Source: Candidatus Uhrbacteria bacterium RIFOXYC2_FULL_47_19
GTDB taxonomy: Bacteria; Patescibacteriota; Patescibacteriia; SG8-24
DNA length: 36,375 bases
Reading direction: 5' to 3'
NCBI GenBank assembly: GCA_001791745.1
Contig: MGFG01000033.1
Location: 1 to 36,375 of the forward strand
Part shown: one piece after another, positions 1 to 36,375 of the stretch
Layout: each line of letters begins with the position of its first letter
Position numbering within the stretch: position 1 is the first letter of the stretch
Notes under the pieces: model-generated
What the model was told of the DNA's origin: nothing
Database searches by the model: none
Seen by the model: the letters and a program-made list of their open reading frames with translations, nothing else
Made by a program: the position numbers and the translations under genes

Positions 1-188
1 AAAGCTACACACCAACCAGTTGAAACTCTTTGACGTTGGATAATCGACGATACCTCGTCAGCTTGCTGCGAGGTAGTTCATTTCGTGTTTTGTAGCTTTT
101 AGGCGGGATGAAGGGTACTCGTTTGAAGTGAATTGTGAGGTGAGTCGTACTGGAGGGTACGATGAATAAGTAATTTACGAAAACGAGT
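1..188. other. structured intergenic stretch, possible ncRNA
   Basis: No gene is seen here. AAAGCTACA (1-9) pairs perfectly with TGTAGCTTT (91-99). Inside lie CCAAC/GTTGG (13-17/35-39) and ACCTCG/CGAGGT, so bases 1-99 can fold as a three-way junction. A second structure follows: ACTCGTTT (117-124) with AAACGAGT (181-188), enclosing a 6-bp hairpin TCGTAC/GTACGA (145-150/157-162). The stretch lies downstream of the minus-strand pyrophosphatase gene. Transcription and strand are unknown, and the structure may extend left of the window. Confidence 0.3.
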
Positions 189-218
189 GCAGATCACACG
201 TCTTGGAAGCCGTCTAAT

Positions 219-2234
219 CTAGACTATCAGTGTTACGATCAGCAGTGCCACAATGTTTAGAATTTTGATCATTGGATTTATGGCCGGGCCAGCTGTGTCC
301 TTATAAGGATCGCCGACTGTGTCGCCGGTCACTGCCGCCTGATGAGCCTTCGAGCCCTTGCCACCGTGGTTACCTAGTTCGATGTACTTTTTAGCATTGT
401 CCCAAGCTGCACCACCAGTGGTCATCGAGATGGCCACAAAAATTCCAGTAACGATTGAACCGACCAATAGTCCACCCAGAGCTTCGGCACCTAAGAAGTT
501 TTTGAGCAATACACCAACCAGGATTGGAGCTACAACCGGAATCAGGGCCGGAACTATCATTTCTTTGATTGCCGCACGAGTTACAATATCGACACATTTG
601 GCGTAGTCGGGCTTGGCTGTACCAGCCATGATACCCGGGATCTCTCGGAATTGGCGACGAACTTCTTCGACTACTTTGCCGGCGGTGCGCCCGACCGACT
701 CCAAAGCAATGGCCGCAAACAGATAAGTAACTAAGCCACCCAAGAATAGACCAATTAAGACTTTGGGTTCGGAGAGCGAGAACCGAAGATGTACACCCAA
801 TTTGCCAAGTTCTTCAGTGTAGGCCGAGAACAGTACGACTGCAGCCAGTCCAGCCGAACCGATGGCATAACCCTTGGTTACAGCTTTAGTAGTGTTGCCG
901 ACTGCATCGAGCGGATCGGTTACTCCACGGACACTATCGTCGAGTTCAGCCATTTCGGCGATACCACCGGCGTTATCGGTGATCGGACCAAATGAGTCGA
1001 TCGCTACTACGATACCGGTCAGTGAAAGCATGGCCATCGAAGCCACAGCCACACCGTAGATTCCGGCCAGACCGAAAGCTGACAGAACACCGATCGAAAT
1101 TACGAGCACTGGCAGGGCGGTTGAACGCATCGACACGGCCAGACCGGCAATGACGTTGGTGCCGTGTCCGGACTCGGACGCTTCGGCAATGTGTTTGACC
1201 GGCGAGAATTTGGTGCCAGTATAGTATTCAGTAATGACGAAGATGAGTGCAGTAACCACGATACCAACCAAAGCTGCACTATAAAGACGACCGACACCAT
1301 AGAGTCCATTGTCACCCATCAACCAGCTGGTGATCGGATAGAAGAAAACAGCTGCCAAGACACTGGCTACAATTAGACCCTTGTACAGCGCACCCATGAT
1401 GTTCTTACCACTGCCGATCCTGACTGCGAAAGAGCCGAGGATGGAAGTTAGGATGGAGGCTGCACCTAGAACCAATGGGAAGAGCACAGCGTTTTCGTTA
1501 CCTTCGAACAATAAGTGTCCGAGTAGCATGGCGGCGATGGCGGTCACGGCGTAGGTCTCGAATAGGTCGGCTGCCATACCGGCGCAGTCACCAACATTAT
1601 CACCAACATTGTCGGCGATGACTGCCGGGTTGCGTGGATCATCTTCGGGAATGCCGGCTTCTACTTTACCAACCAGATCGGCACCCACATCAGCAGCTTT
1701 GGTGTAAATGCCACCACCCAAGCGAGCGAAGACCGAGATTAACGATCCACCAAAACCTAGGCCAATCAAGGCACTAACATCTTTAGTAATGGCGTAGAAG
1801 GCAGTTACACCCAGGAGTCCTAGACCAACCACAAATAGGCCAGTTACTGAACCACCTCGAAAGGCAACTAGAAAGGCTTTGGCCAGGCCAGACTTAGCAG
1901 CTTCGGTCGTTCGAACGTTGGCCCGAACTGAAACTTGCATGCCGATATAGCCGGCTAGGGCAGATAATATTGCACCTACCAAGAAACCGACGGCTGTAAC
2001 TCGATCAATGAAGATAGCCAGCAGAACGAAGACGATCGCTGCTACTATTGCCGCCGACTTGGTTTGACGGAGCATGTAAGCACCGGCTCCGTCTTGGATC
2101 GCCTTAGCAATACTACGCATTTTTTCATCTCCAGCTGGTCGGGAGATGACCCAACGAATGAGGATCGCACCATAGCCGATCGCCAAGGCGGCCGCTAGGA
2201 AGGAAAGGATTAGAGGAGTATTCATAGTCGACAT
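219..2234 (-). CDS. hppA: K+-independent membrane proton-translocating pyrophosphatase
   Basis: This integral membrane enzyme hydrolyses pyrophosphate and pumps H+ across the cytoplasmic membrane. The protein has many hydrophobic segments and the family's PPi/Mg signature region ([10 protein letters not shown] then [20 protein letters not shown]). The second signature reads GNTTKA. In this family Lys at that place marks K+-independent enzymes and Ala marks K+-dependent ones, so this is inferred to be a K+-independent H+ pump. The length is normal for bacterial members. The ORF can open at a TTG at 2285, but the first ATG (2234) just before the first membrane segment is preferred; ATG 2225 is also possible. 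A sigma70-like promoter lies about 180 nt upstream. In a fermentative CPR cell it would recover energy from biosynthetic pyrophosphate. Confidence 0.95.
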
Positions 2235-2417
2235 TGGGTCACTGACTCGACTGGTTAGTCGTGTCGGGTCAGGCTGGTCCGACAAATGAGGACCGTTCGC
2301 TTAGATAGTTAGGCTGGCGTTCGGGCTATTCCGTCGGCCGTGTTCTGTCGTCGGGTCATCGGCTGCACGTTTCGTCACCATCGACGTCGTTGGATCCGGT
2401 GTCCCTTTATGCCAAGA

Positions 2418-2446
2418 AGATTATGAAAACGGCCCTAGTTTGTCAA
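2418..2446 (-). promoter_or_regulatory. promoter of hppA
   Basis: On the minus strand TTGACA (2446-2441), a 17-bp spacer and TAATCT (2423-2418) form a sigma70-like promoter; an overlapping CATAAT is an alternative -10. It implies a leader of about 175 nt before the hppA ATG. Confidence 0.6.
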
Positions 2447-2479
2447 CGAACAAAGGTTTGATTTTAGCTGATTTTTTAA

Positions 2480-2511
2480 ATAAATAGACCGCCAGCGTTA
2501 GACTGGCGGTC
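2480..2511 (-). terminator. terminator of the zinc-ribbon gene
   Basis: The minus strand has a perfect 9-bp stem GACCGCCAG/CTGGCGGTC with a 7-nt loop, followed by a T-rich tract. It separates the 2535-2810 gene from the hppA promoter. Confidence 0.75.
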
Positions 2512-2534
2512 AAGCGTACCCTCTATTGAGGGTC

Positions 2535-2810
2535 TCAGATGTTCCGACGTCGGCGAGAATGGCCCTTTCCAGGCCGCTTCTTTTTGAGTGGGGCTAGTGA
2601 TCCGACGATCTCGGGATGAGGTTCTCCGAAGAGCATCGTCTTCTTACAGTGAGTGCAAGTTGCCTCGACAATACCATCTAATCTATAAACGATGATACAT
2701 CCGTGGCACCTGCCGTGCTGCCGTCTGAATGCCCTGAGTGTTTCCACTTTTCGCATCCCTGGTTCCCTCTTTGTTCTCGCTGACTTTCTACCAGTTAGAC
2801 CACTCGGCAT
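2535..2810 (-). CDS. small basic zinc-ribbon protein, unknown function
   Basis: A 91-residue protein with two cysteine pairs (CHGC at about residues 35-38 and CTHC at about 52-55), the layout of a one-knuckle-pair zinc ribbon. A very basic tail (KKKRPGKGHSRRRR) suggests nucleic-acid binding. The start is well supported by a strong Shine-Dalgarno AAGGAGG five bases before the ATG. It has its own promoter-like element and terminator, so it is probably monocistronic. I do not recognise a named family; a ribosome- or RNA-associated role is only inferred from charge and zinc knuckles. Confidence 0.7.
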   Translation of the reverse strand: MPSGLTGRKSARTKREPGMRKVETLRAFRRQHGRCHGCIIVYRLDGIVEATCTHCKKTMLFGEPHPEIVGSLAPLKKKRPGKGHSRRRRNI

Positions 2811-2849
2811 TACGCCTCCTTATAGATAAGGTTTTCGGAACAAGTAGGA

Positions 2850-2878
2850 AGGTTAAGGCAGGAAGATTGGTTTGTCAA
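2850..2878 (-). promoter_or_regulatory. putative promoter of the small zinc-ribbon gene
   Basis: Minus strand TTGACA (2878-2873), 17 bp, TAACCT (2855-2850). The -35 is perfect and the -10 is weak. It lies about 40 nt before the Shine-Dalgarno. Confidence 0.45.
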
Positions 2879-3256
2879 GATAAGTTTGCGCATTTTCTAT
2901 TTGGTTTTTTAAATCAAACCAGTTGTGTAAAATCTTTTATTAATAAAATTTCGCTAGGTTGCCAGCATTAAAGCTAATTTAAGATCTCTAATTATTGACC
3001 ATAGGCCTTGCGATTGATATCGTTCTCCTATTACGGTTAAGGATGTTCAGTTACATATCTTCTGATACTTGAGTCGATGTGAGCGGAAATAAGCCTCAGA
3101 TAGGCTCTAACAGCTCTATCTATACCGCTAACAGTAAAGAAAATTGGCGTTAGGTGCTTACTGGGAATTTGTTGGGCACTTATAGCTGTCAAAAGGGGAT
3201 TCGGTTGGACGTTCAAAATAATTAGTGGACCGTCTGGTTTTGTTTGGCGGATTTTT
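2879..3256. other. intergenic gap between divergent genes
   Basis: About 380 bases between the minus-strand zinc-ribbon gene and the plus-strand M23 gene. The sequence is AT-rich with no ORF that looks coding on either strand. It presumably holds the promoter of the M23 gene, but I could not single out a convincing -35/-10 pair. Confidence 0.4.
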
Positions 3257-4489
3257 TTGCACCCGGCCCTATCGGTTTGTTACCGATTGGTTCGAACGAT
3301 AAAAAAATCAGTTAGTGGTTTACTGACACCACTTCAAGGTAGTTTTTTGGGGCGCTATGCCATGCACACCTTTATTGGCCTATTAGCCTTTTTGGTTACT
3401 GCCACCAACATCCGAGCCATGGAAAGTCCATCTTCGGTGACTGACCTGGGTAGTAACAGCATTTTAGCTGGTGTGACACTACGAGAGACGGAGGATTTAT
3501 TAGTCGAAGAGTATGAGTCGATTGAGCTAGCTACTGAGGTTTCCTATCTTGAGGCACAAGCCATTCGCCCCCGTGGTTATTTTCAGTCGCAGGGTAGTGA
3601 TCTCTCGGGTGAAACTGTGTCTGGTTTCGATCCTGGTCTAGTGTCTCCACCAACCTCGTTGGTCAACGCTGTTAGAGTGCAGACCGAATTCGCTGAGACT
3701 ACGGACACTATCGAGGTTAAGACCAGGAACGATATCATTGAGCATATTGTCGAGGATGGTGAGAACATCGGCTCCATTGCCAGGTTATATGATATTCAAA
3801 CTGCTACGGTCCTACAGGCCAACAATCTGAATGCTAGGAGTTTGATTCGTCCGGGGCAGAAGTTGGTGATTCCACCGGTGGATGGATTGATTTATACAGT
3901 CAAGAGTGGCGATACACTCAATAAGATTTCTAATACTTATAAAAGTGATGTCGACAAGATTCTAGCGATGAATGGATTGGGTAGTGCTAGTTCGTTGTCT
4001 ATTGGACAAAAGTTAATCCTGCCGGATGGCAAGGTACCTCCTCCTCCGCCACAAGCTCGCAAGGTCATTACGACCAATCTTAGTCAGGTTTTTACACCAT
4101 CACCAGCTGCATCTAGTTCAAGTTCGCGATTGCTATGGCCAACTTCGGCTCGTCGTATCACTCAATACTATAAGTACGGACATGCCGGCCTAGATATCGC
4201 TGGACCGGTCGGTACGCCGATTTATGCCGCTGATGGTGGTGTGGTTATGACCTCTGGTTGGAATTCCGGTGGCTATGGTTACATGATTTTGATTGATCAT
4301 GGCAACGGTCTTTATACTAGGTATGGTCACTCTTCTAGATTGTTAGTTCAGAAGGGGGATAGGGTAAATCGTGGCGATGTGATTTCACTCATGGGGTCGA
4401 CTGGACGCTCGACTGGACCACATCTACATTTCGAAGTTTTGGTCGGGGGAATTTATAGTCGAGTCAATCCACTCGACTACATCAAGTAG
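3257..4489 (+). CDS. LysM-LysM-M23 peptidoglycan endopeptidase, membrane-anchored
   Basis: A predicted secreted or membrane-anchored cell-wall hydrolase. Domain order: basic N-terminus and one hydrophobic segment (about residues 36-53, signal or anchor), a low-complexity linker, two LysM modules (about 160-207 and 210-257; VEDGENIGSIARLY and VKSGDTLNKIS), a Pro/Ser linker, and a C-terminal M23/LytM domain (about 305-405). The zinc site is visible as HAGLD and HLHFE. The chosen start is the TTG of the open frame because CPR members often have a basic stretch before the membrane segment; ATG 3362 would keep only the hydrophobic segment. It acts on peptidoglycan cross-links in the envelope. It is transcribed alone and followed by a terminator. 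Confidence 0.85.
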   Translation: MHPALSVCYRLVRTIKKSVSGLLTPLQGSFLGRYAMHTFIGLLAFLVTATNIRAMESPSSVTDLGSNSILAGVTLRETEDLLVEEYESIELATEVSYLEAQAIRPRGYFQSQGSDLSGETVSGFDPGLVSPPTSLVNAVRVQTEFAETTDTIEVKTRNDIIEHIVEDGENIGSIARLYDIQTATVLQANNLNARSLIRPGQKLVIPPVDGLIYTVKSGDTLNKISNTYKSDVDKILAMNGLGSASSLSIGQKLILPDGKVPPPPPQARKVITTNLSQVFTPSPAASSSSSRLLWPTSARRITQYYKYGHAGLDIAGPVGTPIYAADGGVVMTSGWNSGGYGYMILIDHGNGLYTRYGHSSRLLVQKGDRVNRGDVISLMGSTGRSTGPHLHFEVLVGGIYSRVNPLDYIK

Positions 4490-4512
4490 TTACTATTTGT
4501 TAGAGAGGATAA

Positions 4513-4546
4513 AGTCTGGATTTAATCATCCGGACTTTTGTTTTTG
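4513..4546 (+). terminator. terminator of the M23 peptidase gene
   Basis: AGTCTGGA (4513-4520) pairs with TCCGGACT (4529-4536) across an 8-nt loop with one G-T pair, followed by TTTGTTTTT. Confidence 0.75.
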
Positions 4547-4565
4547 GCTATCGATATATAGATGA

Positions 4566-6113
4566 TTATTTTGTTCTGGAACGGAATTGTAAGGCTTCGG
4601 CTAGATGCTCGCGGCCGATTTTTTCATGACCGGATAAGTCGGCAATAGTGCGTGAGACCCGGAAGGTTCTAGTGACCGATCTGGCTGATAATTTTAATCG
4701 ATCGACAGCCGCTTCTAAGAATTTTTTGGCCTCAGTGTCTAGCTGGCAATACTGACGCAGTGTTCGGTGCTGTATGGTGGCATTAGAGCAGTTTTGTTCG
4801 TTAGAGAAACGACGTCTGGCGATTTCTCGGGCCAGTGTTACCCGATTACGTACAATCGATGATGGTTCAGCCTCGGTCGTCTTTAGTAATTCTTTTGAAT
4901 CAACCCGTGGTACTTCGATATGTAAATCGATTCGATCAAGTAGTGGCCCGGAGATTCGATGTCCATAACGGGCAATTAGTGATGGGCTGCAGGAGCAGTC
5001 ATGGAATGGATCAGTAGCATAGCCGCAAGGACAAGGATTCATGGCGGCGACCAGCATGAATTTGGCTGGGAAGCGGAGGGTGCACTGCGAACGGGAGACG
5101 GTTACAAAGCCATCCTCGAGTGGTTGGCGTAAGGCTTCTAAAGCAGAACGTGGGAATTCCGGCAGCTCGTCTAAAAACAACACTCCGTGATGTGCCAAAC
5201 TAACCTCACCAGGACGCGGATAACTGCCACCGCCAATGAGTGCAGCACTGGAAGCAGAGTGATGTGGTGATCTGAACGGACGTTCAGCTAGTAATCGAAC
5301 CCCGCTTTCTAGTTGATTGGACACACTTCTTATTTTTGTTGTCTCTAACATTTCCTCTCGGGTCATGTCCGGCAGAATGGATGGTACTGATCTAGCCAAC
5401 ATGGTTTTACCTGAGCCAGGTGGACCGGTCATTAGGATGTTGTGACCTCCGGCCGCGGCGATCTCCAAAGCGCGCTTGGCTTGTGTTTGTCCGCTAACGA
5501 ACGCGAAGTCGGTTGTTTGATTAGTAATTCGATGTTGGGTTATTTGTTGGACTGTAGTGAGGTCGAGAGGTTGGAGTTGATTACCACCATTCAAGTGCAG
5601 CATGATCTCAGCTAGTGATCTGACCGGAAAGGCAACACATTGTTTTGGATTTATTCCTTCCATGGCTAGTCCGACCTCAATTGAGTTGTCAGTTGGAAAG
5701 TAGATTTCCTTGAAGCCGGTTTTGAGTGCAGAAAGGACGGTTGGTAGTGCACCGGTCACTGGACGCAACTCACCAGTTAGGGCCAGTTCACCAAGGAAGA
5801 CTCGACGAACATTATCTTTGATAGTTGACTTGCTGGCGGCTGAAACAATTGACAGAGCAATAGCAAGGTCATGCAACGGCCCCTCTTTCTTGATATCAGC
5901 AGGTGCTAAGTTGACTGTTACTCGGGCTTGGGGAAACATCAGTCCGCTATTGGCGATTGCTGCCCGGACACGTTCTTTGGCTTCGCGGACCGAGGTGTCT
6001 GGTAGGCCAACCAGTTTAAAATTGGGTAGACTGGCCCGGGAGATGTCGGCCTCCACCTCGACTGGCACAGCATCCAGGCCAAGAAGTGCCATGGAATGGA
6101 ATCGCGCAGGCAT
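4566..6113 (-). CDS. comM: ComM/YifB family AAA+ ATPase (Mg-chelatase-like)
   Basis: The N-terminal half matches the YifB/ComM start (ALLGLDAVPVEVEADIS...GLPDTSVREAKERVRAA). The central Mg-chelatase-type AAA+ domain has Walker A GPPGSGKT, Walker B VLFLDELPEF and the NPCPCG segment, followed by the C-terminal helical domain. In ComM homologues this hexameric helicase drives branch migration of D-loops during natural transformation; that role is inferred here. The open frame extends to a GTG at 6161, but homologues begin close to MPARFHS, so ATG 6113 is used. CPR cells commonly carry competence genes and take up DNA, which fits the mobile island nearby. The upstream gene lspA is separated by a terminator. 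Confidence 0.9.
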   Translation of the reverse strand: MPARFHSMALLGLDAVPVEVEADISRASLPNFKLVGLPDTSVREAKERVRAAIANSGLMFPQARVTVNLAPADIKKEGPLHDLAIALSIVSAASKSTIKDNVRRVFLGELALTGELRPVTGALPTVLSALKTGFKEIYFPTDNSIEVGLAMEGINPKQCVAFPVRSLAEIMLHLNGGNQLQPLDLTTVQQITQHRITNQTTDFAFVSGQTQAKRALEIAAAGGHNILMTGPPGSGKTMLARSVPSILPDMTREEMLETTKIRSVSNQLESGVRLLAERPFRSPHHSASSAALIGGGSYPRPGEVSLAHHGVLFLDELPEFPRSALEALRQPLEDGFVTVSRSQCTLRFPAKFMLVAAMNPCPCGYATDPFHDCSCSPSLIARYGHRISGPLLDRIDLHIEVPRVDSKELLKTTEAEPSSIVRNRVTLAREIARRRFSNEQNCSNATIQHRTLRQYCQLDTEAKKFLEAAVDRLKLSARSVTRTFRVSRTIADLSGHEKIGREHLAEALQFRSRTK

Positions 6114-6194
6114 GATTTTGTAGGTGATTGGTTTAGCTACTGCTTCCTTAGCAGGAAGCACTTAAAAGGTGCAAGTTTGGTTGGTGAGTTGTTT

Positions 6195-6225
6195 TTTTAT
6201 AAAAAAAGCCGTCCTTAATGACGGT
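6195..6225 (-). terminator. terminator after traR-lspA
   Basis: Minus strand ACCGTC/GACGGC hairpin with a 6-nt loop (6208-6225) followed by seven T residues. It ends the traR-lspA transcript before comM. Confidence 0.75.
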
Positions 6226-6245
6226 TTTGATTATTTAATTTTCTA

Positions 6246-6698
6246 CTAACCAATCAGTTTTTTCTTTCCCCGAGCTCTAATTAGTAAGATAACCCCAATC
6301 ACAATCATTAGGTCAGCCAGATTAACAGCCGAACACCCGAAGAAGATCAGATAATCTATGGTAGCGCCATGAATGAGGTTATCTCGAAGATTAGAAGCAG
6401 CGCCTAAGATTAAAAAAAGTAATCCAGTTACATTCTCATTTTGGCGACGAATGTTTATCAATAGGGCGTAGATGAAGGTTATTAGTACAGCCGTGGCAAT
6501 CGGCAGGTAAATCCATTTTGGTACTGGAAGACTGAAGACTATGCCGGTATTAAGGAATAATTCGAATTTTAATGGTCCGAAGGATAGAACAGTTTTTTGA
6601 TTGAACGCTAACCACTTTAGGCCCAAATCAACAACAAAAAAAGCGGCTACTATGGTCCAAATAGGCCACTGTGACCGCATTTTTTTGCTATCGAACAC
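6246..6698 (-). CDS. lspA: lipoprotein signal peptidase (signal peptidase II)
   Basis: A 150-residue membrane protein with four hydrophobic segments. The LspA motifs are present in divergent form: NTGIVFSL, then the catalytic Asp in NLRDNLIHG and the second catalytic Asp in VNLADLM. The enzyme cleaves the signal peptide of diacylglyceryl-modified prolipoproteins in the cytoplasmic membrane. It starts 11 nt after traR and forms an operon with it, an arrangement I know from other CPR genomes. The first Asp motif departs from the usual GNxxDR (here SNLRDN) but keeps the Asp. Confidence 0.85.
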   Translation of the reverse strand: MFDSKKMRSQWPIWTIVAAFFVVDLGLKWLAFNQKTVLSFGPLKFELFLNTGIVFSLPVPKWIYLPIATAVLITFIYALLINIRRQNENVTGLLFLILGAASNLRDNLIHGATIDYLIFFGCSAVNLADLMIVIGVILLIRARGKKKLIG

Positions 6699-6709
6699 AA
6701 CAATAAGGG

Positions 6710-7081
6710 CTAGACTTCCTGTTTGAATGACTTTTTACATTCAACACAGGAGCTAGAGGCTGGGCGAGCCCGTAGACGCTTTTCGGAAATTTCTTGACTA
6801 CAATACTTACAAACTCCGTAAGTTCCCTGAGTCATGCGGTTTAGAGCTTTCTCTACGTCTCGTAGAGAGGCTTCTAGTGTGTGTTCCAGAGTTAGATTGG
6901 TGCTATAAGTAGCGACCTCTTCGGCGTTTTCGTCCTCTTTATCGCCAATTTTTGGAAACTCAGCTCTGAAATCGCCAGCTACGTTGGGATTTCGAGTTGA
7001 AATTTCAGAAAGTTCACTCTCAAGGCGGTTTTGTTCGCTCTCGAGTAAATCTTTCATCTCCTTAATGAAGTCAGGGTTCAT
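6710..7081 (-). CDS. TraR/DksA-type C4 zinc-finger protein
   Basis: A 123-residue protein with an N-terminal coiled-coil hairpin (about 1-75, many Glu/Leu) and a C-terminal C4 zinc finger (CKYC...CVEC) in the DksA/TraR pattern YGVCKYCSQEI...R..ARP. Family members bind RNA polymerase through the secondary channel and tune promoter activity with ppGpp or on their own. It is first in the traR-lspA operon with a good promoter 25 nt upstream. The exact regulon is unknown. Confidence 0.85.
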   Translation of the reverse strand: MNPDFIKEMKDLLESEQNRLESELSEISTRNPNVAGDFRAEFPKIGDKEDENAEEVATYSTNLTLEHTLEASLRDVEKALNRMTQGTYGVCKYCSQEISEKRLRARPASSSCVECKKSFKQEV

Positions 7082-7105
7082 ATATTTAGTGTTCAGGAAA
7101 GTCTG

Positions 7106-7134
7106 ATACTAGATAGGGTATAAGAAAAAAGCAA
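7106..7134 (-). promoter_or_regulatory. promoter of traR-lspA
   Basis: Minus strand TTGCTT (7134-7129), 17 bp, TAGTAT (7111-7106), about 25 nt before the traR ATG. Confidence 0.5.
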
Positions 7135-7211
7135 GAATTGCAATAAGTAAAATGTCAATTAAAGTTGACTATTTAGCCAAAAAATAACTACCCAATTCAA
7201 GCTTATTTTTG

Positions 7212-7480
7212 ACCAAAAGAAAAGGGCGCAAGAGATTCTGCCCATATTAAGAAGACTATTGGCAGACTTGCGCCCGACCTCTGGCATAAACCATCGGCGA
7301 ACGCAGTGACTCATCTTCTCTCTGTTTTGGAGAGGAGAGGAAGCACCGCGTCCGGACAGTTATGTAGGTCCAGGGGTAAAGAAAGGAACTATAGCCCCTC
7401 TACCACACCACGGCAGTTGCCCCCAGTCCCGAAGGAAAAGCGGGGGATGCCAACGCCTGTTTTGATTTTTTGTTTTTGTT
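7212..7480. ncRNA. candidate structured non-coding RNA
   Basis: There is no convincing gene in this 680-base intergenic region, but it holds a chain of strong hairpins. GGGCGCAAG (7224-7232) pairs with CTTGCGCCC (7267-7275), with TCTGCC/GGCAGA stacked inside. CTTCTCTC/GAGAGGAG (7314-7321/7329-7336) follows. GTAG+AGGGG (7363-7375) pairs with CCCCT+CTAC (7395-7403). CCCCC/GGGGG (7420-7424/7442-7446) is flanked by a further GGCAGTTG/CAACGCC pairing and then a T-rich run on the plus strand. The first hairpin is followed by TTTTCTTTT on the minus strand and would be a minus-strand terminator, so direction is ambiguous. I could not match it to tmRNA, RNase P, SRP or 6S RNA by eye. Confidence 0.45.
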
Positions 7481-7588
7481 TGTTTTGTTTCAATCCTGGC
7501 GAAGGAATAGTAGAGAAGAGAGAAACAACCCCGATATCTCAGGATCAGTTCTCTAGTAATGTTTTCAATGAACTCCTCCTAACCCTTT

Positions 7589-7614
7589 GTACACTATTAG
7601 TGTACTACTTTTTT
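7589..7614 (+). terminator. terminator-like hairpin, plus strand
   Basis: GTACAC (7589-7594) pairs perfectly with GTGTAC (7600-7605) over a 5-nt loop, followed by TACTTTTTT. There is no plus-strand gene before it other than the candidate RNA at 7.2-7.5 kb. From 7480 to here the sequence is T/A-rich with nothing else recognised. Confidence 0.45.
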
Positions 7615-7760
7615 GCCTTGTGGTCAATTAGTCCACCTGAAAGATTCTTTAGCTTAATTAAGCGGAAATTTGTTTGTGGACTAAACCATATTTGATTCCT
7701 GTGAATAACTTTTGTGTTCAATTTTTGAGCATTAAGAATTTATACACACTTTATTGGTGG

Positions 7761-9152
7761 TTATCCACAAATATGCGTAATGTTATCCCCAATTCTTTGG
7801 ATAATAATCGGTTTAGCTTCGTCTTTTATAGAAAAGTTTAAAAATTTAAGGTCAGACCAAGGAAAAATTGTTGTTCGGTTGATACTAATTGATTCAAAAC
7901 TATCCACACCTAGGCAAGAAGTCGGTTGTTTCTCATTAGAATGGGAAATTACTTCTTCTAATAAGTTTTGGTCATTGGAAAATATTGATCCAACCCCCCA
8001 AGGCGTTATTTGGTATAAACCGAGGTCATCAGTAGGGGATGCTTGATTGAGGTTAGGGGCAAAGAACTCCGGCCAAAATGATTGGTCCGGTAATTCTAGT
8101 CCCTCCTTCTCAGGAAATGAGGTTTTTAGGTAATACGAAACAGCGGTCTTTAGGTCATCTGGCTTAGTTTCGGGAAAGTAGGCAACTAAAGAGCCTATCT
8201 GATTTTCATTAAGGTCTGTTTTTGAAGTAAGCAGAACGGAAATTGGGCCGTCTAGTAGGTCCATTAGATTTTTTTTGGCTATATCCAGCTGATCACTATC
8301 TGGTACGCCTAAAGTTTGACGTGCTAATTCGGTCTCGCCAAACAGTAATGGAAGTAGATTTAAATCGGTTTCTAGGGTTGAAAAGGAGATTGTGTTTGTT
8401 GGTGAATAAACAAAGGGTGATGGTGTCAGTGGTTCATTAGTTGCCACTGTAGGTAGACCAGGACCAAAAAAAGGTAGAAAGTCATTGGCTAAATTGATCG
8501 GCAGTAGTGTGGTAGTAAAGTTGTGATTAGGTCGGTCAAAGAGACCAAGCACAAACGGCGTTTTTTGGATGGTTACAACCCAAGGATTTTCTGGATCATT
8601 GGCGGACTCATCGAGCATTCCAATATAGGCTTGGGTTTTGGCTAGGGTTCGGATTAAGGTCAAAGCTTTAGTGGTCGTGCGGTCCTCAGATAACAGACCA
8701 GACTCTGAAGCAGTTGGGTTTTCTGGTTTTACTTGTATGAAAGTGGTTCGGTTGATTCGATTAAAACCAGCAGCCGATAGTTCGGTAGCCATGGTTTGAG
8801 ATGGTGGAGCATAAAAAGGCCAGCGTAGGAGCACGGTCCATGCCAACTCGGAGTCGTAATCCGATTGTTGCGCGTAGGCGGCCGCCTCCTTTATACCAGT
8901 AAAGGCAGTCAAATCAACCGAAGATGAAGACGTAATCAGATCCAATCCAAACTCTTCTTGAGTATGGAGGTAAACCACAGCGTCAGCTGGAATCAGTGGT
9001 AATAGGGTATCGCGGGTCGCTAGTAAGACATATGAAACCCCAAGAGCAATTAAACCAAAGCCGGCCAGGGCAAGCCAAAAACGAGCAGCGGCCCAGAGTC
9101 CGCCGCCCGCTTCTGTTTTGTTCTCGATTTTTTCTGCTTGAATCGAGTTCAT
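7761..9152 (-). CDS. membrane-anchored extracytoplasmic protein of unknown function
   Basis: 463 residues with a short cytoplasmic N-terminus, one transmembrane segment (about 24-46, ARFWLALAGFGLIALGVSYVLL) and a large soluble domain on the outside. The segment after the membrane, LIPADAVVYLHTQEE, resembles the beginning of DUF3352-like envelope proteins, but the match is weak and I do not assign it. It lies 29 nt after pnp on the same strand, so co-transcription is likely, though no functional link to RNA decay is evident. No catalytic motif is seen. Confidence 0.7.
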   Translation of the reverse strand: MNSIQAEKIENKTEAGGGLWAAARFWLALAGFGLIALGVSYVLLATRDTLLPLIPADAVVYLHTQEEFGLDLITSSSSVDLTAFTGIKEAAAYAQQSDYDSELAWTVLLRWPFYAPPSQTMATELSAAGFNRINRTTFIQVKPENPTASESGLLSEDRTTTKALTLIRTLAKTQAYIGMLDESANDPENPWVVTIQKTPFVLGLFDRPNHNFTTTLLPINLANDFLPFFGPGLPTVATNEPLTPSPFVYSPTNTISFSTLETDLNLLPLLFGETELARQTLGVPDSDQLDIAKKNLMDLLDGPISVLLTSKTDLNENQIGSLVAYFPETKPDDLKTAVSYYLKTSFPEKEGLELPDQSFWPEFFAPNLNQASPTDDLGLYQITPWGVGSIFSNDQNLLEEVISHSNEKQPTSCLGVDSFESISINRTTIFPWSDLKFLNFSIKDEAKPIIIQRIGDNITHICG

Positions 9153-9181
9153 TGCTTGTCTAGATTGCTATAGAGCATCAA

Positions 9182-11446
9182 CTATCGATCTCGGCGTGGA
9201 CCTCCACTGCCGCCATGCCCGCCATGCCCGGGCGGACCATTACGGAACTGCGGCGGTTTAGGTGGTTGCTGCTCATAACCCTCGGGCATCTTTTGCTCGC
9301 GACCCAATTCCTTCATAGCCTGCTTCATGGACAGATTGATTCGGCCCATACTGTCGATCTCAATCACCTTAACTGGGATAGTATCACCAATCTTCACCAC
9401 GTCGGTTACTTTGTTAACGCGCCAAGGAGCTAACTCCGAGATGTGGACCATGCCATCTTGATTGGGAATCAATTCAACGAAAGCACCAAAGTCCATTATT
9501 CGGACCACCTTACCATTTTCAAATAGTTCACCAGCTGTAACTTCTCGGGTTAGGTCATGAATCCAGTCTACAGCTCGACGCATAGCCGGACCACTAACCG
9601 AACAGATTGTTACCACACCGTCGTTTTCGATATCAATTGTTACTCCAGTTGCATCAATGATTTCGTTGATAACCTTTCCACCAGGACCGATCACATCGCG
9701 GATACGCTCTGGGTTAATACGGAAGGTTTCGATACGTGGAGCAAACGGCGACATTTCAGAACGTGGCGCGGCGATGCAGGCTTCCATGGCGTCGAGGATA
9801 CGTAATCGACCATCATGGGCCTGATTCAGGGTTGCTGTTACTATTTCTGGCGATAACCCCTTAGTCTTGGTGTCGAGTTGAATAGTGGTGATACCGGTGC
9901 GTGTTCCAGCCACCTTAAAGTCCATTCCACCCTTACCGTCCTCGAGGTCTTGTAAGTCGGTCAGAATTTTAAAGCGTCCATCAGTAGAAGAAGCTAATCC
10001 CATAGCCATACCAGCCACAGGTCTCTTGATCGGCACGCCAGCATCCATCAGAGCTAGTGTTGAACCACAAGCTGAAGCCTGGGAGCTGGAGCCATTTGAA
10101 GAGAGTACTTCTGAAACTACCCGAATAGTGTAAGGGAACACCTCTTTGTCTGGTAGTACTGGTTCGATGGCCCGTTCAGCGAGTCCGCCATGACCAATCT
10201 CGCGCCGTCCAGCACCACCCATTCGTCCAGTTTCTCCAACTGAGAACGGAGGGAAGTTATAGTGATGAAAAAATCTTTTTTTACCACTAGCATCCATGCC
10301 ATCCATAACCTGTGCGTCACCTGGACCACCTAGAGTAACAGTCGATAGTACTTGTGTTTCACCACGAGAGAATAGACCAGAGCCGTGGGTTCGGGGCAAT
10401 AGTCCGACCTCGCACTTGAGTTCGCGGACATCGGTTAGTGACCGCCCATCTACACGTTGTTCTCGTTCGATGATGGCTGTAGCTACGACCTCGTCGACCA
10501 GTTTCTCAAAAGCGTCGTGGGCCATACTCCGTCCGGCTTCGTCTACACCAGCAGCTTCTAGATGTGCATCCATTTCTTTTTCCGCAGTAACCAGTGTCTC
10601 GTGACGTTCCGCTTTGGAAGCTTTGGGTGCATTGAACAGTACAGTCGACAAATGTCCGTCCAGGAATTTCTTGGCTTGGGCGATGATTTCGGTCTTTTTT
10701 TGATACCCTTCTTCCTCCTGACCGGCAGCAAAACCCATTAATTTTTTGGCATCAATCTTGGTTTTGCCAACAGCAGCCACAACTTCTTGGATCAAGGCAA
10801 TTGGTTCTCTGAAGTGCTTCTGGCCGAATTGGATGGCCGCATCCATATCGCTGTCCGTCGCTTCTTGTGCGTTGCACTCGAGCATTAGTACACGATCCGG
10901 CATTCCGGCGATAATGGCATCAATATCGGATTTGAGTCGTGCTTCGAAGGTTGGATTAATTACCCATTCACCACCAACACGACCGACACGTATGCCTGCT
11001 ATCGGTCCTTCCCAGGGCACATTGGAGATGGCCAGGGCACAGGAGGCACCGATCATGCCTAAGATATCAGTGTCATTCTCGAGGTCGGCCGATAGACATT
11101 CGATGACTACTTGGACTTCATGTTTGACTCCATCCGGAAAGAGCGGACGTATTGCTCGATCAACCATTCGTCCGGTCATAACCGCTTCGTCAGTTGGACG
11201 TCCTTCACGTTTGATGAAGCGCGAACCTTTAATTTTTCCCGATGCGTAGAGTTTTTCTTCGTACTCCACCGAGAGGGGGAAGAATGATACTCCGTCCCGT
11301 GCTCGTTCCGACAGTGTGGCTGTAGCCAGGACGACAGAGTCGCCATAGCGTACAGTGCACGATCCGCCGGCCTGAGCAGCTAGTCTGCCGGTCTCGATCG
11401 TCAGAGCTCTGCCGCCCCAGAGCGTTTCGAAACTACGTGTTTCCAT
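9182..11446 (-). CDS. pnp: polynucleotide phosphorylase
   Basis: A 3'-5' phosphorolytic exoribonuclease of the RNA degradosome. All parts are present in order: a first RNase PH-like core (KIKGSRFIKREGRPTDEAVM), the helical linker, a second RNase PH core (LPRTHGSGLFSRGETQVLS), a KH domain (INPERIRDVIGPGGKVINEI, about 570-630) and an S1 domain (GKVVRIMDFGAFVELI, about 645-715). A Pro/Gly/His-rich tail (PPGHGGHGGSGGPRRDR) follows. The length of 754 aa is normal for the family plus the tail. The ATG matches the usual METRSFE beginning. A 300-nt leader with a hairpin precedes it. Confidence 0.97.
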   Translation of the reverse strand: METRSFETLWGGRALTIETGRLAAQAGGSCTVRYGDSVVLATATLSERARDGVSFFPLSVEYEEKLYASGKIKGSRFIKREGRPTDEAVMTGRMVDRAIRPLFPDGVKHEVQVVIECLSADLENDTDILGMIGASCALAISNVPWEGPIAGIRVGRVGGEWVINPTFEARLKSDIDAIIAGMPDRVLMLECNAQEATDSDMDAAIQFGQKHFREPIALIQEVVAAVGKTKIDAKKLMGFAAGQEEEGYQKKTEIIAQAKKFLDGHLSTVLFNAPKASKAERHETLVTAEKEMDAHLEAAGVDEAGRSMAHDAFEKLVDEVVATAIIEREQRVDGRSLTDVRELKCEVGLLPRTHGSGLFSRGETQVLSTVTLGGPGDAQVMDGMDASGKKRFFHHYNFPPFSVGETGRMGGAGRREIGHGGLAERAIEPVLPDKEVFPYTIRVVSEVLSSNGSSSQASACGSTLALMDAGVPIKRPVAGMAMGLASSTDGRFKILTDLQDLEDGKGGMDFKVAGTRTGITTIQLDTKTKGLSPEIVTATLNQAHDGRLRILDAMEACIAAPRSEMSPFAPRIETFRINPERIRDVIGPGGKVINEIIDATGVTIDIENDGVVTICSVSGPAMRRAVDWIHDLTREVTAGELFENGKVVRIMDFGAFVELIPNQDGMVHISELAPWRVNKVTDVVKIGDTIPVKVIEIDSMGRINLSMKQAMKELGREQKMPEGYEQQPPKPPQFRNGPPGHGGHGGSGGPRRDR

Positions 11447-11742
11447 AAAGGAACGTTGCCGTCGTCTCGAATCGTTGGAGATAGCCAGAACTTATTTCGC
11501 AGCTGTATTTCGGTGAACCGCAAGGCAACTGTGAAATAGGTTCGGGACGGATCTTTTAGTTGATATGTCCGTCCTTCTTGGTATCTTCCGGCGACTCTTC
11601 GTGCGGCAACTTTAGTTTTGTTAATCGGATTTCTCCGGTCCCGTGGTTCGCTCAACTGAGCGGACAACGGAACTAGGGGAATCCCGAACGTTCGTGTTTT
11701 GATTTGGTGAACGTTCGTTCTTCTCCTGAATTGATTTATTTT
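11447..11742 (-). promoter_or_regulatory. pnp leader region with hairpin
   Basis: About 300 nt without a credible gene between the NYN gene and pnp. A 7-bp stem GGACGGA/TCCGTCC (11545-11551/11568-11574) with a 16-nt loop could be an element for autoregulation, as pnp leaders in other bacteria are cleaved and degraded by their own product. This role is inferred from position. The ORFs of 66-88 aa in this interval show no family features. Confidence 0.35.
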
Positions 11743-12438
11743 TTAATGCTTCATTTTTTTGGAAGTTGTACTCGATGATTGGTTTCGACGAACAGTTCGC
11801 TTTTCTACTGGCTTGATCCAAAAGCTATCGCCAGAAGCTGTCTCTTCGATTTCTGTCTCTCTTTCGGTAATGCTGTTTCCGATCATTTCATCTTCAAAAT
11901 TTGTACTCGGTTTTATGTAACCCTTAATAGTGTAACGATCAATATCAGCTGAAAGATCGATGAAGTCATCGCAGGCATCGATCAAGCGTGAAGAGGCAGA
12001 TTTACGGAAAGCAATAACTTCAACCTGGCGTCCGTGATGCTTTAAGTATTCGACTAATTCAACAAAATCTCCGTCGCCAGAAACCAGAACGACTACATCT
12101 AGGATTTCACCAATTCGAACTGCATCAACAGTAATTCCGACGTCCCAATCCGCTTTCTTGGTGCCGCCATGAAACTCCTGTAATTCACGTTCTTTAGTTT
12201 CGATACCACGTTGGTTCAGTGCTTCGAAAAACGGATCCTCTTCGCCGGTTGCACGTACGACATAAGCAATGGCTCGGATTAATTGTCGATCGGCGACTGC
12301 GGTTTTGAGTATTTCACCAAAATCGACCTTGCGTCCGTAAAGCGCTTTGGCTGAGTAGTACATGTTTTGTACATCAATAAAAACTCCAACTCGTTGGTTT
12401 TTATGTTTAATCATAGGATGGGTTATGTCTGAGGGCAT
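11743..12438 (-). CDS. NYN-domain (LabA/DUF88-like) putative RNase
   Basis: The first 170 residues form a PIN-like NYN domain with the acidic residues of the family: FIDVQN near the start, KKADWDVGITVDA in the middle and VVLVSGDGDFVELV towards the end. NYN proteins are predicted metal-dependent RNases acting in RNA processing or decay. The remaining 60 residues are Glu/Lys-rich, probably disordered. It sits between rpsO and pnp, a translation and RNA-decay context that fits an RNA role. The ATG at 12438 is preceded by TAAACT at 7 nt, so it may also be leaderless; ATG 12414 is an alternative. Confidence 0.85.
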   Translation of the reverse strand: MPSDITHPMIKHKNQRVGVFIDVQNMYYSAKALYGRKVDFGEILKTAVADRQLIRAIAYVVRATGEEDPFFEALNQRGIETKERELQEFHGGTKKADWDVGITVDAVRIGEILDVVVLVSGDGDFVELVEYLKHHGRQVEVIAFRKSASSRLIDACDDFIDLSADIDRYTIKGYIKPSTNFEDEMIGNSITERETEIEETASGDSFWIKPVEKRTVRRNQSSSTTSKKMKH

Positions 12439-12470
12439 GATCGAAAGTTTAGGTAGGCATCAAATGCCCA

Positions 12471-12499
12471 AAACGCCGGAACAGGCCGGCGTTTTTGTT
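12471..12499. terminator. terminator hairpin between rpsO and the NYN gene
   Basis: AAACGCCGG (12471-12479) pairs perfectly with CCGGCGTTT (12486-12494), 6-nt loop. The T-tract is better on the plus strand (TTTTTGTTTT) than on the minus strand (TTTT), so termination of rpsO may be partial. Confidence 0.6.
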
Positions 12500-12504
12500 T
12501 TCGT

Positions 12505-12765
12505 TTACAGTTTGAGGTCCTTGACCAGTTGGTCGTAGGACTTGGGTTCCTCGCGTTTGAGGTATTTCATGAGCCGGCGTCGTTCACTGACCTTTCGTAA
12601 TAGTCCTTTTCGGGAGGAATGATCTTTCTTGTGTTCAATCAGATGCTCGGACAATTCTTTTATCTCGGCAGTTAGGATAGCAATCTGGACCTGAGGAGAA
12701 CCGGTGTCTTTTTCGTGAGTCCGATACTTGGCGATGATTTTATCTTTCTTTTTCTTGTCTAACAT
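12505..12765 (-). CDS. rpsO: 30S ribosomal protein S15
   Basis: 86 residues matching S15 throughout: HEKDTGSPQVQIAILTAEI, LSEHLIEHKKDHSSRKGL and RRRLMKYLKREEP. It binds 16S rRNA helices and nucleates the platform of the 30S subunit. The gene is followed by the NYN gene and pnp, similar to the classical rpsO-pnp neighbourhood, here split by the NYN gene. Confidence 0.97.
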   Translation of the reverse strand: MLDKKKKDKIIAKYRTHEKDTGSPQVQIAILTAEIKELSEHLIEHKKDHSSRKGLLRKVSERRRLMKYLKREEPKSYDQLVKDLKL

Positions 12766-12830
12766 ATTCGGTAGCCGTCTGGCGGCCTTAACGATTAGTC
12801 CAGCTAGAGCTGTGATACAGTCTCAGCCGA
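12766..12830 (-). promoter_or_regulatory. rpsO leader, possible S15 autoregulatory site
   Basis: On the minus strand just before the ATG the leader holds GCCG-CCAGA-CGGC and AGCT-CT-AGCT short stems. S15 represses its own translation in several bacteria through leader structures that differ between lineages. No known S15-leader class is recognised; the call rests on position and the small stems. Confidence 0.25.
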
Positions 12831-12905
12831 ACAGTCGTAGATTAATCCTCTTTACTGAGCGAGGATAGCATTAAAGATAGAAGTTGGCAAGCCCCCAGAC
12901 TAGCC

Positions 12906-12934
12906 TTTCAGAAAGGTCGGTTGTGTCGTATAAT
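12906..12934 (+). promoter_or_regulatory. promoter of the Xer-type recombinase gene
   Basis: TTTCAG (12906-12911), 17 bp, perfect TATAAT (12929-12934), about 35 nt before the ATG. A small stem CCTTT/AAAGG overlaps the -35. Confidence 0.5.
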
Positions 12935-12973
12935 TTTAAAGAGAGGCCTGAATAGGCTGTTATTAGATCGAAT

Positions 12974-13963
12974 ATGAGTCAGCAGGGGATCATTAAGTTG
13001 ATCGGTGAGTTTTTGACTTACTTGGAGGTCGAACGTAATCGATCAGAAAGAACGGTTAGGAATTACGATTTTTATTTACGTCGATTTTTTGAATGGGCGA
13101 ATTGGCCGACTGCATCTGGTATTACCCTTGATATGGTTAGGAAGTTTCGAGTTTGGCTTAATCGTCTCAAAGACGAGCGCGGTAACACTCTAAAAAAGAA
13201 TACTCAGAACTATCACTTGATTGCCCTGCGGTCTTTTTTGAAGTATTTAGCCAAACGTGACATCAAAACTTTGGTGCCAGAAAAGATTGAGTTGGCTCGG
13301 ATGCCAGAGCGGACTGTTGATTTTCTTGAACCAAACGAACTCGACCGATTAATGGAGGCGCCAGTTAGTGATGCGAGTGGATTGGTTCGAGTGGCGGTCA
13401 ACCTGCCACTTATCAAACTGCGCGATAAGGCGATTTTGGAGATGTTGTTTTCGACCGGGTTGCGTGTTTCGGAATTGGCCGGGCTTACTCGGGAGATGGT
13501 CAACTTGGAACGAGAGGAGTTCACTGTGCGCGGCAAGGGAGACAAGCCGAGGATTGTGTTTACTTCTAATCAAGCGCGTTACTGGTTGAAGGAGTATTTA
13601 AATCGGCGGCAAGATGTTGAGGAGTTTTTGTTTGTGAGTCATGATCGGGCGGCCAGGGGGCGAGATGCTGAGCGGTCATTAACCCCACGAAGTATTCAAC
13701 GGATCGTCGAGGGGTATGCACACAAGGCCGGCATCACTAAGCGGATTACACCTCACGTATTACGACATACTTTTGCCACTGACTTATTGCGGAACGGTGC
13801 TGATATAAGAAGTGTGCAATCAATGCTTGGTCATTCTTCTATTACTACGACTCAGGTTTATACGCACATTACCGATGAGCGATTGCGCGAGGTTTATGAT
13901 GCGTATCACGGTGTTGGTAAGAAGGGGCGCAAGATCGGAAACAATTCTATTAAGAAGCATTGA
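12974..13963 (+). CDS. tyrosine recombinase, XerC/XerD-like
   Basis: 329 residues with an N-terminal SAM-like core-binding domain (about 8-95, ending QNYHLIALRSFLKYL) and a C-terminal catalytic domain. The catalytic residues are all present: Arg in TGLRVSELAGL, Lys in GKGDKPR, His-x-x-Arg in HVLRH, His in LGHSS and the nucleophilic Tyr in QVYTH. CPR genomes usually have one such Xer protein that resolves chromosome dimers. It stands about 120 bp upstream of tRNA-Arg and the tRNA-anchored island, so it could also supply integration and excision activity for elements that lack their own integrase; this is inference. Confidence 0.92.
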   Translation: MSQQGIIKLIGEFLTYLEVERNRSERTVRNYDFYLRRFFEWANWPTASGITLDMVRKFRVWLNRLKDERGNTLKKNTQNYHLIALRSFLKYLAKRDIKTLVPEKIELARMPERTVDFLEPNELDRLMEAPVSDASGLVRVAVNLPLIKLRDKAILEMLFSTGLRVSELAGLTREMVNLEREEFTVRGKGDKPRIVFTSNQARYWLKEYLNRRQDVEEFLFVSHDRAARGRDAERSLTPRSIQRIVEGYAHKAGITKRITPHVLRHTFATDLLRNGADIRSVQSMLGHSSITTTQVYTHITDERLREVYDAYHGVGKKGRKIGNNSIKKH

Positions 13964-14079
13964 CCGAGGGTCTAAAGTCTGGTAATCTCCGGCCGTGGGT
14001 TCGGTCATTCCTGTCTTTTGATCGTCTTTGAAGTGTATCGCATATAGAAAGAGGCAATCGTCGGCACTCGTCAATTCCT

Positions 14080-14156
<77 letters not shown>

Positions 14157-14278
14157 TAAAACTTCGATAGGCCGTTGAAGGTTGGGAGATTATCACTTAT
14201 CTCTACTGCTTGGGCGATAGGTAGCGGCCTTAGCCGCTCTCTCCACAAGCATTTCCACTACGTAGAAATGCCCCGCCA

Positions 14279-14318
14279 AAGCAGTAGGTCGCACGTTCGA
14301 GTCGTGCCGGGCGCACCA
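14279..14318 (+). repeat. duplicated 3' half of tRNA-Arg (att-like)
   Basis: An exact 40-bp copy of the last 40 bases of tRNA-Arg (14117-14156), from the anticodon-stem 3' side through the CCA. The two copies are 162 bp apart. The intervening DNA (14157-14278) carries no gene. This is what a tRNA-targeting element leaves after integration and loss of its cargo. Confidence 0.7.
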
Positions 14319-14337
14319 GTCAAAATCAAAAATTCAT

Positions 14338-14413
14338 GGTGGCCATGGTGTAATGGTTAACACAGCAGGTTGTGGTCCTGCTAATACGGGTTCGATTCCC
14401 GTTGGCCACCCCA
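14338..14413 (+). tRNA. tRNA-His (anticodon GTG)
   Basis: Acceptor GTGGCCA pairs with TGGCCAC, and the extra G(-1) faces C73, the mark of tRNA-His. Anticodon stem GCAGG/CCTGC has loop TTGTGGT. The T-arm is CGGGTTCGATTCCCG and the CCA is encoded. Its 3' 19 bases recur at 18.07 and 21.16 kb, so it is the anchor of the mobile island. Confidence 0.95.
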
Positions 14414-14451
14414 TCAAAACGCTATCCCCGAAATGGGGATGGCGTTTTGAT
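14413..14451 (+). terminator. long hairpin directly after tRNA-His (copy R1)
   Basis: ATCAAAACGC...GCGTTTTGAT form an outer stem extended by ATCCCC/GGGGAT around a GAAAT loop, about 17 pairs, starting at the last base of the CCA. It looks like a tRNA terminator, but the same outer stem with a different inner stem recurs at 17874-17911 and 20958-20995. Confidence 0.6.
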
Positions 14452-14732
14452 TTGAGGTAGATCAACGGGAATCGAACGGGGTCGAGCCGCGAGCCGATGA
14501 GCGGCGAGACGGGCGACAAAGGTCGCCCGAGCACAGCAGGTTTCAGTTTTTTGATCGAGACCATGCCGAGGAATCGACGTACGGCCAGAAGCAATCCGCC
14601 CCGTGACTTGGTGACGATACGCTTCGGGCTTTCGTGATGGCCTGAGCCGGCGTAAGGCCTGACGTAGCCCAAGCAACGCAGTGGTGCGTTCGGGGCCGCT
14701 AGGCGAAATTACCTCTAATCACTTAATTTCCA
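14452..14732. repeat. tRNA-derived and palindromic filler left of module A
   Basis: No gene is seen. 14463-14477 is an exact inverted copy of the tRNA-His T-arm (reverse complement of 14390-14404). 14532-14542 repeats 11 bases of the anticodon arm (CACAGCAGGTT). A perfect 8-bp hairpin CGGGCGAC/GTCGCCCG lies at 14510-14529. The stretch GAGCCGCGAG also matches R2, so this is the leftmost diverged copy of the R repeat. ORFs reported here are antisense translations of tRNA sequence. Confidence 0.5.
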
Positions 14733-14759
14733 AAAATATCGCTAAAATGCGATATTTTT
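14733..14759. terminator. bidirectional hairpin, left copy
   Basis: AAAATATCGC/GCGATATTTT, 10 perfect pairs, 6-nt loop. A near copy with a compensatory base-pair change is at 21172-21198. Confidence 0.6.
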
Positions 14760-14789
14760 GGTTAGTGTGTCGCATTTCTGCAGGGACTA

Positions 14790-14818
14790 TTGACAAATAT
14801 GGTGTTTAGGTGTGTGAT
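14790..14818 (+). promoter_or_regulatory. putative promoter of the DGR target gene
   Basis: TTGACA (14790-14795), 17 bp, TGTGAT (14813-14818). The -35 is perfect and the -10 is weak. A leader of about 150 nt follows. TTCTTTGA at 14830-14837 recurs in the leader of the GC-rich gene of module B. Confidence 0.45.
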
Positions 14819-14851
14819 AGTAGGCATAGTTCTTTGATAAGATTTGCGATC

Positions 14852-14902
14852 TGGTCATAGCGAAAAGTGGCTTAAACAATAGGCCATTCCTCGCTATGAC
14901 CA
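14852..14902 (+). promoter_or_regulatory. hairpin leader of the DGR target gene
   Basis: A perfect 11-bp stem TGGTCATAGCG/CGCTATGACCA with a 29-nt loop lies in the 5' leader. The analogous gene of module B has an 11-bp leader stem at 19749-19801 with an unrelated sequence, so the shape is shared while the sequence is not. Confidence 0.5.
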
Positions 14903-14971
14903 CACAGGCCATGGTTCCTCCTCGGATTAGAGGAAAACGAAAACGGGCAAATTAGCCCAGGAGACAAAATC

Positions 14972-15607
14972 ATGAACACAGAATTCGCATCCGCCGGACT
15001 CACCGCCGGCCAACTCGACGCCATCGTCAAGAAGCTCGGTGGCCACGACATGGCGCTCCGTTTTCTCCGCGACGAACTCTCGGTTTCCGAACCGATCCGT
15101 TCGTGGCGCGAGGAAGACGGCGTTATCTACTTCTCGGTCACCAGCGACGGCACGACCGGCGAGGACTGGATCACCCGGCTCGAAAGCAAAGGCTTCTGCG
15201 TGGGTGACAACGCCAAACAGGTGCTCCGTTCGCCGGACTTCAAGCCGACGAGCGGCGTGACGACCGAAGTCGCCGTTCTCAAGGGCATGCTCTTCGAGGA
15301 TAACGACCGGATCACGAAAAAGATTCGCGCCGAGGCCGACAAGCGCAAGTTCTCGAAGTCGAACGCCGAACTGGCCTGCCTCATCCGTGAGAAGTTCACG
15401 GACAAGGAGATCGAAGCGATGGGTCTGTGGTACATCGTTGCCATGCACGAACCCATCAACGACTCCGACGGCGGTCCGGACTTGCTGCGTGCGGACCGTG
15501 GCCGCGATGGTCGCTGGCTCCGCGCGTGCTACGGCAGGCCTGACTACAGGTGGAATCGTGACAGCGGGTTCGCGTTCGCCGTGTCGCAAGTCAGTTCTCA
15601 ACCCTAA
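14972..15607 (+). CDS. DGR variable (target) protein
   Basis: 211 residues. The N-terminal two thirds (LTAGQLDAIVKKLGGHDM, RSWREEDGVIYFSVTSDGTT) are invariant and resemble hypothetical proteins I have seen repeatedly in CPR genomes. The C-terminal about 42 residues are encoded by the variable repeat; DGRWLRACYGRPDYRWNRDS followed by GFAFAVSQ is consistent with the C-type-lectin-like fold that displays DGR variation, although the fold is inferred. A good Shine-Dalgarno (AGGAGA) precedes the ATG. Base composition is distinctly GC-richer than the RT and flanking genes, which suggests separate ancestry. No signal peptide is seen, so the protein is probably cytoplasmic or exported in another way. 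The ligand is unknown. Confidence 0.85.
   Translation: MNTEFASAGLTAGQLDAIVKKLGGHDMALRFLRDELSVSEPIRSWREEDGVIYFSVTSDGTTGEDWITRLESKGFCVGDNAKQVLRSPDFKPTSGVTTEVAVLKGMLFEDNDRITKKIRAEADKRKFSKSNAELACLIREKFTDKEIEAMGLWYIVAMHEPINDSDGGPDLLRADRGRDGRWLRACYGRPDYRWNRDSGFAFAVSQVSSQP
15464..15589 (+). repeat. DGR variable repeat (VR)
   Basis: 126 bp at the 3' end of the target gene, aligned without gaps to TR at 15936-16061 (offset 472). By eye there are 15 differences and all 15 fall on adenines of TR (changed to G, C or T). The last about 23 bp (GGGTTCGCGTTCGCCGTGTC...) are identical and contain almost no A, as expected for the initiation-of-mutagenic-homing region. Confidence 0.93.
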
Positions 15608-15614
15608 GATTCTC

Positions 15615-15628
15615 GGGACTTCAGTCCC
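15615..15628 (+). other. small hairpin just after VR (IMH-associated?)
   Basis: GGGAC-TTCA-GTCCC, 26 bp after the end of VR and just past the stop codon. DGR target sites elsewhere have a short hairpin or cruciform downstream of VR that aids homing; this one is in the right place. Function is inferred. Confidence 0.45.
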
Positions 15629-15642
15629 TTTGACCTTAGCCC

Positions 15643-15683
15643 TTAGCCCTGTTTCGCTCCGTCGGAGCAGGGCTAAATTTTTT
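15643..15683 (+). terminator. terminator of the DGR target gene
   Basis: TTAGCCCTG (15643-15651) pairs with CAGGGCTAA (15668-15676), with GCTCC/GGAGC stacked inside, followed by ATTTTTTC. It separates the target mRNA from the TR transcript. Confidence 0.8.
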
Positions 15684-15708
15684 CATAAAAATAAATTTCA
15701 TATATAAT
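15681..15708 (+). promoter_or_regulatory. putative promoter of the TR RNA
   Basis: Perfect TATAAT at 15703-15708 with a weak TTTCAT (15681-15686) 16 bp upstream that overlaps the T-tract of the preceding terminator. Start is expected near 15716. Confidence 0.5.
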
Positions 15709-15935
15709 ATTCGTGGCAGTAGGTGAATATGCGGACGGTCAAGGCTTTCCGCTACCGACCCCAGTATCCATGCATCGAGAGTATCCGTGGCTACGGTTTC
15801 GGATAGAGTGGTGCATGCAGAAACTTCAATAAAAAAGAAGATACTTGGCGCAAGACATTAAGGCATTGCGATGCCGGATTCGATTCAACCCTGAGAGTAT
15901 TCGAGGGGCGGTGATATGGAAGATGTTTCGCGCAA

Positions 15936-16061
15936 TCCGACGGCGATCCGAACTTGCTGAATGCGAACCGTGACAACGATGGTCGCTGGCTCAACGCGTA
16001 CAACGACAGGCCTGACAACAGGTGGAATCGTGACAACGGGTTCGCGTTCGCCGTGTCGCAA
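15936..16061 (+). repeat. DGR template repeat (TR)
   Basis: The 126-bp invariant donor for VR. Read in the VR frame it is rich in AAY codons (Asn), the codon type that yields many amino acids but no stop when A is randomised. The encoded string would be NANRDNDGRWLNAYNDRP and so on. It is followed after 6 bp by the stop of avd on the opposite strand. Confidence 0.93.
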
Positions 16062-16067
16062 CTCTCT

Positions 16068-16496
16068 TCATTTCTCTCCGGCTTTTGCTGGAGAGTTTTG
16101 TTTTGTAAGCTGTCCGTTCCATCCGCCGAGCATTTTGCCGGCCTCATCCAACTTTACGGAAAGGGCGATGTATTTCTTGTCGTCGATGGATTTCGTTTCC
16201 CAAAGCACCAAAAGAAGTACGCGGAGAGTGTCCGCTTTCTTGATCGCGAGACGAACATACGGATGTTTCTCCTCACGCGAAAGAAAACTGGCGGCCGAGA
16301 TCGCTTCTATTATTTCTACAAACAAAGTATCGATGCGCTGACCGAGAGAATGACGATGCGTCTTTGGCAAATCCAGATAAAATTTGTACCACAAAAGGTA
16401 CGACTCCTTGACTTTACTTAAAACCGGTAAGATCTTATTGATTGATTGATTGATTGATTGATTGCCACCATTATGCCCAAAATTAGATTTCATCAT
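16068..16496 (-). CDS. avd: DGR accessory protein Avd (four-helix bundle, S23-like)
   Basis: The minus-strand frame from about 16430 to 16068 reads ILPVLSKVKESYLLWYKFY, LPKTHRHSLGQRIDTLF, SREEKHPYVRLAIKKADTLR and ends EAGKMLGGWNGQLTKQN. This is the pattern of the 23S-rRNA-intervening-sequence/Avd four-helix-bundle family. Avd binds the DGR RT and the TR RNA and is needed for mutagenic cDNA synthesis. It lies between TR and RT but on the opposite strand, convergent with TR. The conserved part begins right at the (ATTG)7 tract, where no usual start codon exists in frame. The nearest in-frame starts are the tandem ATGs at 16496/16493, on the far side of the repeat and overlapping the RT start, so the N-terminus (MMKSNFGHNGGNQSINQSIN) depends on the repeat number. 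Confidence 0.8.
   Translation of the reverse strand: MMKSNFGHNGGNQSINQSINKILPVLSKVKESYLLWYKFYLDLPKTHRHSLGQRIDTLFVEIIEAISAASFLSREEKHPYVRLAIKKADTLRVLLLVLWETKSIDDKKYIALSVKLDEAGKMLGGWNGQLTKQNSPAKAGEK
16074..16105 (+). terminator. terminator of the TR RNA
   Basis: CTCTCCGGC-TTTT-GCTGGAGAG, 9 pairs, then TTTTGTTTTG on the plus strand, 12 bp after TR. It lies inside the antisense 3' end of avd. Confidence 0.7.
16437..16464. repeat. tetranucleotide microsatellite (ATTG)7
   Basis: Seven perfect tandem copies of ATTG (CAAT on the minus strand) end 8 bp before the RT ATG and lie inside the 5' end of the avd frame. Each unit supplies a TTG codon to the plus strand. A change of one unit would shift the avd frame relative to its upstream ATGs and alter the spacing before the RT start. 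Confidence 0.95.
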
Positions 16497-17477
16497 ACAT
16501 ATAATAATATCATCTCGCTCGAAAATCTCCTCGAGTCGTGGCAAGAATTCGTCCGCGGCAAGCGAACGCGGAAAGACGTGCAGGAATTCGAGCGAGATTT
16601 GATGACGAACATCATCGCGCTTCACCGCGAGCTTGCCGTGAAAAAATATTCGCATTCGGCATATCAACATTTCAAAATCGCCGATCCGAAACCTCGTGAT
16701 ATTCATAAAGCAAGCGTTCGTGACCGGCTTTTGCATCATGCATTGCACAGGCAACTGTCGCCATTTTTCGCAAAGACTTTTATTTCTGACTCGAATTCAT
16801 GCCAAGACGGGAAAGGAACGCACCGCGCTCTCCGCAGGTTCAGAAAATTCATCGGCGCGGTATCCGAAAACAATATACGGACGGTATGGGTGTTCAAATG
16901 CGACATCAGAAAGTTTTTCGCAAACATCGATCATGCAATTCTTTTGGATATAGTCGCTAAATATATTCCCGATCAAGATATTCTCGATCTCGTATCGGTC
17001 ATCGTCCGGAGCTTCCATTCAAGCAATGCAGACATCGGGCTTCCACTCGGCAATTTGACGTCCCAGCTTCTGGTAAATATTTACATGAATGAATTTGATC
17101 AATTTGTGAAGCATCGACTCAAGGCGAAATATTATCTGCGTTACGCCGACGATTTTGCCGTCCTTTCGACGGATAAGACCTGTCTCGAAAAGATTTTGCC
17201 GGTGATGCAGGAGTTTTTGGGAAGCAAACTAAAACTCGCCATGCATCCGGATAAGATTTCCATTCAGACCGTCGCATCTGGCGTGGATTTTCTCGGTTGG
17301 GTGCATTTTCCGGATCACAGAGTATTAAGAACGACGACCAAAAAACGAATGTTCAGGAACATACAAGCGAAAGACGAAAAGGAAGAAACGGTGCAGTCAT
17401 ATTTAGGACTTATCAGCCACGGCAACAGCTGGAAATTGCGACAGAAAATTCTAAGGAAGGGAAAATTGCTTAATTAA
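16473..17477 (+). CDS. DGR-type reverse transcriptase
   Basis: 334 residues from the ATG; the open frame also has a TTG at 16458 inside the microsatellite. RT motifs in order: the N-terminal DGR region (NIISLENLLESWQEFVRGKR), motif A CDIRKFFANID (about 143-153), GLPLGNLTSQ (about 189-198), the xGxxxSQ form typical of DGR and other bacterial RTs in place of QGxxxSP, and the catalytic YADD (about 224-227) in YYLRYADDFAVL. The C-terminal thumb follows (VDFLGWVHF). It copies TR RNA into cDNA with adenine-directed errors for transfer into VR. There is no maturase or endonuclease domain, so it is not a group II intron RT. The start of avd on the other strand overlaps by about 24 nt if its upstream ATG is used. 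No good Shine-Dalgarno is seen. Confidence 0.93.
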   Translation: MPKIRFHHTYNNIISLENLLESWQEFVRGKRTRKDVQEFERDLMTNIIALHRELAVKKYSHSAYQHFKIADPKPRDIHKASVRDRLLHHALHRQLSPFFAKTFISDSNSCQDGKGTHRALRRFRKFIGAVSENNIRTVWVFKCDIRKFFANIDHAILLDIVAKYIPDQDILDLVSVIVRSFHSSNADIGLPLGNLTSQLLVNIYMNEFDQFVKHRLKAKYYLRYADDFAVLSTDKTCLEKILPVMQEFLGSKLKLAMHPDKISIQTVASGVDFLGWVHFPDHRVLRTTTKKRMFRNIQAKDEKEETVQSYLGLISHGNSWKLRQKILRKGKLLN

Positions 17478-17870
17478 GCAAATCGTCCCAACGGTTCAAA
17501 TTTGGTCGAATCGGTGGTCGAAGGTGCAAGCTGGGTCAAACCGTCGATTTCTCGTACAAAGCTCGCCGCCGGGGCAAATAGTTTGGCAAAAAACGGTTAG
17601 ATAAGGTTAGTTGCGGTTAAGTGATTTTATGTCGGATTCTTTGCTCAAAACCGGTGGCTACTGGTGGGATAAGGTGAAATGGTTTTGGACCGGACTTTTG
17701 CCAAAAACGGGTGAGTTAGGGTGACTTGGGGTGAGTCGGCTACTTGGGCTGGTATGGCATCGGGAAGTCATAAAACTTGCTAACACGCTTGATATTGTTG
17801 ATTTTTTCGCGTACCGTAACCATATAATCCCTGTCCTCGAGTACGGTTATAACTCCGGATAGTGCCCGAC
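17478..17870. other. gene-free tail of module A with short tandem repeats
   Basis: About 390 bases without a clear gene. Three adjacent decamers GTGAGTTAGG, GTGACTTGGG, GTGAGTCGGC lie at 17711-17740, preceded by looser GGTTAG and GGTGG echoes. They could be binding sites for a recombinase or RNA repeats; no function can be assigned. Confidence 0.4.
17740..17862 (-). pseudogene. possible C-terminal gene fragment cut by repeat R2
   Basis: One minus-strand frame running out of R2 reads GVITVLEDRDYMVTVREK then INNIKRVSKFYDFPMPYQPK and a TAG stop at 17742-17740. It has the look of a real protein end (charged helix then a Pro/Tyr tail), has no start codon of its own and loses sense inside R2. I do not recognise the family. 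It may be the remnant of a gene destroyed when the repeat moved in, or chance. Confidence 0.25.
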
Positions 17871-18081
17871 CCCATCAAAACGTCCGACCCTTTTGGGTCG
17901 GGCGTTTTGATTTGGTAGGTCAAACGACGGGAATCGAACGGGCAGAAGTGAGCCGCGAGGCACCGTCCAGTGCCGAGCTGGCGAATGTCGATGAATCCGA
18001 ACCGGTGAGGATTCATCGCTGCCCCGGACAAGGAAGGACGGCATTCGGCCGGCCGACGCGGAATTCCCGTTGGCCACCCCA
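17871..18081. repeat. island repeat R2 ending in a tRNA-His att copy
   Basis: 210 bp with 12 mismatches by eye to R3 (20955-21164). Order of parts: hairpin ATCAAAACG...CGTTTTGAT (17874-17911), inverted T-arm of tRNA-His (17927-17939), a 9-bp inverted repeat GATGAATCC/GGATTCATC, and at the end ATTCCCGTTGGCCACCCCA (18063-18081), identical to the last 19 bases of tRNA-His including CCA. It is the junction between modules A and B. Confidence 0.85.
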
Positions 18082-18208
18082 AGTTATAAGAAGTGGCTTG
18101 TTGCATGTAAGAAAAAGTACAATTCTAACTCTGGTTATATTACTGTGTGGGTAATATCTGGCACAGGTTTTTGTTGCCTATTTTTGTGCTACTGATTTTT
18201 ATATCTAT

Positions 18209-18258
18209 AACTTTATAAAGTTCCGTAATTTTGCATAACTTTTATAAAGTTTGATAAT
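18209..18258 (+). promoter_or_regulatory. promoter and twin operators of the HTH-Fic gene
   Basis: TTGCAT (18231-18236), a 16-bp spacer and GATAAT (18253-18258) form the promoter. A perfect palindrome AACTTTATAAAGTT sits upstream (18209-18222). A near copy AACTTTTATAAAGTTT fills exactly the spacer (18237-18252). A protein bound there would block RNA polymerase; the HTH domain of the downstream protein is the obvious candidate repressor (inferred). Confidence 0.65.
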
Positions 18259-18290
18259 ATAGTATATATTACAAATTAAATTTGCTTATT

Positions 18291-19223
18291 ATGAATACTC
18301 GTCAAAAGTTGGAGATAATTCAAAAAATGTTGGGACTAACCCAGACCAAGCTGGCTCTAAGGTTTGGTGTTTCTTTTGCCGCTTTCAACAGTTGGTGGAC
18401 CGGCAAATCTAACCCTCGAGCAAAAATGCAGACTTCCATTGATGAGCTTTTTTTGGAAGTAACCGGACAAAAAGTAATTCCGATCGATCAACTTACGGCA
18501 AAAAAACAAGCCCTACAACAAAAATCCGGAAAACATAAAAGTGTTATAAATGAAATTTTGGCTAATCCGGATATTCGTGATCAGTTTATTTTGAAACTCA
18601 CCTATCACAGCAACAGCATTGAGGGCAGTACTCTTACCGAACCCGATACTGCGGCTATTCTTTTTGACAACACAGCTTTGCCAAATAAAAGCTTGACCGA
18701 ACAACTAGAGGCAAAAAATCACCAGACGGCCTTGAATTATTTATTTGATCATATTGCTAAAAAAGAAAAAGTTGACGAAGCTCTTGTGCTTAAACTCCAC
18801 AGTATTCTCATGAATGGCGTTCGCCCAGATGCTGGTGTTTATCGTAATCACGCCGTCAGAATTACCGCTGTTAATTTGCCAACAGCGAATTATATGAGTG
18901 TTCCAAAACTTATCCCAGAGGTTATGGCTCGTATTACTGAAAAAACCAAAGACATTATTTCTTTATCGGCTGGCGTGCATAGTAAGTTTGAACAGATTCA
19001 CCCATTCGGAGATGGAAACGGCCGTGTTGGACGTCTCTTGATGAACGCAATGCTAATTAGCACAAATTTTACTCCCGCAATTATTCGCCAAGAACAAAAA
19101 CAGCTTTACTACACTTATCTCTATAAAGCCCAAACAAAAGAGGATCAGAGCCAATTGGAGGATTTTCTCTGTGAGGCGGTAATGGACGGATTCAAAATCT
19201 TAGACCGCACGGATGTAAGATAA
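18291..19223 (+). CDS. HTH-Fic protein, self-inhibited Fic enzyme
   Basis: About 310 residues. The N-terminal helix-turn-helix domain (LGLTQTKLALRFGVSFAAFNSWW) is followed by an inhibitory helix motif SNSIEG (S/TxxxEG, about 107-112) and a Fic domain with the full catalytic motif HPFGDGNGRVGR (about 227-238). Fic enzymes transfer AMP or another nucleotide moiety to Ser/Thr/Tyr of target proteins. The inhibitory Glu before the Fic core makes this a class II, autoinhibited type. The ATG at 18291 is preferred to the TTG at 18282. Two palindromic operators precede it, suggesting autoregulation. It is cargo of module B and may serve as a toxin-like or regulatory AMPylator; the target is unknown. 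Confidence 0.88.
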   Translation: MNTRQKLEIIQKMLGLTQTKLALRFGVSFAAFNSWWTGKSNPRAKMQTSIDELFLEVTGQKVIPIDQLTAKKQALQQKSGKHKSVINEILANPDIRDQFILKLTYHSNSIEGSTLTEPDTAAILFDNTALPNKSLTEQLEAKNHQTALNYLFDHIAKKEKVDEALVLKLHSILMNGVRPDAGVYRNHAVRITAVNLPTANYMSVPKLIPEVMARITEKTKDIISLSAGVHSKFEQIHPFGDGNGRVGRLLMNAMLISTNFTPAIIRQEQKQLYYTYLYKAQTKEDQSQLEDFLCEAVMDGFKILDRTDVR

Positions 19224-19250
19224 TAGCCGTTCGTCTCACACTTAAAATAT

Positions 19251-19667
19251 ATGATTTCTATCAGTGAACAACAGCTTGAGTTATTTATGTCGCTGTTTCG
19301 AGGAAGAACAGATGTTTACGCACGTCGCTGGGAAAAGGAAGAACGATCTGGATACAGCCCGGCCTATAATTTTAATTGGGATGAATTCATGGCATATAAG
19401 CGACGGGGCGGATCAATGAAAGATTTTGAAAATAAGAAACTCATACCCCTAACCAAAGGAATCGTTAATAAACATCTTATCGGTCAGCATGTTGTTGGTA
19501 TATATCCAATTCTAGCTGACAATACTTCATATTTTATTGCAGCTGATTTTGACGGTGAGAATTGGTTGAAGGAGGAGGTGTCAAAGGTCTACCCGGGGGA
19601 CAAAACTCGCTTCAAGGGCAGACAAGGGGCAACAACGTTTTATTTTTTGGCTAGGAGGAGGTCGTAG
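19251..19667 (+). pseudogene. truncated archaeo-eukaryotic primase, TOTE conflict-system type
   Basis: The first about 108 residues (LFRGRTDVYARRWEKEERSG, then HVVGIYPILADNTSYFIAADFD) match the start of the primase domain found in TOTE-type conflict-system proteins as I remember it, including the catalytic-region string AADFDGENW. The normal protein continues for several hundred residues with helicase and nuclease parts. Here it changes after NWLKE into an unrelated basic stretch and stops at 138 aa. GGAGGAGGT occurs at both edges of the odd tail, so a short-repeat deletion may have made the junction. It lies 27 nt after the Fic gene in the same direction. It is most likely a non-functional relic; expression as a small protein cannot be excluded. 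Confidence 0.6.
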
Positions 19668-19692
19668 TTGTAAAACTTAGCAAACAATCCAC

Positions 19693-19720
19693 TTGGCATT
19701 TTCTGAAATCATGCTATAAA
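19693..19720 (+). promoter_or_regulatory. promoter of the GC-rich gene of module B
   Basis: TTGGCA (19693-19698), 16 bp, TATAAA (19715-19720), followed at 19727 by TTCTTTGA, the same octamer as in the DGR target leader. Confidence 0.55.
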
Positions 19721-19748
19721 TATACGTTCTTTGAAATAGAAACTCCCG

Positions 19749-19801
19749 TTGAAAGCGGCGTTTTGTAGCTCATTTTGTGGGCTTCAGTAGGCCGCTTTCA
19801 A
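19749..19801 (+). promoter_or_regulatory. hairpin leader of the GC-rich gene of module B
   Basis: A perfect 11-bp stem TTGAAAGCGGC/GCCGCTTTCAA with a 31-nt loop, between promoter and start codon. It parallels the leader hairpin of the DGR target gene. Confidence 0.5.
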
Positions 19802-19880
19802 TCAAGGACAACTCCAAGTCTTCGGGAATGATCTCGAAGTCTGGACAGTCGGCGGTTTACGCAAGGAAAGTGTGACGCCC

Positions 19881-20723
19881 ATGGCCAACACCATCATGGA
19901 GATCAAGCAGAACGAGATGTCGGCAACGCTTCGCAGCCTCGGAGAGGCCGGAGCCACGACCGATCACTCGGATTGGATGCGCGGTCGCGGCAACGCGGCG
20001 CTGCTTGTCCAGTTCATCGACCAGCAGCGGGGTCTCTCGGAGAAGAACTCCTACGAGACGTCCGTCGAGCTCCAGCTCACCGCTCTCCGTCGTGCGAACG
20101 ACGAGGAGAAGTGGGGACTGACCGAGGACGACTTCGCACGTCTCGCCTCGTCCGCTCCTACATGGCCGAAGGGCAAGTCCGCCTACCGTTCGTTCCGTAT
20201 TCGCTTCGGCGAAGGGGACGAGGGCGTCGCCAAGACGTTCGAGGCGCACTATGCGCGCATCCAGCACGTCTTCGGCGAGGGTCGGTACTGGCGCTGGGAG
20301 CACCTCCACTCGGGCAAGGTCGAGTACAATGGCAAGCCCGTGGAGCGTCTGCGGCTCCTGAACGGCAATCACACCCACAAAGCCGTCATCGAGTGGGTGG
20401 TGGTCGATCTGGATACGCACCGCAATCGCGAGAGCATCACGGCGGTGCGCGGCTCGAAGTCGCTCGCCGACGAGATACTCGTCATCGCGTGGATGTTCCC
20501 GGACATGATCCGCGCCATCGACTACGACAAGCTCCCCGGCTTGTTCGCCGCTGGTTACGAGGTTAACGTCCCCGAGTACGGTGGCGAGGCGTGGCAGAAC
20601 GTCGTGATCGTGCTCTTCTACCGCGACGACTGTCAGGTGGACGTGAGCACTAGCGACCACAGCGACGACAGCTCCGACTACTCGGTTCCGGTTTTTCGGG
20701 AGTCCCCAGCACTCGGCACTTGA
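19881..20723 (+). CDS. GC-rich accessory protein of unknown function
   Basis: About 280 residues, soluble, without signal peptide or membrane segment. Notable stretches are TLRSLGEAGATTDHSDWMRG, NAALLVQFIDQQRG, YRSFRIRFGEGDEGVAKTFE and a C-terminal Ser/Asp-rich tail ending DSSDYSVPVF. It resembles hypothetical proteins that I believe recur in CPR genomes, but I know no domain for it. Its high GC sets it apart from the Fic gene and matches the DGR target gene, and like that gene it has a hairpin leader. Unlike it, there is no visible variable repeat. The start may be ATG 19881 or GTG 19872; AAGGAAAG lies just upstream of both. The long antisense ORF is a composition effect. Confidence 0.7.
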   Translation: MANTIMEIKQNEMSATLRSLGEAGATTDHSDWMRGRGNAALLVQFIDQQRGLSEKNSYETSVELQLTALRRANDEEKWGLTEDDFARLASSAPTWPKGKSAYRSFRIRFGEGDEGVAKTFEAHYARIQHVFGEGRYWRWEHLHSGKVEYNGKPVERLRLLNGNHTHKAVIEWVVVDLDTHRNRESITAVRGSKSLADEILVIAWMFPDMIRAIDYDKLPGLFAAGYEVNVPEYGGEAWQNVVIVLFYRDDCQVDVSTSDHSDDSSDYSVPVFRESPALGT

Positions 20724-20738
20724 GCACTTGGGATTCGG

Positions 20739-20839
20739 GGGAGCCTTGGTTTCGACCTTGGCTCCCTCGGGTTCCCTCGGCCGTGTCTACAACACAAGTC
20801 CACAAAAGACTTATGTCTCGTAGATACGGCTCTTTTGTT
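20739..20839 (+). terminator. double hairpin terminator after the GC-rich gene
   Basis: First GGGAGCC (20739-20745) with GGCTCCC (20760-20766), capped by GGT-TTCG-ACC, a UUCG-type loop. Then GCCGTGTCTAC (20780-20790) with GTAGATACGGC (20820-20830), one G-T pair, followed by TCTTTTGTTTG. Confidence 0.75.
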
Positions 20840-20941
20840 TGCGAAAAATCTGCTACAATTTGATACGGAAAGTAGGCTCATGAATCGGCGAAAATGGCCG
20901 TCGATCCGTCCATTCTTACCTTCAAAAAAGTTCTAAAGTCG

Positions 20942-21166
20942 TCCCGTTGGCTATCCCATCAAAACGTCCGACCCTCTTGGGTCGGGCGTTTTGATTTGGT
21001 AGGTCAAACGACGGGAATCGAACAGGCAGGAGTGAGTTGCGAGGCTCCGTCCAGTGCCGAGCAGACGAACGTCGATGAATCCTAACCGGTGAGGATTCAT
21101 CGCTGCCCCGGACAAGGAAGGACGGCATTCGGCCGGTCGACGCGTAATTCCCGTTGGCCACCCCAT
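20942..21166. repeat. island repeat R3 ending in a tRNA-His att copy
   Basis: R3 proper is 20955-21164, about 94% identical to R2 and with the same internal order: hairpin 20958-20995, inverted T-arm 21011-21023, 9-bp inverted repeat, and terminal ATTCCCGTTGGCCACCCCAT (21147-21166), identical to the tRNA-His 3' end plus one base. A degenerate att (TCCCGTTGGCTATCCCATC) also precedes it. It is the right edge of the island. Confidence 0.85.
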
Positions 21167-21171
21167 TCCTG

Positions 21172-21198
21172 AAAATACCGCTAAAAGGCGGTATTTTT
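21172..21198. terminator. bidirectional hairpin, right copy
   Basis: AAAATACCGC/GCGGTATTTT, 10 perfect pairs. It differs from the left copy (14733-14759) by one compensated pair (C-G for T-A) plus loop changes, and is followed by the same TTGGTTAGT. Confidence 0.6.
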
Positions 21199-21223
21199 GG
21201 TTAGTAGCGAATGGACGAGAGGG

Positions 21224-21252
21224 TTGACAAATTATGATCTGATTGATATAAG
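21224..21252 (+). promoter_or_regulatory. promoter of the first zinc-ribbon paralogue
   Basis: TTGACA (21224-21229), 17 bp, TATAAG (21247-21252), near consensus. Confidence 0.7.
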
Positions 21253-21287
21253 GATATATCCCAGTAGGTTGGGAGAGGAGAAAGCCG

Positions 21288-21551
21288 ATGGAAGTATTGG
21301 CGATAACCGAGGCGGACGAGCGGGCGTTTGGTTGTCCGAATTGTCGAGGGGGTCAGACAAGAGAGGTGTTGAATGGCATTCCTGGCTTGTTCGTAGTCAA
21401 GCGGTGTCAGGCCTGTGGCAAGAAGATTTTAGTAACCGGTCTCATCGAGATCGGCGGCAGTATCAAACTCACGCTTCACCCAAGCGAGGAGGTCCTCGAG
21501 GGTGAGGTCAGATCTCATCCTTTCGGTGCTTCGGTGGGGCAAGAAGTGTAA
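21288..21551 (+). CDS. small zinc-ribbon protein, paralogue 1
   Basis: 87 residues. FGCPNC and CQACGK form a four-Cys zinc ribbon (about residues 15-45). The C-terminus has LEGEVRSHPFGA, closely matching LEGMVIAHPLDA in the next gene. A good Shine-Dalgarno (GGAGAGGAG) precedes the ATG. It has its own strong promoter and terminator. Function is unknown; zinc ribbons of this size bind nucleic acid or proteins. Confidence 0.7.
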   Translation: MEVLAITEADERAFGCPNCRGGQTREVLNGIPGLFVVKRCQACGKKILVTGLIEIGGSIKLTLHPSEEVLEGEVRSHPFGASVGQEV

Positions 21552-21581
21552 CACGAGGCGGGGCCTGTTCGGGCTATCTCC

Positions 21582-21608
21582 AGATCGGACCTGTTCCGAT
21601 CTTTTTTA
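21582..21608 (+). terminator. terminator of zinc-ribbon paralogue 1
   Basis: AGATCGGA/TCCGATCT, 8 perfect pairs with a 5-nt loop, then seven T residues. Confidence 0.85.
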
Positions 21609-21643
21609 TTCTAACAGCCTTGAGTTTGTTGATGACCTTGTCT

Positions 21644-21697
21644 TTGACAGTTGGGTTCCGAACTGGTAATAAAAACTATCCGAACGTCTTAGTTCGG
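21644..21697 (+). promoter_or_regulatory. promoter and leader hairpin of zinc-ribbon paralogue 2
   Basis: TTGACA (21644-21649), 17 bp, TAATAA (21667-21672). A hairpin CCGAAC/GTTCGG (21680-21685/21692-21697) ends 4 bases before the Shine-Dalgarno. Confidence 0.6.
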
Positions 21698-21711
21698 GAT
21701 TGGAGGAAGGG

Positions 21712-22002
21712 ATGTGTGACACGGAGACAAAAGACACCCGGGTCTACTTTATTACCGAGGGAGACCGTGATGTGTTTGGTTGTCCGCACTGTGGTGGCAC
21801 CAGCATGTTCTTACTAGAGAGACTCAGCAGACAGAAGGCTAACACGTTGTGGCAATGTTTCAGTTGTAAAGCTCTGATTCTAACCGTGTTCAGAAGCGTT
21901 AGGGTGGGGGAAGATGTTCAGGTGTTTTTGATAAGTGGGGAAAAATTGGAGGGTATGGTTATTGCCCATCCTCTCGACGCACGTACTATTGGTGCGGCGT
22001 AA
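21712..22002 (+). CDS. small zinc-ribbon protein, paralogue 2
   Basis: About 96 residues from ATG 21712, which follows a strong Shine-Dalgarno GGAGGAAGG; the open frame also has a TTG at 21700 within that site. It shares with paralogue 1 the layout ITEGDRDVFGCPHCGG, a second pair CFSCKA and LEGMVIAHP near the C-terminus. The two probably arose by tandem duplication. Role unknown. Confidence 0.7.
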   Translation: MCDTETKDTRVYFITEGDRDVFGCPHCGGTSMFLLERLSRQKANTLWQCFSCKALILTVFRSVRVGEDVQVFLISGEKLEGMVIAHPLDARTIGAA

Positions 22003-22037
22003 ATCGGCGTTCATTCATTTATAAAAGTCTTCATTGG

Positions 22038-22060
22038 TCGGGTCGGGCGCCCGATTTTTT
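22038..22060 (+). terminator. terminator of zinc-ribbon paralogue 2
   Basis: TCGGG/CCCGA around a 7-nt loop (or the alternative TCGGGC/GCCCGA), followed by six T residues. Confidence 0.75.
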
Positions 22061-22180
22061 GTTTCATTGTCGATGCCTGATTTTAATCTACCCACACCCT
22101 TATCCTTGACTTACCCTTCTTTTGAGTCGGAAATTGGTTTATCATTCCGATTGTTAATAAATTCAATAACATTAGTCGCT

Positions 22181-22462
22181 ATGGCGAAGATGACCAGGAC
22201 GCAGATCATTGCTGCGCTCGCCGATAAGTCCGGCAAGTCTAAGAAGGAAGTTAAGGATTTTCTCGACATGTTCGAGGAGATGGCCTTGAGTGAGGTTAAG
22301 AAGAATGGCGAGTTCTCCGTCATGAATCTTGGTAAACTCATCAAGCAGAATCGAGCCGCACGCATGGGTCGCAATCCGGCCACTGGAGCTACGATCAATA
22401 TTCCAGCTAAGACCGTGGTTAAGTTCCGCGTGGCCAAAGCTTGTAAGGATTCGGTGCTCTAG
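22181..22462 (+). CDS. HU-family DNA-binding protein
   Basis: 93 residues from ATG 22181; the longer frame to GTG 22034 runs through the previous terminator and is not credible. It has the HU/IHF layout: N-terminal helices (MTRTQIIAALADKSGKSKKE), then the beta-arm region with RMGRNPATGATINIPAKTVV, the GRNPxTG form typical of HU. It compacts and bends DNA, and HU-type proteins assist site-specific recombination, which may matter beside the island. A T-rich upstream region holds possible but unclear promoter boxes. A terminator follows. Confidence 0.95.
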   Translation: MAKMTRTQIIAALADKSGKSKKEVKDFLDMFEEMALSEVKKNGEFSVMNLGKLIKQNRAARMGRNPATGATINIPAKTVVKFRVAKACKDSVL

Positions 22463-22484
22463 AGCAGCGTTCTTCTAGAAGAAG

Positions 22485-22516
22485 CAAAAAGCCTCGGCTT
22501 CGGTCGGGGTTTTTGA
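22485..22516 (+). terminator. terminator of the HU gene
   Basis: AAAAGCCTCGG pairs with GTCGGGGTTTTT through several G-T pairs around a short CTTCG loop and continues into a T-run. Confidence 0.7.
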
Positions 22517-22552
22517 TTTGCTGTCTGGTTACAACCGATTAACGGGCGGAGG

Positions 22553-22581
22553 TTGACTTGCAGGTGGGTTCGTCCTAAGAT
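22553..22581 (+). promoter_or_regulatory. promoter upstream of the DUF84 gene
   Basis: TTGACT (22553-22558), 17 bp, TAAGAT (22576-22581). A hairpin ATCCATC/GATGGGT lies between it and the GGAGG site of the short upstream ORF. Confidence 0.6.
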
Positions 22582-22620
22582 GGACCATCCATCGTTGATT
22601 GATGGGTATGGAGGTTGACA

Positions 22621-22659
22621 ATGGTAGGGAGAGTGATAACCGAAAAGTATCTGGGATAG
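22621..22659 (+). other. 12-codon upstream ORF ending in TAG, in frame with the DUF84 gene
   Basis: ATG with a good Shine-Dalgarno (GGAGG, 7 nt upstream) encodes MVGRVITEKYLG and stops at TAG. The same frame continues without another stop into the DUF84 protein. It is either a leader peptide or the true N-terminus interrupted by a nonsense codon. Confidence 0.45.
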
Positions 22660-22701
22660 TCACCGGAAGCCGGTCATCGCCCTGATAGCGAACTGACGAT
22701 C

Positions 22702-23235
22702 GTGGTTGGTTCGACTAGTAAGGTCAAGATTTCTGCAATCGAAAAATCTTTGTACTGGTTGAATCCTATCGATCAGTGCGTACTGATCAAACTCGTCTTC
22801 GACGAGATCGTCTCGACCGTCAATCCGCAGCCGCTTGGTCTGGAGGAGGGGGTGCGTGGTGCTTTGCATCGGGCGCTGTTTGCTCAGATGCGGAATCCGG
22901 GAGAGAGCGTACTGGCTATCGGCATCGAGAATTTTGTTGACCAGGAATTTCCGGATCCGTCTTGGTTTGATCGGGCGGCTATTTGTTGCCTTGGACCGGA
23001 TCGACTGATGGAAGTGGTCATCACCGAAGGGGTATTGATCCCCAACAACATCATGGAAGCGGTATACCGTTATGCCCAACAAAAGACTGTTGGTCAATTG
23101 CTTTGTCAGCAATACCCCTCCGTCGATCCGCACGATCCACATATTTTTTTGACAAGAAGCTTAAAAAGCAGAGAAGGTTGTTTGATTCTCAAGTTGGTTC
23201 CAATTTTAGAGCGAATGTTGAGGATTATGATCTGA
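22702..23235 (+). CDS. inosine/xanthosine triphosphatase-like protein (DUF84, YjjX family)
   Basis: 178 residues. VVGSTSKVKISAIEKSL is the hallmark N-terminus of the DUF84/YjjX non-canonical purine NTPases. Further family features are the AIGIENFVDQ stretch and the closing IFLTRSLKSR...LVPILERML. The enzyme hydrolyses ITP and XTP, guarding nucleic acids against deaminated purines. The GTG at 22702 lies within the first beta strand (LTIVVGST), and no Shine-Dalgarno precedes it. Translation may start at CTG 22693, be coupled to the short upstream ORF, or the gene may carry a nonsense mutation. A terminator follows. Confidence 0.75.
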   Translation: MVGSTSKVKISAIEKSLYWLNPIDQCVLIKLVFDEIVSTVNPQPLGLEEGVRGALHRALFAQMRNPGESVLAIGIENFVDQEFPDPSWFDRAAICCLGPDRLMEVVITEGVLIPNNIMEAVYRYAQQKTVGQLLCQQYPSVDPHDPHIFLTRSLKSREGCLILKLVPILERMLRIMI

Positions 23236-23265
23236 ACCATTCTTTTCGTCTCTTCGTCGATCATT

Positions 23266-23291
23266 AGCTCCGTGTCTTGCGGAGCTCTTTT
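23266..23291 (+). terminator. terminator of the DUF84 gene
   Basis: AGCTCCG/CGGAGCT, 7 perfect pairs and a 7-nt loop, then CTTTTT. Confidence 0.8.
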
Positions 23292-23347
23292 TATTGCTAA
23301 AAAAGTCTTTAGTGTTGGCAGTTGCATTTAAAAGTTAGTGCTCTCTA

Positions 23348-23373
23348 TAAAAAAGGACCGCTCGGGGCGGTCC
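23348..23373 (-). terminator. terminator of the HAD phosphatase gene
   Basis: GGACCGC/GCGGTCC stem with a 5-nt loop, T-run on the minus strand (plus-strand A-run 23348-23354). Confidence 0.8.
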
Positions 23374-23409
23374 GGAGTTCGTATTCGGCTGTCGTCTGAT
23401 GTTTTTCGG

Positions 23410-24192
23410 TCAACGGACGACCGGACTTAGGGCCTGCTCTAGTGCTGCTGTTGTGGCGTCTTGGCCGCAGAAGGTGTGCTGCCCGTCCTCCAAATCTAGG
23501 CTGACCAAAATTGTGTCCCCGTCTTCGATGACGATCGGACAATTATTCTGACGCGCCCAATTACTCAGTTCCTGGTCCGGATTGAAGGCAAGTGGTTGCT
23601 CCACCAAAGATAGCATTGGAATGTCGGTATAGGAGTTTCCGATTCCGATCGATCCTTCCAGGGTAAGGGTCGGATCCGTTTTCAGAATCTGATCGAGAAC
23701 GTCGCCCTTGTTTTGAGATGGCACATCCAGCTGTCGTCCGGTGTAGCGTCCGTGTCGGTTCACTTCGAAACTGGTACAGAAACAGCCATTGAAACGCAGG
23801 TTTTCAGTTAGTGGTCGTGCCATTTCCTCCGGACTGCCGGTGATGGCCAGACAGAAATGAGTCAGCCGGAGTTGTTGCAGCAGAGCCATTGTGAACCGTG
23901 AGTATTTCTTGTAGACATCGTCGACGACATATCGTCTTGCCAGCGTTTTGATGTCCTTTTGACACTGTCCTCGCAGTCCGAGCAATAGCAGTCTGACCAC
24001 CATTCTCTCCCATTGACGAGGAGGTAACTGTTCCTTCCTGGTGAGTAGACGGAGAGCTATGGAGTTTAGACTACCGCCCAACAGTTGTTGTTGAGCTAAC
24101 TGCTCTAATAACCTAGCGCCCACATTATCCAAGATGACCGTGTCGTCCAGGTCGAACACTGCGACTGGCATTCTTTCTATTGCGGTCTCCAT
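23410..24192 (-). CDS. HAD-superfamily (IB-type, SerB-like) phosphatase
   Basis: 260 residues with the four HAD motifs: I FDLDDTVI (nucleophile and acid/base Asp), II ITGS, III a Lys in SQNKGD and IV IGNSYTDIPML. The helical cap between motifs I and II is of the HAD-IB type, as in phosphoserine phosphatases and related lipid or sugar phosphatases. The substrate is not determinable. A Shine-Dalgarno (AGAGGTGAT) precedes the ATG. Transcribed alone, with its own terminator. Confidence 0.85.
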   Translation of the reverse strand: METAIERMPVAVFDLDDTVILDNVGARLLEQLAQQQLLGGSLNSIALRLLTRKEQLPPRQWERMVVRLLLLGLRGQCQKDIKTLARRYVVDDVYKKYSRFTMALLQQLRLTHFCLAITGSPEEMARPLTENLRFNGCFCTSFEVNRHGRYTGRQLDVPSQNKGDVLDQILKTDPTLTLEGSIGIGNSYTDIPMLSLVEQPLAFNPDQELSNWARQNNCPIVIEDGDTILVSLDLEDGQHTFCGQDATTAALEQALSPVVR

Positions 24193-24340
24193 GTCATCAC
24201 CTCTTTTCTAATGCAATGGTTTTTTGTATTGATTTGGGATTGTTTAAAGAACCAGATATTTTTTTGTAGCTTACCTATCGTCGGACGTCAAGGTTAAGGA
24301 TTTCTCTGATTTAGATTCGGCTAGTACTGTCCGTCCGTAG

Positions 24341-24352
24341 TATAATTCAGAC
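24341..24352 (+). promoter_or_regulatory. -10 box predicting a leaderless glycosidase mRNA
   Basis: Perfect TATAAT (24341-24346) exactly 6 nt before the ATG, so transcription should begin at or next to the start codon. No clear -35. Confidence 0.55.
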
Positions 24353-25423
24353 ATGACTAAGTTTCGCGGACAGAGAAGTAACTATCGAGGAAGATTTCGA
24401 CACTATCGTCTTGGTGGTGATACACCACGGCACGTTATTTTTATGTTGTTGGCCGTGTTGATTGTGGCCGCAGTTTTGTATCTGTCTAAGATGGTGGTCG
24501 ATAATTTATTATCGAGTGATCATGACGTGCTTTTAGGCGCGACCTTTTCCAAGAAGTACGCTCAAGAGTTGGGGTTGGATTGGCGAACTACTTATTTGGC
24601 TTCACTTGATGATTTGGGAGTGAAAGCTTTACGGTTGCCAGTTTATTGGGATGATATCGAGCCATCGTTCGGTAAGTTTGATTTTAGTGATGTTGATTGG
24701 CAGTTGGCCGAGGCACGGAAGCGTGGGGTCAGGGTGATTTTGGCCGTCGGGATGAAGTTGCCGCGTTGGCCGGAATGTCATGTGCCGACTTGGGCCGTTG
24801 AATTGGATGAGGAAGTACTCAAGGAACGAACTCTGCAGATGTTGCGTAAGGTAGTAACGCACTTCTCGACCTCGACTGATTTTTTCGCTTGGCAGGTTGA
24901 GAACGAGCCACTTTTTCCGTATGGCGAGTGTCCGGAGGCAGATATTAAATTATTGCAGCGAGAGATAGCAGTCGTACGGTCAGCTGATTCGCGTCCAGTG
25001 ATTATTACCGAGAGTGGTGAGCTGTCGGATTGGGTGCGTTCGGCTATACTCTCTGATCGTTTGGGTATCAGTACTTACCGTTCGGTTTGGAATCGTTATG
25101 TTGGACATTTCTTTTGGCCAACTACACCACGCTGGTATTCCGGCCGCATCGCTGCGGTGTCTGGGTTAGTCGACGAGGTGTTTGTTTCTGAGCTACAAGC
25201 CGAACCGTGGGCGCCGGGTCCGATTGTTTGGACCGATGTCGATTATCAGTTGACGCTGATGAATCCCGAACGGCTGCGCAGTAACGTATCTTTTGTCCGG
25301 CGTATGGGTGTGACCGAAGCGTATTTGTGGGGCATTGAGTGGTGGTACTGGCTTAAAGAGCAGGGGAGGCCAGAGATGTGGGAGACTGGGCAGGAGTTGT
25401 TCTCGCCGTCGGCGAGTGAATAA
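24353..25423 (+). CDS. membrane-anchored (beta/alpha)8-barrel glycoside hydrolase
   Basis: 356 residues: basic N-terminus, one membrane segment (about 29-50) and an extracytoplasmic TIM-barrel of the clan GH-A kind. Visible landmarks are LRLPVYWDDIEPSFGKFDFS, a hallmark of GH5/GH42-like barrels, then QVENEPLF with the acid/base Glu in NEP (about E175) and EVFVSELQAEPW with the likely nucleophile Glu (E270 or E274). The substrate is unknown; it probably trims glycans at the cell surface. It stands alone between a leaderless promoter and a terminator, at the edge of the glycan-synthesis region. Confidence 0.82.
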   Translation: MTKFRGQRSNYRGRFRHYRLGGDTPRHVIFMLLAVLIVAAVLYLSKMVVDNLLSSDHDVLLGATFSKKYAQELGLDWRTTYLASLDDLGVKALRLPVYWDDIEPSFGKFDFSDVDWQLAEARKRGVRVILAVGMKLPRWPECHVPTWAVELDEEVLKERTLQMLRKVVTHFSTSTDFFAWQVENEPLFPYGECPEADIKLLQREIAVVRSADSRPVIITESGELSDWVRSAILSDRLGISTYRSVWNRYVGHFFWPTTPRWYSGRIAAVSGLVDEVFVSELQAEPWAPGPIVWTDVDYQLTLMNPERLRSNVSFVRRMGVTEAYLWGIEWWYWLKEQGRPEMWETGQELFSPSASE

Positions 25424-25451
25424 TATTCGGGTTTTTGTAATTCGTAATACG

Positions 25452-25483
25452 AACGGCGATCTAAATAGATCGTCGTTTTTTGT
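25452..25483 (+). terminator. terminator of the glycosidase gene
   Basis: AACGGCGATCT/AGATCGTCGTT, 11 pairs with one G-T, loop AAAT, followed by a T-run. Confidence 0.8.
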
Positions 25484-25486
25484 TGC

Positions 25487-26007
25487 TTGCTAAACCCGGG
25501 CCGAGACACGGGATTCCTTATTGTTAGACTTTTACTTCTGGGTCCCGGATACTGCTCGCTACACTCGCAGTTCCGGGACGACAACAGGAATAATGTTCAG
25601 TTCGCAGTTTCGGGACGACAAAAGGAATAATGTTCAGTTCGCAGTTCCGGGACGACAGTATTTTTTGTTATCTCAATTCTTCTTATGTTTTTGTCATCCT
25701 TACTTTTTATTTTGTCATCTTAAAACCTCGAGCCTTTTTAACATGTCATCCCGGAAATTGCGTCAGCAATTATCCGGGATCCAGAAGCTAATCCCGATCT
25801 CTTTACTTCTGGGTCCCTGATACCGTTCGACTCGCTTCGCTCGCTCACGGTTCCGGGACGACAGTATTTTTTGTTATCTCAATTCTTCTTATGAATCTGT
25901 CATCCTATACATAAAAATATGTCATCCCTACTTTTTAATCTATCATCCCGAAAGGCCGAGCAAAGCGAGGTCTATCCGGGATCCAGAATCTAACCCCGAT
26001 CTTTTTT
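25487..26007. repeat. mosaic palindromic repeat cluster I
   Basis: About 520 bp without a gene, made of interspersed copies of GTCATCCCGG / CCGGGATGAC-type palindromes, CTTCTGGGTCCCGGAT blocks and 36-37-bp tandem units (GACGACAAAAGGAATAATGT...). 25539-25687 is the mirror image of 33886-34034 (149 bp, 3 mismatches by eye). Such families are dispersed REP or MITE-like repeats; ORFs read through them are artefacts. Confidence 0.85.
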
Positions 26008-26225
26008 GCGGGACGATCCCGACGTGGCAATCTCGGAGGCGGCCGGGCTCGGTCCGGAGCCCGCGGCGACGGCCGGTCGTCGAGAGTTAGGGCGGACCGC
26101 CGCCGGAGCGGGCCGACCCGTGCCGCGCGGGACCGTCCCGCAGGGGGTCCGGGGCGTGAGCCCCGTCCTTCCGCGGAGCGGAGCCGGGGGTCTGAGGGAC
26201 TGGAACTCCCCCGGGTTGAAGAAAG
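26008..26225. other. very GC-rich hairpin block
   Basis: About 220 bp of strongly GC-rich DNA in an AT-richer context. Perfect hairpins are GGGCTC/GAGCCC (26045-26062), GCGGGAC-C-GTCCCGC (26127-26141) and GGGGC-GTGA-GCCCC (26151-26164) with a GNRA-type loop. The reported ORFs of both strands are Pro/Arg/Gly composition artefacts. It could be a structured RNA or a mobile GC-rich repeat. Confidence 0.5.
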
Positions 26226-26260
26226 GAGTCTTGGTGACAGGCACTCCGTACAATATCGGG

Positions 26261-26289
26261 TTGCAAAGTAAGCCAAAATTAGGTATAAT
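26261..26289 (+). promoter_or_regulatory. promoter of the histidine kinase gene
   Basis: TTGCAA (26261-26266), 17 bp, perfect TATAAT (26284-26289). About 65 nt leader. Confidence 0.7.
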
Positions 26290-26359
26290 TTAAGTACATT
26301 TAGTCCGATATTGATCGGAAAGTCGCTAAAAAAATCAAAGACCATTTAACAATGAAGTC

Positions 26360-27430
26360 ATGAAAGAGGGTGAACTGAAACGAGAGCACGACTGGTTTAA
26401 AACAGTCTTAGACCTAATACAAGATGGTGTTTGCGTCACCAATCTTTCAGGACAGATTTTATTAGCCAATCATTCAGTAGTAGAAATGACTGGTCGTAGT
26501 CGAGAGGAATTGATTGACGCCAACGTCAGTCTTTTTTATTCGACCGACGAGCGTAAGACCGACATTGACGAACTCAGGAAAAATGAACCTGTACGAGAGG
26601 AAGTAGAGTTTCGTCGTTCTGATGGGAGTGTTTTACCCGTGCGAGTGACTTATAAATTGGTCAACCACATGGATGGTGTGGGTGAAGCATTGGTAGAAAC
26701 CTACGAGGATCTGACTGAATGTCGAGAGTTGGATCAAGTTAGAAATGAGTTTGTTTTCGTGGCTGCACACGAACTTAGGAATCCGGTCACAGCCATGAAA
26801 CTCCTTTTGGACATGTTCACCGATGACAAGCGTTTTGAAGTTGGCCCTATTGCCAAGGATTATGTTGAGAAGATGCAGGAGGCGACCAATAGGCTGATTC
26901 AATTAGTGGACGATTTGCTCGAGGTAGCCCGGACCGAATCTGGTCGGCTCAAAATTGAGCTGCAGCCGGTGAACGCAGTGGAGATGATCGATATGATTTT
27001 GGTTGAGGTCGGACCTTTAGCTGAACCTCATCAAATCACTTTTCGGCATGGGGGAAGTGTAGACGGTCCGTTAGTTATGTCCGACAGTGACAAATTAAAG
27101 GAGATTATCTCGAATCTGGTTTCGAATGCTATTAAATACAATCGAGTCGGTGGGACGGTTACTATTAGTCATGAACCAGATGGTAATGGTTTTTTGGTTG
27201 TGCATATTGCCGATACTGGCATTGGACTTGGACCGGACGATCAAAAGAAAGTCTTTACTAAATTTTGGCGTTCGGAGGAAGTGGCAGTACGGGCTCAGGC
27301 CGGCACTGGGTTGGGACTATTTATTGTTAAGGAGTTGGTTGAACGTATGGGTGGTCGGGTTTGGTTTGAATCTGAACTCGGGAAGGGGAGTACATTCAGT
27401 TTCTCATTGCCGTTAGTGAAGAGGGAGTAA
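26360..27430 (+). CDS. soluble PAS-domain sensor histidine kinase
   Basis: 356 residues with no membrane segment. A PAS domain (about 10-120; VLDLIQDGVCVTNLSGQI) is followed by a HisKA dimerisation helix with the phospho-acceptor His in AAHELRNPVTAMK, then a HATPase_c domain with N box NLVSNAIKYN, G1 DTGIGLG and G2 GTGLGLFIVKELVERMGG. It should autophosphorylate in response to a cytoplasmic signal sensed by PAS and pass the phosphate to a response regulator. No partner regulator is encoded next to it, so it is an orphan in this window. A promoter and a terminator frame it. Confidence 0.93.
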   Translation: MKEGELKREHDWFKTVLDLIQDGVCVTNLSGQILLANHSVVEMTGRSREELIDANVSLFYSTDERKTDIDELRKNEPVREEVEFRRSDGSVLPVRVTYKLVNHMDGVGEALVETYEDLTECRELDQVRNEFVFVAAHELRNPVTAMKLLLDMFTDDKRFEVGPIAKDYVEKMQEATNRLIQLVDDLLEVARTESGRLKIELQPVNAVEMIDMILVEVGPLAEPHQITFRHGGSVDGPLVMSDSDKLKEIISNLVSNAIKYNRVGGTVTISHEPDGNGFLVVHIADTGIGLGPDDQKKVFTKFWRSEEVAVRAQAGTGLGLFIVKELVERMGGRVWFESELGKGSTFSFSLPLVKRE

Positions 27431-27461
27431 TCGAGGTAATGATCGGTAATTTTAAGATAAT

Positions 27462-27494
27462 AAAATCTGGCGTTAACGACGTCCGATTTTTTTG
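27462..27494. terminator. terminator between the convergent kinase and C39 peptidase genes
   Basis: AAATCTGGCGT pairs with ACGTCCGATTT (one mismatch, one G-T) around TAACG, T-run on the plus strand and A-run on the other side, so it may serve both genes. Confidence 0.7.
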
Positions 27495-27523
27495 ATCTTC
27501 AATTATTGTTTTTACGGATGATT

Positions 27524-28465
27524 TCAGTTTTCGACTACAATCATCATTTTTTCACCGTGCGGCACATCGCCGCCATTCCAATCGTGAATCGCGTTCCAGA
27601 GTACGTCCGCATCGTAAACATAGTCCGCACCACGTCTAGTTCCTGGATCGTTGGTAATGATACGGTCGCCGTCGTAGCCCTTGATGAGCAGCATGTGGTA
27701 GAGCGGTCCACTATTTCGGAAATTCTGGTTACCGAGAGCTTTGCCATAGGCTGGTACTATGACCGGTTTGCCGGCAGCGACCATCGAAAGGATATCGTCT
27801 AGACTGTCGATTGGTATAGCTTCGGCCGAAGCTAGACCGAAATGTTCTCGAATCATTCGAGCTGTCTCTTCAGAGGTGGTATCTAGGTAGTAACCGAATG
27901 CTAGATCCTGCCAGGCGACTGCATCCATGATGCGTTCTTCAGCCTCGCTGGTAGTGATTTTCGCTTCGTCGGTGTAGTAGGCGGCTAGCATGATAGCTGT
28001 TGCTTCCTCGCAGGCCTCACCATGAAGGTTATCCCAATTAGCGGTCGGCGCTTGGATCATGAAGGGGACTCGAAGGTTGATCGAACTGGGTCGGGTCGTG
28101 GGTGTTTCTTTTGTTTCTATAACTTCCTCCAGTGGTTCCGGCTCGGGTTCGGGTTCTGTTTGTTCCTCGTCGCCAGCATCGTCGAGTTTAGCTGAATTAA
28201 TTTCGCTGATATTAGTATCAAGTTCGCTATTGGTCGTTAAGTCATCAGACTTTTGTTCATCAGTTTTGTCCTCGTTTAAAACGTCGATTGATGTAGGTTG
28301 TTCGAACTCAATCCGGCTGACCGGCTCGGGTATCGGTCCACGCTGCCAACTGCGATAGGCGTCGATCAGACTTCCTCTGAATACGTAGGCACCTCCGGCT
28401 GCGATCACAATTAGCCCAGCTATTATTAATATAATGATAGGTGTCTTCGTTTTTTTGATAGGCAT
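27524..28465 (-). CDS. membrane-anchored C39-like cysteine peptidase
   Basis: 313 residues: one N-terminal membrane segment (about 8-29), a long acidic Glu/Asp linker (about 55-125) and a C-terminal papain-like domain of the peptidase C39_2 type. Catalytic Cys is in GEACEEATAIMLAAYY, His in YHMLLIKGYD and Asp in TNDPGTRRG. These proteins are predicted surface peptidases; the substrate is unknown. It is convergent with the kinase gene and transcribed towards it. Confidence 0.85.
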   Translation of the reverse strand: MPIKKTKTPIIILIIAGLIVIAAGGAYVFRGSLIDAYRSWQRGPIPEPVSRIEFEQPTSIDVLNEDKTDEQKSDDLTTNSELDTNISEINSAKLDDAGDEEQTEPEPEPEPLEEVIETKETPTTRPSSINLRVPFMIQAPTANWDNLHGEACEEATAIMLAAYYTDEAKITTSEAEERIMDAVAWQDLAFGYYLDTTSEETARMIREHFGLASAEAIPIDSLDDILSMVAAGKPVIVPAYGKALGNQNFRNSGPLYHMLLIKGYDGDRIITNDPGTRRGADYVYDADVLWNAIHDWNGGDVPHGEKMMIVVEN

Positions 28466-28535
28466 GTCAGTTTGGTTCAGGTTTGGTCTTCTAAGAGTAG
28501 CATAATCGCTGTCAGTGCTTCATTGGACAAAGTTA

Positions 28536-28656
28536 AAGGGGGTCCGGCATCAACTGCACAACGTATTGCGCAGGAGCCGGACCCCCTTCAAGGAGGAGGA
28601 GCCCTTCTGTATACGGACGGGTGAGGAGTCCGTCCGTAGTAGCCCCTCTTGGGGGC
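28536..28656 (+). other. three consecutive strong hairpins, possible RNA
   Basis: AAGGGGGTCCGGC/GCCGGACCCCCTT (13 perfect pairs, 28536-28548/28576-28588), ACGGACGG/CCGTCCGT (8 pairs, 28613-28620/28630-28637) and GCCCC/GGGGC (28642-28646/28652-28656). They lie upstream of the GT-C gene but before its -10 box, so they are probably not in its mRNA. No known RNA family is recognised. Confidence 0.4.
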
Positions 28657-28746
28657 AACGTGGAAATCTATCACATGTTCGCTGGCCTGTCAAGGATCTA
28701 CCTTAGATCGCCTCGGTGTAGCGTAGGCCTTTCTGATTTCGACGAG

Positions 28747-28758
28747 TATACTTTATAT
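28747..28758 (+). promoter_or_regulatory. -10 box predicting a leaderless GT-C mRNA
   Basis: TATACT (28747-28752) exactly 6 nt before ATG 28759. Confidence 0.5.
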
Positions 28759-30405
28759 ATGAGAGTGTTTAAGCCATTTTTTAGACTTTTTGCCGGCCAT
28801 CCTTGGCGTCAAGGTGGGGCCGTTTTTGTCGTTGTAGCCGCACTCTATGGCTGGCTTCAGGCTCAGCTATCATTTCGAGACCCGGATTCCTTTTATCATG
28901 CCGGTCTAACTTTACTGACCGGACACCTAGGCCCGATTCGTGAGTTTCCTTGGTTGCCATTCACAACTTTATCTCAAGCCTTCGCTGATCAGCACTTCCT
29001 TTATCATTTATTACTCATTCCGTTTATTCATTTTTTTGATCCACTGTCCGGATTGAGGGTGGCGACCGTACTTTTGGGGGCGACGGCGGTGACGACTTTC
29101 TTTTTGATAACTCGTTTACTTCGATTACGTCATGGTTGGGCCTTTGCGTTAATACTGGCCACTTCGGCCGACTTAATGTTTCGATTGAATCTGGCTAAAG
29201 CTTCGGCGTTGGCGATCACGTTGCTACTTTTGGGATTTATCTGCGCACTTTTTGGTCGTCGTTGGTTGTTATTTTTAATCGCCTGGTTATATGTTTGGGC
29301 GCATGGTAGTTGGCCACTTTTGCCTTTTGCTGTCCTGGTCGTGGCAGTGGTCCAGTCATCTGTAATTTTCTTTAGAACACCTATTGATGTTCGGTTGTCA
29401 TCTCGTTTGAAGACAGCATTATATTCATCGGAATCCAGACAATCGTGGTTAGCTGCTGCCCTGACCAGTCTCGGCACTATTGGTGGACTAATAGTTAATC
29501 CGTTTTTTCCCGCTAATCTTGAGTTCTTTTGGTATCAAACAATTCAGGTTGCTTTGGTTGGTCTCGCCGATAAGGTCGACGTTGGTATCGAATGGTATCC
29601 ATATGCACTGTCGGATTTGATTCGGCAGAACGGTGTAGTTTTTGTTTTATTAGGTATCGTGATTGCTTTAGCAGTTGGAGTTTCGATTGTTGGACGTCGT
29701 GCTTGGCGATCGAAAGTAAGTGATTACGGACGTAATTTAGTCCCGTTGCTTACGGTCGGTGTGATTTCTTTCGCTTTGTTGGTGTTAACACTGAAGAGTC
29801 GTCGACATGTTGAGTTTTTGATTCCGTTTGCGTTGCTGCTGACAGCTATTGAGTTCGATCGATTGGTGCGTCGGGTGGACTTGCGTCGACTAATCTCACT
29901 TTTGTTTTCCAAAAAGAAAAGACTTGGTCAGGTTGTGGCTGGATACATTATTTTTACACTTTTATTTTTACCAATCCGTGACATCTTTCTAGTTTCCAAG
30001 TCATTGCGGACCAATACTTACAATTGGTCACGCTTCGCTGCGGTCGGTGATTGGATGCGCCTACATGTGCCCCCGGAGAGTGTGATTTTTAATGGTGATT
30101 GGGCTGATTTTCCGGTGCTCTTTTATCGTTTTCCCGAAGGACGCTACATTATTGGTCTGGACGCTGGTTTTTTGTATCTACATGATCAAGCACGGTACGA
30201 TGAATGGAGGTTGATTTCAGCTGGACAGGTTAGTGAGAATGTCGGGGAACGGATCGAGAAGTTTTTTGGTGCTCATTATGTGTTAGTGCGCCAGGATCAG
30301 GAGCCACTGTTGCAGTCAGTCGAGGCCGATTCGACGCTACTGCCGGTCTACGAGGATGACGAGGTGAGAGTCTTTATGAGGCTGGAGTCAGATTTTGACC
30401 TTTAG
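28759..30405 (+). CDS. GT-C-type multi-span membrane glycosyltransferase-like protein
   Basis: 548 residues with about 11-13 hydrophobic helices. The first loop contains FRDPDSFYHA, like the Asp-x-Asp and Tyr-x-His region of oligosaccharyltransferases of the STT3/PglB/AglB type, so transfer of a lipid-linked sugar or oligosaccharide on the outer face of the membrane is inferred. A C-terminal soluble part (about 450-548) begins DWMRLHVPPESVIFNGDWAD. The frame opens at 28621, but the ATG at 28759 has a -10 box 6 nt before it and the upstream part consists of the hairpin region, so 28759 is chosen. It shares the soluble-end style with 31379-33004. Confidence 0.8.
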   Translation: MRVFKPFFRLFAGHPWRQGGAVFVVVAALYGWLQAQLSFRDPDSFYHAGLTLLTGHLGPIREFPWLPFTTLSQAFADQHFLYHLLLIPFIHFFDPLSGLRVATVLLGATAVTTFFLITRLLRLRHGWAFALILATSADLMFRLNLAKASALAITLLLLGFICALFGRRWLLFLIAWLYVWAHGSWPLLPFAVLVVAVVQSSVIFFRTPIDVRLSSRLKTALYSSESRQSWLAAALTSLGTIGGLIVNPFFPANLEFFWYQTIQVALVGLADKVDVGIEWYPYALSDLIRQNGVVFVLLGIVIALAVGVSIVGRRAWRSKVSDYGRNLVPLLTVGVISFALLVLTLKSRRHVEFLIPFALLLTAIEFDRLVRRVDLRRLISLLFSKKKRLGQVVAGYIIFTLLFLPIRDIFLVSKSLRTNTYNWSRFAAVGDWMRLHVPPESVIFNGDWADFPVLFYRFPEGRYIIGLDAGFLYLHDQARYDEWRLISAGQVSENVGERIEKFFGAHYVLVRQDQEPLLQSVEADSTLLPVYEDDEVRVFMRLESDFDL

Positions 30406-30410
30406 TCTTT

Positions 30411-30664
30411 TAGAAAATTTTGTCATCTCCACCTTCTTTGTCATCCCGGGCCGAGACCTGGGATTCAGAACCCGATCTTTTTTACTTCTGGGTCCCGGAT
30501 AGCCGCTGTCGCGACTTCCGGGACGACAAAAGGAGGAGGTCCGGCTCAGAGTCAGGGACGACAAAGTGGAGCCGCCGGGACGACAAAAGGAGGAGGTCCG
30601 GCTCAGAGTCAGGGACGACAAAGTGGAGCCGCCGGGACGACAAAACACTTTAAAAATCAATTTT
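30411..30664. repeat. repeat cluster II with a 57-bp tandem duplication
   Basis: Palindromic CCGGGACGAC-type repeats as in clusters I and III. A 57-bp unit (CCGGGACGACAAAAGGAGGA...) occurs twice, exactly, at 30518-30574 and 30575-30631, followed by the start of a third copy. Fills the gap before the GT2 gene. Confidence 0.85.
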
Positions 30665-30668
30665 TGTC

Positions 30669-31379
30669 ATGCGAATCACTATTGCTTTACCAGTATTGAA
30701 CGAGGAAGCTGTACTGCTCGATTCAGTTGAGCGTGTGCTTGAGGCTGTGCGTAGTTTACTTCCGTCGGACATAGTGACTGTTGTGGTAGCGGATAATGGT
30801 TCAAGTGATCGTACAGCCGAAATCGGTCAGCAATTGGCGAACACGAAGCCGATGGTTCATTATCTTCGTCTCGAGGAGCGCGGTAAGGGATTAGCGGTAT
30901 TCGCTGCTTGGAATCAGGTACCGGCTGATGTTTATGTTTTTACGGATATCGACTTGGCGGCGGATTTATCGGCACTACCCGATTTAGTGAATGCAATTAG
31001 AGGTGGAGCCGGACTCTCGGTCGGCTCACGGTTTCATCCAGCCTCGACAGTTGAGCGGTCAGCTGGTCGTCAATTTTATTCGCTCGGCTACCGTAATTTG
31101 CTCAAGGCTACTTTTGGTACATCTGTGTCTGATGTTCCCTGCGGACTTAAGGCTGCTTCGGCTTCAGTTGTGGCCGAGATTGTACCGCAAGTGCGCGACC
31201 GTGGTTGGTTTTTCGATACCGAACTAGTAGTTAGATCCGAACGCGCCGGGTTCGAGGTACACGAGATTCCTGTTCGGTGGTGTGAAACGACGATTCCTGG
31301 TCGTGTTTCTAAGGTTAATGCACCCAAGTTAGCCGCCGAGTATTTTCGGCAGGTTTTGCGTTTGAAGCGAGAACTGTAA
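30669..31379 (+). CDS. GT2 glycosyltransferase, polyprenyl-phosphate-glucose synthase-like
   Basis: 236 residues of a GT-A fold: ITIALPVLNEEAVLLDSV (nucleotide-sugar entry), VVVADNGSSDRTAE, and the metal-binding DxD-like FTDIDLAADL. No membrane segments. It resembles DPG-synthase-type GT2 enzymes that load a hexose from a nucleotide sugar onto a polyprenyl phosphate on the inner leaflet. Its stop overlaps the next start (TAATG), so it is translationally coupled to the following GT-C-like membrane protein, a natural donor-acceptor pair. Confidence 0.88.
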   Translation: MRITIALPVLNEEAVLLDSVERVLEAVRSLLPSDIVTVVVADNGSSDRTAEIGQQLANTKPMVHYLRLEERGKGLAVFAAWNQVPADVYVFTDIDLAADLSALPDLVNAIRGGAGLSVGSRFHPASTVERSAGRQFYSLGYRNLLKATFGTSVSDVPCGLKAASASVVAEIVPQVRDRGWFFDTELVVRSERAGFEVHEIPVRWCETTIPGRVSKVNAPKLAAEYFRQVLRLKREL

Positions 31380-33004
31380 TGAGCTTGATTGAACTTACCA
31401 AGTCGATTACTCGTCGAGAGTGGCTGGTTGTGGCTGCTGCCGCGTTTATCATGATGCTACTGACCTCCTTTCCGCCGGTGTACGGCTGGCTGGTGGGGTT
31501 GTTCCGAGGACAGGAGTGGAACGGCTTGCAGATTTTTTCGCCAGGCGACTTTGGTGTTTATCTTTCTTATATTAGGCAAGCCCGTGGAGGTGCTTTTTTT
31601 CTTGATAACATTTTTGTTGTTGGTGAGCCGGTCACTCCAGTCATCAATTTATTTTGGTGGTCGGTTGGATTATTAGCTCGATTAACATCACTCGGTCCAG
31701 TGGCCGCCTTTTACGTTGCACGTTCCTTATCTGTCCTACCACTGGCTGTGGTTTGTTATTTGGCAGTTTCGTTTTTTCTGCGTCAGCAAACTGAACGGTT
31801 GATTGCCTTCCTGCTGCTGATGTTCGGGTCGGGTTGGGGTCTGCTAGCCTCTCCATTTTTAAGTACGGTCGGACCGTCCGTCAGCTGGCCGATCGATTTG
31901 TGGGTACCAGAATCGAATTTGTTTGCTAGTCAAATGTACAGTCCACACTTTGTTTTTTCGTGGACGCTGCTAATTTTGAGCATGCTGCTTTTGGCCTTGG
32001 CCTACGAAACACGGCAGCTGCGCTATGGACTATTAGCTGGATTGGTGGCGTTGTTGCTTTTTGAGTTTCATCCATTTCACGCCCCGACGTTATATATCGC
32101 CGGCTTTTTTAGTTGGCTGGCGTTAACGATTTTTAACCGCGACGGAGCTGTTTGGCGGCGATTAATGGCGTTTGTTTTATTCGTCGTCGTGTCTTGTCCT
32201 TCAGTTATTTATCATTACTTTTTATTGAATAGTGCTGATGGGTTAACTCGTGAGATCACTGCTGCTAACGTGACACTAACTCCGGGTTGGCCTTACGTCC
32301 TGCTCGGGTTCGGTCTGCCGCTGGTCTTGGCTCCGGTCGGTTTGTTCCTGTGTCGTCGGAACGGTTCGCCGCAACTAATTGGTTTCTTAGTAGTATGGGC
32401 TTTATCACATCTAGTGTTATCGTATTTCCCTTTTTCTTTTCAGCGGCGGTTTCTCGAAGGTGCTGAGTTTCCGTTGGTAGTGTTGGCCGCGCCGGTCATT
32501 GTGTTGATGGTAGGTCGTTTAATAAAAACGATTCGGATGTTTAGGCGAAGTATCATTCCGGCCATCGGTTTACTTCTACTACTACTAGTGTTCGCTTCAT
32601 CGATCGATATTTACACTTCAATTTTACAGTTATCACCGGACGCATTTTTTTCTTCTGATGAATCGTTAGTTTTGGAATGGATTCGTGAAAGTACACCAGT
32701 GGATGCGGCCTTCATTAGTTCCGGTGCTTCCGGTCATTTGGTTGCCGGCTGGACCGGACGGCGGGTGTTGTTCGGACACTGGGTGAACTCTGGTAATGTG
32801 GAGCGGCGACAATCTGAAGTTAAAGAATTTTTTGGTCAGTCAGATAACGTGACGCGCGTCGAGTTCATGCGTTTGAGAGGTTTAACACACGTACTTGTTG
32901 GCCCAGAAGAGCGTGCAGCAACTGGTGGAGAGTTTGTTATTGAGCCGTCCTTTCGGCAGGTGTATACAGTTGGTGAGTTTGAGGTTTATGAGCTACAGGA
33001 GTGA
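31379..33004 (+). CDS. multi-span membrane protein, GT-C-like, in glycosyltransferase operon
   Basis: 541 residues with about 11 hydrophobic helices and a short C-terminal soluble part. The first extracytoplasmic loop contains FSPGDFGVYLSYIRQA, where a GT-C enzyme would place its catalytic acidic residue (Asp in GDFG). Sequence similarity to a named family is not recognised. It is the middle gene of a tightly overlapping three-gene operon with two GT2 enzymes, which suggests it uses the polyprenyl-phosphate sugars they make. Stop TGA overlaps the GTG of the next frame. Confidence 0.75.
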   Translation: MSLIELTKSITRREWLVVAAAAFIMMLLTSFPPVYGWLVGLFRGQEWNGLQIFSPGDFGVYLSYIRQARGGAFFLDNIFVVGEPVTPVINLFWWSVGLLARLTSLGPVAAFYVARSLSVLPLAVVCYLAVSFFLRQQTERLIAFLLLMFGSGWGLLASPFLSTVGPSVSWPIDLWVPESNLFASQMYSPHFVFSWTLLILSMLLLALAYETRQLRYGLLAGLVALLLFEFHPFHAPTLYIAGFFSWLALTIFNRDGAVWRRLMAFVLFVVVSCPSVIYHYFLLNSADGLTREITAANVTLTPGWPYVLLGFGLPLVLAPVGLFLCRRNGSPQLIGFLVVWALSHLVLSYFPFSFQRRFLEGAEFPLVVLAAPVIVLMVGRLIKTIRMFRRSIIPAIGLLLLLLVFASSIDIYTSILQLSPDAFFSSDESLVLEWIRESTPVDAAFISSGASGHLVAGWTGRRVLFGHWVNSGNVERRQSEVKEFFGQSDNVTRVEFMRLRGLTHVLVGPEERAATGGEFVIEPSFRQVYTVGEFEVYELQE

Positions 33005-33015
33005 ATCGGGGTAAT

Positions 33016-33729
33016 ATGAAAACATTGGTAGTTATTCCAACCTACAATGAACGTGAGAATTTGGAGACCGTGATTCATGGTGTCTTGGATTTAGTTTCCG
33101 TTGAGGTTGATTTGCTGGTAGTCGACGATGCATCACCCGACGGTACTGGTCGGCTGGCCGATGATCTCGTTCGGCTGCATCCCAATCGAGTTCATGTCCT
33201 ACATCGTCCAGCTAGATTCGGTTTAGGCGACGCCTATTTGGACGGTTTTCGTTTGGCGATCGAGCGTGGTTACGAAGCGGTCTGTGAACTGGATGCCGAT
33301 GGCTCACATGATCCGGTCGATTTGGTGCGACTGATTGCGGCCGTGCGTGATGGCGCTGACGTAGCGATCGGTTCGCGGCGAGTACCTGGTGGTCGGGTCG
33401 AGGATTGGGGTTGGCAGCGTCGGATTATGAGTCAATGTGCATCGTCTATTTCGCGTGTGCTGCTCAAACTGAAAACCCGCGATGCTTCAGCTGGATTTCG
33501 CTGTCTCGGCCGGCGAGCAGTCGAGGTTTTGTTGTCTGCCGATATTCGTAGTCGCGGCTACGCTTTTCAAGAAGAGTCGTTGTTTTGGTTGGAGCGATCC
33601 GGTTGTCAGATCGTCGAACTGCCGGTAGTTTTTCATAATCGTCGGTTGGGTCGATCCAAGGCCAGTTGGCGTGAAGTTGTTGGTCTAATTGCGGTTTTGA
33701 TCCGGCTTCGTTTTGGGGTCGGATCTTGA
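33016..33729 (+). CDS. GT2 glycosyltransferase, polyprenol-phosphate mannose synthase-like
   Basis: 237 residues from ATG 33016; a GTG at 33001 overlapping the previous stop is an alternative. TLVVIPTYNERENLETVI, LLVVDDASPDGTGRLAD and the DxD in ELDADGSHDP are the signatures of DPM1-like polyprenyl-phosphate mannose synthases, with SAGFRCLGRRAVEVL further on. It has no C-terminal membrane anchor, so it is the soluble or peripheral type. It makes a lipid-linked hexose (probably mannose) for a GT-C enzyme acting outside. Confidence 0.9.
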   Translation: MKTLVVIPTYNERENLETVIHGVLDLVSVEVDLLVVDDASPDGTGRLADDLVRLHPNRVHVLHRPARFGLGDAYLDGFRLAIERGYEAVCELDADGSHDPVDLVRLIAAVRDGADVAIGSRRVPGGRVEDWGWQRRIMSQCASSISRVLLKLKTRDASAGFRCLGRRAVEVLLSADIRSRGYAFQEESLFWLERSGCQIVELPVVFHNRRLGRSKASWREVVGLIAVLIRLRFGVGS

Positions 33730-33744
33730 ATCCAATCCTTCTTA

Positions 33745-34268
33745 CGTATTTGTCATCCTTACTTTTTATTTTGTTATCTTGAAACCTCAAGCCTTTTTAA
33801 CATGTCATCCCGGATAGACCTCGCTCCGCTCGGCCTTCCGGGATGACAGAATAGAAAGGCTCACAATTTTCGGGATGACAAAATACATAAGAAGAATTGA
33901 GATAACAAAAAATACTGTCGTCCCGGAACTGCGAACTGAACATTATTCCTTTTGTCGTCCCGGAACTGCGAACTGAACATTATTCCTTTTGTCGTCCCGG
34001 AACTGCGAGTGTAGCGAGCGGTATCCGGGACCCAGAGGCAAAAAAGGATCGGGATTGGTTTCTGGATCCCGGATAGTCGCTGCGCTCCTTCCGGGATGAC
34101 ATGTTAAAAAGGCTTGAGGTTTCAAGATGACAAATTAAAAAGGCTTGAGGTTTCAAGATGACAAAATAAAAAGTGAGGATGACAAATTAAGAAAGGTTGC
34201 GGTTTCGAGATGACAAATAAAACACTGTCGTCCCGGGCCGAGACCCGGGACCCAGGAGCAGAAACATA
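33745..34268. repeat. mosaic palindromic repeat cluster III
   Basis: About 520 bp without a gene. 33886-34034 is the inverted copy of 25539-25687. It also holds direct copies of TTTGTCATCCTTACTTTTTA and, in the other orientation, tandem units AAAAAGGCTTGAGGTTTCAA. The same pieces recur at the end of the window. Confidence 0.85.
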
Positions 34269-34272
34269 AACA

Positions 34273-36249
34273 CTAAAAGTCAAGATTTGACCCCATCTCA
34301 AAGCGGCCGAAAGATTGTTTTTTGGTGGTGAGTTGTTGACCGGATAAAAGTCCATCAAGTCCATGAACCTGAGTGCGTTCGAACAGCTCCAGTCGTAGTC
34401 GATACGACTCGCCTGTCAGTTTCGGTATTAGGCGATCAATACGACGTTCATATTCCACGTTAGGTTCAGTCGATTGCCATAATTCGTTTACGAGGGGCAT
34501 GGTCTCATGCCAGACTTCCTGACTATCAGCATCGATCAAAGTTAGGTCGATTTGTAATGCGTCAGCGGTTGGTCCGAACTTCCAGATCGTTTGCAGTTGC
34601 AGTCGCGATCTATCTTCGTCGGCAACCGACTGCGATTGAACAGCAATCAACTGTGATCCATCAGCAAAGTTTTTCGGCGGATTGAGTCGCGTCGGCGGCG
34701 AATCGAACGGCGGCGTCATCAGATATTCAGACGATGACCAGATCGGTCCGTACAATGCGAACCCACCAACCTCAGCTAACGACAGTGGACTGAACGATCG
34801 TCCAAGTCGCCCGCGTCCACCGTTATAGTGTGGACGTGCCCAATTAGTCGATAAGAATTGCGCGCGATAGGTCGACAGATCATTTTCGTCGAAGGCCAGA
34901 AACTGCACATCGTCCGGTGTCGGGTACGAATCAGTACCAAATTGTTCAACACCTAAAAAGATATAGTGCGCCGAGTAGACGGATGATCGCGAGGATAGTT
35001 CAGGCAGCAGTCGATAGCTTGCAGCGACTGCCGCGTTTGGCGGTACCTGCTCCACGATGCGCTGCGCATCGGCGGCTGCCTCGCGACCGTCGCCCGACCA
35101 GATCCGTGTCGCGACTGCGGGTAGCGGTCCCAGAGTCAGCGAACCATAAAGTGTACCCGGTATTAGCAGTAATGTAGCGAGTGTCTTTGCTTGGTCAATC
35201 GCTAGCTGTCGTTTTAATGGACTGTTTAATTTAGGTAGTCCAGACATGGCAGCCAGGAATAGTCCAGGCAGGAAGAGCGTTGAGTAGTGCGTCTGCACAA
35301 TGGTCGCGCTACCACCCGGCGAGCCCAGCAGTATCTGTGAAAGCGGACCAATTAGTAGTATTAGCTTTTTGGGAGATAGTAGTGGTAGGAAGAGTAGTGG
35401 TAATAGGAACCCCAACAACATTTCGATGTTGCCGAGCGATGCGGTGTGCGCCAGCACTTTGAGTGGTTGTGACAATGCGTTTACAGCCACATCTGCGAAA
35501 GAATGTGCTTCGCCAAGCCAGGTGTAATAAATCAAGAACTTGTACGAGCCGGATGGTGCAAAATGTGCGGCTACTCCAGTTGCCATCATGAACCAGGCGG
35601 CGCCCAGGACGATCGGTCCGATCATCCAGCGCCAGCCGCGTCGTTCGAGGATGGCCAGTAGTCCGACCGCAGCCACAACCAGTGATACATCTTCGCGAAA
35701 CAGCATGGCCACCAGTGCCCAGAGTACGAAGCGGAATGGACGACGTTCGTCGTAGGCTAGGAGTGCCAGCAGTAGCGGCGGCAGGGCAAAGGGTAGTAGA
35801 TGGAACTCAAATAGGTTTATGTTCTGCACTAGCGGACTCAGCAGCCAGGCGGCAGCGAAGGCGAGTGGGGCGAGACGTGATAGACCGGGCGTGTTCGCTA
35901 ATCGGTGTCGAGCCAGTAGCCAGATCGGCCAGGCGGCGAGGGCCAGCACTGCGGATTGTAGGATGAGTAAAGTGCGGGGATCGGGTTTGAGTGCGTAAAA
36001 TGGGAGTAGTGTTAGCAGACCAAACTCAGCGTGGTCGCCGAGGTAAGAATGTGGATGGATGGTTAGACCGAACGGTTGGCCGTGAAGCGTATTCCAAAAG
36101 ACTTGATTGTAGATGGCTAGGTCCAGTCCGTCATAGGCAAATAGGCCATATTTCCAGAGGCAGATGGCGGTGAAGATCACGAAGTATAGGCCGATCATCA
36201 GCCAGAGAATCGTGCGTTCATGTTTTAGTATGCGGGTGGGGAGTTTCAT
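34273..36249 (-). CDS. DUF2079-type GT-C-like membrane protein
   Basis: 658 residues. The N-terminal two thirds carry about 10-12 hydrophobic helices and match the DUF2079 beginning: FAYDGLDLAIYNQVFWNTLHGQPF, followed by GDHAEFGLLTLLPFYAL. The C-terminal third is soluble. DUF2079 proteins are predicted GT-C glycosyltransferases of the cell surface; activity is inferred. It is transcribed toward cluster III, convergent with the glycosyltransferase operon, and has a -10 box 6 nt before the ATG. Confidence 0.85.
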   Translation of the reverse strand: MKLPTRILKHERTILWLMIGLYFVIFTAICLWKYGLFAYDGLDLAIYNQVFWNTLHGQPFGLTIHPHSYLGDHAEFGLLTLLPFYALKPDPRTLLILQSAVLALAAWPIWLLARHRLANTPGLSRLAPLAFAAAWLLSPLVQNINLFEFHLLPFALPPLLLALLAYDERRPFRFVLWALVAMLFREDVSLVVAAVGLLAILERRGWRWMIGPIVLGAAWFMMATGVAAHFAPSGSYKFLIYYTWLGEAHSFADVAVNALSQPLKVLAHTASLGNIEMLLGFLLPLLFLPLLSPKKLILLIGPLSQILLGSPGGSATIVQTHYSTLFLPGLFLAAMSGLPKLNSPLKRQLAIDQAKTLATLLLIPGTLYGSLTLGPLPAVATRIWSGDGREAAADAQRIVEQVPPNAAVAASYRLLPELSSRSSVYSAHYIFLGVEQFGTDSYPTPDDVQFLAFDENDLSTYRAQFLSTNWARPHYNGGRGRLGRSFSPLSLAEVGGFALYGPIWSSSEYLMTPPFDSPPTRLNPPKNFADGSQLIAVQSQSVADEDRSRLQLQTIWKFGPTADALQIDLTLIDADSQEVWHETMPLVNELWQSTEPNVEYERRIDRLIPKLTGESYRLRLELFERTQVHGLDGLLSGQQLTTKKQSFGRFEMGSNLDF

Positions 36250-36261
36250 GCGGTGATTATA
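36250..36261 (-). promoter_or_regulatory. -10 box predicting a leaderless DUF2079 mRNA
   Basis: Minus strand TATAAT (36261-36256) exactly 6 nt before the ATG at 36249. No clear -35. Confidence 0.55.
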
Positions 36262-36298
36262 GACGAATTTTTCTGTTGGTACTTACAAACTTTACACT

Positions 36299-36375
36299 AT
36301 TTGTCATCCTTACTTTTTAATATGTCATCTTGAAACCTCAAGCCTTTTTATTTTGTCATCCCGGAAGGCCGAGCG
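36299..36375. repeat. palindromic repeat, start of a further cluster
   Basis: TTTGTCATCCTTACTTTTTA, then CTTGAAACCTCAAGCCTTTT and GTCATCCCGGAAGGCCGAGC, the same building blocks as in clusters I and III. It continues past the window end. Confidence 0.85.

What the first reader, a model, noticed from the sequence alone, without database searches (positions are those of the whole stretch)
17871..18081. Island repeat R: hairpin with a constant outer and a covarying inner stem, plus an antisense tRNA T-arm
In R1, R2 and R3 the outer stem ATCAAAACG/CGTTTTGAT is the same, while the inner stem in R1 (CTATCCCC/GGGGATGG) differs completely from that in R2/R3 (TCCGACCC/GGGTCGGG) yet still pairs. Each hairpin is followed by an inverted copy of the tRNA-His T-arm (GGGAATCGAAC). 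R2 and R3 finish with the direct att copy. The unit thus contains both orientations of the tRNA end and a structure kept by covariation, beyond what a simple terminator requires. It may be a recombination site folded as single strand, comparable in principle to integron attC sites, or an RNA.
Basis: partly seen in the sequence, partly recalled or inferred. Interest (0 to 1): 0.68.

Follow-up and report, generated by a model that had tools for sequence, protein, structure and literature searches.

The report
Folded tRNA-tail elements in CPR bacteria
The repeat belongs to an apparently undescribed family of tiny, protein-less DNA elements, found in many candidate-phyla-radiation bacteria, that sit just behind tRNA genes, fold into a conserved shape, carry a copy of that particular tRNA's end in both orientations, and separate blocks of cargo genes much as integron cassette sites do.

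Summary
R2 and R3 (and decayed R1) belong to a family I could delimit with covariance models: a terminator-like hairpin, an inverted copy of the tRNA T-loop/T-stem (INV), a ~110-130 nt folded core, then a direct copy of tRNA nt 58-76 (DIR). 118 distinct units were aligned; all 42 modelled pairs covary (0/500 shuffles). The family occurs in 81/381 genomes of the class and in two more families of the phylum; no Rfam match. 78 units lie within 130 nt 3' of a tRNA, of 15 types. INV matches its own tRNA's T-arm, odd T-loops included (0/10,000 permutations), yet cores resemble others in the same genome, not others at the same tRNA: arms are rewritten per target. An empty/occupied pair (tRNA-Glu) shows a ~200 bp insertion bringing its own terminator. 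Some units alternate with cargo; here a diversity-generating retroelement and a Fic gene. Pairing statistics favour folded DNA over RNA. The enzyme is unknown: one single-contig carrier has no detected tyrosine recombinase, Y1 transposase, reverse transcriptase or IS110. It works like a tRNA-anchored, attC-like site; integron membership is unproven.

The parts
14339..14413 (+). tRNA-His(GTG), the anchor gene; T-loop 54-60 is the inferred insertion point, CCA encoded
   Evidence: ARAGORN
14413..14451 (+). R1 terminator hairpin H1 (ATCAAAACGCTATCCCC..GGGGATGGCGTTTTGAT)
14463..14477 (+). INV1, inverted tRNA-His T-stem/T-loop copy CAACGGGAATCGAAC
   Evidence: same place and type as INV of the family
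14478..14766 (+). decayed R1 core, degenerate DIR and a copy of the terminator that also follows R3 (14731-14766)
   Evidence: not recovered by the covariance model; direct repeat D7 with 21125-21205
14972..17477 (+). cargo 1: diversity-generating retroelement (target ORF 14972-15607 with VR 15464-15597; TR 15936-16069; reverse transcriptase 16458-17477)
   Evidence: 15 of 18 TR/VR differences are at TR adenines; PF00078 E=2.3e-23
17846..17874 (+). boundary in front of H2: GTTATAACTCCG + degenerate tRNA-His 3' end
17874..17911 (+). R2 terminator hairpin H2
17925..17939 (+). INV2 CGACGGGAATCGAAC (5' arm of P1; complements tRNA-His nt 53-65)
17940..18062 (+). R2 folded core (P2 17940-17945/18019-18024, internal helices P3, P4, then P5)
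   Evidence: covariance model R1, 153 bits; pair counts
18063..18081 (+). DIR2, direct copy of tRNA-His nt 58-76 (3' arm of P1)
18282..20723 (+). cargo 2: Fic-domain gene (18282-19223), TOTE-type primase-domain ORF (19251-19667), unknown ORF (19872-20723)
   Evidence: PF02661 E=8.4e-19, PF22548 E=4.5e-33
20930..20958 (+). boundary in front of H3: GTTCTAAAGTCG + TCCCGTTGGCTATCCCA (tRNA-His 3' end copy)
20958..20995 (+). R3 terminator hairpin H3
21009..21023 (+). INV3
21024..21146 (+). R3 folded core
   Evidence: covariance model R1, 143 bits
21147..21165 (+). DIR3, direct copy of tRNA-His nt 58-76
21172..21201 (+). terminator behind the last unit, probably the ancestral tRNA-His terminator
   Evidence: inverted repeat in sequence; by analogy with the tRNA-Glu and tRNA-Gln empty sites

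Best explanation
R1-R3 are members of a family of small protein-less insertion units that live behind tRNA genes of Patescibacteria. Shown: a unit is [tRNA nt 58-76]-[own terminator H]-[INV]-[folded core], inserted so that the tRNA stays whole and ends in a new terminator, while the old nt 58-76 and old terminator are displaced to the right (DIR). INV plus DIR form stem P1 whose sequence is that of the host tRNA, whereas the core is shared between different tRNAs of one genome. Some units alternate with cargo genes. Inferred: the INV-core-DIR stretch is a folded-DNA attachment site. P1 rebuilds the tRNA T-arm/acceptor duplex in single-stranded or extruded DNA, an unidentified recombinase or transposase acting in trans joins it to the T-loop of the tRNA gene (between about nt 57 and 59), and cassettes accrete at the tRNA as they do at integron attI. 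The arms are renewed from the target, by fold-back copying or arm correction, when the element changes tRNA.
For: Family and fold: 29 of 42 pairs with double changes in the first 11 units; 118 distinct units, 88.4% of cells paired against 59.1% shuffled, 0/500. Link to tRNAs: 78 units within 130 nt 3' of a tRNA of 15 amino-acid types. INV copies the host T-arm, including odd loops (Cys TGCAATT, Met TGCGAAT, Leu TTCAAAT), 0/10,000. Retargeting: nearest core in the same genome 20 times against 1.9 expected (maximum 11 in 5000), same tRNA type 8 against 7.6. Insertion: tRNA-Glu empty in G009, occupied in G000; the empty-site terminator is homologous to the one behind DIR, so H came with the unit; at tRNA-Gln a terminator resembling the empty-site one stands behind the last unit of a 5 kb array. 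DIR ends within a few nt of the tRNA 3' end in about 41 of 78 and the duplication extends 45 nt or more in 15. Cassette arrays: G170:C41 three units and two cargo blocks, G121:C11, the window. DNA rather than RNA: 32 G.T against 26 A.C in otherwise intact core helices, tRNAs of the same loci 118 against 8, P=2e-9. CM-confirmed hits only in Patescibacteria or unnamed MAG records.
Against: No enzyme: G551 (one contig, 95% complete, 8 units) has no detected tyrosine recombinase, Y1 transposase, RVT_1 or IS110 match, and second tyrosine recombinases of the family are not beside units. Conserved unpaired bases (CGAAC, CGGACAAG, CGAGCG) are more than attC sites need and would suit an RNA. Neither strand is clearly preferred (P2 favours the bottom strand, P3 the top). 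Circular forms and junctions could not be looked for. Gene conversion of cores could mimic retargeting. Only one empty/occupied pair is fully clean.
Confidence: 0.5

Rival explanations
1. Ordinary remnants of tyrosine-integrase islands: DIR is the usual displaced tRNA 3' fragment, the element restores the tRNA, and the core is just decayed attP DNA.
For: Displaced 3' tDNA fragments and T-loop/anticodon-loop crossovers are the known hallmark of such islands (PMC4383910); an integrase remnant lies behind the tRNA-Glu unit of G000; a sister type in the window uses the anticodon loop.
Against: The core is conserved and covaries across many genomes, so it is not decaying DNA; units are mostly ~200 bp without integrase; G551 and G601 have no PF00589 match; the integrase remnant at tRNA-Glu is also present at the empty site; INV is unexplained.
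Confidence: 0.2
2. A structured RNA (regulator, ribozyme or guide) transcribed by read-through of the tRNA or from its own promoter, whose INV pairs with the tRNA T-arm.
For: Covarying multi-helix fold, conserved loop bases, always on the tRNA sense strand when adjacent.
Against: A strong terminator usually separates tRNA and unit; G.T pairs are about as rare as A.C, unlike tRNAs; presence is patchy (81/381) and the tRNA served differs between relatives; tandem copies and cargo arrays.
Confidence: 0.2
3. A retroelement-like process (target-primed copying of a core RNA, with fold-back synthesis making INV), perhaps by a DGR-type reverse transcriptase.
For: Precise 3' junction, variable 5' arm length (contiguous INV match 7-19 nt) and long flanking duplications in 15 units resemble target-primed insertion; a DGR RT is cargo in the window.
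Against: RVT_1 was not found in 11 of the 20 unit carriers tested, among them G007, G523 and G551; INV also copies nt 53-57, which DIR lacks; H differs from the displaced terminator in most units.
Confidence: 0.07
4. Plain tRNA terminators plus chance resemblance to the tRNA.
For: H is a terminator-like hairpin.
Against: Everything behind H: model hits, tRNA match statistics, covariation.
Confidence: 0.01

Closest known systems
Integron gene cassettes and attC sites
   Same: Gene-cassette arrays separated by folded palindromic sites; growth at one anchor; structure conserved more than sequence; no recombinase inside the cassette
   Different: Anchor is a tRNA T-loop, many anchors per genome; site arms copy the anchor tRNA; ~150 nt multi-helix fold with conserved loops; own terminator; no IntI found; sites often without cargo
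tRNA-targeted integrative islands (tyrosine integrases; Islander class)
   Same: T-loop or anticodon-loop target, element restores the tRNA 3' end, displaced 3' fragment marks the far end
   Different: ~200 bp, no integrase, a conserved covarying core, an inverted tRNA copy, spread over 15 tRNA types
IS200/IS605-type single-strand transposon ends and REP/MITE derivatives
   Same: Small folded non-coding units, a guide-like stretch beside the hairpin foot that pairs with the target site
   Different: Y1 transposase not found in G007, G523 and G551; guide is rewritten to each target; flanking duplication of tRNA 3' end
IS110 bridge-RNA elements
   Same: Structured non-coding part complementary to the target across the insertion point
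   Different: IS110 recombinase in only 1 of 40 genomes tested; pairing pattern argues against RNA

Membership tests
Integron cassette (attC) system | Folded imperfect-palindrome site with conserved structure | tested here: met
   covariation of all 42 pairs; definition from PMC8946536
Integron cassette (attC) system | R/L boxes with unpaired central spacer and extrahelical bases | not tested
   no attC model was run; P1 and P2 do not obviously show R/L boxes
Integron cassette (attC) system | IntI-type tyrosine integrase in the genome | tested here: not met
   G551 and G601 carry units with no PF00589 match; G007 has 14 units and only the Xer-like gene
Integron cassette (attC) system | Bottom-strand recombination with a double-stranded attI | not testable with these tools
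   needs experiment; no clear strand bias in mismatches
tRNA-targeted tyrosine-integrase island | Regenerated tRNA plus displaced 3' fragment | tested here: met
tRNA-targeted tyrosine-integrase island | Non-Xer integrase gene within the island | tested here: not met
   no integrase gene between the tRNA and R3 in the window; G007 has only the Xer-like gene
Known RNA family (Rfam 15) | Match above gathering score | tested here: not met
   tRNAs and one group I intron only, no match at units
IS200/IS605 | Y1 transposase available | tested here: not met
   not found in G007, G523, G551 and others with units
IS110 | DEDD recombinase available | tested here: not met
   1 of 40 genomes
Retroelement / DGR | Reverse transcriptase available | tested here: not met
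   not found in 11 of 20 carriers, e.g. G007, G523, G551; the DGR is cargo in the window

The most novel reading that the evidence does not exclude
A self-reprogramming mobile element: a ~150 nt folded nucleic acid that recognises a tRNA gene by base pairing of INV across the T-loop, inserts there with an unknown enzyme, and rewrites both of its recognition arms from each new target, so that one core can colonise many tRNA genes of a genome and serve as the join of gene cassettes.
Probability: 0.3. Interest if true: 0.93.

Novelty: categorically new. Interest (0 to 1): 0.8.

Why it matters
Patescibacteria have few described mobile elements. A protein-less element present in about a fifth of the sampled genomes of one class, which copies its target into its own arms and stitches cargo (including a hypermutating DGR) to tRNA genes, would be a new way of building gene arrays. 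It would raise a directly testable question: which host enzyme joins a folded element to a tRNA T-loop. If the arms act as a guide, it would be another naturally programmable integration system. It also gives a concrete marker (covariance model, empty/occupied sites) for finding recent gene capture in uncultured lineages.

Tried and rejected
Rfam, permissive and gathering thresholds: no match at units. Tyrosine recombinase, Y1, RVT_1 and IS110 as the common enzyme: none shared by all carriers. Second tyrosine recombinases of the family (G001, G003, G005) are not next to units. Viral contigs: 8 exact pattern hits, none confirmed by the model. Pattern hits in named non-Patescibacteria: none confirmed, consistent with about 119 chance hits expected for that pattern (own estimate). 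Vertical inheritance of one unit lineage per tRNA type: rejected by nearest-neighbour statistics. Group I intron-like reading: the core is too short and has no group I match, although one unit-bearing tRNA (L091) is itself interrupted by a group I intron. Literature: nine searches of the open PMC library found no description; absence there is not proof.

Full report
What was checked. The window is contig C33 of a 1.04 Mb genome (G000). R2 and R3 are 94% identical 211 nt repeats; R1 shares hairpin and inverted arm but has a decayed remainder. The important part is what follows the hairpin.

Anatomy of a unit (R2). Hairpin H 17874-17911; short spacer; INV 17925-17939, complementary to tRNA-His nt 53-65; core 17940-18062 with P2 GGGCAG/CTGCCC enclosing helices P3 and P4, then CCGGACAAGG and hairpin P5; DIR 18063-18081, equal to tRNA-His nt 58-76. 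INV and DIR pair (P1). The RNA fold of the unit is only modestly better than shuffles (z about -2), as is the DNA fold of either strand; the case rests on comparison, not on single-sequence energy.

A family. BLAST in the same taxonomic family found units in G005 and nine matches in G007, at tRNA-Glu, Met, Ser, Lys, His, Arg and Cys. Eleven units aligned give 42 pairs, 29 with double changes. A covariance model finds units in 81 of 381 genomes of the class, often several each (at most eight candidates per genome were scored, so counts are lower bounds). A second model finds them in two further families of the phylum; with fuller scoring G007 has 14, G170 13, G000 10. A degenerate pattern scan over 84,980 species, filtered by the model, leaves 43 hits, all in Patescibacteria records (Moran-, Doudna-, Komeili-, Kerfeld-, Uhr-, Magasanik-, Taylorbacteria and others) or unnamed MAGs. 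Rfam does not know it. On 118 distinct units the structure gives 88.4% paired cells against 59.1% shuffled and 37-42% for slid versions, and all 42 pairs show double changes; that alignment was fitted to the model, which inflates these numbers, but the first MAFFT-based alignment already showed it.

Tied to tRNA genes, arm by arm. 78 of 118 units start within 130 nt of a tRNA 3' end, typically 43-58 nt, after a near-perfect hairpin that begins right at the tRNA end. INV matches the host tRNA at 11.6 of 13 positions on average against 9.6 for other tRNAs (0/10,000 permutations). Odd T-loops are copied: Cys TGCAATT gives AATTGCAC, Met TGCGAAT gives ATTCGCAC, several TTCAA loops give TTGAAC. DIR usually ends at the tRNA 3' end, with CCA in most genes that encode it. 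Cores do not follow tRNA identity: nearest core is in the same genome 20 times (1.9 expected) and at the same tRNA type 8 times (7.6 expected). So one core lineage sits at many tRNAs while both arms match each tRNA. This is the strangest result. It needs either insertion that copies the target into the element, or correction of arms, or gene conversion confined to cores.

Insertion shown. In G009 (same genus) tRNA-Glu is followed by ACAGCACGTCTCCTCACGGAGGCGTGTTTTTGTTG. In G000 the tRNA is followed by a different hairpin, INV, core, DIR, and then AGAGCGCGTCTCCTCACGGAGGCGTGTTTTTGTTG, the homologue of the empty-site terminator. The inserted piece is about 200 bp and brings a terminator, so the tRNA transcription unit is kept. 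At tRNA-Gln a terminator resembling that of the empty site stands behind the last unit of a 5 kb two-unit array. At tRNA-Met the two species share both terminators but carry different inserts, one aimed at the T-loop, one at the anticodon loop.

Cargo arrays. The window: tRNA-His, R1, DGR, R2, Fic/primase-like/unknown genes, R3. The DGR is genuine: 15 of 18 TR/VR differences are at TR adenines. G170:C41 (L073): tRNA-Asp, unit, two ORFs, unit, two ORFs, unit; G121:C11 (L072) has paralogous lipoprotein-like ORFs in successive blocks. Units inside arrays mostly carry their own H, preceded by a worn copy of the same tRNA 3' end; in about nine of them the stretch from GTT(C/A)(T/C/A)AA to H is exactly five nt longer than in the tRNA, with GTTCTAACNTCG or close variants recurring in different genomes (read by eye). 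This looks like the other junction of the cassette (inference). Most units seen have no cargo.

DNA or RNA. In otherwise intact core helices G.T and A.C occur about equally (32 and 26), whereas acceptor and T-stems of tRNAs from the same loci, under the same rule, give 118 and 8 (P=2e-9; excluding the outermost P2 pair 31 and 14, P=8e-5). An RNA fold should tolerate G-U much more than A-C. This favours selection on DNA, but with no consistent strand. Conserved unpaired bases keep the RNA reading alive.

Enzyme. Xer-like genes are in nearly all genomes, but G551 (single contig, 95% complete, eight units) and G601 have no PF00589 match; Y1, RVT_1 and IS110 are patchy or missing and not found in G551. 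Either the enzyme is something else, or carriers have lost it and keep fossils.

Verdict. Observation confirmed. The attC-like idea is partly supported: it works like a tRNA-anchored folded cassette site, but integron membership fails on the integrase and was not tested on the attC boxes. Features of integrons and tRNA islands are taken from PMC8946536 and PMC4383910; the IS200/IS605 and IS110 comparisons rest on general knowledge. 'Categorically new' refers to the combination (protein-less, folded, target-copied arms, many tRNA types); if a tyrosine recombinase proves to move it, 'new variant' would be the fairer label.

Noticed in passing
window 14080-14318: tRNA-Arg carries an anticodon-loop version of the same design: INV CTACTGCTT (14203-14211), a small hairpin core, and a 40-nt direct copy from the anticodon loop to CCA (14279-14318). 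G009 tRNA-Met (L266) has a similar one sharing CTCTCCACA.
   Followed up: partly
L015 about 930-1300 (G007:C4 upstream of tRNA-Lys): Tandem ~88 bp units inserted in the D-loop of tRNA-Lys with a duplicated tRNA 5' half, sharing GGCGGCCTTAGCCGC with the tRNA-Arg anticodon-type core: perhaps a third type aimed at the D-loop.
   Followed up: no
L015, L016, L011 (G007): Another tandem unit behind tRNAs of G007, beginning CGTAAA-hairpin and ending CACGTGGCGCAGCCA, in which the end sequence can pair with the first hairpin arm.
   Followed up: no
window 14972-17477: A diversity-generating retroelement rides as cargo between two units at tRNA-His.
   Followed up: yes
window 12974-13963: Xer-like recombinase gene lies just upstream of tRNA-Arg/tRNA-His here, and near tRNA-His in G007; probably conserved synteny rather than part of the island.
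   Followed up: partly
L091 1743-2018 (G523:C5): A unit-bearing tRNA appears to be itself interrupted by a group I intron (Rfam RF00028).
   Followed up: no
window 25530-26010 and 33730-34260: Long families of ~30-40 nt repeats (TGTCATCCCGGGA... type) in both orientations on either side of the glycosyltransferase genes.
   Followed up: no
G551, G601: Two Patescibacteria genomes without any detectable PF00589 recombinase, hence apparently without Xer.
   Followed up: no
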